Source of the DNA: Kosakonia sacchari SP1
GTDB taxonomy: Bacteria > Pseudomonadota > Gammaproteobacteria > Enterobacterales > Enterobacteriaceae
Direction: 5' to 3'
DNA: 64,000 nt
Assembly (NCBI RefSeq): GCF_000300455.3
Contig: NZ_CP007215.2
Span: 992,001-1,056,000, forward strand
Shown here: positions 1 through 64,000 of the stretch, in pieces
How the letters are laid out: the number at the start of each line of letters is the position of its first letter
How positions within the stretch are numbered: position 1 is the first letter of the stretch
Program-made: the position numbers and the translations under genes
Notes under the pieces: model-generated
The model's input: only the letters and a program-made list of their open reading frames with translations
Databases searched by the model: none
What the model was told of the DNA's origin: nothing

Positions 1-1
1 A

Positions 2-358
2 TTGGATGGACACCACAGAAACACCTACATAAAGGCAGGCACATACTCGCAGGGATGTAGTGAACCAGAAATGATTGAAAATTTTAATCTAATTGAAATG
101 ATTGAAGCAATGAAACCGCACCAGTCGGAAGATAACGTTAAACTAATCACTAACTTTTCAAGTCAGATTCGTTCAGCCATGAAGAATGTCGAAGGGATTG
201 GTTATCTGAAAACCGCATTTGAGAATCGAATGAATGAATTTAGATATTACGAACTACAACAGTTCGAACTAATGTACTCAATGCTTACTATGGCAGTTTT
301 CAGAGAGGTTACCGGCTGCCAATGGTTGATACCATTTGACGGACGAAAAAAAGCATAA
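2..358 (+). CDS. Hypothetical protein, probably cut by the left window edge
   Basis: The open frame runs from the window edge to a TAA at 356-358 and encodes up to 118 residues. A TTG at 2 and an ATG at 71 are the only visible starts, and neither has a good ribosome binding site, so the true start may lie outside. The protein is acidic and helical-looking, without signal peptide or membrane segment. I do not recognise a family. Codon use is AT-richer than the recombinase gene nearby. The stop codon overlaps the left arm of an 11-bp-arm palindrome (357-426), an arrangement reminiscent of an integron cassette ORF followed by attC. Confidence 0.5.
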   Translation: MDGHHRNTYIKAGTYSQGCSEPEMIENFNLIEMIEAMKPHQSEDNVKLITNFSSQIRSAMKNVEGIGYLKTAFENRMNEFRYYELQQFELMYSMLTMAVFREVTGCQWLIPFDGRKKA

Positions 359-426
359 CATAGCCAAGCTGCATCGCGCACTTCGTGCGCTGGATGTCGC
401 TACGCTCGGCCGCTGTTGGCTGTGTT
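357..426. repeat. Imperfect palindrome just after the first ORF, attC-like
   Basis: AACATAGCCAA at 357-367 pairs with TTGGCTGTGTT at 416-426: 11 pairs, one of them a wobble. Inside lies a second hairpin, GCGCAC-TTC-GTGCGC at 376-390. The size (~70 nt) and the position directly on the stop codon suggest an integron attC site. However, the flanking GCATAAC and GTTAATG only partly match the attC core consensus RYYYAAC/GTTRRRY. It may instead be a structured 3' end. Confidence 0.35.
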
Positions 427-576
427 AATGTCCGCAATTCGCTCAAAGCTGCCTGTCAGGGCAACTTAAAAAACAGGCTTAACGTAGGATATTTTCCGTT
501 TTCCAAGCGGACCCCAAGAAGAAATCAGCGGTGGAGAAACTTACGACTAAACGGTTGTTTTTCATACGTCTCTCTT

Positions 577-600
577 AAGGCCGCCAGAACGGCCTTTTTT
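577..600 (+). terminator. Rho-independent terminator
   Basis: AAGGCC and GGCCTT close a short stem around GCCAGAAC and are followed by a run of six T. It could end transcription arriving from the first ORF. The stretch 601-899 shows no convincing gene. Confidence 0.7.
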
Positions 601-899
601 ACGCCTATCGTTTAATTCCCCGCGCCACCTAGACACTCATGTGTTTCTGTCCAGATCTTATCGGGTGATATCCGGCCATTTACAGAAACAGTCCGACTAC
701 ATAAAAAAGCTATCCGTCAGGGACATTCCTGCACTATCGGAAAAAGTGTCCAGTAAATATTTTTGGCGATCGTATTTATTCTTCTTGAGAAGCAAAGAAA
801 ACCGTGAATTCAAGTTCTGAGCTGGCAAGGGGCTGGACATGCCCGTCGAGCGGGTCCGGACGGTCACATTCGGGTATGCTTAATGTGAGCTACAGAACT

Positions 900-957
900 G
901 TTGCAGGGATCAGGGGTACACCCGTCAAATGAACCACTCATCTGTTACCCCTGCAAC
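900..957. repeat. Inverted repeat beside the recombinase gene, possible recombination or control site
   Basis: GTTGCAGGG at 900-908 is repeated inverted as CCCTGCAAC at 949-957. GGGGTA and TACCCC lie inside the arms. The site sits directly downstream of the stop codon of the tyrosine recombinase. F-type plasmids carry a recombination site near resD, so this is a candidate target, but the ~40-nt centre is much longer than a typical recombinase core. The rest of 601-966 holds nothing else I can name. Confidence 0.35.
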
Positions 958-966
958 GGTGACCAC

Positions 967-1746
967 TTATAAGTGACCTTTCAACAGGGCCACGGCATCC
1001 GCGCCGAGCATCTGGAACTGCACCCGGTGCCGCGCCGCGACATCGAGCGCAAACACCTTCGTGTACACTTCCGTCGAACTGATACTTTTATGCCCCATCA
1101 GGCTCTGCAGTACCTTGAGCGGAATACCGGCGTACAGCATGTGCATGGCATAGGAGTGCCGGAAGGTGTGCGGGGTCACCGGCACCGAGAACGTCACGCC
1201 GTCGGCCGCAGCGGCGTCCACGGCTTCATTGATCCACGTCCGTGCCGTCCGGTCGGTGATCTCCCACAGACGGGCCTTTTCCGTCCTGCCGGTGCGTCTG
1301 TTTTTCCTTTCCAGCGGAATTTTCAGGGTGGCCACCATCATCTCCAGCTGGCTGACGTACTGGCTGTCGGACAGCGGAACCAGACGGTGCGCCGGACTGC
1401 CCGCGGGCGCCCGCCCGGCGGTTCTGGCCGCTTTTTCCGCGCGCTGCTTCAGCGTGGCCAGCTGCACAAACGGGTACGGCGGTGCCAGCGAAAAATCCCC
1501 CCGTGTCAGCGCCAGCGCCTCATTAATTCGCGCGCCCGTGTTCCAGAGCGTGGCCAGCAGTATCCTGCGATGAAGGTCAGGTACGTAATGGAGCAGGGCG
1601 CTGACTTCCGGCGCCAGCAGGTATTTCGGCAGCTCGTCATGTACAAGGGCCATCTGACGAAGCGCAAGTGCGGCCGGATAGTCGATGGCCACTGGCAGGG
1701 TGGCCATCGGGCCTGAAGAAGTAACGGAAGGTATAAGGCCTGTCAT
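967..1746 (-). CDS. Tyrosine recombinase, ResD/plasmid integrase type
   Basis: The 259-residue protein has the tyrosine-recombinase catalytic set in order: Arg in GARINEAL (~92), His and Arg in HTFRHSY (~195-198), His in LMGHKS (~218) and the nucleophile Tyr in EVYTKVF (~228). It has almost no N-terminal core-binding domain, as in the ResD-like recombinases next to RepFIB/RepFIA replicons, where the family resolves plasmid multimers. No replication gene is visible within the window. Four minus-strand genes lie upstream. The start ATG at 1746 has a weak ribosome binding site, so a start further in is possible. Confidence 0.85.
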   Translation of the reverse strand: MTGLIPSVTSSGPMATLPVAIDYPAALALRQMALVHDELPKYLLAPEVSALLHYVPDLHRRILLATLWNTGARINEALALTRGDFSLAPPYPFVQLATLKQRAEKAARTAGRAPAGSPAHRLVPLSDSQYVSQLEMMVATLKIPLERKNRRTGRTEKARLWEITDRTARTWINEAVDAAAADGVTFSVPVTPHTFRHSYAMHMLYAGIPLKVLQSLMGHKSISSTEVYTKVFALDVAARHRVQFQMLGADAVALLKGHL

Positions 1747-1826
1747 AATCAGTGTCTCAGTGTACGGCTCTCAGTGTCATCAGGTTTTCAGGTCAGCCTA
1801 CTGGCGTGGTGCGCCGTTTCTGACTT

Positions 1827-2435
1827 TCAGAAGCTGTCCAGGATGCCATTCCATTCGGCTTTGTTGTCCAGCAGGTACCGGAGACCGTTATCTATCCCTT
1901 CCAGCAAATCGGAAGCAGCACCCATTTGTTCGCCGAAGCGTCGTGTATTGACGTAATGGATCCCCTCGAGGCTGCGGGTGCCGTCATTTCGCCGGGCATA
2001 CCGGAAATCTGTCGCTCGTTCATCCGCCTGGTGAAGGGCTTTAACCACCTCTTTGACGATTCTTAAATCGGAAGGCTGATAGCTGTCATCAACATCCAGG
2101 ATCAACTTGTGCGCCAGTGGCCACAAGGTATTGAGGTTGTGGTTATCTTTTTTGTACTGGTACTTATCAGGATCCTCAGTAAGCTTCAGTGCAAGGCAAA
2201 TAATCTGCTTGATAAGAAGCTCAAGGTGATGCCGGTAAAGAAACAACACCGGATAAACCAGAAAATCCTGGTCCCGCCCGGATTCATCAATGTGTTTAAT
2301 CAGAATGTCAGCAGCCCGCCTGTAACCTTCGGTGTAAGCTGTACCATGATCCGGCATGTAATTAAGGCAGGCATTATTGTGCCAGTCGCTGTCGCTGGCC
2401 AGCAGCCCCGGTTCTGACGTTTTTCCCTTTTTCAT
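1827..2435 (-). CDS. Hypothetical protein with HEPN-like features
   Basis: This 202-residue soluble protein is not a family I can name firmly. It has the pattern FLYRHHLELLIKQI (~66-79), then NHNLNTLWPLAHK, then an R-x5-H sequence (RSLEGIH, ~154-160). Helical bundles with Arg-x4-6-His are typical of HEPN domains, many of which are RNases in defence or toxin systems. The HEPN reading is an inference from motif spacing only. The ATG at 2435 follows the upstream DUF3223-like gene by 66 nt on the same strand, so the two may be co-transcribed. Confidence 0.6.
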   Translation of the reverse strand: MKKGKTSEPGLLASDSDWHNNACLNYMPDHGTAYTEGYRRAADILIKHIDESGRDQDFLVYPVLFLYRHHLELLIKQIICLALKLTEDPDKYQYKKDNHNLNTLWPLAHKLILDVDDSYQPSDLRIVKEVVKALHQADERATDFRYARRNDGTRSLEGIHYVNTRRFGEQMGAASDLLEGIDNGLRYLLDNKAEWNGILDSF

Positions 2436-2501
2436 TTCAGCTCCAGAATCTTTTAACAGTAGTCTCCGGTTCGGTGCTTTATCCGGAAATCCCGCGCACT
2501 T

Positions 2502-2855
2502 TCAGGGTTGTTCAGCAGCAGCTTTGGCGATCTCACCCACCGCTTCTCTGACTGAAAAGGACAGTCTATCCTTCGGTGAAAACTGGACCCAGTAGCACAG
2601 ATACGAGCCATAGATCTGGTCGGTATGACGGGGGTCATAATCCACGCTGAAGGCGTAAATTTCCCGGTTACCTAACTCCCATTTTGTAAGCTCACAATAG
2701 CGGGTATAGAGCTCCCTGAGATCCTCAAATAAATGCCCTTCACGGATCGGGCCAGATTCCTTCACGGCCCCGCACTGCTCCATAAAATGACTGACGGCGG
2801 CTTTTTTGGATTTAAATTCCTTCTGACCAATCTTCACAGGTATAGAGCGTCCCAT
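2502..2855 (-). CDS. DUF3223-like small protein
   Basis: The 117-residue product begins MGRSIPVKIG and continues EFKSKKAAVSHF, the 'F-x-S/T-K-K-A-A' start typical of DUF3223 proteins. Its end, YWVQFSPKDRLSFSVREAVGEI, matches the beta-rich close of that domain. Function of the family in bacteria is unknown; it has been linked to nucleic-acid associated proteins in plants. It lies upstream of the 202-aa HEPN-like gene on the same strand. Assignment is by pattern only. Confidence 0.65.
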   Translation of the reverse strand: MGRSIPVKIGQKEFKSKKAAVSHFMEQCGAVKESGPIREGHLFEDLRELYTRYCELTKWELGNREIYAFSVDYDPRHTDQIYGSYLCYWVQFSPKDRLSFSVREAVGEIAKAAAEQP

Positions 2856-2976
2856 CCTGAACTCCTAATCAGTTGAACTGCTTTATTAAGAAATCCCCGC
2901 CGGACGACATTCTCCACTGATGTGTGGCAGCCAGCGGGAATCCTGCCGGCCATTCAGTTAATGATGCTGCCGGTTA

Positions 2977-3267
2977 TCAGTAGCGACCAAGCGTCATTAA
3001 CTGGAAACACCATTCCTCTGAGAGTTCACCTTCTTTCGCCGGGAGGTATGTGGGAACAGGAGTTATCACATCGACTTCTTCGCATAACTTCCAGGTGTCA
3101 TCAGCATCATCCCACCAGGCGAGAGTGCGATTATCCCAGGAGTGTATCTTGCGGTAGCAGTCGTATCCGGGAAAATGGTCGAACTCAGTTTCTTCCATCC
3201 AGACTCTGCCATGACCGAGAATCATGAGTGCCTCAAATAAAACATCCAGTGTAAGTTTAATATTCAT
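2977..3267 (-). CDS. Hypothetical plasmid-type protein
   Basis: Starting at the ATG at 3267, which has an AAGGA ribosome binding site 8 nt upstream, the gene encodes 96 residues. The protein is acidic and rich in Trp, Tyr and Asp in its middle (WWDDADDTWK). It has no signal peptide or membrane span and no family I recognise. It lies ahead of the DUF3223-like and HEPN-like genes on the same strand, with a 121-nt gap. Confidence 0.6.
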   Translation of the reverse strand: MNIKLTLDVLFEALMILGHGRVWMEETEFDHFPGYDCYRKIHSWDNRTLAWWDDADDTWKLCEEVDVITPVPTYLPAKEGELSEEWCFQLMTLGRY

Positions 3268-3719
3268 AATCAACTTCCTTATTATTTAATGTCTATTAAT
3301 TGTATTTATTTATCATCACCTGCGTGATATTCCGTTGCCCGCCTTAAGTGATTAGCCAGATAACAGTCACCACCCGCAATTACCGGGCGCACCTTTCCCG
3401 CACTTCCGGAAAATCCATAATAGCAGGATTTCCGGAAATGATGAGGAAGGGATTCTCTGAACTGACCCGTGAAGTCAGTCTGAAATGCGGAAGGCAACCA
3501 TCATATAACTCCTTATATTATACCACATTTTATGATTTCGTTCCAAGAATATGTTCAAAAAATCGCCCTGATCCGTTTCTAACAGAAAACGGATCTGCGG
3601 ATGAAGAAACCGCGACCGGTGACACTCGGGCAATAAAACATCTGCATTTTTAACAAAAAAGCATTAATGCCGATAAGGCAATAATTCATCGCAATAATGC
3701 AGGAGTCGGCATCAGTTAA
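3268..3719. other. Gene-poor stretch
   Basis: About 450 bp with AT-rich patches. A 63-codon minus-strand frame (3306-3497) and an overlapping plus-strand frame (3348-3653) exist, but neither has a good start or a recognisable product. The last part holds GCATTAATGC and other short palindromes leading into the operator array upstream of the ribbon-helix-helix gene. Confidence 0.4.
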
Positions 3720-3792
3720 GTAAAGCACATCTGCTTTACTTTATGTGTAAAGCAGTTATGATACACAAAGAAGATAAAGCAATCGTGCTTTA
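3720..3792 (+). promoter_or_regulatory. Palindromic operator array upstream of the RelB/DinJ-like gene
   Basis: GTAAAGCA-CATC-TGCTTTAC (3720-3739) is a perfect palindrome. TAAAGCA-ATCG-TGCTTTA (3775-3792) is a second with the same arms and spacing. A single half-site GTAAAGCA (3747-3754) lies between them. Such arrays are typical of ribbon-helix-helix autorepressors. The gene starts 30 nt further on, behind AAGGAG, so autoregulation by its RHH N-terminus is the likely reading. Confidence 0.75.
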
Positions 3793-3821
3793 CATAAAAC
3801 AGGTAAACAAGGAGTAAGGCC

Positions 3822-4769
3822 ATGCCGTTAGCCATGATTAACGCCCGCCTGGATACGGCGCTGAAAGAACGCGTTGACCCCAAACTACAGCAACTGGGTT
3901 GCACGGCCACCCAGGCCATCACCGCCCTTTACCAGTTTGTCGATCAGAACGACCGATTGCCTTTCACGATAGAAACCCGGGTCTGGCGGCCGGAAGAGTC
4001 GCTGCAGAACACCCTCGACGGCCTGCTGTCGGCCCGGCCCCGGCTCGCGGAGATCGCCCGGCTGATGAGCGAGGATACGCTGACAGAGGACGCGCGCCGG
4101 AGATACTGCCAGGCGCTGGCCATCGATATCGGCATGATCAAAGACGACATGCGTCTGTACAGCGCGACCGGGCGCGCGGGTGAACACCTGCAGCATTATG
4201 TCCAGTCTTCGCTCGGCGAGGCTTATCTGGCGCTGACCCTCTGCCACAGCATTCTGGAGGATTCACCGAACAGCTATGGACGAACCCTGTTCCTGAAAAA
4301 AGAAAAAGCCTTTGCCGGGGCGCTGGCAACGGCTGAAACCCGCATGACCGAGATGGGCCTCCATCAGGCCGGGGCGGTGACAGCGTCCTTTACGCACGAG
4401 GGCACGTACTGTTCTGTCGAGGTGTACCGGCCGGAGAGCTATCAGTATGGAGCCTGGCAGGTCCGCGTGATGCTGAAACCCGCGCGGAGGGGGCAGTCGT
4501 TACCCGCCAGCCTGAGTTGGCAGGGCTTCACGTTCCCGGCAGTCACCGATCGTGTTTTTAGCGTTGCCAGCCCGTACAGCACGCCGGTGACAGGGAAGCA
4601 CGGCACCGAGATCGGCTTCAGGTTTGTGGAAGGGTATGCGTTCTTCCACCTGTACACTAGTGGCACGGATGAGGAACACAACGCCATCAACGCTGGGGAG
4701 GTGGCCGCCACGCTCGGTGAGTATGTGGACGGTAAACTGGAAGAGATCACCGGGGCCCCTGGCTCGTAA
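3822..4769 (+). CDS. RelB/DinJ-type ribbon-helix-helix protein with a long C-terminal extension
   Basis: Residues 1-50 resemble the DinJ/RelB antitoxin N-terminus: short beta strand, ALKERVDPKLQQLGCTATQAI, then TALYQFV and the DRLPF signature. Usual DinJ/RelB antitoxins are 80-90 residues, but this protein is 315. The extra ~260 residues are helical at first (60-190), then beta-rich, and match nothing I know. No RelE/YafQ toxin follows; downstream comes an IS remnant and traX. The operator array just upstream suggests autorepression. The very C-terminus may have been altered by the adjoining IS remnant. It could be a stand-alone regulator rather than an antitoxin. Confidence 0.75.
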   Translation: MPLAMINARLDTALKERVDPKLQQLGCTATQAITALYQFVDQNDRLPFTIETRVWRPEESLQNTLDGLLSARPRLAEIARLMSEDTLTEDARRRYCQALAIDIGMIKDDMRLYSATGRAGEHLQHYVQSSLGEAYLALTLCHSILEDSPNSYGRTLFLKKEKAFAGALATAETRMTEMGLHQAGAVTASFTHEGTYCSVEVYRPESYQYGAWQVRVMLKPARRGQSLPASLSWQGFTFPAVTDRVFSVASPYSTPVTGKHGTEIGFRFVEGYAFFHLYTSGTDEEHNAINAGEVAATLGEYVDGKLEEITGAPGS

Positions 4770-4770
4770 T

Positions 4771-4903
4771 GACGGACTTCAGAACGGCAATGATCTGATG
4801 TTCGGTGAATCGGGCTTTACGCATGGTGATCTCCTCATGGGACATAATAAGTATGTCGGAAGATCTCTAAAAGTGAATGGGCCGGTTTACGGGGATGCTT
4901 ACA
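4771..4903 (-). mobile_element. IS3-family remnant (end plus first orfA codons)
   Basis: Read on the minus strand, a terminus beginning TGTAAGCATCCCCG (near 4903) is followed by GAGGAG, an ATG at 4824 and about 18 codons starting MRKARFTEHQIIAVL, the N-terminus of an IS3-family OrfA. The frame then runs into the end of the RHH gene. Only about 130 bp of the element remain. Confidence 0.7.
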
Positions 4904-4977
4904 TTACAGCGGCCGGATTTTCTGGCAGTGGACGCAGGATTATATTTTACGGGCGTGCCGGACTGAAAAGGACATAA

Positions 4978-5760
4978 ATGACACAGTTTCTCAGCGTAAC
5001 AATGAACGGACTGACGTCCAGAATACACCACTGGCTGGCCATCAGTCCGGGGGCAGCCGACCGGCTCAAACTGACGGCGCTGGTTGCCATGCTGGCGGAC
5101 CATATCAATACGCTTCTGCTGACGCATCCGCGCCCGGAGCTGTATGCGCTGGGGAGAATGGCGTTTCCGCTGTTCGTCCTGATATGGGCACGCAATGTGA
5201 TGCTCCGGCCGGAGCGCCTGCAGTTAAGGGCAAACCGGATGTGGATCTGGGCAGTGGTCACCCAGCCGGCATTCAGTCTGGCGTTCCGGGGGCACGACCC
5301 GTGGTACGCCCTGAACATTCTGTTCGTCTTCGCCAGCGTCACGCAGCTGCTTGCCTGGCATCACAGGTACCGTCTGGCTGGCATGGCGGGCGGCGTGTTA
5401 TTGCTAGTCCTGATGGCGTGGCCACTGTCTGTCGCAAGCTATGGCGTGCCGGGGCTGGTTCTGGCCCTGTCGCTGGCCATCTTCCTGCACAACTCCTCAT
5501 TCCGGCAGTGCAAGACTGCCGGAGCCGCCGCCTTCATTGCTCTGCTTGCACTGAACAGTCAGCATTTACAGGAGATACCGGTTACCGTGGTTGTGCTGGC
5601 TATTCTTCCCACCGTTCTGCTGCCGGCAGCGGCAGTCAGTGCCGCCACCTCACCGGCTGCGGGAAGGGAAAACCGGTTTATGCCGGCGTCATTCTTTTAT
5701 CTGGCCTATGTCGGCCATCTGCTGGTCATCGGGCTGGTCAGGCTGCCGGAGCTGGGTTGA
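4978..5760 (+). CDS. traX: TraX family protein (pilin acetylase)
   Basis: The 260-residue protein has at least seven hydrophobic segments. It also has the TraX signature RLKLTALVAMLADHIN (~31-46) and LGRMAFPLF (~58-66). F-plasmid TraX (248 aa) is an inner-membrane protein that N-acetylates the conjugative pilin. AAAGGA lies 5 nt before the ATG. No other transfer gene is in the window, so this may be a leftover of a plasmid tra region or a solitary TraX-like acetyltransferase. It ends just before a minus-strand gene pair transcribed toward it. Confidence 0.85.
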   Translation: MTQFLSVTMNGLTSRIHHWLAISPGAADRLKLTALVAMLADHINTLLLTHPRPELYALGRMAFPLFVLIWARNVMLRPERLQLRANRMWIWAVVTQPAFSLAFRGHDPWYALNILFVFASVTQLLAWHHRYRLAGMAGGVLLLVLMAWPLSVASYGVPGLVLALSLAIFLHNSSFRQCKTAGAAAFIALLALNSQHLQEIPVTVVVLAILPTVLLPAAAVSAATSPAAGRENRFMPASFFYLAYVGHLLVIGLVRLPELG

Positions 5761-5771
5761 GCGGCGGTGGT

Positions 5772-5948
5772 TTATTTCCTCGATGCCAGCCAGATAATGG
5801 CTACGGCAAATACGGCGGTAACACCCCAGGCATAGTCCGGCCAGAATTTCCCACCCAGAGCGGCAACACTCACGATGAGTACGGCACAGATAACAATGCT
5901 GGCAAGAAGACGAAGCTGCCAGCGCAGCCATTTTCCAAAAAAAGTCAT
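5772..5948 (-). CDS. 58-aa small membrane protein, translationally coupled
   Basis: The ATG at 5948 overlaps the stop codon of the upstream 230-aa gene (ATGA), so translation is probably coupled. The 58 residues begin MTFFGKWLRWQLRL and hold two hydrophobic segments (~13-31 and ~40-54) separated by GGKFWPDY, ending LASRK. The size and two-span layout recall immunity or small accessory membrane proteins, but I recognise no family. Confidence 0.65.
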   Translation of the reverse strand: MTFFGKWLRWQLRLLASIVICAVLIVSVAALGGKFWPDYAWGVTAVFAVAIIWLASRK

Positions 5949-6637
5949 CGAATTATCCGGTTAATTGCAGCTGCTATTTCGTCATCAGAAGACATAATCC
6001 GGTTAAGTGACGGGTTCCTGCTGATGACAGGCTCAATCAGAAAATACAACATTTCCAGCTCTTCAGCATAGAGAGCATGATAGTACATACCATTTTGTTG
6101 CTTAAGCCTGTCGGCCGCATCTGCAGCCTTCTGCACATAGGCATACCAGCCGGTAAGTGTGAGTGCCAGTGTGCTTCGCTTTAGCAGGGCGCGATCAATC
6201 GTTGTTGTCAGTCCAAACGAATAACAGGCTGCTGCTGTGATGGCTGAAGCCAGAGCCTGATTTGTCAGTGATCCTGACGCTAAACCAGCGCCAAGTTTTA
6301 ACAGCGCTCTCTCTACACGACGTAGTCGCTCCGGTGTCAGGTTCTGCAGAAGCAAATCAACATATATGCGTATCATCCTTTCAATTACGCTGCGTTTACC
6401 TATAAGGCCGTAGATGTTCAGGGCGAAACGGATATCTTCTTTTTTCTGCTTTGCGCAGACGTCCTGATAATTCTGAGTGAAGCAGCTTGTGTAAAACGCA
6501 AGCCGCGTCATGCCGGTCTCAAGATTTTGTCCCTGCTTCAGGATTTCATCACGCACACCTGCAAGTGCGTGCTCAAGCATCAGTGCGAGATGTTTGTCAG
6601 CCTCCATCTTGGCGGCTATAGCGCTGTTTGTGTACAT
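5945..6637 (-). CDS. Hypothetical 230-aa protein, first gene of a coupled pair
   Basis: The protein is mostly helical, with a basic middle (LTPERLRRVERALLK) followed by a small-residue hydrophobic stretch at ~115-145 (GAGLASG, then ALASAITAAACYSFGL) that could enter a membrane or form a helical hairpin. No signal peptide is visible and I know no family for it. The last codon overlaps the start of a 58-aa two-span membrane protein. A helical protein with a hydrophobic hairpin beside a small membrane protein fits an effector/immunity pair, but this is speculation. Confidence 0.6.
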   Translation of the reverse strand: MYTNSAIAAKMEADKHLALMLEHALAGVRDEILKQGQNLETGMTRLAFYTSCFTQNYQDVCAKQKKEDIRFALNIYGLIGKRSVIERMIRIYVDLLLQNLTPERLRRVERALLKLGAGLASGSLTNQALASAITAAACYSFGLTTTIDRALLKRSTLALTLTGWYAYVQKAADAADRLKQQNGMYYHALYAEELEMLYFLIEPVISRNPSLNRIMSSDDEIAAAINRIIR

Positions 6638-6803
6638 ATCAGTGATCCTTTTACTGACCTGTTCTGATTTTCAGATTATTCGGATTTCCTCTATTTTATT
6701 GCCTATAACATCCTGGATGAAAGCTGTAAGTGACTGAAGAGCATTCTCTTGTCTGAACTGACCACTCAGGTGCGGATAAAATCAGGGGCGATATTACAGG
6801 CAG

Positions 6804-6829
6804 AAAAAATCCCGCCTTTTGGCAGAATT
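6804..6829 (-). terminator. Rho-independent terminator of the small-peptide unit
   Basis: On the minus strand AATTCTGCC-AAAA-GGCGGGATT forms a 9-bp stem (two G-T wobbles) followed by a T run. It lies 14 nt beyond the stop codon of the second short peptide gene, which supports a discrete short transcript. Confidence 0.75.
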
Positions 6830-6842
6830 CCGGTGTACTGCA

Positions 6843-6923
6843 TCAGCGCTTTTTAAGAAACTCTATTATGGTCAGAGTAATAACGATTGCCGACTGCAGT
6901 AACTTCAACGCCAACTTGCCCAT
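6843..6923 (-). CDS. 26-aa hydrophobic basic peptide, type I toxin-like (copy 2)
   Basis: An ATG at 6923 with a strong ribosome binding site (GGGAGG, 5 nt spacing) opens 26 codons. The peptide starts MGKLALKLLQ, has a hydrophobic core (AIVITLTII) and ends EFLKKR. It aligns without gaps to the peptide encoded just upstream (11 of 26 identical by eye, including LKL, VI, LT, E and the final R). A single membrane-spanning segment with a basic tail is the build of type I toxins such as Ldr, Fst or TisB, but I know no named family with this sequence. A terminator follows 14 nt later. Confidence 0.65.
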   Translation of the reverse strand: MGKLALKLLQSAIVITLTIIEFLKKR

Positions 6924-6944
6924 TTAAGCCTCCCAGGCCCTGGG

Positions 6945-7025
6945 TTAACGATTTTGCCAGTATTCCCGCAGGGTCAGAATGATGACCGTTACCGGGTGCG
7001 CGAGTTTGAGAAACAAAAGCAGCAT
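6945..7025 (-). CDS. 26-aa hydrophobic basic peptide, type I toxin-like (copy 1)
   Basis: From the ATG at 7025 the frame has exactly the same 81 nt as the neighbouring copy. It starts MLLLFLKLAH, has a core VTVIILTL and ends REYWQNR. A second ATG two codons upstream (7031) is equally close to the purine-rich GGAAGGAAGAGAG. I prefer 7025 because the length then equals the paralogue. The frame stays open upstream to 7181, but that part is polar and reads as leader. The 150-nt leader (7032-7182) after the HEPN stop would hold the promoter. An antisense RNA on the plus strand is possible but was not identified. Confidence 0.6.
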   Translation of the reverse strand: MLLLFLKLAHPVTVIILTLREYWQNR

Positions 7026-7182
7026 ATGCATTTTCTCTCTTCCTTCCTTTTCGCGCCTGGCTGCAAACACCCCTGGGCTTGCCTTTACAGTTGCTGTATC
7101 AGTAGTCGCCAGATACATTTGGCACGGTAACTGGAGCTGCGAACTCCGACTTTTCCCAAGGGTTTTTAACTGAGATGCCAAA

Positions 7183-8340
7183 TCATTCCTTTGAGTAAAG
7201 GCTTTTCCACCATTTATTCAGAATCGAATGAGTCATGTGGAAGAATACATTGAGATTTATAGGGGCTTCCTTATGTGACCATGAGGCTCCCAGGGTTGAT
7301 TTCAATGGAGTAAAATTGGAGGTAGGTGGAAGTATGGCTTGTTCAGCTAATCCAAAATAGTTGTCAGGTGGAGAACACATAGGTTGAGGGAAAGGTTTCC
7401 CAGCATGAAGCGCTAAAGAGCGTAATTTATATACTGATTTAAATATATTTAGTAAATTATCCTCCGTCCATTCTATTTTTCCGCTCTTCGGTCTTATAGG
7501 CGGGGCATCAGGAAGGAAATTGACGCAAAAGTCACAAAATTTTTTAGTTGCTCCAAATGTTCCTTCAAATTCTGTAGCAATTTCTTCAATCAGCCCGTCA
7601 AATTTAAGGTCTAATAATCTATCAAACAATTGTGGTTTAGATGCTTTGAATCTTTCAACCTTATCACCCCTGGAAGAGTCCCAATTTCCTGCAGCCACTT
7701 CTAACGCTGACACCATTAATAACCACGCTAGATTTGGTGAGGATTCGCAAATCCAAAGGCTATCTTGGAAATTTCGAGCTGACTTAATTAGTGAGTTAAA
7801 ATCTTTTTCTGAAAGCTTGTAAATATCGTTTATCAATTTCAACTGTGAAATTTCAATATATTTTTGTGCTGAAGGAACTATAAGGGATCCTTTTGACATC
7901 AAAGGTGGTGGAGGGTTTTGCTCCGCTCTTGGGCGACCATAATCAAGTTGAGAACCCTCATATTCTCTGACATTTGAGCCTGCGTGTGCTCTAACGCCTA
8001 ATTTCAAGCTAACCAAAGCTGCGATTTCATCGCTCAACCAACCGCCATGATAGTCATCACTATTTGGCTTTTCATCCATAAAAGACAACTTTGTTGTGTT
8101 TAAAGCAGACAAGGCTCTCACTGTTAATGTTGGTCTTACGCCCACTGTTTCAAAAGGGATCATGTTTAGGAAGGAATAGACTAAATTTCCTTTAACTTCA
8201 TCTGTGAATCTACTATCGGAATAAATTATGAACTCAAATATTTCGAACGAGTCAATCTTAGCTTGAAATAGCTTACAATTTTTATAAGAGAGTAAACTAG
8301 CTCTCAGGAATTCATCGTTTTGAATCATAAATTCATCCAT
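7183..8340 (-). CDS. Apea-like HEPN domain protein, probable RNase/defence type
   Basis: The 385-residue protein starts at an ATG behind GGGGAG. The C-terminal half has the pattern of Apea-like HEPN domains: LAWLLMVSALEVAAGNW (~206-222) and later KLRSLALHAGKPFP (~319-332), which holds an Arg-x4-His motif. In the HEPN superfamily that motif is the RNase site, and Apea-like proteins occur in anti-phage systems and abortive infection. The N-terminal half (1-190) is not recognised. The gene is clearly AT-rich compared with its neighbours, a sign of transfer. It lies between an IS3 remnant upstream and the tandem short peptides downstream. Confidence 0.7.
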   Translation of the reverse strand: MDEFMIQNDEFLRASLLSYKNCKLFQAKIDSFEIFEFIIYSDSRFTDEVKGNLVYSFLNMIPFETVGVRPTLTVRALSALNTTKLSFMDEKPNSDDYHGGWLSDEIAALVSLKLGVRAHAGSNVREYEGSQLDYGRPRAEQNPPPPLMSKGSLIVPSAQKYIEISQLKLINDIYKLSEKDFNSLIKSARNFQDSLWICESSPNLAWLLMVSALEVAAGNWDSSRGDKVERFKASKPQLFDRLLDLKFDGLIEEIATEFEGTFGATKKFCDFCVNFLPDAPPIRPKSGKIEWTEDNLLNIFKSVYKLRSLALHAGKPFPQPMCSPPDNYFGLAEQAILPPTSNFTPLKSTLGASWSHKEAPINLNVFFHMTHSILNKWWKSLYSKE

Positions 8341-8401
8341 TATAAGCTCCCCATGTATAATTAAAATCTAAAGAATTTCATTAAATAAGTCACGTCCTAT
8401 T

Positions 8402-8551
8402 GTAGTGGCACACTAAATTTGGCCACCTGAATAGAGGTGATATCATCGCCTCATAGTCAAAAACAGGTGACATTATGACCGGACGTAACAGACGCAATTT
8501 TAGCCCTGAGTTTCGCCTTGAAGCTGCTCAGCTTGTACTCGATCAGCATTA
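8402..8551 (+). mobile_element. IS3-family remnant (left end), interrupted by a second IS
   Basis: A terminus-like sequence (GTGGCACACTAAATTTGGCC from ~8405) precedes a truncated orfA beginning at 8475. The element is cut at 8551, where the next IS3 copy begins. Its other half is not found on the far side of that copy, so a deletion or rearrangement accompanied the event. Confidence 0.7.
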
Positions 8552-8573
8552 TGGACTGACCCCACAACAGTAG
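8475..8573 (+). pseudogene. Truncated IS3-family orfA
   Basis: It encodes MTGRNRRNFSPEFRLEAAQ and a few more residues of a typical IS3-family OrfA helix-turn-helix, then runs into the end of the neighbouring IS and stops at TAG 8571-8573. Only ~26 native codons remain. Confidence 0.75.
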
Positions 8574-8586
8574 ACATTTCCTGTCC

Positions 8587-9396
8587 TCACGACGAGGCCT
8601 GTTCAAAGGCCTCCGGACTGACGCCGCCGAGATGGCTGTGGCGCCGGGCCCGGTTGTAGAACACTTCAATGTAATCGAAGATATCGGCCCGGGCCAGATC
8701 CCGGGTTTTATAGATGCGCTTTCTGATCCGTTCTTTTTTCAGCGAACTGAAGAACGACTCCGCTACCGCATTATCCCAGCAGTTGCCACGCCGGCTCATG
8801 CTCGGGGCCAGGTTATTGGCCCGGCAGAAGCGCTGCCAGTCGTCGCTGCCGTACTGGCTGCCCTGATCGCTGTGTACGATAACCTCGCCGTCCGGTTTTC
8901 GTCGCCACACGGCCATCATGAGCGCATCCAGCGCCAGTTCGCGTGAGAGAGTGGGTTTCATCGACCAGCCCACCACGTTACGGGCGAAGAGATCGATAAC
9001 CACCGCCAGATATAACCAGCCCTGCCAGGTGCGGATATAGGTAATGTCGGTTACCCAGACCTGATTGGCCCGGACAACGGTAAACTGCCGCTGCACACGA
9101 TTAGGCGCAACCACTGAAGGTCTGCCGGCGATACGACGCGGAGCTTTATAGCCGCGCACGGCTTTAATCCGGTTCAGTTGCATAATACGGCCCACCCGAT
9201 TTTTACCGCAGATTTCCCCGATTTCGTTCAGGTCGCCATGAACCCGGCGGTAACCGTATACGCCTCCGCTCAGTGAATAGGAGTCACGGATAAGCGTCAG
9301 CAGACGCTGGTTATCTTTATCCCGCGCGGAGACCGGGTTATGCAGCCACGCATAAAACCCGGCCCGGGCAACGCACAACACCCGACACATCGTCAT
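8587..9396 (-). CDS. IS3-family transposase OrfB (DDE integrase)
   Basis: The 269 residues have the IS_3 rve core: Asp in WVTDITYI (~117), Asp in IVHSDQGSQYG (~178) and Glu in DNAVAESFFSSLKKE (~214), the DDE triad. The helix-turn-helix_21 region GGVYGYRRVH is also present. The functional protein is probably an OrfAB fusion made by -1 slippage at A5G (9471-9476, minus strand). From there the orfB frame is open without a stop into this ATG. Confidence 0.92.
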   Translation of the reverse strand: MTMCRVLCVARAGFYAWLHNPVSARDKDNQRLLTLIRDSYSLSGGVYGYRRVHGDLNEIGEICGKNRVGRIMQLNRIKAVRGYKAPRRIAGRPSVVAPNRVQRQFTVVRANQVWVTDITYIRTWQGWLYLAVVIDLFARNVVGWSMKPTLSRELALDALMMAVWRRKPDGEVIVHSDQGSQYGSDDWQRFCRANNLAPSMSRRGNCWDNAVAESFFSSLKKERIRKRIYKTRDLARADIFDYIEVFYNRARRHSHLGGVSPEAFEQASS

Positions 9397-9437
9397 GACA
9401 CCCCATACAGTGCGGTGCTCATTGATAAAGCGGTACT

Positions 9438-9722
9438 TCAGTCGGGCTCCCTTGCAAAGTACCGCGCGGCCTTTTTCAGTATGTCCCGTTCTTCCTCAGT
9501 GCGCTTCAGTTGGGCCCTGAGCTTCAGGATCTCGCTTTTCGCTTCCAGTAAATCACGGGCATGCTGCTCGCTGTTATCGGGTTTAATAGCCCGTAACCAC
9601 TTATAGAGACTGTGTGCTGAAACGCCCAGCCGGTCAGAAACTTCGGCGACGGAATAACCGCGTTCCGTTATCTGACGGACGGCTTCTTCCTTAAATTCAG
9701 GTGTAAATCGTGGTGTGCCCAT
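9438..9722 (-). CDS. IS3-family OrfA (helix-turn-helix)
   Basis: The 94-residue protein starts MGTPRFTPEFKEEAV. It has a helix-turn-helix (GYSVAEVSDRLGVSAHSLYKW) and a leucine-zipper-like coiled coil (LLEAKSEILKLRAQLKRTEEE). It binds the IS ends and regulates transposition. An A5G slippery run lies near its end and would shift ribosomes into orfB. Confidence 0.9.
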   Translation of the reverse strand: MGTPRFTPEFKEEAVRQITERGYSVAEVSDRLGVSAHSLYKWLRAIKPDNSEQHARDLLEAKSEILKLRAQLKRTEEERDILKKAARYFAREPD

Positions 9723-9740
9723 ACGCTCCTCCTATGCTCA

Positions 9741-9860
9741 AACTATAGGGCAGGATCGTCTACCGGGGCGGGGTCAGTCCAACTATAGGGCAGGATCGTC
9801 TACCGGGGCGGGGTCAGTCCAACTATAGGGCAGGATCGTCTACCGGGGCGGGGTCAGTCC
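9741..9860. repeat. Three perfect tandem copies of the 40-bp IS right end
   Basis: The 40-bp unit starting AACTATAGGGCAGG and ending GGGGTCAGTCC occurs at 9741-9780, 9781-9820 and 9821-9860 without a mismatch. Each copy contains the terminal inverted repeat of the adjacent IS3 element. Confidence 0.97.
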
Positions 9861-10067
9861 AAACTGCAGTTTGCGCCATTTCTGGCCGTCAAAAACTGAG
9901 GCCAGATAATAACCTGAATAACCGTAATTTGTGTGACGTCCGCGACGATAACTTGCCCCTTGGCGATCGTCATTGCGATAGAGATAAACATCACCAAAAG
10001 AAGCGACATAGCGACTGTTCGCAACGCTGCCGGATAGGGTGATGGTATTGATTGTTGATGTAGCCAT
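9840..10067 (-). pseudogene. Hypothetical gene, 3' end removed by the IS
   Basis: The ATG at 10067 has GAGGA 8 nt upstream. The native part is about 69 codons, beginning MATSTINTITLSGSV and rich in Tyr, Arg, Gly and Ser (YRRGRHTNYGYSGYYL). After KLQF the frame enters the IS end and stops 7 codons later, so the original C-terminus is lost. I do not recognise the family; the small beta-rich look would fit a structural or secreted protein. Confidence 0.55.
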
Positions 10068-10081
10068 GCTTCATTCCTCAT

Positions 10082-11149
10082 GCAGTTAGGGTGTGTGCAG
10101 AATAGAATTTGCAGGACGGGCTACCCACCCCGGTTCTGAGACCGACAACGAATTAATTTATTTCTATATTAAAATCAATTAATTAGTTGTGCGTATTCTC
10201 GACGGAGAGTTTTTATAGAAGAAAATCTGTTTTTGGTCATATCGTATTCTGCTCAGTTCTGCTGGACGAGCGGAATAATGTAGGTTACGAGATGATTAGC
10301 TTCCCTTGCGCCAGCAATAAGCAGGCTACTGCTTCTACCTAACCCCTCCAACACCAGGCAGGGCTTTCCCCCCACAGCCAGCTAGTTGCCATTACCGGCT
10401 GCTCGGCCAACCCGAATTCTGCTTGCATAACCAAGCATCAATGCATCTTTACGATCTTTCGGTTGCTGGCATTTGTTTATGTCACTGATTGAGTGCTGCG
10501 GTTCCGGCGTTGCTCCGTGAATTTTCCCCGGCAAAGATTCAATTTGAGCAAGACTCTTTGAAATTACATTTGTATGTGCATGGATTTGAGGTTGATATGC
10601 ACTTACAAATGTATGTGCTTTCAACTATTGCGATGTTTCTATGAGCGGATTAACCATTTGAATTGAAGATGAACTCAAAAAGATGGCTGAAGTAGAGTTC
10701 CAAAAATTAAGGGTAACTCTGACCAGCCCCCTATAAAGTAACATATCACAATTTTATCAATGTCTGCTTTTGGCACTCAGCAGACATTCATAGCATTTAC
10801 ATGCTATACACAGAAAGATTTTTGAGGGACATGAAGTAAGAAGTGGGCCTGCAAGATCTGCTACGAGTGATCAATAAACCGAAAACTATGGGCATCTCGT
10901 ATGCACTGTTTGCATATACTATAGGTTGAATTGTAGGTTTTAATTAAATTTCAATAAATATCTATGTTAATCAATAATAAAACACCAATGCATCATTGGG
11001 GTATGGGCGTCGAAATTGTCGATAGTACTCATCGGTCAGTGATGTCCATTATCGTGAAATGTATGAGTGGATCTTTTGTTGTTCTGGTTAGCGATCACTC
11101 TGCCAGGGCAGCATGATAACGAAGTCTGAGGGGCGGGGAAACAGGAAGG
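10082..11149. other. Gene-poor junction DNA between plasmid-like and core regions
   Basis: About 1.1 kb without a convincing gene. The only longer frame (10382-10624, minus, 80 codons) begins with TTG, has no ribosome binding site and resembles nothing I know. The DNA is AT-rich in 10140-10200 and 10920-10990. I saw no tRNA or integrase site here. This is where plasmid-type genes give way to typical enterobacterial genes. Confidence 0.5.
10566..10612. repeat. 16-bp inverted repeat in the junction DNA
   Basis: ACATTTGTATGTGCAT (10566-10581) is repeated inverted at 10597-10612 with one mismatch and a 15-nt centre. A third partial copy (ATGTATGTGC) follows at once. It may be an operator, a recombination site or an IS/MITE end. 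Confidence 0.6.
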
Positions 11150-11183
11150 AAAAACCTGGCTTGCCACCCTGCGGGAAGCCAGG
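11150..11183 (-). terminator. Terminator of the AhpD-like gene
   Basis: On the minus strand CCTGGCTT and AAGCCAGG form an 8-bp stem followed by five T, 8 nt after the stop codon. Confidence 0.8.
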
Positions 11184-11190
11184 CGAAGCG

Positions 11191-11730
11191 TTACAGTACG
11201 GCGACTTTCGGGAAATCCACAACCGTGTCGTTGACGCGGTTAATCATATTGGTAAACAGAATGGCGCTGATGGCGCTGATTATCTCGACAATCTGGCGAT
11301 CCGCGAAACCGGCGCTGCGCAGCGATTCAACCTTTTCAGCTGGCAGCGTACCGTGCGTGGTGACCACGGTTTTTACGAATTTCAGCAGCGCGTCAATGTG
11401 CGCATCTTCAGGGAATTCACCCCGGCGCAGTTGTTGCGTTTGCTCCACGCTATAACCCGCCATTTTGCCCGTTAACGTATGCGCGGCCAGGCAGTAGTCA
11501 CAGCCGGAAATTTCACTGACCAGTAAGTTGATTGCTTCCAGCTCTTTTTTATTCAGCGAACTTTTTGCCAGTGCGGCATTATGTTGTAACGCCTGAGCAA
11601 GCATATCCGGGGCAATGCCAATGGTCTGGTAGGCATTAGGTACTTTACCCATTGCTTTCTTAATGGCACCGAAAAGATCGGCGGTTTTATCGGTGGCGTT
11701 TTCGGGTTGAATGAATGTTAAACGGCTCAT
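11191..11730 (-). CDS. AhpD-like carboxymuconolactone decarboxylase family protein
   Basis: The 179-residue protein has the AhpD-type redox motif CDYCLAAH (~87-94), with two cysteines and the conserved His, inside the helical CMD domain. Family members are peroxidase-related or act in peroxynitrite and alkyl-peroxide reduction; the substrate here is unknown. It is divergent from an AraC-type regulator with a 122-bp shared intergenic region, so that regulator probably controls it. A clear terminator follows. Confidence 0.88.
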   Translation of the reverse strand: MSRLTFIQPENATDKTADLFGAIKKAMGKVPNAYQTIGIAPDMLAQALQHNAALAKSSLNKKELEAINLLVSEISGCDYCLAAHTLTGKMAGYSVEQTQQLRRGEFPEDAHIDALLKFVKTVVTTHGTLPAEKVESLRSAGFADRQIVEIISAISAILFTNMINRVNDTVVDFPKVAVL

Positions 11731-11852
11731 GATGATCTCCTGTCAGTGTATGGGTTCCGCCGTATCGGCGATGTACTCATGATAGGGAGAAAGCGTTTGG
11801 GCAACGGTTATACATCGTCTCTATTTTTTGTCTTATCGTCTCAGAGGGAAAT

Positions 11853-12785
11853 GTGGATAGCCTCAGCCAACTGCTTGCGATGCTGGCGCCAACATGCGCT
11901 GTGAACCTCCATTGCCGCTTTGCCGGGCGGTGGGAAGCCGACCATCAACAACTTGCGCCTGGCGTGGTGCCCTGGCATGTGGTTTTACACGGCGAAGCGA
12001 GGCTGGTGGTAGAAGGTCGACATGTAGATGTGCATGCAGGCGATGTGCTCCTGCTTCCCCACGGTTCGCCACATCTGCTCCAGAGCCTGGTCGAGTGGGG
12101 GCAGGTGGTTCCGGCGTTAAAGCATGACAACGGTATACTGACAGAAGTCCGAAGCCCGGCGAAGGGTGCGGCGGTGGAAGTGCTGTGCGGCGAATTTGAT
12201 TTTGGCCCCCACAGCGGCTGGTTGTTTGCCCATGAAAGCCACCTTATCCATCTGCAAACAAACCACTGGCAGGCATGCCCTGAACTGGAAATGTTGCTGA
12301 TGATGCTGGTGCGTGAAAGCCTCGGTTCGCTGCCGGGGAATGCGACGATTGCCAAAGGGCTGGCCGATACGTTGCTGGCGTTGATATTGCGACTGCTGCT
12401 CTCATTACATGAGCCGCCAGCCGGTCTGCTCAGGCTGATGAGCAACAAACGGCTTACCCCCGCGTTGCTGGCCGTCATCGCCGAGCCTGCGCATCCGTGG
12501 ACCCTGGAAACCATGGCCGAGCGGTGCTTTTTATCCCGCGCGACATTTGCCCGCTATTTTGCCCGCAGTTACCCGCTTACGCCGCAGGCGTGGCTTTCCC
12601 AGCTACGCATGGCGTTGGCCTCGCAGTTACTCATTACGTACGCGGGGTTAACTGTCGACGCTGTCGCCGAACGATGCGGGTTTCTTTCGCTTTCCTCGTT
12701 TTCGAAAGGGTTCAAGCGATTGTATGGTGTGAGCCCTGCGCAATACCGAAAACGCCGAACCCATCTGCACACGCCTCAGCCATAG
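11853..12785 (+). CDS. AraC-family regulator with N-terminal cupin
   Basis: The 310 residues comprise a cupin sensor (~20-120, with GEARLVVEGRHVDVHAGDVLLLPHGSPH) and a C-terminal AraC DNA-binding domain (~200-303) with two helix-turn-helices, the second ending in YGVSPAQYRKRR. GTG at 11853 is the start, behind GAGGG. It faces away from the AhpD-like gene and probably regulates it, in the manner of RclR-like or other stress-sensing cupin AraC proteins. Confidence 0.88.
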   Translation: MDSLSQLLAMLAPTCAVNLHCRFAGRWEADHQQLAPGVVPWHVVLHGEARLVVEGRHVDVHAGDVLLLPHGSPHLLQSLVEWGQVVPALKHDNGILTEVRSPAKGAAVEVLCGEFDFGPHSGWLFAHESHLIHLQTNHWQACPELEMLLMMLVRESLGSLPGNATIAKGLADTLLALILRLLLSLHEPPAGLLRLMSNKRLTPALLAVIAEPAHPWTLETMAERCFLSRATFARYFARSYPLTPQAWLSQLRMALASQLLITYAGLTVDAVAERCGFLSLSSFSKGFKRLYGVSPAQYRKRRTHLHTPQP

Positions 12786-12798
12786 CGTCTGCGAATGC

Positions 12799-12831
12799 AA
12801 AAACGGGCTGGCAAAAATCGCCAACCCGTTT
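12799..12831. terminator. Bidirectional terminator
   Basis: AAACGGG-TGGC and GCCA-CCCGTTT pair between the convergent AraC-type and ABM-type genes, with A and T runs on the two sides. Confidence 0.7.
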
Positions 12832-12862
12832 AAAGATTTTGCTCGCTGAAAACAATCAACAG

Positions 12863-13153
12863 TTAAGCACCACTGCTCAGGGTCATGACGTTAAGGTCGG
12901 CGAGCCCGTCAATGGCGCTGACTAATGCCCTGAATGGTGCAGCCTGGCTGTGTTGCTCGAGCATTTTTGCCGATGCCCAGCGCTCAATCATCACGAACTG
13001 GTGGTCGTTTTCACGGTTCACATGCAATTGATAAGAGAGACAACCCGGTTCACCCTGCACATCGCGTTCAACGGTTTTAAGCGCCCCGGCCACCTTTTCG
13101 CGGCTACCGGCATGGGCGGTAATCGTTGCAACAACCGTTACGGTATCGTTCAT
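12863..13153 (-). CDS. Putative quinol monooxygenase (ABM fold)
   Basis: The 96-residue protein fits the antibiotic biosynthesis monooxygenase family: VTVVATITAHAGSREKVAGAL at the start, CLSYQLHVNRENDHQFVMIERWAS in the middle and the HSQAAPF end segment. The closest well-known relative in build is YgiN, a quinol monooxygenase. It forms a dimeric ferredoxin-like barrel. It lies downstream of, and on the same strand as, the GlxA-type regulator operon. Confidence 0.88.
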   Translation of the reverse strand: MNDTVTVVATITAHAGSREKVAGALKTVERDVQGEPGCLSYQLHVNRENDHQFVMIERWASAKMLEQHSQAAPFRALVSAIDGLADLNVMTLSSGA

Positions 13154-13268
13154 TTTATGCTCCTGATTTTATGAGAAAGTTCAGGTTAGTCTACGCCGCC
13201 TGCCAGCATAAAAAACCCGTTTTTGCCATTAGCTCTTTCACCGCAGGAATGAAAATCGGTATGCAACC

Positions 13269-14204
13269 TTAACGGCCGGTGCGTAGCGATTGTGGCGGAA
13301 TACCGTAACCACGCACGAAAACTTCCCGCATATGGCGACCATCGCGAAAACCGGCTTCACGGGCAATCGTGTCCAGCGAAAGCCGGCTTTGCTCAATCAT
13401 GAGCCGCGCCGCTTCCAGCCGTAATCCTTCAATCGCTTTCGCTGGCGATTTGCCCGTTTCCTGGCGAAACAGGCGGCTGAGTTGGCGGGCGCTCACGTGA
13501 ACCGCATCGGCCAGCAGTTCTACCGTCAGCGTTTTTTTCAGATTATTGCGGGCGTATTCCAGCGCGCTTTGCAGCCGATCCGAGCGCGGTGCCAGCGCCA
13601 GCATTTCAGAGTGCTGCGTCTGCCCGCCGGAGCGGCGTTGATTCATCACCAGCCGGTGCGCAACGACACGTGCCGCCTCGGCACCCAGATCTTTTTCCAC
13701 CATGCCGAGCGCCATATCCAGCCCGGCCGTCATCCCGGCGGACGTCCAGATGCGATCATCAATGATAAAAATACGATCGTCTTCAAGCTGAACGTCCGGA
13801 TGCTGCAGCACCAGGCTTCGGGCGTGCGCCCAGTGCGTCGTGGCGCGCTTTTTCTCCAGCAAACCCGCCTGCGCCAGCACAAAGGCGCCGGTGCAGATCC
13901 CCGCGATGCGGCGCGCCTGTAACGCCGTGGTTTGCAGAAAGTGAACGATGCCGGCACTGGCCGGTTCATCCACGGGCGACAGCACACCCGCGACCAGCCA
14001 GGTGTCGATTTGCGTGGCGCTTTCCAATGGCCGGGACTCGACGCCAATGCCGGATGAGGAATAAACGGTGCCGCCAAATTCTGAGTAGACCGTTGGCTGA
14101 TACAACGCTTCACCGGCAACAAGGTTGGCAAACTCAAACACCGTCAAGGTGGACAGCGCCAGCATCTGAAAATGGTCGGAAATCAGTAATCCAATTTTGT
14201 GCAT
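13269..14204 (-). CDS. GlxA-family transcriptional regulator (DJ-1/PfpI plus AraC)
   Basis: From ATG 14204 (AAAGGG upstream) the protein has 311 residues. An N-terminal DJ-1/PfpI-like domain (1-~185) includes the nucleophile-elbow-like AGICTGAFVLA. A C-terminal AraC domain (~210-310) includes ARQLSRLFRQETGKSPAKAIEGLRLEAA. Such regulators lack enzyme activity and sense small molecules. It starts 12 nt after the MFS stop and ends the minus-strand set of MFS and dehydrogenase genes. Confidence 0.9.
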   Translation of the reverse strand: MHKIGLLISDHFQMLALSTLTVFEFANLVAGEALYQPTVYSEFGGTVYSSSGIGVESRPLESATQIDTWLVAGVLSPVDEPASAGIVHFLQTTALQARRIAGICTGAFVLAQAGLLEKKRATTHWAHARSLVLQHPDVQLEDDRIFIIDDRIWTSAGMTAGLDMALGMVEKDLGAEAARVVAHRLVMNQRRSGGQTQHSEMLALAPRSDRLQSALEYARNNLKKTLTVELLADAVHVSARQLSRLFRQETGKSPAKAIEGLRLEAARLMIEQSRLSLDTIAREAGFRDGRHMREVFVRGYGIPPQSLRTGR

Positions 14205-14215
14205 CACGACACCCT

Positions 14216-15418
14216 TTAACATGCGCTGGCGGCCTGCAAAGCCTGGCTTCGAACGCGTAATCGTTCAGAGATCCACAAACTGCTAAGCGCCAATAGTAAA
14301 AACAGGACTGCGCTTAGCATCACACCATAAAAGCCGAACAGCGGATAGAGCCATGAAGCGACCGCCGAGCCAAAACCGATGCCGCAAAACATAAACGCGC
14401 TGGTCAGGGCGAGCGAGATACCGCGTGTCGTCTCAGACGCGATCTCCACAATCCGCCGCTGCTGGGTTGGCCACAGAAGGTCGGTAGAAAATGCCCACAG
14501 CACCAGTAACAAATAGAGCAACGCCAGCTTACCGGGCAGGATCATCAGCAGCAGCATATCCAGCACCAGCATAGTGATGCCAGCGATCAGCAACCGTTCG
14601 GCGCTATAACGGCGTGCGGCGCGGCCAACAAACAAGTTCCCCAAAATCCCGGCAACACCAATCACCGTCAGCGCTATCGAAACACTGGTGGTATCGCCTT
14701 GCCAGCGATCGCGGATCATCGGCGAAATAAAGGCATACATGTCATACACGCCGGAGGTAATGAAAAAGACCACCAAAAACGCCGCCAGCGATTTGCCATC
14801 CATTAATACCTGCCCCACCTGGCGTAAACGAATATCCACCCCTTTAACGACGTTGGGCACCGAGAACCAGACGGCCAGCGTGGTCAGCACACTCACCAGT
14901 GCGACAAGTGCAAACAACGGTCTTGCACCCCAACTATTCGCGATCCACGCCGCCAGCGGAATCCCCACCATGCTCGCCATGGAGACACCGAGCAGGATCG
15001 TGGCAATGGCGCTGCCGCGTTCATGTTGCGTGACAAGTTCCGCGCCGAGCGCCACCAGCACCGGGCCAATCAGCGATGCACCCAGCCCCATCACCACGCG
15101 GGAGATAACCAGCGCGGTGTAATCGGGGGCGATGGCGAAAATAAAAGCCCCGAGGCCGAACACCAGCATCCCGGCCAGCACCTGGTATTTGCGCATCAAA
15201 TGGCCTAAAAACACCTGTGCCAGCGGTGCGCTGATGGCAAAGGTCAGGCCGAAAATAGCGAGTAAACGCGCACTTTGACCATCGCTCAACCCCCATTCAT
15301 GGGAGATGGCGGTCAGGCTGCCCGCTACCGATAGCGCCCCCGTTGCCTGAATAAAATACGCCAGGCTCAGTGCCCACAGCGCGCGTCGTTGCGCCAGAGA
15401 TAATCGATTATTCATCAT
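14216..15418 (-). CDS. MFS transporter, DHA1 drug-exporter type
   Basis: The 400-residue inner-membrane protein has about 12 hydrophobic segments. The loop 2-3 motif (FLGHLMRKYQVL, ~70-81) and the DHA1 motif C region (GPVLVALGAELV) are present. These proteins export small molecules by proton antiport; the substrate is unknown. It sits between two short-chain dehydrogenase genes and a GlxA-type regulator on the same strand. Confidence 0.9.
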   Translation of the reverse strand: MMNNRLSLAQRRALWALSLAYFIQATGALSVAGSLTAISHEWGLSDGQSARLLAIFGLTFAISAPLAQVFLGHLMRKYQVLAGMLVFGLGAFIFAIAPDYTALVISRVVMGLGASLIGPVLVALGAELVTQHERGSAIATILLGVSMASMVGIPLAAWIANSWGARPLFALVALVSVLTTLAVWFSVPNVVKGVDIRLRQVGQVLMDGKSLAAFLVVFFITSGVYDMYAFISPMIRDRWQGDTTSVSIALTVIGVAGILGNLFVGRAARRYSAERLLIAGITMLVLDMLLLMILPGKLALLYLLLVLWAFSTDLLWPTQQRRIVEIASETTRGISLALTSAFMFCGIGFGSAVASWLYPLFGFYGVMLSAVLFLLLALSSLWISERLRVRSQALQAASAC

Positions 15419-15454
15419 TCACTCCCGCTGCGGGGCCCAAGCCCCGCAGTTCGA

Positions 15455-16216
15455 TTACGCCACAGGGATCGGGTTGTCCACCATCGCCTGGTTAAAGGCG
15501 TTGACCATCTCATGTTCGTTCGCACCAGGGTTGGCGCGTGCGGGCAACACGCTATCGACAATGGCTTCAATGGTATCGGTGCCCAGCTTGTCGAAGGTTT
15601 GCTGGATAAAATCCGGCAACGGCATCGCACGGGTGTCGCCACTCTTATAGATCAGATCGGTATCCACCCACGGCGGCGAAATTTCGATAACCTTGATGCC
15701 AAAATCCTTCAGCAGGAAGCGCTGGGACAAGGTGTAAGAGTGGATAGCGGCTTTGGTCGCCGAATAGAGCGCGTTACTGACGAGAGGTAAGAACGCCAGA
15801 ATCGAACTGTTATTGATAAGTACCGCGTCCGGCTGCTGTTTCAGGTGCTCAATAAAAGCCGCGCTTACCCGCACCGGGCCTAACAAGTTGGTGTTTAACA
15901 GCGTGGAAGCCATCGCGTCATCCAGTTCACCGGCGGGGTTGTCGAACGGCATAATGCCTGCATTGTTGATAACCACGTTCAGCGCCGGGTAGCGCGACAG
16001 CACCCCACGCGCCGCCGCTTTGATGCTTGCGGCCTGCGTGACGTCCAGCACCACGGAATCCATGCCTGGGTTGGCTTCTGTGACGCTATCCAGCAGCGCT
16101 TTTCGCCGTCCGGAGATGATCACTTTATTGCCCAACTGGTGAAATTTTTCCGCCATCGCACGGCCAATGCCTGACGTGCCGCCGGTAATAAAAATCGTAT
16201 TGCCTGTCAGTTTCAT
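15455..16216 (-). CDS. Short-chain dehydrogenase/reductase (DltE-like)
   Basis: The 253 residues hold the classical SDR signature: nucleotide-binding GGTSGIG (~12-18), NNAG (~85-88), catalytic Ser in NNSSI and YSATKAA (Tyr/Lys ~151-155). It most resembles DltE-type oxidoreductases (PPWVDTDLI after the active site). The substrate is unknown. It lies 29 nt downstream of a second SDR gene on the same strand. Confidence 0.9.
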   Translation of the reverse strand: MKLTGNTIFITGGTSGIGRAMAEKFHQLGNKVIISGRRKALLDSVTEANPGMDSVVLDVTQAASIKAAARGVLSRYPALNVVINNAGIMPFDNPAGELDDAMASTLLNTNLLGPVRVSAAFIEHLKQQPDAVLINNSSILAFLPLVSNALYSATKAAIHSYTLSQRFLLKDFGIKVIEISPPWVDTDLIYKSGDTRAMPLPDFIQQTFDKLGTDTIEAIVDSVLPARANPGANEHEMVNAFNQAMVDNPIPVA

Positions 16217-16245
16217 AAAGAAAGTCCTCTGTTTGAAATGGATGT

Positions 16246-17061
16246 TCAGTGTGTGGTTGCCGGGCGGTAGCGCTCAGCCGGTACATTACTGGAGAGATTG
16301 GGCAGCATGGCCTGTCGACGCTGTTCCATTGCCAGCCAGTCCGCGTCGTTGTGCAGTGAAGGGATAGTGACGAGTTCACCTTGCGCGAAACCAACCAGTG
16401 CGGCGTCGACCAGGTCGTAAGCACTCATCACAATGGATTTATCCAGCTGTTCCAGCGGCAAACCGCCGTTGTCCCAGAATGGTGTTGCCGTTGCCCCCGG
16501 TAACACTGCCTGGATCTGAATGCCTTTATCAGCCAGTTCATGATGCAACGACTGGCTAAACGCCAGCACAAAGGCTTTTGTTCCGCCATAGACCCCGTTC
16601 AGCAGTTCCGGCGCGATGCCGACAATCGAGGATATATTGATAATGGTGCCCGCGCCGCGCGCCACAAAACCGGGAACGACCGCGTATGTAAGGCGGGTCA
16701 GCGCGGTGACGTTGAGGTTAATCATCGCCTCCATCTGATCGACATCGCTGGATAACAGCGGTGTGTGCGTCCCGACGCCGGCATTGTTTACCAGCAGCGT
16801 GATACTGGCATCTTCACGCAGCTTCGCTTCCAGCGCCCGCAGTTGTTGGGCGTCGTTTAAATCGGCGGCGACGGCTTCCACATTGCGGGCGGTATCTGCC
16901 GTGATGTGACTGGCCATCTGGTTCAGGCGGTTATGGTTACGGGCGACGATAATCAGGTCATAGCCCATTCTGGCCAGGCGGTTGGCGTAAATCGCGCCAA
17001 TACCGGTTGATGCGCCGGTAATAACAGCCGTGCCTTTGTGAGGTTGCGTAGCGATGGTCAT
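16246..17061 (-). CDS. Short-chain dehydrogenase/reductase
   Basis: The 271-residue protein has GASTGIG (~16-22), NNAGVG (~92-97), a serine in INISSIVG and YGGTKAF (Tyr/Lys ~158-162). It is a different SDR subgroup from the neighbouring gene. It appears to be the first gene of an operon SDR-SDR-MFS-GlxA. AGGAG lies just before the ATG. Confidence 0.9.
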   Translation of the reverse strand: MTIATQPHKGTAVITGASTGIGAIYANRLARMGYDLIIVARNHNRLNQMASHITADTARNVEAVAADLNDAQQLRALEAKLREDASITLLVNNAGVGTHTPLLSSDVDQMEAMINLNVTALTRLTYAVVPGFVARGAGTIINISSIVGIAPELLNGVYGGTKAFVLAFSQSLHHELADKGIQIQAVLPGATATPFWDNGGLPLEQLDKSIVMSAYDLVDAALVGFAQGELVTIPSLHNDADWLAMEQRRQAMLPNLSSNVPAERYRPATTH

Positions 17062-17275
17062 GCGAGACTCCTTTGGTCAGCAATGGATGCGATGGAAGCA
17101 TCATAAGCAAACCCAGAATGTCTTAAATGACGTTTATAGGCGTGATTTGGGACATCACATAACACTTGTCGTCGTACTGTTTCCACAGCAAACCTGAGGC
17201 GTGTCGCGTGCGCTTTTCAAAGGGCGGGCGGAGAGTTGTCTACGCTTAAAAGAAACAGCATGGTGAGGAGCGCGG

Positions 17276-17599
17276 ATGAGCAAGAAGATTATGCAGGAGT
17301 ACCTGGTGCTGGGCGGCAAGCATCATGGCGAGGTGTGGCGCGGGGTTTACCCGGCCATGGGGTTGAACTTATCAAAGCATGATGAGCGTTACGGGCAATT
17401 TTTCGACCGGGAAGGGCAGCAGAAAATTGAGCTGTCACGCAAGGAGCAATATTTCATCTCTGAGTGGATCTCCCCGCAAGGCCAGACTTTTCTGTTAGCC
17501 ACGGCGGAGGATCTCACGGAATTTGATATTGAAGAGGAGATTGAACGGATTACGCCGCCGCTGCGCCCACTTGATGGCGCGGTAGAGGACTGGATTTAA
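17276..17599 (+). CDS. Conserved hypothetical enterobacterial protein
   Basis: The 107-residue soluble protein starts MSKKIMQEYLVLGGKHHGEVW and has a long acidic C-terminal half (LTEFDIEEEIERI). GTGAGGAG lies upstream of the ATG. It has no signal peptide or membrane span, and I do not know its function. A strong terminator follows 13 nt after the stop, so it seems to be transcribed alone. Confidence 0.75.
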   Translation: MSKKIMQEYLVLGGKHHGEVWRGVYPAMGLNLSKHDERYGQFFDREGQQKIELSRKEQYFISEWISPQGQTFLLATAEDLTEFDIEEEIERITPPLRPLDGAVEDWI

Positions 17600-17612
17600 A
17601 CGCAGGCAAAAC

Positions 17613-17639
17613 AAATCCACGGTGGCCCGTGGATTTTTT
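17613..17639 (+). terminator. Rho-independent terminator
   Basis: AAATCCACG and CGTGGATTT form a 9-bp stem followed by a T run, directly after the 107-aa gene. The following 17640-18126 is AT-rich DNA without a gene and holds the promoter and leader of the porin. Confidence 0.9.
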
Positions 17640-18057
17640 AGAATGGATGTGCTGACTACTGCTCAGAAATTAATATTATTTATTCCAATAGCCTGGTTAT
17701 ATTTTCCAGGTGATTCATAAAGCATGCTATAAATCCTTCGCATAACGTAATGCCTTTATCAATATTATTAAGTGAGCCTTTAAATTTCCTCGTTAATAAT
17801 GAAATGGAAATTTATGGTTATATTATTTTTTTATTAGGAATACAGATTACAGAACAATGTAATATCGATCTGTTTTCGTATTAATTCTGCGAGATAGATC
17901 AAATAGAGGGCAATTCCTGATGGACACAAATATTCGCTCTGCACGACTATTGTTGTCGATGTAGAGCCTCTGCGTCATCTCCAGGGAATAATTGAGATAA
18001 TAATTAGAATTTTGCTTATTAAGCGTCCTCACGCTTCTTCATGGTTTTTATTTGTGA

Positions 18058-19665
<1,608 letters not shown>

Positions 19666-19674
19666 CAGCTCGAA

Positions 19675-19700
19675 GTTGCGGCGCAAAGGTGCGCCGCAAC
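19675..19700. terminator. Strong hairpin between convergent porin and chbG
   Basis: GTTGCGGCGCA and TGCGCCGCAAC form a perfect 11-bp stem with a 4-nt loop. There is no long T run on either side, so termination is likely but not certain. Confidence 0.55.
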
Positions 19701-19707
19701 GCGTGGG

Positions 19708-20466
19708 TTAAATATCCAGAAAGCTCCCCAGCCGGTAGCCGCGCTCGGCAATTGCATATTTCAACGACACCGAGGTCAGTGCTTCCAGTTCCGTTAAGCG
19801 CGGGTAACAGTAGCTGCTCTGGCGCACGGTGTTATCGATAAACGCCGGGTGGCACATGATCTCCAGCGAGCTTTCTCTGCGTACAGTCGAAGCATCCAGC
19901 GCCTGTAAAAAGAGCGCTTCGGAAATCGCTTCGCCGTAAAACTCACTGCTAAAACCCTGGGTTGTGCGCAGGGTATCAGGTAGCGCGAAGTCGGGTGGTA
20001 AAGCGGGACGATCGATGCGCAGCGCCACGTCGCGCTCTGCGGCGAACTCTGCCACGATGGGCAGGATCTGCGGGATCATATGCACATGGTGATGGCTGTC
20101 CAGATGCGTCGGTTCCCGGCCAAACAGGGAAATAAACCGTTGATACTGTGCTTCCAGTTCACCGGCTATCTCTTCCAGCGGCAGCGCATCTTCCTGCGCC
20201 ATTTGCCAGATCCATTTCCCCAATTGGCCGTTACGCGCAAGGCCGGGCATCGGCGTCAGCGGTTTGCCTAACGTTAGCGCAAAGTGCATGCCGACACCGA
20301 GCAAGGGTTCGCGCTGACTCAGCCCGGCGGCATGCTCCACCGCATCGCCGTTGACCAGTGCAGTCGTTGAAGTGACAACACCATGGCGAAAGCTGTCGAT
20401 AATGCCGTAGTTCTGCCCTTTGCTGAGGCCAAAATCATCCGCGTTAACAATCAGTAAGCATTCCAT
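19708..20466 (-). CDS. chbG: Chitooligosaccharide deacetylase
   Basis: The 252-residue protein has the YdjC-family metal and catalytic motifs [10 protein letters not shown] (~8-17) and [12 protein letters not shown] (~121-132). ChbG removes one acetyl group from chitobiose (or its 6-phosphate) and so makes the inducer and substrate usable by ChbR and ChbF. It is the last gene of chbBCARFG, 12 nt after chbF. Confidence 0.95.
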
Positions 20467-20478
20467 AGCCCGTCCCGG

Positions 20479-21834
20479 TTAGTGATGTTCAGCTTTCAGT
20501 TGCGCAAGGGTAGTGGCAAAGTTTGGCAGCCACTTTTCGTGAGCGAGCAGCATTTCACGCGCCAGAATTTCCGCGTCGCGATCGGAGTGGATCAGCGGGC
20601 TAAGGTTCAGCGCCAGCAAGACATCGTTCAGTTCGCCGCTGAGTGCCGCTTTGCTGGCTGCCACTTCAAAGCCTTTAATGGTGTAGATAAGCCCCAACAC
20701 TTTCTCATCAAAGTGGGTGACGCGCGGGTGCGGTGTCGCGCCGTTGCGCCCCAGCGTACAGGTCATCTCAACCGCCCAGTCCGCCGGGATATTATCGATA
20801 TGTCCGTGATGCGGAATATTTACATAGTGCTCGGTTTGCTTATCGTTATAGATAGCGTTAATAACTTCGCAGGCCGCATCGGAATAGTAGGCACCGCCGC
20901 GCTGCTCAAGCTCTTTCGGTTTCACCTTCAGTTCTGGATCTTTGTACAGCTCAAACAGCTGTTTTTCGACTTTCTGTACCACCTGCGCCCGCGCGCCGCC
21001 TTTGTAGTACTCGCCCATTTCAATTGCCAGCATCTCTTTTTGCTTAACGTAATAGAGCAGATAAGAGCAGGGCAGCAGATTGAGCGAGCGGATCAACCCT
21101 TCGCTAAAGGGCAGGTCGAAAATGTTTTTCACCGAGGAGGCTTTCAACCTGCCGGAGGCCACGCCATCGAGCAACTCCGCAAAACGCGACTCACCATTAA
21201 CCAGCACATCTTTAATAAATACCATGTGGTTAAGGCCAAACAGATCCATGGCAACATCATCGCTGCTGCTAAGGTTCAGCACGTCATGAATAAACATCTT
21301 CATGCCGACAGGAATATTGCACACGCCGATAAACTTTTTAAAACCGGTGTGGCGATACACTGCTTCTGTCACCATTCCCGCCGGGTTGGTGAAATTAATC
21401 ACCCATGCATCCGGGCAGATTTCCTCGACATCTTTGATGATGTCGAAGATAACCGGAATGGTGCGCAAGCCTTTAAACAGCCCGCCTGCACCGTTGGTTT
21501 CCTGGCCCAGATAACCGTGACTCAGCGGAATGCGCTCATCCAGTTCGCGGGCTTTCAACTGGCCCACGCGCAACTGTGTGGTGACAAAGTTTGCTTCGTG
21601 CAGCGCTTCGCGACGATCCAGCGTCTTGAAGAGTTTTAGCGGGATACCGGCTTTATCAATCATGCGCTGGCAAAGATCGAAAATAATATCCAGCTTCTCT
21701 TTTCCGTCCTCAACATCGACCAGCCATAATTCGGTGACCGGCAGTTCGTGATAGCGCTTAATAAACCCTTCCAGTAATTCCGGGGTGTAGCTGCTACCGC
21801 CGCCAATGGTGACGACTTTTAATTTCTGCTTCAT
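20479..21834 (-). CDS. chbF: 6-phospho-beta-glucosidase, GH4 family
   Basis: The ATG at 21834 with GGGAGA upstream gives 451 residues, the family's usual length (E. coli 450). The NAD-binding start is VVTIGGGSSYTPELLEG. The GH4 metal/active-site segments NFTNPAGM and GVCNIPVGM (Cys) follow. ChbF hydrolyses diacetylchitobiose-6-phosphate and cellobiose-6-phosphate in the cytoplasm with NAD and a divalent metal. The gene sits between chbR and chbG. Confidence 0.96.
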   Translation of the reverse strand: MKQKLKVVTIGGGSSYTPELLEGFIKRYHELPVTELWLVDVEDGKEKLDIIFDLCQRMIDKAGIPLKLFKTLDRREALHEANFVTTQLRVGQLKARELDERIPLSHGYLGQETNGAGGLFKGLRTIPVIFDIIKDVEEICPDAWVINFTNPAGMVTEAVYRHTGFKKFIGVCNIPVGMKMFIHDVLNLSSSDDVAMDLFGLNHMVFIKDVLVNGESRFAELLDGVASGRLKASSVKNIFDLPFSEGLIRSLNLLPCSYLLYYVKQKEMLAIEMGEYYKGGARAQVVQKVEKQLFELYKDPELKVKPKELEQRGGAYYSDAACEVINAIYNDKQTEHYVNIPHHGHIDNIPADWAVEMTCTLGRNGATPHPRVTHFDEKVLGLIYTIKGFEVAASKAALSGELNDVLLALNLSPLIHSDRDAEILAREMLLAHEKWLPNFATTLAQLKAEHH

Positions 21835-21888
21835 GATTTCTCCCTTCGTGTCAGACACGGTGGTGTAAAACGTTCAGCCCGCTCGCCG

Positions 21889-22728
21889 TTACTGGTTGAT
21901 TTCCGTTAACCTTTTTCGGTAACTATTGGGGGTGAATGAGGTCATTTTCTTGAATGTTTTAATAAACAGGCTTGGGCTGCTGTAACCCGATTCATAAGCG
22001 ATATCGGTGACCGAATAGTTGGTCATTTCCAGTTGCTTCTTGGCGAAATCAATGCGGATTTCATTAATGATCTGCATTGGCGTTTTGCGGTAGTAGCGCC
22101 GCGTGGCGCGGGTCAGATACTCCTGCGATTTCGCCGCCAGTTGCACCATATTTTCCATCGCGTTTTCGCCAAACTGCGTCTTATCGTGCATTGACTCAAT
22201 GGTGGTTTTTAACCACTGCGGTGTGTCATCCACCACCTGCTCTTCGCGGTAGTGGCGCAGGCGGTTAATGACATAAAAGGTTACCGCTTCGATAAACTCG
22301 TCCAGCCCGGTTTCGCGGAAATTGAGTGAGGCGATAACGGTTTCCACGTAGCTCAGAAAAGCGCTGCTGGCGCGGTAGGCCTGCGAGGCGACAAAACAAA
22401 ATGGCAGCAGGGCGAGATAATGCTGTTCAAAAAAGCGTTTACTGATCCCCACATTGAGGATCCGCGTCGCGCCAAATTCATAAAAACTTTGGTGGTGCGA
22501 ACCCAGCGGGATAAAAACGAAATCACCGCGCTCAAGCAGCACGCGCTTACCGTTAATCTCCTGGTAATAGCGGCCGGTTAATACCAGCGTGAACTCGTAG
22601 TAGTCGTGCTGATGCAGCCCGCTGGCGCTCTCCGTCTTGTTGTAGATAAACACATGGAAATTTTTACCGTTAAACAACTGCTGTTCATGAACGGTTTTGA
22701 TCCCCAGCGTGTTGATCGAAGGCTGCAT
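21889..22728 (-). CDS. chbR: AraC-family regulator of the chb operon
   Basis: The 279-residue protein has a cupin-like sensor ([21 protein letters not shown], in two parts, ~37-57) and an AraC DNA-binding domain (~175-275, with [23 protein letters not shown]). In E. coli ChbR represses the operon without sugar and, with CRP, activates it with acetylated-chitobiose signals after NagC release. Its place between chbA and chbF is the same as in E. coli. Confidence 0.95.
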
Positions 22729-22741
22729 CTTTAACTCCTTG

Positions 22742-23089
22742 TTATTTCAATTTTTCGTGAAGCTCAATAAGTTCCGTTATCAGCTCGCGCGCCAGCATGG
22801 ACGTCATCAGATGATCCTGCGCATGCACCAGCACCAGGCTCACTTTCATCCGGCCTTCGCCCTGATCGCCCTCAATCAGTTTAGTCTGCACCAGGTGCGC
22901 CTCGTTGAGCGCCAGCTTTGATTGCTCCATCAGCGCTTTTGCGCCGTCAAAATCACCCTGTTTCGCTTGCTTCAGCGCGGTGTACGCCAGGCTGCGCGCG
23001 TGACCCGCGTTGATGATTAAGCCCATCACCACTTCTTCCAGCTCATCGGCCGGGGTGGTGCTCTCCTGCACGGTGTCGAGATCGAACAT
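22742..23089 (-). CDS. chbA: PTS N,N'-diacetylchitobiose-specific EIIA
   Basis: The 115-residue helical protein has the phosphorylated His in [13 protein letters not shown] (~86-98), the lactose/cellobiose-type EIIA signature. It passes phosphate from HPr to ChbB. Length equals the E. coli protein within one residue. Confidence 0.96.
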
Positions 23090-23137
23090 ATGTGCTCCTC
23101 GCGTGGTTTCCGGCGGGACAAGACCCGCCGGGTTCGG

Positions 23138-24496
23138 TCAGAATTTCAGTGCATTAGCGATATCTTCTTCGCTCTCTTCCTGCTCAATGGCGTTCTGCGC
23201 TTTGTTGGCAACCATCACGAACGGCAGGTAAACCAGCGTGGCAATACCTAAGTTGAACAGCGCGAGCAACAGCGCGGCGATGCTGCCGTTGGTGTTAAAG
23301 AAGGCGCCCAGTCCGGTTGGCATTGTCCACGGTGCAATGTTGGTGATCGGTGGAATAAAGCCGGTGTAGTAGGCCAGCAGCGTAATAGCGGCAAGTATCG
23401 GCTGCACCAGAATGAAGGGGATAAACATCACCGGGTTCATGATGATCGGCAGGCCGAACAAAATCGGTTCGTTAATCTGGAACAGACCGGAAGGCAGACC
23501 CAGCTTCGCCACCTGGCGGTAATCCGCACGGCGTGAAGCGAGGAAGATGGCGATAATCAGCCCCAACGTTGCGCCGCTGCCGCCCAGGAAGATATAGGAG
23601 TCGAGCATCGGTTTCGCCCAGACATGGAACGTTTTACCCGCTGCCAGCGCCGCTTCAACCGAACCATATTGTTGATAGACAGAAATATTTTCCAGCGCCC
23701 ATGGCGTCATGATGCCGCTGTCCAGCGCGGTCAGCGCCAGCGAACCATGGATGCCGAAAAACCACAGCAGCGGCACAAACAGCACATATGCCCAGCCGAC
23801 CACACTGCCCAGCGACGCCAGCGGCGTGGAGATGGTGTCCATGATAATTTGATGGAAATTGGTGCCGTAGTGATTCAACGCCCAGGCGATAATCCCCATA
23901 ATCGACAGAATAATAAAACCGGGGATCAGCGCGGAGAACGAACGCGCCACCGAAGCCGGCACGCTGTCTGGCAGGGTAATCACCCAGTTGCGGCGTACAA
24001 TAAAGGTGAACATTTCCGCCACCGCCAGGCCAATAATAATCCCGGAAATAATATTCGCGCCGCCTAACCAGTTTGCGCCAACGGCGTAAGATTCACCGAC
24101 GCTATACGGGGTGACGGTCATAAAAGCGGCTATTGATAACAACCCGGCGGCCAGCGCATCCACTTTGCGCTCTTCAGCAAGCGACATGCCGATAAAAAAA
24201 GGTGCCATCAGCGACATAATGCCCAGCGTACCGTTATACACATTGCCGCCGATGCCTTTAAAACTGTTCAGCGTTTCAATGGTCGAGGCATCCAGCCGAA
24301 TGCCCAACGAATAAAAGAACGATCCTTCGCCAAAACTCAGGAACACGTTATTAATTAAGACAAACATCGCCCCGGCGAGGGTCAATGGCATTAAGCGGAT
24401 AAAGCCGTTTTTAATGGCGTTAACATGTGGCTGTTTGCCGATTTTTACCGCAAAAGGCACCAGTATCTTTTCAAGTGAAGCAATGGCATTACTCAT
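23138..24496 (-). CDS. chbC: PTS N,N'-diacetylchitobiose-specific EIIC
   Basis: The 452-residue inner-membrane permease has about ten hydrophobic segments. It carries the cellobiose-type EIIC motifs ([19 protein letters not shown], ~340-358). It carries the sugar across the membrane during phosphorylation. It lies between chbB and chbA, with 80 and 48 nt gaps. Confidence 0.96.
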
Positions 24497-24576
24497 AGAA
24501 AAATACCCTTAAATACCGCAATGCAACATTGCGGTGAATGTGTGGGATCACTGTGTGATAAGCGAACGCAAAACGT

Positions 24577-24897
24577 TTAATTGGCGGCGGCTTTTTTTAT
24601 TGCCGCCACGGCGGCCTTCAGAACACCTAAACCATCGACTTTGCCGTACAGCGAGGCGTCAATCACTTCGACAGGCTTATTGGGAAGCAGACGCTGGATA
24701 TCCGGTAACATCCAGGCGATTTGTGGACCTAATAAAACAACATCGGCCTGCGGGCCTTTTTCACTGGCGAGCGTCTCGGGAAATGCTTCAATAATGACCG
24801 GGACTTCATATTTTTCCGCCTGGGTGCGCATCTTCGACACCAGCAATGACGTCGACATGCCCGCAGAACAAAACAGGTAAATATGTTTCTTTTCCAT
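24577..24897 (-). CDS. chbB: PTS N,N'-diacetylchitobiose-specific EIIB
   Basis: Starting at the ATG at 24897, the protein has 106 residues, the E. coli length. The active-site Cys is in [13 protein letters not shown] (Cys10). It accepts phosphate from ChbA and gives it to the sugar. It is the first gene of chbBCARFG. Confidence 0.96.
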
Positions 24898-25226
24898 AAA
24901 AACGACCCTCATTGTCCGATGATCCGCCAGCCAGACTCGTTTATCTCTCTTCTTGTTGGCGGTGCGCCTAACCTAAATGACTTTTTTCTTGGGTTGAAGC
25001 AAGTATACGGGAGGGTTATCGGTGCGGGTATTTCATAAGGTTCCAAAATTGTCTCTGGTTGACCTGGTGCTTTGCGGGCCTTCACATTTTGGGTAATTTA
25101 TCGTTAAAGAGGTGGGGCAGGCGGGAATAAGTACGGCTCAATTATTTCTGGATGGCACTGCGTAGCTGCGCAAAAAGAGGCTGCGAGGCGCCGCCATTAC
25201 GCTGCGGGTAATGGCGGCAACAGCAA
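24898..25226. other. Intergenic region with the chb promoter
   Basis: About 330 bp between chbB and the convergent-side PfpI-like gene. It must hold the chb promoter and its NagC/ChbR/CRP sites. I see only a CRP-like half-site (TGTGAA on the minus strand near 25082-25087). Near 25190-25215 a hairpin (GCCGCCATTAC/GTAATGGCGGC) lies just after the PfpI-like stop and may end that gene. Confidence 0.5.
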
Positions 25227-25904
25227 TTAACTCAGCATGGCGACTAACGCTTTCGCCACGGCTTCGGAACTGGCCGGGTTTTGCCCGGTGATCAGTTTCC
25301 CGTCTTCGACGACGAACGGCGCCCAGTTCGGCCCTTTGTCATATTTCGCGCCAAGCGCTATTAATTCGTCCTCCACCAGAAACGGCACCACATTGGTCAG
25401 CTCAACATCCGCTTCTTCGCCGTTGGTAAAGCCGGTTACTTTGCGGTCTTTTACCAGCGGATTGCCGGATGCGGTTTTCACATGACGCAACACGCCCGGC
25501 GCGTGACAGACGAAACTCACCGGTTTACCGGCACGTTCGAACGCTTCAATCAGCGCAATCGAGGTGTCGGATTCGGCCAAATCCCACAGCGGGCCGTGGC
25601 CACCGGGGTAAAAGACAGCGTCAAAATCCCCGGCGCGTAGGCTATCGAGTTTAACGGTGTTAGCCAGCGCCTGCTGGGCTGCCGGATCGGCTTTAAAACG
25701 GTGGGTCAGTTCGGTCTGAAAATCCGGCAGATCGCTTTTTGGATCGAGCGGCGGCTGGCCACCGGCGGGTGAGGCGAGCACAACCTCGGCGCCTGCGTCT
25801 TTGAATACGTAATAAGGGGCGGCGAACTCTTCAAGCCAGAAACCGGTTTTTTTACCGGTATTGCCCAGTTCGCTGTGGGATGTCAGTACCATTGCTATTT
25901 TCAT
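25227..25904 (-). CDS. Type 1 glutamine amidotransferase-like (DJ-1/PfpI, Hsp31-like) protein
   Basis: With the ATG at 25904 behind GGAGG the protein has 225 residues. Visible motifs are KKTGFWLEEFAAPYYVF, YPGGHGPLWDL and the nucleophile elbow VCHAPG (Cys ~132). This build belongs to the class I glutamine amidotransferase-like group near HchA/YDR533C, linked to glyoxalase or chaperone/deglycase activity. The exact reaction is not clear from sequence. Confidence 0.88.
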   Translation of the reverse strand: MKIAMVLTSHSELGNTGKKTGFWLEEFAAPYYVFKDAGAEVVLASPAGGQPPLDPKSDLPDFQTELTHRFKADPAAQQALANTVKLDSLRAGDFDAVFYPGGHGPLWDLAESDTSIALIEAFERAGKPVSFVCHAPGVLRHVKTASGNPLVKDRKVTGFTNGEEADVELTNVVPFLVEDELIALGAKYDKGPNWAPFVVEDGKLITGQNPASSEAVAKALVAMLS

Positions 25905-26283
25905 GTTACCTCCGTCGTAATGCGTTATCAGCGGCATTGCCGTTGCTATACTGAATGAAAACGTCGTTCAGTAAGCATAGCGATGAATATCGGGTTTACC
26001 GGGATTGTCGGAAAACTCCGGGGATAAGCGTTACAGCATTCACACTTTATTACATGGCGCTACATCAATAATCACTTCCTTTAATAATTAGCGCCAGCGC
26101 TGGCGAATATTTAACCGTGCATTGCTGCCATTTTTTATTTATTCCAAGAAATGTCTAATCCTGTAAATAAAGCCAGTCTGACAAACTTGTTATAAAACTG
26201 TCAGCCGCTGGTCAGCATGCGCTGAGTAATATTGCTTACGTTGAAACATGATTATTAAAACCTCTTTTATGCGGAGCCTTATT

Positions 26284-26541
26284 ATGAAAACCCTTATTAA
26301 TACCGTGCTTGCTGCAACACTGTTTAGTGCAATCTCTTTCGGCGCGTTTGCCGCGCAGCCTGTCACCGACGATAGCGGTCTGGTGCCGATGGGCACCATT
26401 TCAATTGCCAAAGCCGATACGGTCGCAGATCTCGAAGCGCAAGTTCAGCAGGCCGCTGAAAAAGACAACGCGAAATACTATAAAATCATCTCCGCCGGTG
26501 GCGATGAGTATATTTATGGCAATGCGATTTTGTACAAATAA
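26284..26541 (+). CDS. DUF1471 (YdgH/BhsA/McbA-like) periplasmic protein
   Basis: The 85-residue protein has a clear signal peptide (cleavage at AFA-AQ, ~24) and a single BhsA/McbA domain: GTISIAKADTVADLEAQVQQAA and YYKIISAGGDEYIYGNAILYK. Members of this enterobacterial family respond to acid, peroxide, chlorine or metals and affect biofilm or outer-membrane traits. GGAG lies before the ATG at 26284. The upstream 25905-26283 contains AT-rich DNA with its promoter and no further gene. Confidence 0.92.
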   Translation: MKTLINTVLAATLFSAISFGAFAAQPVTDDSGLVPMGTISIAKADTVADLEAQVQQAAEKDNAKYYKIISAGGDEYIYGNAILYK

Positions 26542-26550
26542 TAGCGTGCA

Positions 26551-26590
26551 ATTAACCCCGGCCTTTCATTCGCTAACGGCCGGGGTTAAT
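26551..26590. terminator. Hairpin after the DUF1471 gene
   Basis: ATTAACCCCGGCC and GGCCGGGGTTAAT form a perfect 13-bp stem around a 14-nt loop, 10 nt after the stop codon. T residues after it are few. Confidence 0.65.
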
Positions 26591-26603
26591 GATTCAGACA
26601 TGG

Positions 26604-26632
26604 AAAAAGGCGCCGCGCAGGGCGCCTTTTTT
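26604..26632. terminator. Bidirectional Rho-independent terminator
   Basis: AAAAAGGCGCC and GGCGCCTTTTTT flank a 5-nt loop and act for both the DUF1471 gene (+) and the DoxX gene (-), which ends 5 nt later. Confidence 0.9.
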
Positions 26633-26636
26633 CTGG

Positions 26637-27020
26637 CTATGATTTTCGTTGTTCTCGCGCCAGCAGGTAGAAACAGAGCAGGCCAGCGCAAATACTCATG
26701 TTTTTGGTGAATTGAATCACTTGCCCGGCTTGCTGGGGGCCACTTACCGCCCAGAACTGATGGAACATAATACTGGTGAGGAAAATATAGAGGATCCACA
26801 ATAGCGATATTTCTTTTACCCGATAACCAATAATAAATGCCATGCTGCCACCCAGCTCAATGGCAATGGCAAAAATGATCATCAGTTTGCCAATTAACAT
26901 ATCGCCAAACGGCGTTTTTAATACGTTATCGGTAAAGTTAATTATTTTCCCGCTGCCGCTATATAAAAATAGCGGGGTAATTAAGATACGGGCAATGATA
27001 ATAATCGTGTGATTGTTCAT
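26637..27020 (-). CDS. DoxX-family membrane protein
   Basis: From the ATG at 27020 the protein has 127 residues and four hydrophobic segments. It has the DoxX start (ARILITPLFLYSGSGKIINF) and the conserved helix FAIAIELGGSMAFIIGY. DoxX-like proteins such as YqjF are linked to thiol stress or respiratory membranes; the function here is open. It is 109 nt downstream of the sensor kinase gene on the same strand. Confidence 0.88.
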   Translation of the reverse strand: MNNHTIIIIARILITPLFLYSGSGKIINFTDNVLKTPFGDMLIGKLMIIFAIAIELGGSMAFIIGYRVKEISLLWILYIFLTSIMFHQFWAVSGPQQAGQVIQFTKNMSICAGLLCFYLLAREQRKS

Positions 27021-27129
27021 GCGTGATTCCTTGAATAAAAAATCAATGAGTGAGCATGAACAGTATATTGGAGACGCCCTGACGGGCGAATGACGCCACT
27101 CTGTCAAAGCTGTCAGGGAATGGCTGGCG

Positions 27130-28506
27130 CTATTTATTTAGCGCCAGCGTAAAGCCAAAGGTATTTTCGCCATTCTGGCTGGTGGCAAAGACATCACCGC
27201 CATGCATTTGCGCCACCGCTTTGACAATCGACAGCCCAAGCCCGTGGTTGGTATCGCTTTGCGTTCTGGCGTGATCGGCGCGGTAAAAGCGCTCAAATAA
27301 TCTTTCCAGGTGGTGACTTTCAATAGCATCGCCGTAATTTTTAACGCTCACCGTCGCATGCTGGTCATTGCTGGTTAAAGTGACCGTAACCTGGCTGTTT
27401 TCATAGGCGTAGCGGGCGCTGTTTTCCAGCAAATTGGCGAGCGAGCGGGTAAACAGCCGCCTGTCGACGCAGATCTGAACATCACCTTCGATCAGCAACT
27501 GCAAATGGCGATCGGTGAACGACGGTTCGGTATATTCGGCCGTTTTTAACGCCTCCTCGCGCAGCGACACTTGCGAAAGCTGCGCCGGATGTTTGCCGGT
27601 TTGCGCATGGGACAAAAACAGCATGTCGTTGACGATCGACGTCATGCGGTTTACCTCCTCAAGGTTTGATTCGAGGCAGGCTTCGAGCTCCTCATGGCTG
27701 CGTTTGCGCGAAAGGGCTAATTGCGTCTGGCCGAGAATGCTCGAGAGCGGCGTTCTCAACTCGTGCGCCACATCGGCGTTAAAACTTTCCAGTTGTCGCC
27801 ATGCGGTTTGCTGGCGGGCAAGCACGCCGTTAAAGGCTTCTGCCAGACCCTGCAACTCCTGCGGCAGCGCGGTGGCGTCCAATCGCTGGCCGTCAACCCC
27901 CGGCGCAAGTTCACGCGCCTGCTGGCTGAGAAGTTCCACCGGTTGCATCCCCTGGCGGGAGATGACAAAGCCTAAAAAAGTCACGAACAGCACGCCCATG
28001 GTGGTGATAAAAATCAGCACCTGGGTAAATTCATTCAGCGTGCCCATATACGGCGTAGAGTCGATAGAAACCACGAAATGCAGCGGCGTTACACCGTCGC
28101 GGTAATTAATCGTTTTGGTCAGAATGAACAGTGGACACTGGTCGGTTTTTTCCCGGTTTATGCGGCTAAAACCATCGGCTAGCGCGTTGAGATCGATCTC
28201 TTTTGGCGGCTCGCCACCCACTTGCAGCGTCGGATCGCTGCTTAAAATCCAGTAGTGAACGCGCCCGCCTTCTGAGTTACTCAGGCTCATTAGCTTGGTT
28301 TTGAGTTCGTCGAGTTCATGGTGATTAAACTTGGAAACGATCAACGGCTCCACCAGTGAGTAGCGGAACATTAACTCGTTATGCATCTGTTTATTTAGCG
28401 ATTCGCGCAGCGACTCCCGCAGGCAAAGCGCATAGGCGAGGGCAATACATAAGGTGACCACCGCAAACGTCAGCGCCAGTTTGCGGGAAATAGAACGTTT
28501 AAACAT
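27130..28506 (-). CDS. Heavy-metal/HprS-type sensor histidine kinase
   Basis: The 458-residue kinase has an N-terminal membrane helix (~12-32), a periplasmic sensor (~35-160), a second helix (~163-185) and HAMP. HisKA has the phosphorylated His in DVAHELRTPLSSI. HATPase has N (LLENSARYAY) and G (NHGLGLSIV) boxes. It belongs to the CusS/PcoS/HprS family (copper or H2O2 sensing). Its start overlaps the end of the regulator gene by 8 nt, so both are translated together. Confidence 0.92.
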   Translation of the reverse strand: MFKRSISRKLALTFAVVTLCIALAYALCLRESLRESLNKQMHNELMFRYSLVEPLIVSKFNHHELDELKTKLMSLSNSEGGRVHYWILSSDPTLQVGGEPPKEIDLNALADGFSRINREKTDQCPLFILTKTINYRDGVTPLHFVVSIDSTPYMGTLNEFTQVLIFITTMGVLFVTFLGFVISRQGMQPVELLSQQARELAPGVDGQRLDATALPQELQGLAEAFNGVLARQQTAWRQLESFNADVAHELRTPLSSILGQTQLALSRKRSHEELEACLESNLEEVNRMTSIVNDMLFLSHAQTGKHPAQLSQVSLREEALKTAEYTEPSFTDRHLQLLIEGDVQICVDRRLFTRSLANLLENSARYAYENSQVTVTLTSNDQHATVSVKNYGDAIESHHLERLFERFYRADHARTQSDTNHGLGLSIVKAVAQMHGGDVFATSQNGENTFGFTLALNK

Positions 28507-29206
28507 ATGCACTCATTTTGCCAGGATCGTCGTCGCGATACTCAAGGATGTAACCCATGCCGCGCACGGTATGCAGCAGCTTCTCTTCAAACGGGGAGTC
28601 GATTTTGGCGCGTAAACGTTTGATAGCGACTTCGACAATATTGGCGTCGCTTTCAAAGTTCATATCCCAGACCTGCTCGGCAATCATCATCTTCGACAGC
28701 ACTTCCCCCTGGTGCCTGGCGAGCAGACTTAACAGGGCGAACTCCTTTTGCGTCAGGTCGATGCGCGTACCGTTGCGGTAAACTTTGCGCGCGAGCAGAT
28801 CGAGTTGCAGGTTGTGGACCTGCAACTGAGAAATATCGAGCCCATCGGTTGGTCGGCGACGCAGCAGCGCCTGAATGCGGGCCACCAGCTCAATCAGTGA
28901 AAACGGTTTGGTCAGGTAATCATCCGCGCCCAGTCGCAGCCCTTTAACCCGCTCATCAAGCGAACCGCGCGCGGAAAGCATCAGCACCGGCGTCTGTTTC
29001 AGTTTGCGCAGGCTGGTAATGACGGTATACCCGTCCATCGACGGCAGCATGACATCCAGAATAATGGCGTCGTAATCCATCTCCGTTGCCAGAAACAACC
29101 CCTCGCGTCCGTCGGCGCAGACATCGACGTTGTAACCCTGCTCGCGAAGCGCGGTGTTGATGTAAGACGAAATTTTCTCTTCATCTTCGATTAAAAGGAG
29201 TTTCAT
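28499..29206 (-). CDS. OmpR-type response regulator, CusR/HprR group
   Basis: The 235 residues have a receiver domain with phospho-acceptor Asp in AIILDVMLPSMDG (~51), Thr/Ser in LMLSARG and Lys in LTKPF. A winged-helix effector domain (~128-225, HTVRGMGYILE) follows. This is the CusR/HprR type of heavy-metal or oxidant response regulator. A matching inverted box lies in the divergent region toward the yceI-like gene. Confidence 0.93.
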   Translation of the reverse strand: MKLLLIEDEEKISSYINTALREQGYNVDVCADGREGLFLATEMDYDAIILDVMLPSMDGYTVITSLRKLKQTPVLMLSARGSLDERVKGLRLGADDYLTKPFSLIELVARIQALLRRRPTDGLDISQLQVHNLQLDLLARKVYRNGTRIDLTQKEFALLSLLARHQGEVLSKMMIAEQVWDMNFESDANIVEVAIKRLRAKIDSPFEEKLLHTVRGMGYILEYRDDDPGKMSAYV

Positions 29207-29280
29207 GACGCTGGCCCTGATGATTACCTATAACTGACGCCAATAATATAAAGCGTTGCCGCTAACAATTGCCTGACCGT

Positions 29281-29302
29281 TAACTGACAATTTTGTAAGC
29301 AA
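29281..29302 (+). promoter_or_regulatory. CusR/HprR-type box between regulator and YceI-family gene
   Basis: TGACAATTTTGTAA (29285-29298) matches the CusR-type core TGACAA-N2-TTGTCA at all but one position. The box lies in the 166-bp divergent region, 74 nt before the YceI-family ATG. It is followed by a -10-like TATAAC (29311-29316), so it likely activates that gene and perhaps the regulator. Confidence 0.65.
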
Positions 29303-29372
29303 AAGACGTTATAACGAATAAAATTCCCGCCTGGTGCGTTTACGGGGTATCTGCAATCGGGAGAATCCATTT

Positions 29373-29942
29373 ATGAAACGCATTATTCCGGCCATGATGA
29401 TTGGTCTTTTAAGCGCGCCGGGAGCACAGGCGATGCCGCTCAGCTACCGCATCGCCACGCCGGCAACCACGGTTGCGCTCTCCTGGCACGCCTTTGGCGG
29501 CGTTTCACAGGCGCATCTTGAAGGGGTGAGTGGCGACGTGACGCTGAACCCGGCAAAGGAGATTGAGGATCGCATCAACGTGACGATCCCCGTTGCGACA
29601 CTTATCGCCTCTAACAGCCTGCTGACTTACCAGTTGAAAAGCAGCCTGTTTTTTGATGCGGAGCACTACCCGACAATCGCCTTTAGCAGTAGCCGAGTGG
29701 TGGATTTAGGCGACGGGCATTTCCGGGTTTTTGGTTCGCTGGCGGTAAAAAATGTTCGCCGCCCGGTGATCCTCGACGCCACGCTGCGAAAACAGGGCAG
29801 GGAGGATTCGGGGCAACTTTCGCTGCATGCCACCACCGCTATCTCCCGTTCGGCATTTAACATGGATAAGTTCGCCATGCTGGTGGACGACACGGTAACG
29901 ATAAATATTGAAATCCATGCGCAAACCCGCCAGCCAGCGTAA
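29373..29942 (+). CDS. YceI-family periplasmic protein
   Basis: The ATG at 29373 (GGGAGA upstream) gives 189 residues with a signal peptide ending at AQA (~19). The YceI lipocalin-like barrel follows: TTVALSWHAFGGVSQAHLE, SSLFFDAEHYPTIAFSSS and the VRRPVILDATL strand. YceI proteins bind isoprenoid-type lipids in the periplasm; some respond to base or peroxide. The neighbouring two-component system and box suggest stress control. Confidence 0.9.
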   Translation: MKRIIPAMMIGLLSAPGAQAMPLSYRIATPATTVALSWHAFGGVSQAHLEGVSGDVTLNPAKEIEDRINVTIPVATLIASNSLLTYQLKSSLFFDAEHYPTIAFSSSRVVDLGDGHFRVFGSLAVKNVRRPVILDATLRKQGREDSGQLSLHATTAISRSAFNMDKFAMLVDDTVTINIEIHAQTRQPA

Positions 29943-29959
29943 ACCGTGACGGGCAGGAC

Positions 29960-30745
29960 TTATGACAGCGCGGCGTGCAGCGCCTGCGCGTGTTGTGCCA
30001 ATTGTGGCGGTGGGTTCCGGCCTATCAGCACAAATTGATAGCCGCGCTGATGCCACCAGACGAGGTGCATATCGTGGCGATTTTCAGGTGTTAAGGCGCG
30101 CGTTTGGGAATGTCGTTCCGGCGAAATACACAGCGCCATCGGGCCATATTCCGCATCCATCCACGCGATTTGCGCAATCGAGGTGCTGTCATAACGCAGC
30201 ATGCGCACCATTTTCAGTTCTGCGCCGGTCAGAGCAAGTTGCGCCACCTTCACGCTTAAGCCGATATCCTGTGCCGTGCGCGCCAACCCGCGTTGCAATG
30301 CCGTGGGCGAGCTGTCTGCATCCAGCAGTGTTTCCGCGCTATACAGCGACATGTATTGCGCTTCGAGATCGCGGATTTTCTCGCTCTCATCACGCGCCGC
30401 CGCCAGTGGCCTTGCGAAATAGCCAAGCCCGCTACCGATAACCAGAAAACTGAGCGACGCGGCAATCAGCGAACGGCGGCTGACGCCTGTGGATGAGCGG
30501 GGCGACGCCAGCAGATCGTTTAATCGAGCCTGCATCCGTGCTGCGGGAGCTTCATCAAGCAGCGGTGCAAACGCCTCGGCAAAATCCGCAGGGTTTTGTC
30601 TTAGCGCCTCGGTACGGCTGGCGAGCTGTTCGTCTTGTGCAAGCTGGCTCTCAAATTGTTGCGCATCCGCTTCACTCATCTCACCATCGAGCCAGGCGAC
30701 AATCGCGTCATCCTGGTAGGGCGGTGTAAATATTCTGGGTTTCAC
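29960..30745 (-). CDS. Anti-sigma factor, membrane-anchored
   Basis: The 261-residue protein has a cytosolic N-terminal anti-sigma-like helical part (DDAIVAWLDGEMSEADAQQFE). A single membrane helix (~100-118, LIAASLSFLVIGSGLGYF) is followed by a periplasmic domain. Its start overlaps the sigma gene stop (ATGA), the usual layout for a sigma factor and its membrane-bound inhibitor. The signal it answers is unknown. Confidence 0.85.
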   Translation of the reverse strand: MKPRIFTPPYQDDAIVAWLDGEMSEADAQQFESQLAQDEQLASRTEALRQNPADFAEAFAPLLDEAPAARMQARLNDLLASPRSSTGVSRRSLIAASLSFLVIGSGLGYFARPLAAARDESEKIRDLEAQYMSLYSAETLLDADSSPTALQRGLARTAQDIGLSVKVAQLALTGAELKMVRMLRYDSTSIAQIAWMDAEYGPMALCISPERHSQTRALTPENRHDMHLVWWHQRGYQFVLIGRNPPPQLAQHAQALHAALS

Positions 30746-31299
30746 GAGCGTTTCTCCTGGGGTTTTGGCGGCGTAGTGGCTTTTTTCGCCAGCGTCGCGC
30801 GTGCGCTCGCCAGCCGACTCATGATCGTGCCGATAGGCACTGCGAGGGTGTCTGCCGCTTCCTGATAGGTAAACCCTTCGACATAAACCAGAAATACGGT
30901 ATTGCGCTGCGCCTCCGGCAGCGCGCTGACGTGCTGCATGACTTTCGCATAATGCCGCCGCGTGTCATCCTGGTCGTGGGTATCCGCCGCCTGCAGTTCG
31001 TCGCTCTCCACAAAACCTTGCCCCATCCGCACGCGGCGCGCGCGCAGATCGGAGATCCAGATCGAGTGCAGAATGGCGAACAGCCAGCCGTCTATGCGTG
31101 TACCGGGGGTAAATTGCGCACTCTTTTCCAGCGCGCGAACGCAGGTCGACTGCACCAGTTCTTCGGCAACCTCGCGGTTGCGCGACAGAACCAGCCCGTA
31201 GCGCCACAGGCGTGTCAGATGTGCAGCAAGTTGCTGGCGAACGTCACTGGTGGTGATTTTGCGCTCCTCGCACCGGTAGTCAGGACTCAGGGTGACCAT
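30742..31299 (-). CDS. ECF-type RNA polymerase sigma factor
   Basis: From the ATG at 31299 the protein has 185 residues. Region 2 (LTRLWRYGLVLSRNREVAEELVQ, then FAILHSIWISDLR) and region 4 (LPEAQRNTVFLVYVEGFTYQEAADTLAVP with IGTIMSRLASAR) are present, as in ECF sigma factors. The start lies within the last codons of the upstream TPR gene (20-nt overlap), and the stop overlaps the anti-sigma gene. It likely drives its own operon. Confidence 0.92.
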   Translation of the reverse strand: MVTLSPDYRCEERKITTSDVRQQLAAHLTRLWRYGLVLSRNREVAEELVQSTCVRALEKSAQFTPGTRIDGWLFAILHSIWISDLRARRVRMGQGFVESDELQAADTHDQDDTRRHYAKVMQHVSALPEAQRNTVFLVYVEGFTYQEAADTLAVPIGTIMSRLASARATLAKKATTPPKPQEKRS

Positions 31300-31801
31300 T
31301 AATCGCCGCCTGCAAATCGCGATACTCCTCGCATTGCACACCGCACAGCGTGGCGATGGTCTTCAGTTGCTCTTTTGCCAGATCCGGGCGGCCTTTCACC
31401 AGCCACGCTTCACCGAGATATTCACGCACTTTCGCATACTGCGGGTTGAGCGCCAGCGAACGCTGATAATAGCCAATGCCTTCATCGGTGCGACCCAGTT
31501 TGCGTGTGGCGTAACCCCGGTAGTTCCAGGCTTCGGCGGTATTGGCGTTTTTCAACGTATCCAACAGATTCAGCGCCGCCTGATACTCCCCTTTTTTCGC
31601 CAGATGATAAGCATAATGGGTTTTATCATCGTCACTGAGGCGGCTGCTTTTTTCCGCCACACACTGTTTGAGCGTGCTGTCATAAACCTGCCCGCTCGGG
31701 CAGTCTGGCGTTTTACTGTTGGTATTATCGTCTCCGGCGGCAAAAACCTGCGTGGCAGGCAGCAAAAATAGCGACAGTAATAGCGGGGCGAGCATTTTCA
31801 T
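31280..31801 (-). CDS. Secreted TPR protein, first gene of the ECF operon
   Basis: The 173-residue protein has a signal peptide (cleavage near VFA-AG, ~22), a short Cys-containing segment (CPSGQVYDSTLKQC) and about two to three tetratricopeptide repeats (~62-150; EAWNYRGYATRKLGRTDEGI). TPR proteins bind partner proteins. Its position before the sigma and anti-sigma genes with overlaps suggests a role in sensing or in the response itself. Confidence 0.88.
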   Translation of the reverse strand: MKMLAPLLLSLFLLPATQVFAAGDDNTNSKTPDCPSGQVYDSTLKQCVAEKSSRLSDDDKTHYAYHLAKKGEYQAALNLLDTLKNANTAEAWNYRGYATRKLGRTDEGIGYYQRSLALNPQYAKVREYLGEAWLVKGRPDLAKEQLKTIATLCGVQCEEYRDLQAAINGHPES

Positions 31802-31988
31802 TTTGAGTTCCTTCGGTAGCGTGAGTAGTGAGTTAACGCCGCAGTGGCGATTTCTATTCGAAAAAAATCACTTCCCCGCAAAGCGCTGCTGATGCGGGCG
31901 ACATCACCGTTGCGTCACACATCCGGTTTATAATTTCATACGGCGTGTCGCGGTAATGTGAGTCTCTGATTCCGGCGGAGGGTAAACC

Positions 31989-33653
31989 ATGCGTGTTAGC
32001 GGGCAGCAAGGTGAATTAACGGCATTAGCGGTGGCGGGCAGTTATGTGGTGTTGCTGGGCTGGGATATGCCAGAACAGCACATCCTCGCCGGTAATATTC
32101 TCGGTTTCGCCATTCAGCGCACGCGAAAAAGCGACGGGGAGGTTATCTGGTTAAGCGGTATGAAAACCTTCGCCAGCGTCGAGCCGACGCCCGCGCCAGG
32201 CGTGCCGGTCTCCTCGTTCAAACACCCTTTCCAGACCTTTCAATGGTCTGATTACAGTGTTTCGCCCAATACCGAATATAACTACAAGATTGTCGCCATG
32301 CGCGGGCCTGCCGGGGCGTTAACGCCGGGCGATGCGGTGCAACTGACGGTACTAACCGAGCCGGTGGATAACGGCGAGCACGCGATTTTCTTCAACCGTG
32401 GGGCGATCGCCTCCCAGGAGTATGCCCGGCGCTTTCACAATGCCAGCCCGGCGGAGATTGGCGATGCGGCCTGGAAGTGGCTGTCGCGCGGCCTGCTTGA
32501 GGGGCTGGAGCGGTTTATCGGCCAGGCGGATAAAGGTGATGAGTTGCACGGTGCCATTTTTGAATTCAAAAACAGCCGCATTTACGAGGCGTTAAAAAGC
32601 GCCGCCGCGCGCGGCACGACCGTGAGCGTGATCTACGATGGCGACTCGCAGCGCGAGTCCAATGAAAAACATCTGGCGCACAGCGGCATCGAGGCGCTGA
32701 CGCACCCGCGCATACACTCTGGTCGCTATATGCATAACAAGTTCTTCGTTTTTCGGCGCCAGGGTGTGTCGCAGCAGGTGTGGACCGGCTCCACTAATCT
32801 CAGCGAAAACGGCATTTTTGGTCACTCGAATAATGCGCACATCGTTCGCGATCCCCGCGTGGCAGAGCAGTATGAAACCTACTGGCAATTACTGTTGCAG
32901 GATTTAACCCGCGCGCCAACGGCGAAAAAAGTCGAAACGATCACCGCCGCGCCGCCGGTTCCCTGGCGTGATGAAGTCAGTACCGTCTTTTCGCCGCGTA
33001 CTTCGCTTACCGCGCTGGAGTGGTACGCCAAACTGGCGGCGGACGCGCAACGAGCGCTCTTTGGCACGTTCGCCTTCGGCATGAACAAACTGTTTGTTCC
33101 CGCCTGGGATCGCACCGATGAGGTGTTACGCTTCGCCCTGCTGGAGAAAAAAGGTTCCGGCAGTCAGTACAAGCAACAAGCGGCGGAAATCGACCGTATC
33201 CGCAAACATCCAAATGTCACCATCGCCGTTGGGCAGAACCTGGTGCTGAACGCCTTTGACCGCTGGCTGAAAGAGATTGAAAGCCCGGTAGAAGAGACGC
33301 ACGTCACGTACGTTCACACTAAATATTTGCTGATCGACCCGCTTGGTCCGGAGCCGATTGTGATTGTCGGTTCGGCGAATTTTTCCGCCGCCTCCACCGA
33401 CACCAATGATGAAAACATGTTGGTGATCAAGGGCAACGCTGCCGTGGCAGACGTTTATCTTGGTGAGTTTATGCGCCTCTTTACCCACTATGCGTTTCGT
33501 GAGTCGGTGGCGCGCTCGCAACAACGCATCATTGCGGGCGCGGTGTCGCCAAAATACCTGTACGAAACCACGCAGTGGATTGATGCCGCTTCCGGGTATT
33601 TTGTCGCCGGTAGCGACCGCGCCCTGCGTCGACGCTACTTTTCCGGCCAGTAA
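31989..33653 (+). CDS. Phospholipase D-like domain protein
   Basis: The 554-residue protein has two HKD-like motifs: HNKFFVFRRQG with WTGSTNLS (~252-278), and HTKYLLIDPLG with VGSANFS (~440-465). Each HKD half supplies His and Lys; together they form one active site. The N-terminal ~120 residues look like a fibronectin-type beta module (NTEYNYKIVAMRG). No signal peptide is seen, so the protein may be cytosolic, a nuclease or phospholipase, or a secreted effector. It stands alone between terminators. Confidence 0.85.
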   Translation: MRVSGQQGELTALAVAGSYVVLLGWDMPEQHILAGNILGFAIQRTRKSDGEVIWLSGMKTFASVEPTPAPGVPVSSFKHPFQTFQWSDYSVSPNTEYNYKIVAMRGPAGALTPGDAVQLTVLTEPVDNGEHAIFFNRGAIASQEYARRFHNASPAEIGDAAWKWLSRGLLEGLERFIGQADKGDELHGAIFEFKNSRIYEALKSAAARGTTVSVIYDGDSQRESNEKHLAHSGIEALTHPRIHSGRYMHNKFFVFRRQGVSQQVWTGSTNLSENGIFGHSNNAHIVRDPRVAEQYETYWQLLLQDLTRAPTAKKVETITAAPPVPWRDEVSTVFSPRTSLTALEWYAKLAADAQRALFGTFAFGMNKLFVPAWDRTDEVLRFALLEKKGSGSQYKQQAAEIDRIRKHPNVTIAVGQNLVLNAFDRWLKEIESPVEETHVTYVHTKYLLIDPLGPEPIVIVGSANFSAASTDTNDENMLVIKGNAAVADVYLGEFMRLFTHYAFRESVARSQQRIIAGAVSPKYLYETTQWIDAASGYFVAGSDRALRRRYFSGQ

Positions 33654-33686
33654 ACCGCGGCAAAATGGCGGTGGCAGCAAATAATT

Positions 33687-33721
33687 GCCGGTGGCGATAG
33701 TTTCGCCGCCGGTCTTTTTTT
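33687..33721 (+). terminator. Terminator of the PLD-like gene
   Basis: A GC-rich stem (CCGGTGGCGA with TCGCCGCCGG) is followed by TCTTTTTTT, about 33 nt after the stop codon. Confidence 0.85.
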
Positions 33722-33856
33722 CTGCCTTTGTTCGGCCTGATAAAAAGCGAAATAACCGCTAATAAAGCGCAACGGCGAGGATATTTTGCTTAAGTGCGAT
33801 AAAAAGCAAAGAAATGCGGTGCTTATCCTTCTCGATGTGGATGATGCTTATCCGTC

Positions 33857-33882
33857 AAACCCGCCTGTGTAGCGGGTTTTTT
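33857..33882 (+). terminator. Second terminator-like hairpin
   Basis: AACCCGC and GCGGGTT form a short stem followed by a T run. It lies between the PLD-like gene and the convergent oxidoreductase. Confidence 0.75.
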
Positions 33883-33899
33883 CAGATAAAGAGAGAAGT

Positions 33900-34496
33900 T
33901 TACTGCTGGTGAGTAAATATTCTCTCGCCAATTTTTTGCGCCTCATTTAATAACGCCTCCGGCGTGCCGAAATCAGGCAGCATCAGTGTGGCGTTGGTGC
34001 GGACCGGCGCGCCGCAATAATCAAAAATCCCGTGGGCGATTTGCGTGTTCCAGGCTTGCGCATAACCATGTTTTTCAAACGTTTTCATATCTGAACCGCC
34101 GAGCGCAAGCAGATGCACAGGCAAATGCCCCAGTTTGCCGGACACCTTGCCGTTTGCGCCCTCTTCATAGGCCCAGCCGTTGGAAAAGACCCGATCAATC
34201 CAGCCTTTTAACAGACCCGGCATCGTCCACCAGTAAATGGGAAATACCAGTACCAGCGCATCGGCTCTTGCGATGCGCGCCTGCTCGGCCAGCACATCGG
34301 CAGGCAGCGGCGCGCCTTCACTGAAAGCAGCGTGATCGGCTGCAGAAAACAGGGGATTAAAGCCTTCTTGCGCAAGATCGGCAAACTCCACGCTATTTTC
34401 CGGCGTTTCGCCCGTTATTCCCGCCGCAACCGCCTGCGCCGCGCGATGGGTTAACGAGCTTGCTAAAGGGTGAGAAACCACGATTAACGCATGCAT
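33900..34496 (-). CDS. NAD(P)H-dependent oxidoreductase (flavodoxin-like quinone reductase)
   Basis: From the ATG at 34496, behind GGAGG, the gene encodes 198 residues. They match the KefF/NQO1-type fold: ALIVVSHPLASSLTHRAAQ (FMN/FAD loop), VLVFPIYWWTMPGLLKGWIDRVF and the glycine-rich ALGGSD. It reduces quinones or azo/nitro compounds with NAD(P)H. It is divergent from a TetR repressor gene, with a large palindrome between, so it is probably induced by the ligand of that repressor. Confidence 0.9.
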   Translation of the reverse strand: MHALIVVSHPLASSLTHRAAQAVAAGITGETPENSVEFADLAQEGFNPLFSAADHAAFSEGAPLPADVLAEQARIARADALVLVFPIYWWTMPGLLKGWIDRVFSNGWAYEEGANGKVSGKLGHLPVHLLALGGSDMKTFEKHGYAQAWNTQIAHGIFDYCGAPVRTNATLMLPDFGTPEALLNEAQKIGERIFTHQQ

Positions 34497-34537
34497 CTGA
34501 ACCTCCTCGATTGCCATCCGCCGTTAACGGACGTAGT

Positions 34538-34588
34538 CTTATATACTAAAAGTAACCTACCATTAGTAAGTTACTTTTAGTATATAAG
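34538..34588. promoter_or_regulatory. Large operator palindrome between oxidoreductase and TetR gene
   Basis: The left arm 34538-34556 and the right arm GTTACTTTTAGTATATAAG (34570-34588) are perfect 19-bp inverted repeats with a 13-nt centre. They overlap likely promoters of both divergent genes, so this is the probable TetR binding site. Confidence 0.85.
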
Positions 34589-34608
34589 CCTGTCAAGGGA
34601 GAAACATC

Positions 34609-35205
34609 ATGCCGGAAACGCGTGTGCGTCAGCGCTTGTCGCGGGAAGAGCGTTATTCGCAGCTTGTCGATGTCGCGTGGCACATTATTCGCGAAGAGGG
34701 CACCGAAGCACTGACGCTCGGCCATCTGGCGGAGTTAGCCGGTGTCACTAAGCCGGTGGTGTACGATCATTTCACCAGCCGTTCCGGGCTGCTGGCGGCG
34801 CTCTATCGTGAATATGATCAGCGCCAGAACCGCAAAATGGATGATGCGCTGGCAAAGACCGCGCCGGAACTCGCCGCGCGCGCGTTGGTTATCGCTACCG
34901 CTTATATTGAGTGCGTGCTGTTTCAGGGGCGCGAAATGCCAAGTTTACTGGCGGCGCTTGCCGGTACGCCGGAACTGGAAACTATCCGCCGCGAATACGC
35001 CGTCGATTTCATCGGCAAGTGCCGCACCCTGTTCGCGCCATTTTGTGGCGAACCGCTGCGTGATGCGCCGCTGTGGGCCATGCTGGGTGCCGCCGAAGGA
35101 CTCGCTTGGGCGGCGGTGCAGGGCGCTATCAGCGAGTTGCAGGCGAAAGAGGAGCTTTGTGCGGTCATTATCGCCATGGTACGTGCGACGCTGCCGCGCA
35201 GCTAA
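34609..35205 (+). CDS. TetR/AcrR-family repressor
   Basis: The 198-residue protein has an N-terminal helix-turn-helix (RYSQLVDVAWHIIREEG, ALTLGHLAELAGVTKPVVYDHF, ~12-55) and a helical ligand-binding domain. GGGAGA lies before the ATG. The 51-bp palindrome upstream fits autoregulation and control of the divergent quinone reductase. Confidence 0.9.
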   Translation: MPETRVRQRLSREERYSQLVDVAWHIIREEGTEALTLGHLAELAGVTKPVVYDHFTSRSGLLAALYREYDQRQNRKMDDALAKTAPELAARALVIATAYIECVLFQGREMPSLLAALAGTPELETIRREYAVDFIGKCRTLFAPFCGEPLRDAPLWAMLGAAEGLAWAAVQGAISELQAKEELCAVIIAMVRATLPRS

Positions 35206-35217
35206 CGCTGTTCTACC

Positions 35218-35233
35218 TGGCGCGCGCCTTGCA
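35218..35233 (+). promoter_or_regulatory. Sigma-54 promoter of nasR
   Basis: TGGCGC-N5-TTGCA with GG (35219-35220) and GC (35231-35232) exactly 10 nt apart matches the sigma-54 -24/-12 consensus. The start of transcription would be near 35244, 22 nt before the nasR ATG. NtrC control fits nitrogen assimilation. Confidence 0.75.
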
Positions 35234-35265
35234 TCAGGGAAGCAGGACTTCCCTGGAGCATACGC

Positions 35266-36522
35266 ATGATAGCCAATTCATCGACCACCATCCGTTTCCT
35301 GCTCGCCTCGCGCCAGTGTGAGCTCAACGGCCTGCGTTATCTGCTGCAAAGTGGCGAGCTGGTGGGCAAAATCAGCCAACTGGTACACATGCTGCAACGC
35401 GAGCGCGGAACCTCCAATATGTTTCTCTGCTCAAGCAAGGGGCAATTTGCCGATGAGCTGATCCTGCGCGAACAAGAGGTGGCGCAGGCACAAGCCCCGC
35501 TGATGGCGCAACTCGACACGCTGGAGCAGCAGATTGCCGCGCTGCCGCAGGCCAGCCGCCTGTTCAGCCACGTCGCAAGCGTCGTTTACGCCCTGAGTGT
35601 GTTACCCGCGTTACGCCAGCAAATCCGCCAGCGCACGCTGCGGTTACCGCAGGCGATGGGCTTCTTTAATGACATCATTCGCCACCTGTTGTCGCTGGTG
35701 TTTGAGCTTTCTGACACCGCCGCCGAACCGGCCATCTCCCGGCAATTAATCGCCATGTTCAGCTTTATGCAGGGCAAAGAGTATGCCGGCCAGGAGCGGG
35801 CGACCGGCGCGGCGGCCTTTGCCGCTGGTACTTTCAGCGAGGAGACGCAGCAAAAATTGCTCAGCCTGATTGAACGTCAGGAGCGCTGTTTCGCCACCTT
35901 CGCCGATTTCGCCGACGATGAGCACCGCCTGCGCTGGCAGCAGATGGCGGCCGACAGCCAGTTTGAACGCCTGCGGCGCATCGCCTGTACCGGGCGTGAG
36001 TTATATGAAGCCGACAGTTGCCTGCGCTGGTTTGCCCTTGCCACGCAGCGCATTGACGAGATGAAAACGCTGGAAGATGCGCTGGCGCAAACGCTGATGG
36101 CGCACTGCCGGGCGCGCATTGCCGCCACCGAGCAGGCGAATAATGAGCAACTCGCCGATATCGAAAGCCTGATGCCCACGCACGAGAACGAAGAGAGCAG
36201 TTACTCTGTCTTTAGCGACGCACACGGCTGGCTGGAGAGCGGCGGCCTTCGCCCGCAGCTTGGCCGTTCACTGCTGGTGCTGGTGCAGCAACAGTCGCGG
36301 CGCTTGCAGGCGCTCGACACTGAACTAGCGGCGCTGCGCGAAACGCTCAACGAGCGCAAACAGATTGAGCGCGCGAAAAGCATGTTGATGCAGCACCAGC
36401 AAATCAGCGAAGAAGAGGCCTATAAAACCCTGCGGCGTATGGCGATGAACCAGAACAAAAAGCTGATTGAAATCGCCAGCGCCATGCTGGCGGTGGCCGA
36501 TGTTTTTCAGGCTAACCCTTAA
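35266..36522 (+). CDS. nasR: Nitrate/nitrite-responsive transcription antiterminator
   Basis: The 418-residue protein has an N-terminal NIT nitrate/nitrite-sensing domain (~40-290, starting KISQLVHMLQRERGTSN). A C-terminal ANTAR RNA-binding domain (~350-410, LNERKQIERAKSMLMQ, EEEAYKTLRRMAM) follows. In Klebsiella oxytoca, NasR with nitrate or nitrite binds a hairpin in the nasF leader and prevents termination. The gene sits directly upstream of nasF with exactly such a leader between, and its own promoter is of sigma-54 type. Confidence 0.96.
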   Translation: MIANSSTTIRFLLASRQCELNGLRYLLQSGELVGKISQLVHMLQRERGTSNMFLCSSKGQFADELILREQEVAQAQAPLMAQLDTLEQQIAALPQASRLFSHVASVVYALSVLPALRQQIRQRTLRLPQAMGFFNDIIRHLLSLVFELSDTAAEPAISRQLIAMFSFMQGKEYAGQERATGAAAFAAGTFSEETQQKLLSLIERQERCFATFADFADDEHRLRWQQMAADSQFERLRRIACTGRELYEADSCLRWFALATQRIDEMKTLEDALAQTLMAHCRARIAATEQANNEQLADIESLMPTHENEESSYSVFSDAHGWLESGGLRPQLGRSLLVLVQQQSRRLQALDTELAALRETLNERKQIERAKSMLMQHQQISEEEAYKTLRRMAMNQNKKLIEIASAMLAVADVFQANP

Positions 36523-36621
36523 GGAGTAGCTGCACATTGCCAGTGCGAAAAGTGCCCTTTCGCAGTGCGCCGCGCTGGGTTGTTAACGGCAATATGCCGC
36601 GAAATCCGCCGCTTTCAATTC

Positions 36622-36637
36622 TGGCATAGCCTTTGCT
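36622..36637 (+). promoter_or_regulatory. Sigma-54 promoter of the nasF operon
   Basis: TGGCAT-N5-TTGCT, with GG (36623-36624) and GC (36635-36636) spaced by 10 nt, is a standard -24/-12 element. The transcript would start near 36648, giving a ~148-nt leader that holds the NasR hairpin and the terminator. NtrC under nitrogen limitation is the expected activator. Confidence 0.85.
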
Positions 36638-36672
36638 TTAATCTTCTCAGGTAAAAAAATCACAACGCGCAC

Positions 36673-36762
36673 CCGGCCAACGGCGGTCGGTTTAGCGTTA
36701 AGCGGACAACGGCGTCCATAAGCGTGCAGCTTTGCACGGGCTTATGGGCGCCGTTTTTTTTT
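36673..36762 (+). promoter_or_regulatory. NasR-controlled antitermination leader of nasF
   Basis: A hairpin CCGGCC-AACGGC-GGTCGG (36673-36690) has a six-nt loop with A at position 1 and G at position 4, as ANTAR proteins require. A long GC-rich terminator stem follows (36708-36753; AACGGCG at its foot pairs with CGCCGTT) and a T run to 36762. Without NasR-nitrate, transcription should stop here. This matches the K. oxytoca nasF leader design. Confidence 0.88.
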
Positions 36763-36795
36763 GCATCCCACAACGGTGAGCAGCGCGAGGGTGGC

Positions 36796-38055
36796 ATGGG
36801 TGATAACAACACGAAAGGTATGACGGTTTCCCGCCGTCAGTTTTTACTGGGCAGCGCGGCGCTGGGCGGTAGCCTGCTGGTGCCGGGTGTCATCAACCGC
36901 GCCTGGGCCGCCGGTTCTGACGCACCGGAACTTAAAGAGATCCGCGTGGGCTTTATTCCGCTCACCGATTGCGCCTCGGTGGTGATGGCGGCGGTTAAAG
37001 GTTTCGACAAAAAATATGGCATCACCATTTTGCCGAGTAAAGAAGCCAACTGGGCGTCGGTACGCGACAAACTTCTTTCTGGTGAATTGAACGCCTCGCA
37101 CATTCTCTACGGCCAGCTTTACGGTCTGCAGATGGGGCTTTCCGGGCCGCAAACCAATATGGCGGCGCTGATGACCCTCAACCAGAACGGGCAGGGGATC
37201 ACGCTCGCAAACTCGCTGCACGAGGCGGGCGTCACCGATTTGCCTGCGCTGGCGAAGCATCTCGCCGCCAGCCCGGCGGGCACTTACACCTTTGCGCAGA
37301 CCTTTCCGACCGGCACCCACGCCATGTGGCTCAACTACTGGCTGGCGAGCGCGGGTATTAACCCGCTCAACGACATCCGCAGCGTGGTGGTGCCGCCGCC
37401 GCAAATGGTGATGAACATGAAAATTGGCAACATGGTCGGCTACTGCGTTGGCGAGCCCTGGAACCAGCGCGCTATCAGTGATGGCATCGGTTTTACCGCC
37501 GCGACCAGCCAGGATATCTGGCCGGATCACCCGGAAAAAGTGCTCGGTACGCGCGCCGATTGGGTTGAAAAGAACCCCAACAGCGCCCGCGCGCTGACCG
37601 CCGCGATCCTGGAAGCCTCGCGCTGGATTGACGCCTCGGACGACAACCGTCGCGAAACGGCGAAGGTGATTGCCGGGCGCGCTTATCTCAACACCAAAGA
37701 AGAGACCATTGTTGGCCGCATGCTCGGCCAGTACGACAACGGCATTGGCAAAAGCTGGAAAGATCAGCACGCGATGCGCTTTTTCCACGATGGCTCGGTC
37801 AACTACCCGTGGCTCTCCGATGGCATGTGGTTTCTCACCCAACACAAACGCTGGGGGCTGCTCGACAGCGACCCGGACTACCTCGCCATCGCCCGCCAGG
37901 TGAACCGCATTGATATCTACAAACAGGCCGCCACCAGCGTGGGCAATGTTTCGCTGCCGGACAGCGATATGCGCAGCAGCGTGTTGATGGATGGTGTTCG
38001 CTGGGACGGCAGTAACCCTGCCGCCTACGCCAACGGCTTTAGCGTGAAAAAATGA
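36796..38055 (+). CDS. nasF: Nitrate ABC transporter substrate-binding protein
   Basis: The ATG at 36796, behind GAGGG, is preferred because an upstream in-frame start would lie in the terminator. The 419-residue protein has a Tat signal (SRRQFLLG, cleavage near AWA, ~38) and the NrtA-type nitrate-binding fold (DAPELKEIRVGFIPLTDCAS, HAMWLNYWLASAGINP). It binds nitrate (and nitrite) in the periplasm and hands it to NasE. It is the first gene of the structural operon. Confidence 0.95.
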   Translation: MGDNNTKGMTVSRRQFLLGSAALGGSLLVPGVINRAWAAGSDAPELKEIRVGFIPLTDCASVVMAAVKGFDKKYGITILPSKEANWASVRDKLLSGELNASHILYGQLYGLQMGLSGPQTNMAALMTLNQNGQGITLANSLHEAGVTDLPALAKHLAASPAGTYTFAQTFPTGTHAMWLNYWLASAGINPLNDIRSVVVPPPQMVMNMKIGNMVGYCVGEPWNQRAISDGIGFTAATSQDIWPDHPEKVLGTRADWVEKNPNSARALTAAILEASRWIDASDDNRRETAKVIAGRAYLNTKEETIVGRMLGQYDNGIGKSWKDQHAMRFFHDGSVNYPWLSDGMWFLTQHKRWGLLDSDPDYLAIARQVNRIDIYKQAATSVGNVSLPDSDMRSSVLMDGVRWDGSNPAAYANGFSVKK

Positions 38056-38065
38056 GAGGTTGCTG

Positions 38066-38953
38066 ATGAAAAACCAGGCGCAAGTTATCCCGATCCCGCT
38101 GGACGAAGCGGCGAAAACCCCACAACAGGCAGAGATTGTTACGCTGCCCGCCAAAGTGCGCGTGCGTCGTCGCCCGTCGTTGTTACGCCCGCTGATGCAG
38201 CGCGTGGTGCCTGCGCTGCTCGGTATCGGTCTGCTGCTTTGCCTGTGGCAGGTGGCGGCGCTGAACAGCAAAAACTTTCCCACACCGTGGCAAACGTGGC
38301 TGGCGGCGCTGGAGATTTTCACCGACCCCTTTTATGTCGCCGGGCCGAACGATCAGGGTATTGGCTGGAATGTGCTGGCCTCATTAGAGCGCGTGGCGAC
38401 CGGTTTTGGCCTTGCCGCACTGGTCGGTATTCCCACCGGTTTTTTGATTGGCCGCTTTCGTTTCGTCGCCAGCATGCTCAACCCGCTTATCTCCCTGCTG
38501 CGCCCGGTCAGCCCGCTCGCCTGGTTACCGATTGGTCTGCTGCTGTTTCAGCGCGCGGAACCGGCGTCAAGCTGGACGATTTTTATCTGCTCCATCTGGC
38601 CGATGATCCTCAACACCGCCGAAGGCGTACGGCAGATCCCGCAGGATTATCTGAATGTCGCGCGGGTTCTGAAACTTTCCGAGTTCGCCATTATGCGCAA
38701 AATCCTGCTGCCCGCCGCGCTGCCGGGCATCCTCACCGGCATGCGGTTATCGATTGGCATCGCCTGGCTGGTGATTGTGGCCGCAGAAATGCTGACCGGC
38801 GGTATCGGCATCGGTTTCTGGATCTGGAACGAGTGGAACAACCTGAATGTGGAACACATCATCATCGCCATTGTGGTGATTGGCGTGGTCGGTCTGCTGC
38901 TCGAACAGGCGCTGATGTGGATTGCTAACCGTTTTAACTACACCAACCGCTAG
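38066..38953 (+). CDS. nasE: Nitrate ABC transporter permease
   Basis: The 295-residue protein has about six membrane helices and the permease EAA-type loop (EGVRQIPQDYLNVARVL, ~188-204), like NrtB. It forms the membrane channel for nitrate. It starts 10 nt after nasF and is followed by nasD after 9 nt. Confidence 0.95.
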   Translation: MKNQAQVIPIPLDEAAKTPQQAEIVTLPAKVRVRRRPSLLRPLMQRVVPALLGIGLLLCLWQVAALNSKNFPTPWQTWLAALEIFTDPFYVAGPNDQGIGWNVLASLERVATGFGLAALVGIPTGFLIGRFRFVASMLNPLISLLRPVSPLAWLPIGLLLFQRAEPASSWTIFICSIWPMILNTAEGVRQIPQDYLNVARVLKLSEFAIMRKILLPAALPGILTGMRLSIGIAWLVIVAAEMLTGGIGIGFWIWNEWNNLNVEHIIIAIVVIGVVGLLLEQALMWIANRFNYTNR

Positions 38954-38962
38954 GGGGCTCTG

Positions 38963-39757
38963 ATGCGTACCAATCCGATTATCCAGGTTCAGCAAGTGAG
39001 CCAGCGTTTTAACACCAGCAGCGGTGAGTTTCTGGCGCTTGATAACGTTAGCTTTGACATTCACCCCGGCGAAACCCTTAGCCTGATTGGTCACTCTGGC
39101 TGCGGCAAATCTACGCTGCTGAATCTGATTGCAGGGCTGACGTTGCCCACCAGCGGCGGCCTGCTGTGCAACAACCGCGAAATCGACGGCCCAAGCCCGG
39201 AGCGCGGCGTGGTGTTTCAGAACCATTCGCTACTGCCGTGGTTGACGGCGTACGACAACGTCGGGCTGGCGGTGCGCCAGGTGTTTCGCGGCGAGATGAG
39301 CAAAGCGGAGATGCATGAATGGATCATGCACAACCTGGATTTAGTCCACATGTCCCACGCGTGGAATAAGCGCCCGCACGAGATCTCCGGCGGCATGAAG
39401 CAGCGTGTCGGCATTGCCCGCGCGCTGGCGATGAAACCGAGCGTACTGCTGATGGATGAGCCTTTCGGCGCGCTTGACGCCTTAACCCGCGCCCATTTAC
39501 AGGATGCGGTGATGGAGATCCAGCAGCGCCTGCACACCACCATTGTGCTGATCACCCACGACGTGGATGAGGCGGTGCTGCTCTCTGACCGCGTGTTGAT
39601 GATGACCAACGGCCCGGCGGCAAGCATTGGCGAAATGATGGCGGTGGAACTGGAGCGCCCGCGCTCGCGTGTTTCGCTCGCCGACGACGCGCAGTATCAG
39701 CGCTATCGCCAGCAAGTGCTGCATTTCCTGTATGAGAAACAGTCCAAAGCGGCCTGA
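38963..39757 (+). CDS. nasD: Nitrate ABC transporter ATP-binding protein
   Basis: The 264-residue ATPase has Walker A GHSGCGKSTLL (~44-54), the signature ISGGMKQRVGIARAL (~139-153), Walker B VLLMDEPFGALD and the H-loop ITHDVDEA. It is of the NrtD type, without an NrtC-like regulatory extension. It powers NasFE uptake. Confidence 0.96.
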   Translation: MRTNPIIQVQQVSQRFNTSSGEFLALDNVSFDIHPGETLSLIGHSGCGKSTLLNLIAGLTLPTSGGLLCNNREIDGPSPERGVVFQNHSLLPWLTAYDNVGLAVRQVFRGEMSKAEMHEWIMHNLDLVHMSHAWNKRPHEISGGMKQRVGIARALAMKPSVLLMDEPFGALDALTRAHLQDAVMEIQQRLHTTIVLITHDVDEAVLLSDRVLMMTNGPAASIGEMMAVELERPRSRVSLADDAQYQRYRQQVLHFLYEKQSKAA

Positions 39758-39791
39758 CCTCTCTTTCTCTTGAGCATTAAGGATCCAGGTG

Positions 39792-42704
39792 ATGAAAAAG
39801 CCCGTTTTAGCGGTGATCGGCCACGGCATGGTGAGCCACTACTTTCTGCAACAGCTCGTGGAGCGCGAACTGCACCAGCATTACGAGATTGTGGTGTTTG
39901 GCGAAGAGCGGCTGCCCGCTTATGACCGCGTGCATCTTTCGGAATATTTTGCCGGGCGCAGCGCGCAGTCGTTGTCGCTGGTAAGTGAGGGGTTCTTTGC
40001 CGACAACGGCATCACGTTGCACTGCGCGAGCAAAATTGTCGCTATCGACAGCCAGCAACGCTGTGTGCGCGATGCGCAGGGTGTGGAAACCCATTACGAC
40101 ACGCTGGTGCTCGCTACTGGTTCATATGCTTTTGTGCCGCCGATCAGCGGCAATACGCGCCCCGGTTGCCTGGTCTATCGCACGCTCGACGATCTGGATG
40201 CCATTGCCGCGCAGGCGAAGAACGCGACACGCGGGGTGGTGATTGGCGGTGGTTTGCTGGGGCTTGAGGCCGCCAACGCTCTGCGTCAACTGGGGCTGGA
40301 AACCCACGTCGTCGAGTTTGCGCCGCGTTTGATGGCGGTCCAGCTCGACGAAGGCGGTGCCATGATGCTGCAACGCAAAATCGAAGCGCTGGGCGTGCAG
40401 GTGCATACGCGTAAAGAGACGCGGGAAATCATCGACGGCGAGCAGGCGCGCCATCGCCTCTGCTTTGCCGACGGCAGTTTTCTGGAAACCGATCTGCTGC
40501 TGTTCTCGGCGGGTATTCGCCCGCGCGATGAACTGGCGGAAAGCGCCGGGCTGCAAAAAGGGGCGCGCGGCGGCATTGTCATCAACGATCACTGCCAGAC
40601 TTCTGATGAGGCGATTTACGCTATCGGTGAGTGCGCGTTGTGGAACGGGCAGATTTTTGGCCTTGTCGCACCCGGCTACCAGATGGCGCGTAGCGTGGCG
40701 GACAAGCTTGCCGCGCGTGACACGCCGTTTATCGGTGCGGATATGAGCACCAAACTGAAACTGCTTGGCGTCGAGGTGGCCTCTATTGGCGATGCGCACG
40801 GCAAAACCGCCGGCAGCCAGAGTTACCAGTGGACCGATGGCCCGCGTGAAATCTACAAGAAAATTGTTGTCTCTGCCGATGGCAAGCGGCTGCTCGGCGC
40901 GGTGCTGATTGGTGATAGCGCCGATTACAGCCTGTTGCTGCAAATGATGCTCAACGACATGCCGCTGCCTGCGCAGCCGCAAACGCTGATCCTGCCTGCG
41001 CTTTCCGGCGAAGTGCCAAAAGGGTTGGGTGTTGCAGCGCTCTCCGCCAGCGCGCAAATCTGCTCCTGCCATAACGTCAGCAAGGGCGATATTGCGGCCG
41101 CCGTGGCGGGCGGTTGCAGCGAGCTGGGAGCGCTCAAAAGCTGCACTAAAGCGGGCACCGGCTGCGGTGGCTGCGTGCCGTTGCTGAAACAGGTGATGGA
41201 GCACGAGCTGCAACAGCTTGGCGTGGAGGTGAAAAAAGATATCTGCGAGCATTTTGCCTGGTCGCGCCAGGAGCTGTATCACCTGATCCGCCTGCACGAT
41301 ATTCGCACGTTTGACGCGCTGATTGCGCAGTTTGGCCAGGGGCACGGCTGCGAAGTGTGCAAACCGCTGGTCGGTTCCATGCTCGCGTCTTGCTGGAACG
41401 ATTACCTGCTTAAACCGCAGCACCTGCCATTGCAGGACACCAATGATCGTTTCTTCGCCAACATACAAAAAGATGGCACCTACTCGGTGGTGCCGCGCAT
41501 CCCGGCGGGCGAAATCACTCCTCAGGGGCTTATCGCCATCGGTGAAGTGGCGCAGCGCTACAACCTGTACACCAAAATCACCGGCGGGCAGCGAGTAGAT
41601 CTGTTTGGTGCGCGGCTTGAGCAGTTGCCCGCGATTTGGGAGGAACTTATCGCCGCCGGATTTGAAACCGGCCACGCTTACGGCAAATCCCTGCGCACGG
41701 TGAAATCCTGCGTCGGTTCCACCTGGTGCCGCTATGGCGTGCAGGATTCCACCGGCATGGCTATCGCGCTGGAGAACCGTTACAAGGGGCTGCGCTCGCC
41801 ACACAAAATCAAAATGGCGGTCTCCGGCTGTACCCGTGAATGCGCCGAAGCGCAGGGCAAAGACATTGGCGTGATTGCCACCGACAAAGGCTGGAATCTG
41901 TATGTCTGCGGCAACGGCGGTATGAAACCGCGCCACGCGGATCTTTTTGCCAGCGATCTCGACAGCGAAGCGCTGATCCGCACCATCGACCGGGTGTTGA
42001 TGTTTTATATCCGCACCGCCGACCGGCTACAGCGCACCAGCACCTGGCTGGACAACATGGAAGGCGGTCTGGACTACCTCAAACAGGTGGTACTGGAAGA
42101 CAGTCTCAACATTGGCGCTGAGCTGGAGCGTGAAATGCAGCAGGTGGCCGACAGCTACCAGTGCGAGTGGAAAACCACCCTTGATAACCCGCAAAACCGC
42201 CTGCTGTTCCGGGGCTTCCTCAATAGTGATAAACCCGATGAAGCGGTAGTGATGGTGCCGGAGCGCGGGCAGATCCGCCCGGCCACCGCGCAGGAAAAAC
42301 CGCCAATGCAGAACCATCCACATACCGGTGATGGTGAGTGGGAGCACATTGCTGCACTGGCCGATATTCCGGCGAACGCTGGCATGGCGGCACGTCTTGG
42401 TCAGCAGCAGATTGCCCTGTTTCACCTGCCTGATTGCGTGGAGCAAGTTTTCGCGCTCGAAAACCATGAACCCGGCAGCCAGGCGAATGTGCTGGCACGT
42501 GGGCTGGTGGGCGACGCAAGCGGTGAGCCGATGGTTATCTCCCCGCTGTATAAAAAGCGCTTTCGCCTGCGCGACGGGCAAAGCCTGGACGATGCCGGGC
42601 TGCGTCTGCGCGTCTGGCCGGTGAAAATCCTGCACGGGCAAATCTGGGTGCAACACGCGTCCGCTGCGCAGAACACTTTCCCGGCAATTGCCGAAGCGTC
42701 TTAA
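39792..42704 (+). CDS. nasB: Assimilatory nitrite reductase, NirB-type with fused NirD-like domain
   Basis: The 970-residue enzyme starts with an FAD/NAD(P)H module (VIGHGMVSHYF; GGGLLGLEAANAL). Next come a BFD-type [2Fe-2S] segment (ICSCHNVSKGD, CTKAGTGCGGC, ~422-465) and a second Cys pair (CEVC). The siroheme/[4Fe-4S] domain has ligands SCVGSTWC (~638-645) and CTRECAEA (~678-685). A C-terminal ~105-residue NirD-like Rieske fold lacks cluster cysteines, as E. coli NirD does. It reduces nitrite to ammonium with six electrons. Confidence 0.95.
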   Translation: MKKPVLAVIGHGMVSHYFLQQLVERELHQHYEIVVFGEERLPAYDRVHLSEYFAGRSAQSLSLVSEGFFADNGITLHCASKIVAIDSQQRCVRDAQGVETHYDTLVLATGSYAFVPPISGNTRPGCLVYRTLDDLDAIAAQAKNATRGVVIGGGLLGLEAANALRQLGLETHVVEFAPRLMAVQLDEGGAMMLQRKIEALGVQVHTRKETREIIDGEQARHRLCFADGSFLETDLLLFSAGIRPRDELAESAGLQKGARGGIVINDHCQTSDEAIYAIGECALWNGQIFGLVAPGYQMARSVADKLAARDTPFIGADMSTKLKLLGVEVASIGDAHGKTAGSQSYQWTDGPREIYKKIVVSADGKRLLGAVLIGDSADYSLLLQMMLNDMPLPAQPQTLILPALSGEVPKGLGVAALSASAQICSCHNVSKGDIAAAVAGGCSELGALKSCTKAGTGCGGCVPLLKQVMEHELQQLGVEVKKDICEHFAWSRQELYHLIRLHDIRTFDALIAQFGQGHGCEVCKPLVGSMLASCWNDYLLKPQHLPLQDTNDRFFANIQKDGTYSVVPRIPAGEITPQGLIAIGEVAQRYNLYTKITGGQRVDLFGARLEQLPAIWEELIAAGFETGHAYGKSLRTVKSCVGSTWCRYGVQDSTGMAIALENRYKGLRSPHKIKMAVSGCTRECAEAQGKDIGVIATDKGWNLYVCGNGGMKPRHADLFASDLDSEALIRTIDRVLMFYIRTADRLQRTSTWLDNMEGGLDYLKQVVLEDSLNIGAELEREMQQVADSYQCEWKTTLDNPQNRLLFRGFLNSDKPDEAVVMVPERGQIRPATAQEKPPMQNHPHTGDGEWEHIAALADIPANAGMAARLGQQQIALFHLPDCVEQVFALENHEPGSQANVLARGLVGDASGEPMVISPLYKKRFRLRDGQSLDDAGLRLRVWPVKILHGQIWVQHASAAQNTFPAIAEAS

Positions 42705-42721
42705 ACAAAACCGGGGGCGAA

Positions 42722-45700
42722 ATGGAGCAGATTAAAAGCGTATGCCCCTACTGCGGGGTGGGCTGCGGGCTGGTGATGCAGGTGGAAAACCAGCGCATCA
42801 TCAGTGTGGTGGGCGATAAAAGTCACCCGACCAACCAGGGGCGGCTGTGTACCAAAGGCAAAAGCTGCGCCGGGGCGATAACGGCGACTGGCCGTCTGGA
42901 GAGTGCCTGGCTGCGCACATCGCGCCAGCATGAGCCGGTGCGTACGGCAATGGATGAGGCCATACGCGAAACGGCGCGGCGACTGCGTGGCATTATCGAT
43001 AAGCATGGCCCGGATGCGCTGGCGCTGTATGTCTCCGGCCAGATGTCTTTAGAAGCGCAATACCTGGCGAACAAGCTGGCGAAAGGGTTTATTGGCACCA
43101 ACAATATCGAGTCCAACTCACGTTTGTGCATGGCCAGCGCCGCCAGCGGCTACAAGCTCTCGCTCGGCGCGGATGGGCCGCCGGGTTCTTATGACGACTT
43201 TGAACATGCCGATCTGTTTTTGGTGATTGGCGCGAACATGGCCGACTGCCATCCGATCCTGTTTCTGCGCATGATGGAGCGCGTCAATGCCGGGGCGAAA
43301 CTGATTGTCGTTGACCCCCGACGCACCGCCACGGCAGACAAAGCCTCGCTCTTTTTGCAGATCAAACCCGGCACCGATCTCGCGTTGCTGAACGGTTTGC
43401 TGGCACTGTTGGTGCAAAACGGTCAACTCGATAACGATTTTATTGCCCAACACACCGACGGCTGGCAGACGATGCCGGATTTCCTGCTGGACTATACGCC
43501 ACAGCAGGTAGCGGAGCGCACCGGGCTGCGTGAAGCTGACATTCGCCAGGCGGCGCAGTGGATTGGCGAGGCGGGCGAATGGATGAGCTGCTGGACGATG
43601 GGGCTAAACCAGAGCACACACGGCACCTGGAGCACCAACGCGTTATGCAATTTACACCTGGCTACCGGCGCGATTTGCCGCCCCGGTAGCGGGCCGTTTT
43701 CGCTTACCGGCCAGCCGAACGCGATGGGCGGGCGGGAAATGGGCTACATGGGCGGCGGGTTGCCGGGCCAGCGATCGGTGCTGGTGGATGAAGATCGCGC
43801 TTTCGTCGAACAGCTATGGCAACGTCCTGCGGGCACGCTGCGTGGCGAGGTGGGCGGCGGCACGGTCGCGCTGTTTGACGCAATGAGCGCAGGTGAGATC
43901 AAAGCCTGCTGGATAATCTGCACCAACCCGGTCGCCACCGTGCCAAACCGCGAAAAAGTGATTGCCGGGCTGGAACGCGCGGAACTGGTGATTGCGCAGG
44001 ATGCGTTTCTGGATACCGAAACCAACCGCTATGCCGATATCCTGCTGCCGGGCGCGTTGTGGGCGGAAGCCGAAGGGGTGATGGTTAACTCCGAGCGCAC
44101 CATGACGCTGATGCAGCAGGCCGTCTCCCCGCCGGGCGATGCGCTTGCCGACTGGCAAATTATCGCCAGAGTGGCGTGCGAAATGGGGTATGCAGAGGGT
44201 TTTCGCTACGCCAGCGCCGCCGAGGTGTTTGATGAAATCCGTGCCGCTCACAACCCGGCAACCGGCTACGACATTCGCGGCGCGAGCTACGCGCGGCTGC
44301 GCCAGACGCCGTTACAGTGGCCGTGCGCGCCGGATGATGATCAAACGCGTCACCCCATTCGCTATTTGCAGGATAAGGGGAGCGTACGTTTTGCCACTGC
44401 CAGCGGCAGGGGGCAATTTTTTGCCCGCCCGGATCTCGCGCCGGCCGAAATGCCGGATGACGACTACCCGCTGGTGCTCAACACCGGACGCGTGCAGCAC
44501 CAGTGGCACACGCTCACCAAGACCGGCAAAATCCCGCTGCTCAATACGCTCAACCCCGGCCCGTTTATTGAAATCTCCCCTGTGGACGCACAACGCCTGG
44601 CGATAAGCGAGGGCGACTGGGTGGATATCCGCTCGCGGCGCGGTATGGCAAGGCTGCCTGCGGTGGTGACTGACCGGGTACGACCCGGCAACAGTTTTGC
44701 ACCTTTTCACTGGAACGATCTGTTTGGCGAAAACCAGGCGATCAACGCCCTGACCAGCGATGCGCTGGATCCGGTTTCGCTGCAACCTGAGCTGAAACAC
44801 TGCGCCATCGCGCTGGCGCGCAGCGAGCAGCAGCCTGCACCCGCCGTTGCACCCACAACGGATGAGGACAGCGGGTTAGTGCTGGTACTGTGGGCTTCCA
44901 CCACTGGCAATGCGCAGGCCTTTGCCCGCCGCTGCGCCGAACAGCTTCTGCATGCCGGGCTGGCGGTAAAACTGCGCGCCATGGATAGCGTCGGTATTAA
45001 CGATATTGCCGCCGCGCCGCGCGTGTTACTACTCGCCAGCACTTTTGGCGATGGCGATCCGCCTGCTAATGGCGCGGCGTTGTGGGCGGCGTTGAGCGCC
45101 GAAAATGCACCTGCGCTGAGCGGGACGGCGTTTTCGGTGCTGGCGTTTGGCGATGCCAGTTACGCACAGTTTTGCGGTTTTGGCCGCAAACTCGATGCCC
45201 GGCTGGCCACCCTTGGCGCACAGCGGCTGCTGGCATGCCAGGTGTGCGATGCGGGCGATATTGACACAGCACAGCAGTGGCTGGCGGCGATCCATACTGA
45301 CATTCTGCGGCTCGGTGCGCTGCCGCAACGCGCGGAGCAACCCACGGTGAAACCCGGTTTCAGCCGCCACGCTCCCGTCAGCGTGCCGCTGGTCACTAAC
45401 CAATTGCTGAGCGCGCCGGGGGCGGAAAAAGAGATCCGCCAGTTCGCGTTTGATCTGCAGGGTAGCGGCCTGCACTATGAAGCGGGCGACGCACTGGGCG
45501 TCTGGCCGCGCAACTGCCCGCAGCGGGTCGCCGACATCCTCGACCTGCTGGCGCTGGACGGGCAACGCGTGGTGCAGGTGAGCGGCGTGGGCGAGATGAC
45601 ATTGCAGGCTGCGCTCTGCGACTGTTTCGACATTACGCGGATCACCCCGGAGATACTGCGCCTGGTGGCTGACCATGCGCAAAGCGAAACGCTGGATAAT

Positions 45701-46465
45701 CTGCTCGCCAGTGAAAACAGTACCGAACTTACGCAGTGGCTGTGGGGGCGGCAGATCATCGATCTGTTGCAGCGTTTTCCGGTACATCTGGCGGCTGAAC
45801 CGTGGCTTGCAGCGTTGCGCCGTTTGCAGCCACGGCTCTATTCCATCTCCTCCAGCCCGAAAGTTTCCCCGCAGCGCGTTGAACTGACGGTCTCCACCGT
45901 GCGGTATGGCGACAGCAAGCAACGCGGCGGTGTGTGTTCGACCTTTCTGGCGGATCGCGCCGGGCACGTGGCGATCTTTATTCAGCCCGCGCCGCATTTT
46001 CGCCTGCCAGCCGATCCGAACACGGCGGTGATCATGGTCGGTGCTGGCACCGGCATTGCGCCGTTTCGCGGTTTCCTGCAGGAACGCCAGGCAACAGGGG
46101 CGAAAGGCGATAACTGGCTGTTTTTTGGCGAGCAACATGCGGCCACGGATTTTTATTACCGTGAGGAGCTGGAAGCCTGGCAGCGCGACGGCATTTTACA
46201 ACGCTTCACCTGCGCGTTTTCCCGCGATCAGGCGCAGAAAATCTACGTTCAGCACCGCATGCTGGAGCAGGGCGAAGCGCTGTGGCGCTGGTTAGCCGCC
46301 GGGGCGCACTTTTATGTTTGCGGCGATGCGAGCCAGATGGCGAAAGATGTCGAAAACGCCTTAAAACAGGTGGCGCAAACTTTTGGCGGCATGAGCGCTG
46401 ACGAGGCCAACGCCTGGCTGGCGGCAATGGCGCGGGAAAATCGCTACCAGCGCGATGTCTATTAA
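42722..46465 (+). CDS. nasA: Assimilatory nitrate reductase fused to CysJ-like flavoprotein
   Basis: The 1,247-residue protein joins two enzymes. Residues 1-~700 are a molybdopterin nitrate reductase: N-terminal [4Fe-4S] Cys (CPYCGVGCG and CTKGKSC) and the MGD-binding domains. Residues ~718-870 are a flavodoxin (ASTTGNAQAFA, TFGDGDPP), ~890-1090 an FAD domain (RLYSISSSP), ~1100-1247 an NADPH domain (GAGTGIAPFRGF, ending RYQRDVY) as in sulfite reductase CysJ. NADPH electrons would thus pass within one chain. The K. oxytoca system uses a separate NasC. It is the last gene of the operon, 17 nt after nasB. Confidence 0.95.
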   Translation: MEQIKSVCPYCGVGCGLVMQVENQRIISVVGDKSHPTNQGRLCTKGKSCAGAITATGRLESAWLRTSRQHEPVRTAMDEAIRETARRLRGIIDKHGPDALALYVSGQMSLEAQYLANKLAKGFIGTNNIESNSRLCMASAASGYKLSLGADGPPGSYDDFEHADLFLVIGANMADCHPILFLRMMERVNAGAKLIVVDPRRTATADKASLFLQIKPGTDLALLNGLLALLVQNGQLDNDFIAQHTDGWQTMPDFLLDYTPQQVAERTGLREADIRQAAQWIGEAGEWMSCWTMGLNQSTHGTWSTNALCNLHLATGAICRPGSGPFSLTGQPNAMGGREMGYMGGGLPGQRSVLVDEDRAFVEQLWQRPAGTLRGEVGGGTVALFDAMSAGEIKACWIICTNPVATVPNREKVIAGLERAELVIAQDAFLDTETNRYADILLPGALWAEAEGVMVNSERTMTLMQQAVSPPGDALADWQIIARVACEMGYAEGFRYASAAEVFDEIRAAHNPATGYDIRGASYARLRQTPLQWPCAPDDDQTRHPIRYLQDKGSVRFATASGRGQFFARPDLAPAEMPDDDYPLVLNTGRVQHQWHTLTKTGKIPLLNTLNPGPFIEISPVDAQRLAISEGDWVDIRSRRGMARLPAVVTDRVRPGNSFAPFHWNDLFGENQAINALTSDALDPVSLQPELKHCAIALARSEQQPAPAVAPTTDEDSGLVLVLWASTTGNAQAFARRCAEQLLHAGLAVKLRAMDSVGINDIAAAPRVLLLASTFGDGDPPANGAALWAALSAENAPALSGTAFSVLAFGDASYAQFCGFGRKLDARLATLGAQRLLACQVCDAGDIDTAQQWLAAIHTDILRLGALPQRAEQPTVKPGFSRHAPVSVPLVTNQLLSAPGAEKEIRQFAFDLQGSGLHYEAGDALGVWPRNCPQRVADILDLLALDGQRVVQVSGVGEMTLQAALCDCFDITRITPEILRLVADHAQSETLDNLLASENSTELTQWLWGRQIIDLLQRFPVHLAAEPWLAALRRLQPRLYSISSSPKVSPQRVELTVSTVRYGDSKQRGGVCSTFLADRAGHVAIFIQPAPHFRLPADPNTAVIMVGAGTGIAPFRGFLQERQATGAKGDNWLFFGEQHAATDFYYREELEAWQRDGILQRFTCAFSRDQAQKIYVQHRMLEQGEALWRWLAAGAHFYVCGDASQMAKDVENALKQVAQTFGGMSADEANAWLAAMARENRYQRDVY

Positions 46466-46521
46466 GCGTAGATGCAGCCGACACGGCGGGTTTTCAATCG
46501 CCGACATTCGTGACGTTAGCC

Positions 46522-46556
46522 AACAGTGGGCGATGCTCGGTGGCATCTGCCCACTG
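46522..46556. terminator. Strong hairpin between convergent nasA and lipoprotein gene
   Basis: ACAGTGGGC-GATGC pairs with GCATC-GCCCACTGT around a 6-nt loop with one bulge. No T run follows, so it may act with Rho or only as an mRNA end. Confidence 0.5.
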
Positions 46557-46583
46557 TAGCCCGGTAGCATTCTGTGCCGATGA

Positions 46584-47105
46584 CTATTTTCCGTTCTGTA
46601 ACACAGTGAACAGCTCCGGTGTTTGCGTATCGCGTTCGGGCTCTGCGGGCAGGCGCTCCGCCGGGAGCTTACACAGCAAGCCTGCCGTAATGCCGATTAA
46701 GGATGTTGGTGGGTAATCCTGCCACTGTCCTGGCGTGTTCATGCGGGCGATTTTGTCGCCGGTGGCAAAATGCTCTGAAAAGAAGAGTTTATGTACATGA
46801 GCGAATTGGTGCGTATCACAGTTCACCACCAGGCTCTGGCGTTCGCTGCGAATCATCATCAGCGGATTCTTTTTCACCGGCATGCCTTCGTTGTAGTTAT
46901 GAATCACGTCAATACGGCGCAAATAGGGATTGCCGTCGTAAAGGGAAATGGTGCGAAAATCAAGATAGCTGACGCCGCTGCTGAGTGTCACGAACTTAAC
47001 GACCTGTTTGGGTGGTGTTTCCTCTTGCGTAGCGGTGGTGCCAAGATGGCTGGTACAGCCGGACATCAGCAGCAGTACTGAGCCAAGAAACAGGGATTTT
47101 TTCAT
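46584..47105 (-). CDS. Putative lipoprotein, surface-adhesin E-like
   Basis: From the ATG at 47105 the gene encodes 173 residues. Its lipobox is LLLMSGC (Cys ~16) after a hydrophobic signal. The body holds VNCDTHQFAHVHKLFFSEHF and a late Cys, a pattern like the adhesin E (PE) domain of Haemophilus, which binds host matrix proteins; this resemblance is moderate. The start overlaps the stop of the upstream secreted-protein gene by 4 nt (ATGA), so the two are coupled. Confidence 0.75.
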   Translation of the reverse strand: MKKSLFLGSVLLLMSGCTSHLGTTATQEETPPKQVVKFVTLSSGVSYLDFRTISLYDGNPYLRRIDVIHNYNEGMPVKKNPLMMIRSERQSLVVNCDTHQFAHVHKLFFSEHFATGDKIARMNTPGQWQDYPPTSLIGITAGLLCKLPAERLPAEPERDTQTPELFTVLQNGK

Positions 47106-47710
47106 TTTTGCTCTCCTTGCAGATCCGGGCGCACCGCCAGTAACTCGTCCTTGCTGACCTTGCCTTGAATTGAGCAACGCAAAAAGGTTTTACCTTCGCT
47201 CACCTCCAGCATAGCGAGTTTTTCCACGCTATCCGCGGCCGGGGCAATACCGCTGACGGCGGTTTTGTTGACCCGCCATGTTGTCTCACCGACGCGTTTG
47301 ATCAGCGGATTGCCGTAATAGCCGTCAGTGACTTTTTGCCAGTGAACATCAGGCAACGCCGCTATCACCGTAGACATGGGCTCTTCGACCACCCATCCCC
47401 AGAAGTAATAATCACCCAATTTGCCCAGTGACTCCTGAGACCTGTCAAAGCCAGAAATGGTGAGCTGATTTATGCGCAGCGGCTTGCTAAACCATACGAT
47501 ACCGGAACCGTCTTTCGGCGCGGCAAACCAGGCGTGATGTTGGTTATCTGTCACCAGTGGCGCGGTGTGTGCAAGTGTGGCTCGCTGCTTATAGAGTTCA
47601 CTGAAAAAAGTGCTGTCGCAACGCAGCAGACTTTCTGTCAGCGTTTGCGCTTTTGCGGCTCCGGTCATCGTCAGCGTGAGCAGCGCCAGGGGAAGAAAAA
47701 AAGATTTCAT
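47102..47710 (-). CDS. Secreted protein of unknown function
   Basis: The ATG at 47710 gives 202 residues with a signal peptide (MKSFFLPLALLTLTMTGAAKA, cut after ~21). The mature part has two cysteines far apart (LLRCDSTFF and FLRCSIQGK) that could form a disulfide. The family is not recognised. It is coupled to the lipoprotein gene downstream, so both probably act in the periplasm or at the surface. Confidence 0.75.
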   Translation of the reverse strand: MKSFFLPLALLTLTMTGAAKAQTLTESLLRCDSTFFSELYKQRATLAHTAPLVTDNQHHAWFAAPKDGSGIVWFSKPLRINQLTISGFDRSQESLGKLGDYYFWGWVVEEPMSTVIAALPDVHWQKVTDGYYGNPLIKRVGETTWRVNKTAVSGIAPAADSVEKLAMLEVSEGKTFLRCSIQGKVSKDELLAVRPDLQGEQK

Positions 47711-47850
47711 GTTTGTCCTTAAGGGTATGCGCCGTTTGTTATTACGGCTCCATTTTTTCATCGTCAGCAGAAGTGCGTACACAGGTATCGGCATGAGAGG
47801 CCTGGCCTTTACATGAAAACGAGGCGGGCAAGGTTTTTTGCGCATTTATT

Positions 47851-47873
47851 AAGGTGTATTATTTATGCATCTT
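47851..47873 (+). promoter_or_regulatory. NsrR operator upstream of ygbA
   Basis: AAGGTGTAT and ATGCATCTT form an inverted repeat over 23 bp. The right arm is a perfect NsrR half-site, and the left arm differs at two positions. Known E. coli ygbA is NsrR-repressed and induced by nitric oxide. The site lies 18 nt before the ATG and likely overlaps the promoter. Confidence 0.8.
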
Positions 47874-47890
47874 AACTATTGGTGACATGT

Positions 47891-48232
47891 ATGGCTGGCA
47901 CCCGGATCCTGCGAGAAAAACTGACTATCCGCAAAATGATTGCCCTTTATCAGCGCGCCTGCCCGGATGCGGTAAGCAGCGCGGCGCACTACGCGGATTT
48001 GTACGCTTATGCGGAAAAGCGGCTGGATAAATGCGTGTTCGGCGAAGAGAAACCGGCCTGCAAACAGTGCCCTGTACACTGTTACCAGCCTGCGAAACGC
48101 GAAGAGATGAAACAGATTATGCGCTGGGCCGGGCCGCGCATGCTATGGCGTCACCCGGTGCTGACGGTGCGCCATTTGCTTGATGACAAGCGCCCGGTGC
48201 CGGAGTTGCCGGAGAAGTACCGGCGCAAATAG
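47891..48232 (+). CDS. ygbA: Nitrous oxide-stimulated promoter family protein
   Basis: The 113-residue protein (from ATG 47891; TTG/GTG codons lie three to four codons upstream) has the YgbA cysteine set YAEKRLDKCVFGEEKPACKQ, CPVHCY and the segment MRWAGPRMLWRHP. Cysteines suggest a metal or Fe-S site. In E. coli ygbA also neighbours fhlA and is controlled by NsrR, and an NsrR-like site is visible here. In E. coli mutS follows; here nas genes occupy that side. Confidence 0.92.
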   Translation: MAGTRILREKLTIRKMIALYQRACPDAVSSAAHYADLYAYAEKRLDKCVFGEEKPACKQCPVHCYQPAKREEMKQIMRWAGPRMLWRHPVLTVRHLLDDKRPVPELPEKYRRK

Positions 48233-48343
48233 CGGGTAAAGGTAAAAAAGCAGGATGCGTTTTCGGTGAAGGTGGGGAACGAAGGCGGGTTAAGCGTTTG
48301 CCGGATTGGCGGTTTTACGGCGCTGCTGACGTGCAAAGAAACT

Positions 48344-48369
48344 CCCGACGCGCGAAAATGCCCGTCGGG
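48344..48369 (-). terminator. Hairpin after fhlA
   Basis: CCCGACG and CGTCGGG form a 7-bp stem 7 nt after the fhlA stop; the minus-strand tail AGTTTCTTTG is only moderately T-rich. Confidence 0.5.
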
Positions 48370-48376
48370 TCTGCGG

Positions 48377-50449
48377 CTATAACGTCTCTTTATCAATACC
48401 TAATCGTTTCATTCTGGAGAGCAGTGTGGTGCGTTTGAGCCCCAGCCGCTGCGCCGCGCCTTTTGGCCCGGCGACCACGCCGTTGGTTTCCCGCAGTACG
48501 CGCACAATCAGTTGATACTCATCTTCCCCTTCGCGCGCCACTTCGGCGGGCGTTTCGGGCGCGGCGGACGGCACGGCGATTTCCGCCATTGAGAGTTGCA
48601 GCACGTTGCCGCGCGTCAGCAGCACCGCACGTTCGATCACATTCTCCAGCTCACGCACATTTCCCGGCCACTCCATCGCACTCAGCACGCGCAAGGTTTC
48701 TGCCGGAATGCTGTCGATATTGCGCCCCATTTTGCGCGCGATTTTAAAGGTGAAGGCTTTCACCAGCAGCGGAATGTCTTCCGGGCGCTCGCGCAGCGGC
48801 GGCAGGTGGATCGGAAACACATTCAGGCGGTAATAGAGATCGCTGCGAAATTCCCGGTCTGCGACCATCTGTTTAAGATCGCGGTTGGTGGCGGCGATAA
48901 GCCTGACATCGGTCTGGATCAGCTTGTTACTGCCGAGGCGCTCAAACTCCTGCTCCTGCAACACGCGCAGCAGCTTGGGTTGTAGCTCAAGTGGCATATC
49001 GCCCACTTCGTCAAGAAACAGCGAGCTTTTATCCGCCAGCTCAAAACGCCCGATGCGCTGCGCGCTGGCACCGGTAAACGCGCCGCGCTCGTGACCAAAC
49101 AGATCGCTTTCCAGCAGCCCGGCGGGCATCGCCGCGCAGTTCATCTTCACCATCCGGCGGCTGTTGCGGTCGCTAAGGTTATGAATGGCGCGCGCGATAA
49201 GCTCTTTGCCGGTGCCGGTTTCGCCCAGGATCAGCACCGTGCTGTTGCTCTGCGCCACCATCTCAACCTGCTTGAGCACGCGGTACATCGCATCGCTGCG
49301 CCCGATAATCTCGCCAAACTCGCTATCGACATTATTGAGCTGTTCGGTAAGCGCGAGGTTCTCATCCACCAGCCGCTCTTTCAGACGGTGGATCTCCTGG
49401 TAGGCCAGCGCATTATCCACGGCAATGGCGATACGCTCGGCAATCTGGCGCAGCAGTTTCAGGTTCGCCGGGGTAAACACCTCTTTCTGGCACTGCGCCA
49501 GTTTCAGCACGCCCAGCAGATTTTTCCCCGACATCAGCGGCAGCAGGCACAGGGTCTGAATGTTGTTGCCCCAGGTTTCAAACAGCATCCGCTCGTAGGG
49601 CGCGAGTTTGTCACGCTCATGCAGATTAATCAGCAGCATCTCCTGGCTGTTAAATACCCGCTCGGTCAGCGTTCCCTGTTCGTCGACTTCCTGCGTTTCA
49701 TGGGCGGGGTCGGCTTCATCCAGATAATGCGTCGAGTAGATGGTCAGTTTGCCCTTGCGGCTGCCGCGAAGCACCAGACTGATAGCGTCAATGCCGAAGT
49801 AGTAGTGGATCTCTTTCGCCACTTCGCTGACCAGTTCATCCATATGCAGCCGGGAGAGCACCGCATTGGTGATGGCCACCAGAATGCGGAAATCGTCGCG
49901 CTCCTGACACAGAAGCTCGTAGTCCGGTGTGGGGTGCTCGCGGCTTTGCAACTGCTCGGCAACCACGGCAACAATTTGCGTCAGCGTATGCAGGCGCTCG
50001 GTCTCTTTGTCGCTCCATGGCCTGTCGCTGGTGCGGAAAAATTCACAGCCGCCAAAAATCTGCCCTTCGGCGGCGAGCGGCAGCAAGCTGTAATGGGCGA
50101 ATGCCGGGTAGATCCGGCTTTCGGCAATGGCGGGCCAGGTCTCACTAAAGAGTTGCGCGGTGCAGCGCAGCGCCTGCGGGTGAGAGAGAATATGCCGCAC
50201 CGGGCCGCCTGCCAGCAGCGCCTGGTCGTTATATCTGGCGCTGTTGTCGGGACCTTGCACGGCGTAACGGCTGGCGAGGTGGCTGTCGGCATGCCACAGC
50301 ACAATCGCGGCGTTATCGGCGAGACCCGCCTGGCGGGTCAACCGGGTTAACGTTTCACAAAGCGCGGCCATATCGGGTTGCTGTAATAACATCCGTGTTA
50401 TATCAAACAATCCTTGTTGCCCGAGATCGCTCATCGGTGTATACGACAT
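48377..50449 (-). CDS. fhlA: Formate-responsive sigma-54 activator
   Basis: From the ATG at 50449 (start MSYTPMSDLG, as in E. coli) the protein has 690 residues. Two N-terminal GAF-type sensor regions (~1-380) bind formate. The AAA+ domain (~380-620) has Walker A ILGETGTGKEL and the sigma-54 contact loop ERGAFTGAS. A Fis-type helix-turn-helix ends the chain (GPKGAAQRLGLKRTTLLSRMKRL). It activates hyc and hyp transcription and lies 56 nt after hypE. Confidence 0.97.
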   Translation of the reverse strand: MSYTPMSDLGQQGLFDITRMLLQQPDMAALCETLTRLTRQAGLADNAAIVLWHADSHLASRYAVQGPDNSARYNDQALLAGGPVRHILSHPQALRCTAQLFSETWPAIAESRIYPAFAHYSLLPLAAEGQIFGGCEFFRTSDRPWSDKETERLHTLTQIVAVVAEQLQSREHPTPDYELLCQERDDFRILVAITNAVLSRLHMDELVSEVAKEIHYYFGIDAISLVLRGSRKGKLTIYSTHYLDEADPAHETQEVDEQGTLTERVFNSQEMLLINLHERDKLAPYERMLFETWGNNIQTLCLLPLMSGKNLLGVLKLAQCQKEVFTPANLKLLRQIAERIAIAVDNALAYQEIHRLKERLVDENLALTEQLNNVDSEFGEIIGRSDAMYRVLKQVEMVAQSNSTVLILGETGTGKELIARAIHNLSDRNSRRMVKMNCAAMPAGLLESDLFGHERGAFTGASAQRIGRFELADKSSLFLDEVGDMPLELQPKLLRVLQEQEFERLGSNKLIQTDVRLIAATNRDLKQMVADREFRSDLYYRLNVFPIHLPPLRERPEDIPLLVKAFTFKIARKMGRNIDSIPAETLRVLSAMEWPGNVRELENVIERAVLLTRGNVLQLSMAEIAVPSAAPETPAEVAREGEDEYQLIVRVLRETNGVVAGPKGAAQRLGLKRTTLLSRMKRLGIDKETL

Positions 50450-50505
50450 TTTGCTTTTCCAGGAACACACGCTGAAGGTGTGAAAAAAGTAATAAAAATA
50501 AAAAG

Positions 50506-51516
50506 TTAACAAATCCGCGGTAAGGGCTCGGCATGAGGTAAATCCAGCAGGCGCTTCACTCCATAAAGGCCTGTCAGGCGTACACCTTTGCGGTCGACCA
50601 CTTCGCCAATTATGGCGGCGTCGCGCCCTAACGGGTGAGCGCGTAATTGTGCCAGCGCCTGCTCTGCGGCTTCGCGCTGAACGGCAATCACCAGTTTGCC
50701 TTCGTTGGCAAAATTCAGTGCATCCAGCCCCAGCAGTTCACAAACCCCACGTACCGCCGGTTTTACCGGTAAATCTCGTTCATTTAACTCAATGCCGTAA
50801 CCGCAGGCGGCAGCAAACTCATGTACCACCGCGTTAACGCCGCCGCGCGTGGCGTCGCGCAGGGCTTTTACGCCGGGAAGCTCGCGCAGTTGGCTAATCA
50901 ACGGCGTCAGCACCGCGCAATCGCTGGTCAGCTCGCCATCCAGCCCTAAGCCTTCACGCAGGTTAAGGATGGTTGCGCCGTGATCGCCCAGGGTGCCGCT
51001 TGCCAGCAGCACATCGCCGGGTTGCAGCGATGCTGCTGCCCAGTGAATAGAGGCCGGGATCGCGCCAATGCCGGCGGTATTGATAAACACCTTATCGGCT
51101 GCGCCGCGCTGCACCACTTTGGTATCGCCGGTGACAATCGCGATACCGGCGCTGCGGGCGGTATCGGCCATGCTCTCGACAAGCGTTTTCAGTGTGGCTA
51201 TTGGCAATCCCTCTTCAAGGATAAAGCCGCAGGAGAGAAAGCGTGGTGTTGCGCCGCTCACGGCAATGTCGTTTGCCGTGCCGCATACCGCCAGCTTGCC
51301 GATATTGCCGCCGGGAAAGAACAGCGGATCGATAACGTAGCTATCGGTGGAAAACGCCAGCCGATCGCCGCCTGCCGTAAGCTCGGCCAGATTGATACGC
51401 GCCTGATCTTCCTGCTCTGCGAGCCAGGGATTGTTGAACGCTTCGAGAAAAAGCTGGCTGATGAGTTGCTGCATAGCCTGGCCGCCGCTGCCGTGCGCCA
51501 TCTGCACTTCATTCAT
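50506..51516 (-). CDS. hypE: Hydrogenase maturation factor HypE (carbamoyl dehydratase)
   Basis: The 336-residue protein ends in PRIC; this last cysteine carries the carbamoyl group from HypF and is dehydrated to thiocyanate, giving the cyanide ligands of the NiFe site. ATP-binding PurM-like motifs (GGDRLAFSTDSYVIDPLFFPGG, in part) are present. Start overlaps the hypD stop. Confidence 0.97.
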   Translation of the reverse strand: MNEVQMAHGSGGQAMQQLISQLFLEAFNNPWLAEQEDQARINLAELTAGGDRLAFSTDSYVIDPLFFPGGNIGKLAVCGTANDIAVSGATPRFLSCGFILEEGLPIATLKTLVESMADTARSAGIAIVTGDTKVVQRGAADKVFINTAGIGAIPASIHWAAASLQPGDVLLASGTLGDHGATILNLREGLGLDGELTSDCAVLTPLISQLRELPGVKALRDATRGGVNAVVHEFAAACGYGIELNERDLPVKPAVRGVCELLGLDALNFANEGKLVIAVQREAAEQALAQLRAHPLGRDAAIIGEVVDRKGVRLTGLYGVKRLLDLPHAEPLPRIC

Positions 51517-52634
51517 GCTTCACACTCCTGAGCACGGTATTGATACCAGGCCGCGCAGGCACCTTCTGATGAAACCATCAGTGCGCCAAACGCGCTTTGA
51601 GGGTTACAGGTGTTACCGAACAGCGGGCACTGGTGCGGCTTACAGCGGCCAGTCAGCACGTCACCGCAGCGGGCGCGCGGATCGTCATACACTTGCTGTA
51701 CCGTCGGGCGAAAATGCGCTTCGGCGTCAAAGCGTTGATACGCAGGCGTCAGATGCACGCCGGATTCGCCAATCATGCCCAGGCCGCGCCATTCGCTGTT
51801 GCCGCGCACGGTAAATACGTCGGCGATGGCGGCCTGCGCCAGCCGGTTGCCTTCGTCCGGCACTACGCGGCGATACTGGTTTTCCACCTTGCTGTGGGCG
51901 GCGATTTTCTGCTCAACCAGCATCACCACGCCCTGCAACAGATCGAGCGGTTCAAAACCGGCGACCACCAGCGGGCGCTGATACGTATCGGCGATAAAGG
52001 TGTAGGCGTCAGTGCCGATCACCATGCTGACATGGCCCGGTGCGAGAAACGCGTCGATGCCGTTGTCCGGCTGCTCCAGTAAGCTACGCAACGTTGGAAT
52101 CAACGTGATGTGCTGGCAGAAAAACCAGAAGTTATCGAGGTTACGGGCTTTTGCCTGCTGCAAGGTAATGGCGGTGGCGGGCATGGTGGTTTCGAACCCC
52201 AGACCGAAGAACACCACTTTGCGCTGCGGATTTTTTTCCGCCAGCGCCAGCGCATCCATTGGCGAATAGACAATCCGCACATCCGCGCCGCGCGCTTTTG
52301 CCTGCAGCAGCGAGCCGTTTTTCCCCGGCACGCGAATGGCGTCGCCAAAGGTGCAGAAAATCACCTCCGGGTGCTGGGCGATCTCCACGCAGGTATCAAT
52401 CCGCCCCATCGGTAATACGCAGACCGGGCAACCGGGGCCATGAATAAACTCAATGTTTTCCGGCAGTAACTGGTCGAGGCCAAACTTGAAAATAGCGTGC
52501 GTGTGTCCGCCGCACACCTCCATAATGCGCAGCGGGCGCGCGGCGGTGTAAGAGAGGTGCGCAGCCCGTTCACGCAGGTGATCAATCAGTTGCATCACCT
52601 GTTCCGGGGCGCGGTATTCGTCGACAAAACGCAT
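51513..52634 (-). CDS. hypD: Hydrogenase maturation factor HypD
   Basis: The 373-residue protein has the family motifs MEVCGGHTHAIF (Cys41 region), GPGCPVCVLPMG and the C-terminal [4Fe-4S] cysteines (CGDVLTGRCKPHQCPLFG). With HypC and HypE it places CO/CN on the iron. It shares a single base with hypC. Confidence 0.97.
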   Translation of the reverse strand: MRFVDEYRAPEQVMQLIDHLRERAAHLSYTAARPLRIMEVCGGHTHAIFKFGLDQLLPENIEFIHGPGCPVCVLPMGRIDTCVEIAQHPEVIFCTFGDAIRVPGKNGSLLQAKARGADVRIVYSPMDALALAEKNPQRKVVFFGLGFETTMPATAITLQQAKARNLDNFWFFCQHITLIPTLRSLLEQPDNGIDAFLAPGHVSMVIGTDAYTFIADTYQRPLVVAGFEPLDLLQGVVMLVEQKIAAHSKVENQYRRVVPDEGNRLAQAAIADVFTVRGNSEWRGLGMIGESGVHLTPAYQRFDAEAHFRPTVQQVYDDPRARCGDVLTGRCKPHQCPLFGNTCNPQSAFGALMVSSEGACAAWYQYRAQECEA

Positions 52635-52906
52635 TATTTCTCCTCGCCGTAAAGCAGCGCGCCGACATCGGGTTCGACATCGAACATGTTTTGCAGCGCC
52701 GCCAGCGTATCCAGCGCCTCTTCTTCGTTAATCACGCTCATGGCGAAACCAACATGCACCAGCACCCACTGGCCGAGGCGCGACTGTCCGTTTTCGTCCG
52801 TGCTGCCGACCAGCGTTAAATCGACATCGCGCTGAATGCCGCTGACATCCACTTTGGCTTGCAGGCCATCAATGGCGCAAATTTGCCCCGGTACGCCTAT
52901 ACACAT
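52634..52906 (-). CDS. hypC: Hydrogenase maturation chaperone HypC
   Basis: The 90-residue protein begins MCIGVPGQI; the Cys2 binds iron and the large-subunit precursor. It works with HypD and chaperones HycE. It overlaps hypB by 10 nt. Confidence 0.97.
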
Positions 52907-53769
52907 CGTTGTGTCTCCAGCCAGTCAAGCCAGGCGTCCATCCCGTCGCCTTTGGTGGCGGAAATCAACATGATTTCAATGGTTGGGTTCACTTCACGGG
53001 CATAAGCGATGCACTGCTCGACATTAAAATCGAGGTAGGGCAGCAAATCCACTTTATTGAGCAGCATTAACGAGGCGGCGGCGAACATATGCGGATATTT
53101 CAGCGGCTTGTCTTCGCCTTCTGTTACCGACAACACCGCTACTTTATGACGCTCGCCAAGGTCGAAACCCGCCGGGCACACCAGGTTGCCGACGTTTTCG
53201 ATAAACAGAATGCCGCGATTTTCCAGCGCCAGGCGCGGTGCGGCGTCGGCAATCATCTGCGCGTCAAGATGGCAGCCTTTACCGGTGTTGACCTGAATCG
53301 CCGGGGTGCCGGTGGCGCGAATGCGTGCGGCATCGTTAACCGTTTGCTGATCGCCTTCAATCACTGCACAAGGGACGCGCGTTTTCAGGCGCTTAAGGGT
53401 TTCGGTAAGCAGGGTGGTTTTGCCAGAGCCGGGGCTGGAGACCAGGTTAAGCACCAGTTGCTGCGAAGCGGCGAAGCGGGCGCGGTTACGGGCGGCGATT
53501 TGGTTATTTTTCTCCAGTACGTCAATCTCCACTTCCACCATCCGGCGCTGGCTCATGCCGGGAGCGTGGGTACCGGCTTCACCGTGGCCATAATGCAGGT
53601 CGCCGTGTGCCAGTTGCGTGGGACGAAAATCGTCGGTTTTGATACCGGTGATTTTCATCGCCGGGCGCGCAGCAGGGGAGAACGGCGCACCGCGAAACGC
53701 CGAGTGCGGATTATGTTCATCCCCCTCAATATAAAGGTTACCGTCCTGACAACCACATGTTGTACACAT
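52897..53769 (-). CDS. hypB: Hydrogenase nickel incorporation GTPase HypB
   Basis: The 290-residue protein has the N-terminal nickel motif [10 protein letters not shown], a linker with few His ([13 protein letters not shown]) and a GTPase domain ([30 protein letters not shown]). It inserts nickel with HypA and SlyD. Confidence 0.97.
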
Positions 53770-53772
53770 TGT

Positions 53773-54120
53773 TTACTCCTCAATTTCCAGTCGCTGAATT
53801 TGCATGCCGTCATCGGCGACAATCTGCAACCGGTCGCTGTGGCACTGCGGGCAGCGGCGCACTCGCTGGGTAAGTAACGTCACATACTGTTGGCAGGACT
53901 CGCACCAGCATTCCGCCTGTTGTTGTTCGATGTGCAGTGTACAACCTTCCGCCAGGCTGCCACGGCAAACCAGATCAAAACAAAACGTTAAAGCTTCCGT
54001 TTCTACACAAGAAAATGCGCCGACTTTCAGCCACACGCCGGTGACCCGACGCGCGCCGTTTGCTGACGCCTGTTGTTCGATAATTTCCAGCGCACGCTGG
54101 CAGAGGGTGATTTCGTGCAT
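53773..54120 (-). CDS. hypA: Hydrogenase nickel chaperone HypA
   Basis: The ATG at 54120 behind AGGAGG is chosen (115 residues). MHE at the start holds the nickel-binding His2. The zinc site has CWCESC and CPQCHS. It hands nickel to the HycE precursor. It starts the hypABCDE-fhlA series and faces hycA. Confidence 0.97.
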   Translation of the reverse strand: MHEITLCQRALEIIEQQASANGARRVTGVWLKVGAFSCVETEALTFCFDLVCRGSLAEGCTLHIEQQQAECWCESCQQYVTLLTQRVRRCPQCHSDRLQIVADDGMQIQRLEIEE

Positions 54121-54149
54121 AACGCCTCCTGATGACTTTGCGCCCTTAA

Positions 54150-54165
54150 TGCAATAAGAGTGCCA
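54150..54165 (-). promoter_or_regulatory. Sigma-54 promoter of hypA
   Basis: On the minus strand TGGCAC-N5-TTGCA has GG and GC spaced by 10 nt (54163-54164 and 54151-54152), a perfect -24/-12 element. The transcript would start near 54139, 19 nt before the hypA ATG. Confidence 0.88.
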
Positions 54166-54189
54166 TTCCGCGTTATGACACAGTGACGA

Positions 54190-54211
54190 TGTCGACAATG
54201 TCGAGATGACA
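54190..54211. promoter_or_regulatory. FhlA-like activator site shared by hypA and hycA
   Basis: TGTCGACA (54190-54197) is followed by TGTCG-AGA-TGACA (54199-54211). The second fits the TGTCG...TGACA half-site pattern described for FhlA. It lies between the two divergent sigma-54 promoters. The same pair of motifs recurs downstream of hycA. Confidence 0.65.
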
Positions 54212-54249
54212 CGTCGAAAGTGGGAAGGTTTTGTTTTTATTTTCTTAAA

Positions 54250-54262
54250 AATCAATAAATTA
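54250..54262 (+). promoter_or_regulatory. IHF site upstream of hycA
   Basis: AATCAATAAATTA matches WATCAA-N4-TTR at all positions. It lies between the activator site and the hycA -24 box, the place where IHF bends DNA to bring FhlA to sigma-54 polymerase. Confidence 0.75.
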
Positions 54263-54267
54263 AATTT

Positions 54268-54283
54268 TGGCATGGATGATGCT
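54268..54283 (+). promoter_or_regulatory. Sigma-54 promoter of hycA
   Basis: TGGCAT-N5-ATGCT with GG (54269-54270) and GC (54281-54282) 10 nt apart. Transcription would start near 54294, ahead of the hycA ATG at 54321. Confidence 0.85.
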
Positions 54284-54320
54284 TTACCGCCGTTGTTTTT
54301 CATTAACCGGGTAAGCAGAC

Positions 54321-54788
54321 ATGACCATTTGGGAAATTAGCGAAAAGGCAGATTACATTGCCGGGCGGCATCACCGCCTGCAGGAAGAGTGGCGTAGCTA
54401 CTGTAACGCGTTAGTTCAGGGCGTTACGCTCTCCAAAGCGCGGTTGCATCACGCCATCGGCTGTGCGCCGGAACAGCAACTCTGCTTTGTGCTGTTCGAA
54501 CACTTCACGGTTTATATCACCCTGACCGGCGGCTTTAACGGTCACACCATTGAATATGCGATTGCCAATAAAGAGAGCGATGAGCGACGCGTGATTGCCA
54601 CAGCGCAGCTCTCCAGCGATGGCAAGGTCGATGGCGCGTTCAGCGTGCGCGATCGCGAAAAAGTGCTGGAGCATTATCTCGGCAAAATCGCCGCCGTTTA
54701 CGACAACCTGTACGCCGCAATGGAAGCGGATACGCCGGTCAATCTCACCACGCTTGCCAGCCACGCGCACGCGCCTGCGCTGGCCTGA
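54321..54788 (+). CDS. hycA: Regulator HycA, negative factor of the formate regulon
   Basis: The 155-residue soluble protein starts MTIWEISEKADYIAGRHH, as in E. coli HycA, and has about the same length. HycA lowers FhlA-dependent expression, probably by acting on FhlA. It is the first gene of the hyc operon. Confidence 0.95.
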   Translation: MTIWEISEKADYIAGRHHRLQEEWRSYCNALVQGVTLSKARLHHAIGCAPEQQLCFVLFEHFTVYITLTGGFNGHTIEYAIANKESDERRVIATAQLSSDGKVDGAFSVRDREKVLEHYLGKIAAVYDNLYAAMEADTPVNLTTLASHAHAPALA

Positions 54789-54795
54789 GTTTGGG

Positions 54796-54818
54796 TGTCG
54801 ACATGTGTCGAAGTGACA
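54796..54818. promoter_or_regulatory. Second FhlA-like site, hycA-hycB intergenic
   Basis: TGTCGACA (54796-54803) and TGTCG-AAG-TGACA (54806-54818) repeat the layout of the upstream site. E. coli has an FhlA site in the same interval, so this is likely functional. Confidence 0.6.
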
Positions 54819-54885
54819 CATGGCGCGACACGTTTCGTCATAAATGACCGCCCGTAACCAGGGTGAATCACCTGAGGATTTGCTG

Positions 54886-55494
54886 GTGAACCGTTTTGTA
54901 ATTGCCGATTCGGCGTTATGTATTGGGTGCCATACCTGCGAGGCTGCCTGCGCCGAAACGCACCGTGCGCATGGCCTGCAGGCGATGCCCCGGCTGCGCG
55001 TGATGCGCAGCGAAAAAGAGTCCGCGCCGCAGCAGTGCCACCACTGTGAAGACGCGCCCTGTGTGGGCGTTTGTCCGGTAAAAGCGATCAACCGTGTTGA
55101 AGGCGCGGTGCAGTTAAATGAAAGCCTGTGCGTCAGCTGCAAGCTGTGCGCGATTGCATGTCCTTTCGGCGCGATTGAGTTTTCCGGCAGCCGCCCGCTG
55201 GATATTCCCGCCAATGTTAACTCGCCCAAAGCACCCGCCGCGCCGCCTGCACCCGCGCGTGTCAGCACGTTGCTGGATTGGGTGCCCGGTGTGCGGGCCA
55301 TTGCGGTGAAGTGCGATCTCTGCCACTTCGATGCAGAAGGCCCGGCCTGCGTGCGGATGTGCCCGACCAAAGCACTGCATCTGGTCAATAACCGGGACAT
55401 CGCCAGAGCCAGCCGTCGCAAACGCGAGCAAACCCTCAACACGGATTACGGCGATTTATCGCTGTATACGCAGCTAAACCGGAGCGCGAAATGA
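54886..55494 (+). CDS. hycB: Formate hydrogenlyase Fe-S subunit HycB
   Basis: GTG at 54886, with GAGGA 8-9 nt upstream, gives 202 residues and a start like E. coli HycB (NRFVIADS); an ATG 14 codons upstream is less likely. Four [4Fe-4S] ferredoxin motifs are visible (CIGCHTCEAAC, CHHCEDAPC, CVSCKLCAIAC and CDLC plus CVRMC). It carries electrons from formate dehydrogenase FdhF to the hydrogenase. Confidence 0.96.
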   Translation: MNRFVIADSALCIGCHTCEAACAETHRAHGLQAMPRLRVMRSEKESAPQQCHHCEDAPCVGVCPVKAINRVEGAVQLNESLCVSCKLCAIACPFGAIEFSGSRPLDIPANVNSPKAPAAPPAPARVSTLLDWVPGVRAIAVKCDLCHFDAEGPACVRMCPTKALHLVNNRDIARASRRKREQTLNTDYGDLSLYTQLNRSAK

Positions 55495-57305
55495 CTATCC
55501 TCTCTTTGTTAAGCGCTGCTGTCGCGGTGCTCACCTGCGCCGCCATGTTGGCCTATCTGTTTATGCCGTTCAAAGCGTTAAGCGGTCTGTTTGCCGGGCT
55601 TGGCGGCGCTATCGGCTGTGCAATGGCGGCAGCCTGCGGCGTGATGGCATTAACCGACGCCGTGACGGTGAGCGGCATGATACCGCTGATTCAGTACCAC
55701 ATTCTGATCACTCCGCTGAGCGCCGTATGGTTGATAACGCTCGGTGTTTGCGGCGGTTTTGTTAGCCTGTACTCCATTTACTGGCATCGTCATGAAGCGG
55801 TGAAAGCCAACGGTCTGCTGATGAACTTACTGCTGGTCGCCGCGCTGTGCGCGGTGAGCGCGGCAAACTTCGGCGCGTTGGTGATCATGGCGGAAATTAT
55901 GGCGCTGAGTGCGGTATTCCTGACCGGCTGTAGCAAATCCGGCAAGCTGTGGTTTGTTATGGGCCGCTGCGGTACGGTGCTGCTGGCGCTGGCCTGCTGG
56001 TTGCTGTGGCAGCGTTATCAGACGCTGGATTTTGCACTGCTCGGTACACATGCGCTCGGCAGTGACATCTGGCTGCTCGGCGTGATCGGTTTTGGCCTGC
56101 TAGCCGGGATTATTCCGCTGCATGCCTGGGTGCCGCAGGCGCATGCCACTGCACCTGCCCCGGCGGCGGCGCTGTTTTCCACGGTAGTGATGAAAATCGG
56201 TTTGTTCGGCATTCTGAGCCTTTCACTGCTCGGCGGCCAACCGCCGCTGTGGTGGGGCGTTGCGCTGCTGGTGTTTGGCATAATTACCGCTTTTGTCGGC
56301 GGGCTGTATGCACTGATGGAGCATAATATCCAGCGCCTGTTGGCATACCACACGCTGGAGAACATCGGCATCATTCTGCTCGGTCTGGGCGCTGGCGTCA
56401 CCGGCCTTGCGCTGCAACAACCTGTTTTGCTGGCGCTGGGGCTGACCGGCGGCCTGTATCACCTTTTCAACCACAGCCTGTTTAAAAGCACGCTGTTCCT
56501 CGGTGCGGGTACGCTGTGGTTTGGCACCGGTTATCGCGATATCGAAAAACTGGGCGGCATCGGTAAAAAGATGCCGGTTATCTCGCTGGCAATGCTGGTC
56601 GGGCTGATGGCGATGGCGGCGCTGCCACCGCTCAACGGTTTTGCCGGTGAGTGGGTGATTTATCAATCCTTCTTTGGTTTAAGCACCAGCGGCCATTTTC
56701 TGCTGCAACTGCTGGGGCCACTGCTGGCGGTTGGCCTGGCAATTACCGGTGCGCTGGCGGTGATGTGCATGGCGAAAGTCTATGGCGTCACATTTCTTGG
56801 CTCGCCGCGAAGCGCTCAGGCGGAAAACCCACGTTCTATTCCCTGGTTAATGACTAGTGTGGTCGCCGCGCTGGCCATTTGCTGCGTCATTGGCGGTGTT
56901 GCCGCGCCGTGGCTGATGCCGCGCCTGTTTGCCGCCGTACCGTTACCGCTGCAAACGGCGAACACCGTGGTGTCGCAGCCGATGATCGCGCTGTTGCTGA
57001 TTGCCACGCCGCTGCTGCCGTTACTGCTGATTATGCTGTTTAAAGGCGATCGCCTGCCTGCCCGCCGTCGCGGCAGCGCCTGGGTGTGTGGTTACGATCA
57101 CGAAGGATCAATGGTGATTACCGCGCATGGTTTCGCCATGCCGGTGAAAGCGGCCTTTGCCCCGGTGCTGAAACTGCGGAAATGGCTGGAGCCCCGGCTT
57201 CCTGTTCCCGGCTGGCACGGTGATAGCGCGCCGGTGCTGTTTCGTCGGCTGGCGCTGATTGAGCTGGCGGTGCTGGTGGTAGTGGTGATTTCACGAGGAG
57301 CCTGA
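55491..57305 (+). CDS. hycC: Formate hydrogenlyase membrane subunit HycC
   Basis: The 604-residue protein has about 14-16 membrane helices and belongs to the NuoL/M/N-type antiporter family (LLGVIGFGLLAGIIPLHAW, HAWVPQAHATAPAPAAALF). It anchors the complex and may take part in ion translocation. It overlaps hycB by 4 nt and hycD by 1. Confidence 0.96.
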   Translation: MTILSLLSAAVAVLTCAAMLAYLFMPFKALSGLFAGLGGAIGCAMAAACGVMALTDAVTVSGMIPLIQYHILITPLSAVWLITLGVCGGFVSLYSIYWHRHEAVKANGLLMNLLLVAALCAVSAANFGALVIMAEIMALSAVFLTGCSKSGKLWFVMGRCGTVLLALACWLLWQRYQTLDFALLGTHALGSDIWLLGVIGFGLLAGIIPLHAWVPQAHATAPAPAAALFSTVVMKIGLFGILSLSLLGGQPPLWWGVALLVFGIITAFVGGLYALMEHNIQRLLAYHTLENIGIILLGLGAGVTGLALQQPVLLALGLTGGLYHLFNHSLFKSTLFLGAGTLWFGTGYRDIEKLGGIGKKMPVISLAMLVGLMAMAALPPLNGFAGEWVIYQSFFGLSTSGHFLLQLLGPLLAVGLAITGALAVMCMAKVYGVTFLGSPRSAQAENPRSIPWLMTSVVAALAICCVIGGVAAPWLMPRLFAAVPLPLQTANTVVSQPMIALLLIATPLLPLLLIMLFKGDRLPARRRGSAWVCGYDHEGSMVITAHGFAMPVKAAFAPVLKLRKWLEPRLPVPGWHGDSAPVLFRRLALIELAVLVVVVISRGA

Positions 57306-58234
57306 TGATGAGTTTTCTGTTTGCTTTACTCCAGGCGCTGGTGTTGTTTGCCGCAGCGCCGCTGCTTTCCGGCATCAGCCGTGTGGCGCGTGCGCGTTTG
57401 CACAACCGGCGCGGGCCGGGCGTGCTGCAGGAATACCGCGATCTGCTGAAACTGCTGGGCCGGCAAAGTATTGCTCCGGCGGCGTCGGGCTGGGTATTTC
57501 GCCTGACACCGTTTGTGATGGTGGGCGTCATGTTGACCGTCGCGACCGCGTTACCGGTGGTGACGATTGCCTCGCCGCTGCCGGAACTGGGCGATCTGAT
57601 CACGCTGATTTATCTGTTCGCCATTGCCCGCTTTTTCTTTGCCATCGCCGGGCTTGATACCGGCAGCCCGTTTACCGGGCTAGGCGCGAGCCGTGAAGCG
57701 ATGCTCGGCGTGCTGGTCGAGCCGATTTTACTGCTTGGCCTGTGGGTGGCGGCGCTGGTCGCTGGCTCGACACACATTAGCTACATCACCAATACCGTCT
57801 ATCACTGGCCGCTCTCTCGCAGCATTCCTCTGTTCCTGGCGCTGTGCGCCTGTGCTTTCGCCACCTTTATCGAGATGGGCAAACTGCCGTTTGATCTCGC
57901 GGAAGCGGAGCAGGAGTTGCAGGAAGGGCCGCTGTCTGAGTACAGCGGCAGCGGTTTTGCCGTGATGAAGTGGGGCATCAGCTTAAAACAACTGGTGGTG
58001 CTGCAACTGTTTGTTGGCGTGTTTCTGCCCTGGGGGCAAATGACCACCTTTAGCGCCACCGGTTTGCTGCTGGCGCTGGTGATTGCTGTGGTGAAACTGG
58101 TCGCTGGCGTGCTGATTATCGCCCTGTTTGAGAACAGCATGGCGCGTTTGCGTTTTGTCGCTACGTCACGCGTGACCTGGGCCGGTTTCGGCGTCGCCTT
58201 TTTAGCCTTCGTCTCCTTGCTGGCGACGTATTAA
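57305..58234 (+). CDS. hycD: Formate hydrogenlyase membrane subunit HycD
   Basis: The 309-residue NuoH-like protein has about eight membrane helices and the family motifs RARLHNRRGPGVLQEY (~28-43) and EMGKLPFDLAEAEQELQEG (~195-213). It links the hydrogenase arm to the membrane. Two adjacent ATG codons exist; the second starts 3 nt later. Confidence 0.96.
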   Translation: MMSFLFALLQALVLFAAAPLLSGISRVARARLHNRRGPGVLQEYRDLLKLLGRQSIAPAASGWVFRLTPFVMVGVMLTVATALPVVTIASPLPELGDLITLIYLFAIARFFFAIAGLDTGSPFTGLGASREAMLGVLVEPILLLGLWVAALVAGSTHISYITNTVYHWPLSRSIPLFLALCACAFATFIEMGKLPFDLAEAEQELQEGPLSEYSGSGFAVMKWGISLKQLVVLQLFVGVFLPWGQMTTFSATGLLLALVIAVVKLVAGVLIIALFENSMARLRFVATSRVTWAGFGVAFLAFVSLLATY

Positions 58235-58246
58235 GAGAGTTTGAGC

Positions 58247-59959
58247 ATGTCTGAAGAAAAAATCGGTCAACACTATCTTGCCGCCCTGCACGAGAAATTT
58301 CCCGGCGTGGTGCTGGATGAAGCGTGGCAGACCAAAGACCAGATTACCATCACCATCAAGGTGAACTACCTGCCGGAAGTCGTCGAGTACCTTTACTACC
58401 AGCAGGGTGGCTGGCTTTCCGTCCTGTTTGGTAACGATGAACGTAAGCTGAACGGCCATTTTGCTGTTTATTACGTGCTGTCGATGGAGCAGGGCGTGAA
58501 ATGCTGGATCACGGTGCGCGTGGAAGTGGATGCGCTGAAACCGGAATATCCTTCCGTAACGCCGCGCGTACCAGCAGCGGTGTGGGGCGAGCGCGAAGTG
58601 CGCGACATGTACGGCTTGATCCCGGTGGGCCTGCCGGATGAGCGCCGCCTTGTGCTGCCGGATGACTGGCCGGATGAACTCTACCCGCTGCGTAAAGACA
58701 GCATGGACTATCGTCAGCGTCCCGCGCCGACCACCGATGCGGAAACCTACGAGTTTATTAATGAGCTGGGCGATAAGAAAAACAATGTGGTGCCGATTGG
58801 CCCGCTGCATGTGACTTCCGACGAACCAGGCCACTTCCGCCTGTTTGTTGACGGCGAGAATATTGTCGATGCCGACTACCGCATGTTTTACGTCCATCGC
58901 GGCATGGAGAAGCTGGCGGAAACCCGCATGGGCTACAACGAAGTCACGTTCCTTTCCGATCGCGTCTGCGGCATCTGCGGCTTTGCCCACAGCACGGCCT
59001 ATACCACGTCGGTAGAAAACGCGATGGGCATTGTCGTGCCGGAACGCGCGCAGATGATCCGCGCCATTTTGCTCGAAGTGGAACGCCTGCACTCCAACTT
59101 ACTCAACCTTGGCCTGGCCTGCCACTTTGTCGGTTTTGACTCCGGGTTTATGCAGTTTTTCCGCGTGCGCGAAGCCTCCATGAAGATGGCGGAAATCCTC
59201 ACCGGGGCGCGTAAAACCTACGGCCTGAACCTGATTGGCGGTATCCGCCGCGACATGTTGAAAGACGACATGATCCAGACTCGCCAGCTAGCGCAGCAGA
59301 TGCGCCGCGATGTCACCGAGCTGGTGGAAATGCTGATGAGCACGCCAAACATTGAGCAGCGCACCGTGGGCATTGGTCGCCTCGACCCGCAAATCGCCCG
59401 CGATTTCAGTAACGTTGGTCCGATGGTGCGCGCCAGCGGACACGCCCGCGATACTCGCGCCGACCACCCGTTTGTTGGTTACGGCCTGTTGCCGATGACC
59501 GTGCACACTGAACAAGGCTGCGATGTGATTTCACGCCTGAAAGTGCGCATTAATGAAGTGCTGACCGCGCTCAATATGATCGATTACGGTCTCGACAACC
59601 TGCCTGGCGGCCCGCTGATGGTGGAAGGTTTTACCTATATTCCGCACCGTTTCGCGCTCGGTTTCTCTGAAGCGCCGCGCGGGGACGATATCCACTGGAG
59701 CATGACCGGCGATAACCAGAAACTTTACCGCTGGCGCTGCCGTGCGGCGACGTACGCCAACTGGCCGACGCTGCGCTATATGCTGCGCGGTAACACGGTT
59801 TCCGACGCCCCGCTGATCATCGGCAGCCTCGACCCCTGCTACTCCTGCACCGACCGCATGACGGTGGTGGATGTGCGCAAGAAGAAAAGCAAGGTCGTGG
59901 CTTATAAAGAGCTGGAGCGTTACGGGGTTGAGCGTAAGAACTCGCCGTTGAAATCATGA
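58247..59959 (+). CDS. hycE: Hydrogenase 3 large subunit HycE
   Basis: The ATG at 58247 (570 residues) gives the E. coli start MSEEK; an in-frame TTG two codons earlier is less likely. A NuoC-like N-terminal part is followed by the NuoD-like NiFe subunit with ligands RVCGICG (~239-245) and DPCYSC (~529-534). The C-terminal tail after VDVR (~32 residues) is the piece HycI removes. It is the proton-reducing catalytic subunit. Confidence 0.97.
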   Translation: MSEEKIGQHYLAALHEKFPGVVLDEAWQTKDQITITIKVNYLPEVVEYLYYQQGGWLSVLFGNDERKLNGHFAVYYVLSMEQGVKCWITVRVEVDALKPEYPSVTPRVPAAVWGEREVRDMYGLIPVGLPDERRLVLPDDWPDELYPLRKDSMDYRQRPAPTTDAETYEFINELGDKKNNVVPIGPLHVTSDEPGHFRLFVDGENIVDADYRMFYVHRGMEKLAETRMGYNEVTFLSDRVCGICGFAHSTAYTTSVENAMGIVVPERAQMIRAILLEVERLHSNLLNLGLACHFVGFDSGFMQFFRVREASMKMAEILTGARKTYGLNLIGGIRRDMLKDDMIQTRQLAQQMRRDVTELVEMLMSTPNIEQRTVGIGRLDPQIARDFSNVGPMVRASGHARDTRADHPFVGYGLLPMTVHTEQGCDVISRLKVRINEVLTALNMIDYGLDNLPGGPLMVEGFTYIPHRFALGFSEAPRGDDIHWSMTGDNQKLYRWRCRAATYANWPTLRYMLRGNTVSDAPLIIGSLDPCYSCTDRMTVVDVRKKKSKVVAYKELERYGVERKNSPLKS

Positions 59960-59975
59960 GGGGAGAACGGTAGCG

Positions 59976-60518
59976 ATGTTTACCTTTATCAAAAAAGTGA
60001 TCAAAACCGGTACGGCAACCAGCAATTACCCGCTGACGCCGATGCCGGTCGACAAAAACTTTCGTGGCAAGCCGCAGCACAACCCGCAGCAGTGCATTGG
60101 CTGTGCCGCCTGCGTCAACGCCTGTCCGTCGAATGCGCTGTCGGTAGAAACCGATCTCGCCACCGGCGAGCTGGCATGGCAATTCAATCTGGGGCGCTGC
60201 ATCTTCTGCGCCCGTTGCGAAGAAGTGTGCCCGACGGCCGCTATCAAACTTTCGCAGGAGTATGAACTGGCGGTATGGAACAAAGCTGATTTCCTGCAAC
60301 AGTCGCGCTTTGAACTGTGCCAGTGCCGCGAATGCGCCCGGCCATTCGCAGTGCAAAAAGAGATCGACTACGCCATTGCGCTGCTGGCACATAACGGTGA
60401 TAGCCGGGCAGAGCTGCATCGTGAAAGTTTTGAAACCTGCCCGGAGTGTAAGCGCCAGAAGTGTTTGGTGCCGTCCGATCGCATTGAATTGACCCGCCAT
60501 ATGAGAGAGGCCAGCTAA
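59976..60518 (+). CDS. hycF: Formate hydrogenlyase Fe-S subunit HycF
   Basis: The 180-residue NuoI-like protein has two [4Fe-4S] motifs ([11 protein letters not shown] and [11 protein letters not shown], ~45-80). Extra cysteines ([15 protein letters not shown]) in the C-terminal part form a zinc-ribbon-like end. It passes electrons between HycB and HycG. Confidence 0.96.
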
Positions 60519-61282
60519 TGAGCCAGCTGTTAGGTCCGCGCGATGCGGACGGTATTCCGGTACCGATGACGGTGGAGGAGTCCATCGCCAGCATGAAAGC
60601 CTCGCTGCTGAATAAGATCAAACGATCCGCCTATGTCTACCGGGTGGATTGCGGCGGTTGCAACGGCTGCGAAATCGAGATTTTTGCCACGCTTTCGCCG
60701 CTGTTCGACGCTGAACGCTTTGGTATCAAAGTGGTTCCGTCACCGCGTCATGCCGATATTCTGCTGTTTACCGGGGCGGTAACCCGCGCGATGCGATCGC
60801 CTGCGCTGCGTGCCTGGCAATCTGCGCCGGATCCCAAAATCTGTATCTCCTACGGCGCGTGCGGCAATAGCGGTGGTATCTTCCACGACCTGTACTGCGT
60901 GTGGGGCGGCACCGACAAAATTGTGCCGGTGGATGTCTATATTCCCGGCTGCCCGCCAACGCCCGCGGCCACGTTGTATGGTTTCGCCATGGCGCTGGGC
61001 TTGCTGGAGCAGAAAATCCATGCTCGTTTGCCTGGTGAGCAGGACGACCAGCCGGCCGAGATTTTGCACCCGGCGATGGTGCAGCCGCTGCGCGTGAAAG
61101 TCGATCGCACCGCGCGTCGGCTGGCGGGTTACCGCTACGGCCGCCAGATTGCCGATGACTATCTGCGTTTGCGCAGTGTCGGCGAACATGAAGTGGTTAA
61201 CTGGCTGGCGCAGGAGAACGATCCGCGCCTGACCGAGATTGTCAGCCATCTGAACCAGGTGGTGCAGGAGGCGAAAATCTGA
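60518..61282 (+). CDS. hycG: Hydrogenase 3 small subunit HycG
   Basis: The 254-residue NuoB-like subunit has the proximal [4Fe-4S] ligands [10 protein letters not shown] (~46-55), GACGNSGG and CPPTPAA. It sits next to HycE and feeds its NiFe centre. It overlaps both neighbours by 1 nt. Confidence 0.97.
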
Positions 61283-61692
61283 TGGGCGAATCGGTGGTCT
61301 TTAGCCAGTTGCGGCGTAAATTTATCGACGAGAACGACGCGACGCCCGCACAGGCGCAGCAAGTGGTTTATTACAGCCTGGCTATCGGCCACCATTTGGG
61401 GGTGATCGACTGCCTGGAAACGGCGCTCTCCTGCCCGTGGGAGGATTACCTGGCGTGGATCGCCACGCTGGAGGTGGGCAGTGAAGCGCGGCGCAAAATG
61501 GAAGGCGTACCGCGCTACGGCGAAATTGTTATCGACAGCACGCACGTGATGCTGCTGGCAAACGCGTTTGATCGGGCGCAGGTGCGGCAAAATGCGCAGC
61601 AACTCGCCTGGAGCAAAGCGCTGTTGTCGATGCTGCATGATATCCATCAGGAAAGCGCCATCTATTTAATGGTGAGGAGATTACGTGACTGA
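61282..61692 (+). CDS. hycH: Formate hydrogenlyase maturation protein HycH
   Basis: The 136-residue soluble protein matches E. coli HycH in place and length ([18 protein letters not shown]). HycH is needed for activity but is not part of the final complex; it probably assists HycE assembly. It overlaps hycI by 8 nt. Confidence 0.95.
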   Translation: MGESVVFSQLRRKFIDENDATPAQAQQVVYYSLAIGHHLGVIDCLETALSCPWEDYLAWIATLEVGSEARRKMEGVPRYGEIVIDSTHVMLLANAFDRAQVRQNAQQLAWSKALLSMLHDIHQESAIYLMVRRLRD

Positions 61693-62140
61693 CGTATTGC
61701 TGTGTGTGGGCAACAGTATGATGGGCGACGATGGCGCTGGCCCGTTGCTGGCGCAAATGTGCGCCGAAAACCCGCAGGGTAACTGGCAGGTGATTGACGG
61801 TGGCAGCGCGCCGGAAAACGATGTGGTGGCGATTCGTGAACTGAAACCCTCACGGCTGCTGATTGTCGATGCGACCGATATGGGGCTCAACCCCGGCGAT
61901 ATCCGCGTAGTGGACCCGGATGACATTGCCGAAATGTTCCTGATGACCACCCACAATATGCCGCTCAACTACCTGATTGATCAGTTGAAAGAGGATATCG
62001 GTGAGGTGATTTTTCTCGGCATTCAGCCGGATATTGTCGGGTTTTACTATCCGATGACGCCGCCGGTAAAAGCTGCGGTGGAATGTATCTACCAGCGGCT
62101 GGCGGGCTGGGAAGGTAATGGCGGTTTCGACAATCTATAA
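61685..62140 (+). CDS. hycI: Hydrogenase 3 maturation endopeptidase HycI
   Basis: The 151-residue protease has the nickel-recognition residues of the family: Asp in MMGDDGAGP (~15), Asp in LLIVDATDMG (~61) and His in TTHNMPL (~89). It cuts the C-terminal tail of HycE after nickel insertion. It closes the operon. Confidence 0.97.
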   Translation: MTDVLLCVGNSMMGDDGAGPLLAQMCAENPQGNWQVIDGGSAPENDVVAIRELKPSRLLIVDATDMGLNPGDIRVVDPDDIAEMFLMTTHNMPLNYLIDQLKEDIGEVIFLGIQPDIVGFYYPMTPPVKAAVECIYQRLAGWEGNGGFDNL

Positions 62141-62145
62141 ATGGT

Positions 62146-62163
62146 GCGCCGGTTGCCCGGCGC
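62146..62163. terminator. Hairpin between hycI and the diguanylate cyclase gene
   Basis: GCGCCGG and CCGGCGC form a 7-bp stem with a 4-nt loop between the convergent genes; T residues are sparse. Confidence 0.45.
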
Positions 62164-62169
62164 AGTCAT

Positions 62170-63126
62170 TTAACGACGACGTTTTTCCGCGTACATCACT
62201 TTGTCGCAATCTTCCAGCATGTCGCGCAGCGTGGCGTATCGACTGCCGCCGTTTTCGATAATGCCGTGCGAATAATTGATGTGGTAATTCTTACCGGACA
62301 GATGATCGATGGCGTCCATCCGCGATTGCAGATCGAATAAAAACGCATCCACGTCATTCACGGCGAGATTTCCCAGCAGCACCGCAAACTCCCCGCCGCC
62401 GAGACGCGCGGCAATATCCTGCTCTTTCAGGCATTTCGTCAGGTTGCTGGCGAAGATTTTTACCACCTCATCGCCCTCTTTACTGCCCAGCAACTCATTA
62501 ATGGCTTTCAGATTATCAATGCTGAAATAGAGCAGGCTGAAGGGTTTTTTATGCTCTTTTAGCCACGCGAAGCGCTTCTCACCGGTGCGGTAAAAACCGC
62601 GATTGTTTGGCATCCCGGTCAGGCTGTCGGTCATCGCCATGCTGAGAATCAAAAACTCATCTTCCACGATGGCGGCGAAGTCGAGCAGGGTGTTGATTTC
62701 CGCACTGGAAAACGGGCGCGGATAGGTGTCGATAATACAAATTGTCCCGGCTATCGCACCGTCTGGCAGGCGCACCGGGCAGCCAGCGTAAAAGCGCACC
62801 CAGGGCTCACCAACGACAAACGGGTTATCGGCAAAACGCGGATCGGCGAGGGTATCTTTCACAATAAAAGTCCCCTCTTCGAGGATGGCATGAGCGCAAA
62901 AGGAGAGATTGCGCGGTGTTTCGTGAGTATCGACACCGCTGCGCGACAGCAACCACTGGCGATCGCGATCGAGCAGGCTGATGACCGCGATCGGTACGTC
63001 AAAGGTGGTCTTCGCCGTACGGGTTAACCGGTCAAAGCGCTCATCATCCTTTTTATCAAGCAAATCCATCATATATAGCGACTTCAGCCGCTCGATTTCA
63101 TTGACTGGCATGGCCGGAAAGATCAT
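62170..63126 (-). CDS. GAF-GGDEF protein with degenerate GGGEF motif
   Basis: The 318-residue protein starts behind GAGGA. An N-terminal GAF-type sensor (~20-150, FDRLTRTAKTTFDVPIAVISL, SFCAHAILEEGTFIVKD) precedes a GGDEF domain (~165-318). The active-site loop reads RLGGGEF, so the third residue, normally Asp or Glu for metal binding, is Gly. Diguanylate cyclase activity may be reduced or lost; it may bind c-di-GMP or GTP instead. It is not part of the hyc operon. Confidence 0.88.
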   Translation of the reverse strand: MIFPAMPVNEIERLKSLYMMDLLDKKDDERFDRLTRTAKTTFDVPIAVISLLDRDRQWLLSRSGVDTHETPRNLSFCAHAILEEGTFIVKDTLADPRFADNPFVVGEPWVRFYAGCPVRLPDGAIAGTICIIDTYPRPFSSAEINTLLDFAAIVEDEFLILSMAMTDSLTGMPNNRGFYRTGEKRFAWLKEHKKPFSLLYFSIDNLKAINELLGSKEGDEVVKIFASNLTKCLKEQDIAARLGGGEFAVLLGNLAVNDVDAFLFDLQSRMDAIDHLSGKNYHINYSHGIIENGGSRYATLRDMLEDCDKVMYAEKRRR

Positions 63127-63176
63127 AGCTCATCCTCGCTCTGTTCTGTTTCCTAAAGTGTAGACAGTTCTTCTGA

Positions 63177-64000
63177 TCATCGCGTTATATATCCGTAACT
63201 TGCCTGTGCGCGCACAAAATCGATAAACGCCTGTAAAGGCGCAGGAATTAGCCGTCGGGAGTTGTAATAGAGATACGGGCCGTTAAACGACAGCCACCAG
63301 GGTTCCAGCACCGGTATCAGTTCGCCGCGGTCAATCGGCGAGCGCAGCCACTCTTCAAACAGATAAATAATGCCGCTTCCGGCAATAGCGGCTTGCACGG
63401 CCAGATCCATTGCCGCGCCGACGCTAACCACTAAGGTGCCGTTGACCTGAACGCGCAATGTTTCGCCATCGCGCTCGAACTCCCACTCCGGCATCACGCC
63501 GCTGGCGTAGCGGCCGCGAATGCAGTTGTGGGCAATCAGATCGCGTGGATGTTGCGGTATGCCATGTTGTTGCAGGTAATGAGGGGAGGCGGCGGCGACA
63601 AAACGCTGGCGGCGCGGGCCGATGGGCAGCGCGACCATATCCTGCTCCAGACATTCGTCATAGCGGATACCGGCATCACAGCTGTCGCGAAAGACATCCT
63701 GCACGTTACTTTCGGCAACGATTTCCAGCTGGATATCCGGATAGTGCGCCAGAAAGGCGGGAACGATGGCGGGCAGCACCAGCCGGGCGGCGCTGACCGG
63801 CACGTTCAGGCGCAGCGTACCGCTGGGTGTTGAGCGGTAACGGTTAATGGCGTCGAGCGCCGCGTCCACTTCGCTCATCGCTGGTTGCAGCCGCTCCATC
63901 AGCGCTTTACCCGCATCGGTTAGCGCCACGGTGCGGGTGGTGCGGTTAAACAGGCGCACGCCGAGCTGCTGTTCAGCGCGGCGCACCGCATCACTCAGGC
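63177..64000 (-). CDS. LysR-family regulator, cut by the right window edge
   Basis: The visible part covers the end of the helix-turn-helix (LSDAVRRAEQQLGVRLFNRTTRTVALTDAG) and the whole LysR substrate-binding domain with ...GTLRLNVPVSAARLVLPAIVPAFLAHYP. The C-terminus is complete; only the first ~30 residues are missing beyond 64000. Target and ligand are unknown. Confidence 0.9.
   Translation of the reverse strand, partial: LSDAVRRAEQQLGVRLFNRTTRTVALTDAGKALMERLQPAMSEVDAALDAINRYRSTPSGTLRLNVPVSAARLVLPAIVPAFLAHYPDIQLEIVAESNVQDVFRDSCDAGIRYDECLEQDMVALPIGPRRQRFVAAASPHYLQQHGIPQHPRDLIAHNCIRGRYASGVMPEWEFERDGETLRVQVNGTLVVSVGAAMDLAVQAAIAGSGIIYLFEEWLRSPIDRGELIPVLEPWWLSFNGPYLYYNSRRLIPAPLQAFIDFVRAQASYGYITR

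Follow-up and report, generated by a model that had tools for sequence, protein, structure and literature searches.

The locus considered here most resembles in build those type I toxin-antitoxin systems in which a divergent antitoxin RNA pairs over a short stretch (about 18-25 nt) far upstream of the toxin start codon, namely tisB, shoB, zor, dinQ and timP. The toxin ZorO, a 29-aa peptide different from those described below, is encoded singly on its mRNA, and two toxins under one antisense RNA have a precedent in yonT/yoyJ of Bacillus subtilis. According to the available portions of PMC7708055, a pseudoknot in the far-upstream loading site is needed for translation of tisB, and Romilly and colleagues proposed, on the strength of energy predictions for zor and shoB, that toxin mRNAs of this type have in common a requirement for pseudoknots. 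The accessible sections of PMC11228461 describe a pseudoknot needed for translation of timP, which joins the hairpins on either side of a hairpin whose loop, well upstream of the start, is bound by the antitoxin TimR (ryfA). In the corresponding part of PMC3919570, the divergent RNA of zor/orz pairs through its 5' end over 18 nt, and a variable region, V1, sets specificity among paralogues.

The locus lies in a 64,000-nucleotide stretch of the Kosakonia sacchari SP1 genome (4.90 Mb, one contig), referred to here as the window, in which the first-pass annotation had proposed a type I toxin locus with an antisense RNA from two tandem minus-strand frames. The results indicate, with a probability of roughly 80%, that the peptides serve as the toxins in a type I toxin-antitoxin family of mobile elements of Enterobacteriaceae and that the copy in the window survives as a disarmed remnant of a plasmid that integrated. 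The type I build was evident in relatives but incomplete in the window, where the RNA promoter and an intergenic segment are missing, and the antisense RNA, predicted in relatives, is divergent, lies upstream and matches the leader but does not overlap the peptide genes. Features are collected in Table 1. Reading peptide 1 from Met3 at 7025 gives the equal lengths originally reported (81 nt, 26 aa), and a by-eye recount of the gapless alignment of the two peptides returned the same 11 of 26 identical residues. The GGGAGG ahead of peptide 2 was present as described, with GGAGG also found 5' of peptide 2 in L001-L004, L007, L026 and L028. The terminator claimed 14 nt past the peptide 2 stop was seen by eye at that distance, and L001 holds a perfect counterpart of its stem-loop, but a consensus terminator scan of the window region did not include it among its calls.

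Table 1. Features of the window and of loci with a similar layout but another peptide (positions are those of the window unless a locus is named)
Feature	Position	Strand	Remarks
Peptide 1 gene	6945-7031	-	28 aa, MHMLLLFLKLAHPVTVIILTLREYWQNR; ORF listing
Purine-rich RBS-like stretch, peptide 1	7037-7047	-	By eye; AAGTAAGGA-like at same place in several relatives
Peptide 2 gene	6843-6923	-	26 aa, MGKLALKLLQSAIVITLTIIEFLKKR; ORF listing
RBS-like GGGAGG, peptide 2	6929-6934	-	By eye
Intrinsic-terminator-like hairpin 3' of peptide 2	6804-6828	-	Stem-loop 6828-6809, T-run to 6804; by eye
Leader remainder	7047-7126	-	Outer stem 7126-7121/7057-7052, H1 7117-7095, H2 7090-7061; covariation in relatives
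Single fused repeat	7104-7127	.	15-nt core 7104-7118; relatives have A and B
Small-RNA gene remnant	7104-7201	+	Retains antisense core and first hairpin (7133-7147); lacks promoter; terminator degraded
ORF directly upstream, 385 aa	7183-8340	-	ORF listing; no family above cut-off
Similar repeat/hairpin/pseudoknot layout, other peptide	L062:1501-1633	-
Similar repeat/hairpin/pseudoknot layout, other peptide	L095:1728-1861	+
Similar repeat/hairpin/pseudoknot layout, other peptide	L096:590-700	+

Judged from their divergence, both peptide genes are genuine and subject to selection: their frames are kept beyond chance in other plasmids and phages with a pooled pN/pS of 0.30 for the copy-1 kind (78 pairs, 13 loci) and 0.37 for the copy-2 kind (91 pairs, 14 loci), pairs in neither set being independent. 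Between the window and L001, whose peptides remain similar, pS was 0.11 and 0.22 and pN was 0.02 and 0.10 for peptides 1 and 2, respectively. Seventeen peptides could be aligned with gaps confined to their ends. Each peptide carried one hydrophobic segment (best 17-residue mean 1.9-2.7), and proline as well as a basic residue close to the end were each noted in 27 of 29 peptides. Searches of Pfam and NCBIfam gave no match to the peptides above cut-off, the one stray Pfam line having an E value of 0.19. Literature searches on the peptide strings FKIVPPM, LKLAHPV and LLLKLLPP and on AIKQLTGRP, LKLAHPVT and FIKLLQPVV returned no papers, and a search by topic, including the available part of PMC11264685, found no report of such a peptide family; these searches covered open-licence texts and are weak evidence of absence. 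No annotation lay under the E. coli form of the locus in the 40 matches listed of 114. In the record of L003, a hypothetical protein is annotated on the minus strand over the leader and peptide 1 (2521-2874), which is perhaps a false call. The very small size of both the peptide and the RNA makes type I loci difficult to detect.

Relatives were found on plasmids, phage-plasmids and prophages of Enterobacteriaceae, in mobile-element settings with varied neighbours. With the window region as blastn query, 101 of 72,556 plasmid records matched, each over less than 80% of the query, and plasmid NC_021492 of Enterobacter sp. R4-368 was among the sequences matched; with L003 as query there were 101 plasmid records, ten of them at query cover of at least 80%. 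The E. coli form was present in 114 of 5,426 complete genomes (106 times on plasmids, 8 times on chromosomes) and in two of 50,697 phage records, including that of phage Cyrano, which has 108,379 bases, like the LF82 plasmid. Pattern scans recovered 14 IMG/VR contigs, or 24 inclusive of those 14 with a looser pattern; among genome contigs the strict motif was found in none and the looser motif in two. The leader model, run with filters that lose weak hits, was positive in five of 392 genomes sampled from the family, the window's own genome counted, and in one of 394 genomes sampled at order level, again the window's own. Thus, the distribution looks patchy, and within these searches the family was seen in Enterobacteriaceae alone.

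Fifty-one loci, which take in the window and near-identical copies (many are near-identical), were classed by peptide content as having both peptides (15), the first kind only (11) or the second kind only (25). Automated expressions assigned 15, 3 and 24 loci to these classes, respectively, and reading the nine unassigned loci individually added eight to the first kind and L055 to the second. In E. coli, the LF82-like elements examined had the second kind only (e.g., L006, L019 and L022), while L021, an 89-kb E. coli plasmid, had both. Either peptide can therefore stand alone. The first-pass annotation had recommended a tblastn search of plasmids with both peptides. Such a search with a copy-1-like peptide gave 19 plasmid records, twelve of them already known and seven new (L087-L093) and absent from the models. 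In all seven, the leader scored 62.6-70.4 bits and the divergent RNA 56.5-59.6 bits, in the expected geometry, and all carried the upstream repeat with 18-20 identical nucleotides. They represent about four sequence kinds (L087/L093, L089/L090, L091/L092 and L088), the L089 kind having already been met as L061. A VapC-type gene was noted within about 1 kb in L087 and L089-L092, accompanied in four of these by a gene of the VapB or AbrB type, and a SIR2-family gene was next in both Atlantibacter records, L087 and L093.

All 31 other loci then known to hold the leader motif, many of them near-identical, carried a pair of short repeats: A lies about 187-213 nt ahead of that motif, and B lies 34-36 nt ahead of it, with a spacing between cores of 177 bp in L001, L003 and L016. 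On the opposite strand, repeat A is where a predicted RNA of about 90 nt, divergent from and upstream of the peptides, has its 5' end. A promoter resembling TTGAAG-17-TAAGCT was found, with small changes, directly before the core of this RNA in 22 of 22 loci tested and ended 6 or 7 nt short of the core in the loci measured. A generic promoter scan of the L003 stretch called no sigma-70 site, leaving uncalled also this promoter, which was read from conservation, and promoter scans for the toxin yielded nothing usable. The predicted RNA continues with a covarying hairpin and then a covarying terminator. Over the 14 pairs of these two helices, 93.5% of cells were paired, six pairs had double changes and 30 cells were double-changed versus 10.7 in shuffles; among the five shuffle measures, the number of double-change pairs (equalled in 40 of 500 shuffles) and that of further pair types (239 of 500) were unexceptional.

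The cores of repeats A and B change together. Over 12 chosen loci, their 15-mers differed by one mismatch versus 34.7 after shuffling, and not one of 100,000 shuffles gave so low a value. For six distinct core types the observed match was reached by one of 720 permutations, and for eight types (L042 and L047 added) by one of 40,320, the true pairing, the mean being 34.6. A and B have different flanking sequences. Gene conversion could account for part of the likeness, and the H1 hairpin of the leader alone does not explain the co-change because A lacks the 3' half of H1. For the L003 RNA and its leader 25 continuous pairs were predicted, and predicted duplex energies over 22 loci averaged -43.4 kcal/mol for cognate and -34.0 kcal/mol for non-cognate combinations, closely related cores still pairing well between loci. 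The relatives thus encode, as far as sequence can tell, an RNA complementary to the toxin mRNA at the same locus, with short pairing far upstream of the start as in the divergent group. With enough diverged copies, covariation can reveal the bases of antitoxin-target pairing from sequence alone.

The leader structure was likewise evident from covariation. Its three helices (5' hairpin, H1 and H2) comprise 19 pairs, of which 10 were double-changed, with 96.2% of cells paired; on each of the five measures, none of 500 shuffles was as good. The antitoxin core occupies the 5' arm and loop of H1. RNAalifold added an outer stem around H1 and H2 and drew the 5' hairpin differently. Energy folding of one leader was no better than that of shuffles (z 0.07), and single leaders folded in this way gave no support. 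An open frame upstream in the leader was rejected, its ATG being retained in just 16 of 22 loci.

A complementarity scan placed near its top a candidate pseudoknot between the strand after the first hairpin (CACCC) and the loop of H2 (GGGTG). This was 97.3% paired over 22 loci, and 97.5% paired with four of five pairs double-changed in an alignment from a model built without the pseudoknot. The variant TGCTC/GGGCA was noted in six loci outside the model set, several of them near-identical, and TGCTT/AAGCA in L062. Pairing was complete in 24 of 25 loci, L042 breaking three of the five pairs. Two measures, double-change pairs (89 of 500 shuffles) and pair types (462 of 500), were not above shuffles; the case was made by how many cells were paired and how many had changed on both sides, by the covariation score and by a slide control, and together these show the predicted leader pseudoknot to be under selection. 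Evolutionary support for a leader pseudoknot is thereby provided in a family other than zor and shoB, together with natural variants for testing.

By analogy, the mode of action would be that of tisB/istR-1, zor/orz and timP/TimR; the peptides would form a new family, often with two per mRNA, and their toxicity is likewise presumed from these parallels. The intact toxin mRNA would consist of the 5' hairpin, then a three-way junction of H1, the antitoxin target, and H2, whose loop would pair with the upstream strand as the pseudoknot, followed by one or two membrane peptides and a terminator. The pseudoknot would allow ribosome loading at a site far upstream of the start codon, and the divergent RNA of about 90 nt, with its 5' end matching the 5' arm and loop of H1, would invade H1 and stop this loading. 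Once the RNA was exhausted, as might be expected in cells that lose the element, peptides would be made, the inner membrane damaged and those cells harmed.

An alternative in which antisense control acts not on toxins but on small membrane proteins that do no harm or are of use, such as envelope regulators or holin-like helpers of the element, seems unlikely. Many small hydrophobic peptides are not toxic, and the varied neighbours within mobile elements are compatible with such a role. Against it stands the pairing of a divergent antisense RNA with a structured leader, which is a build reported for type I toxins in the available parts of PMC3919570, PMC7708055 and PMC11228461.

Of the described systems, timP is nearest to the proposed toxin family in layout. 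In K-12 its antitoxin RNA is divergent, as in the relatives, and in both cases the antitoxin hairpin lies between the two pseudoknot partners. The two differ in that here the pseudoknot strand adjoins the first hairpin and the binding hairpin forms part of a three-way junction, and TimP, at 41 aa, looks unrelated by eye. The tisB/istR-1 locus shares the short hydrophobic peptide and the divergent RNA; its pseudoknot lies upstream of the antitoxin site, whereas that of the family lies around it. The dinQ/agrAB locus of K-12 also has the toxin on one strand and its RNAs divergent upstream. At the level of sequence, none of tisB, zor and timP is a demonstrated relative. Thus, the Rfam model for ryfA/timP (RF00126) gave no match to L002, L003, L005 or L006 at E values up to 5, and the leader model did not match three K-12 regions (the timP, dinQ and tisB loci). 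The small-RNA model, too, gave no match at tisB, and its sole match in the three regions, on AgrA, scored 22.4 bits, other sites in the window's own genome reaching up to 26.5 bits. OrzO-P (RF02083), whose cut-off is 60 bits, reached 19.6-29.8 bits in three relatives, and AgrB (RF02891), whose cut-off is 40 bits, reached 27.6 bits. These matches were not counted because RNAI and other families match at the same place with similar E values, L002 had no listed match, and best scores in the window's own genome were 27.9 and 27.7 bits, respectively. The sub-threshold AgrB and OrzO-P matches were full-length and fell on the predicted RNA (L006 2735-2816, L003 2901-2977).

Similarity to Fst and Ldr toxins was limited to general properties (length, one hydrophobic segment, proline and a basic residue near the end). 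The likeness to Ldr/Ibs-type loci noted in the first-pass annotation did not extend to Ldr membership, the motif APxxxG, given for Fst/Ldr in the available part of PMC8309996, or its shorter form PxxxG being found in none of 29 peptides; the Fst and Ldr models of Pfam listed none of the 10 + 4 peptides searched at E values up to 10, with filters that drop most weak matches. The prophage RNA svsR, which limits phage infection and is cI-linked and co293-like, was judged unrelated from its description in the part of PMC12803456 available.

In the window, a single repeat takes the place of A and B. Compared with L001, its left flank was identical to that of A at 18 of 20 positions and to that of B at 10 of 20, while its right flank was identical to that of B at 18 of 20 and to that of A at 6 of 20. 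The simplest reading of these flanks is that one recombination between repeats A and B made the window copy. Such a fusion would have removed the RNA promoter, the intergenic segment and the leader's first hairpin with its pseudoknot strand, and the lost segment should also have held the toxin promoter. The promoter pattern of the relatives' small RNA had no match in window 6601-7600. The leader model R1 matched 7174-7047 with 87 bits, the consensus being followed only from 7126 on, and the small-RNA model R2 scored 37.2 bits on the remnant. The second-best R2 match in the genome (26.5 bits, E 0.003) and DNA matches of 15-23 nt made no convincing case for an intact antitoxin elsewhere, and a core-like match, L012, was set aside as sitting, by eye, in an unrelated coding stretch.

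A reading of the window copy as a functional type I locus appears about as improbable as a harmless role of the peptides. In this reading, a different promoter would yield the antitoxin from the plus strand of the fused repeat, and the toxin would be transcribed by read-through from the upstream 385-aa ORF, a possible source of transcription into the peptides. Such a locus would have kept what is seen to be kept, namely both frames, their RBS-like sites, H1, H2 and part of the small-RNA body, and synonymous rates exceed nonsynonymous rates relative to L001. However, the antitoxin promoter found in all relatives tested is missing, the RNA terminator has decayed, and promoter-like sites in the window region were near the chance number (three versus a shuffled mean of 1.5). 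Since the fusion took the RNA promoter and intergenic segment, the window copy is not an intact toxin-antitoxin locus, and from the parts missing it is probably a recent, silent, disarmed relic. A possible route of disarming is thus one repeat recombination that takes away the RNA promoter and, presumably with it, the toxin promoter. The surroundings seem to be those of a former, integrated conjugative plasmid or island, since they include an ORF resembling an integrase at 967-1746, a TraX-like gene at 4978-5760 and, at 8587-9396, an IS3 transposase. A 315-aa ORF at 3822-4769 resembles RelB/DinJ antitoxins over its first ~50 residues, below cut-offs.

The leader persists in loci that are missing one or the other peptide. 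This persistence and the inconstant ATG of the upstream frame would suit a conserved element that is RNA alone, with the small frames incidental, a view made very improbable by the constraint on both frames, the confinement of gaps to peptide ends and the presence of the leader in loci found through the peptide alone. A similar leader was also found with another peptide. The leader model matched the chromosomal locus L062 with 33.1 bits, repeats and pseudoknot being present, and L095, a fuller relative of L062 whose peptide ends in VAIKQLTGRP, with 20.4 bits. It is conceivable, though on balance doubtful, that the leader, with its co-varying antisense core, its target hairpin in a three-way junction and its pseudoknot, works as an interchangeable cassette for RNA control that has been coupled with two or more sorts of short peptide unrelated to each other, and that the two paralogous peptides, driven together in many elements, may act together in the membrane; an RNA control part would then be common to unrelated peptides. 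The peptide ending in VAIKQLTGRP had no family match in Pfam or NCBIfam. Partial chromosomal matches to its locus were found in 31 of 5,426 E. coli genomes, with at most 80% of the query covered in each, and the one examined, L096, scored 11.3 bits with the leader model. In L062, the peptide of this type was apparently truncated.
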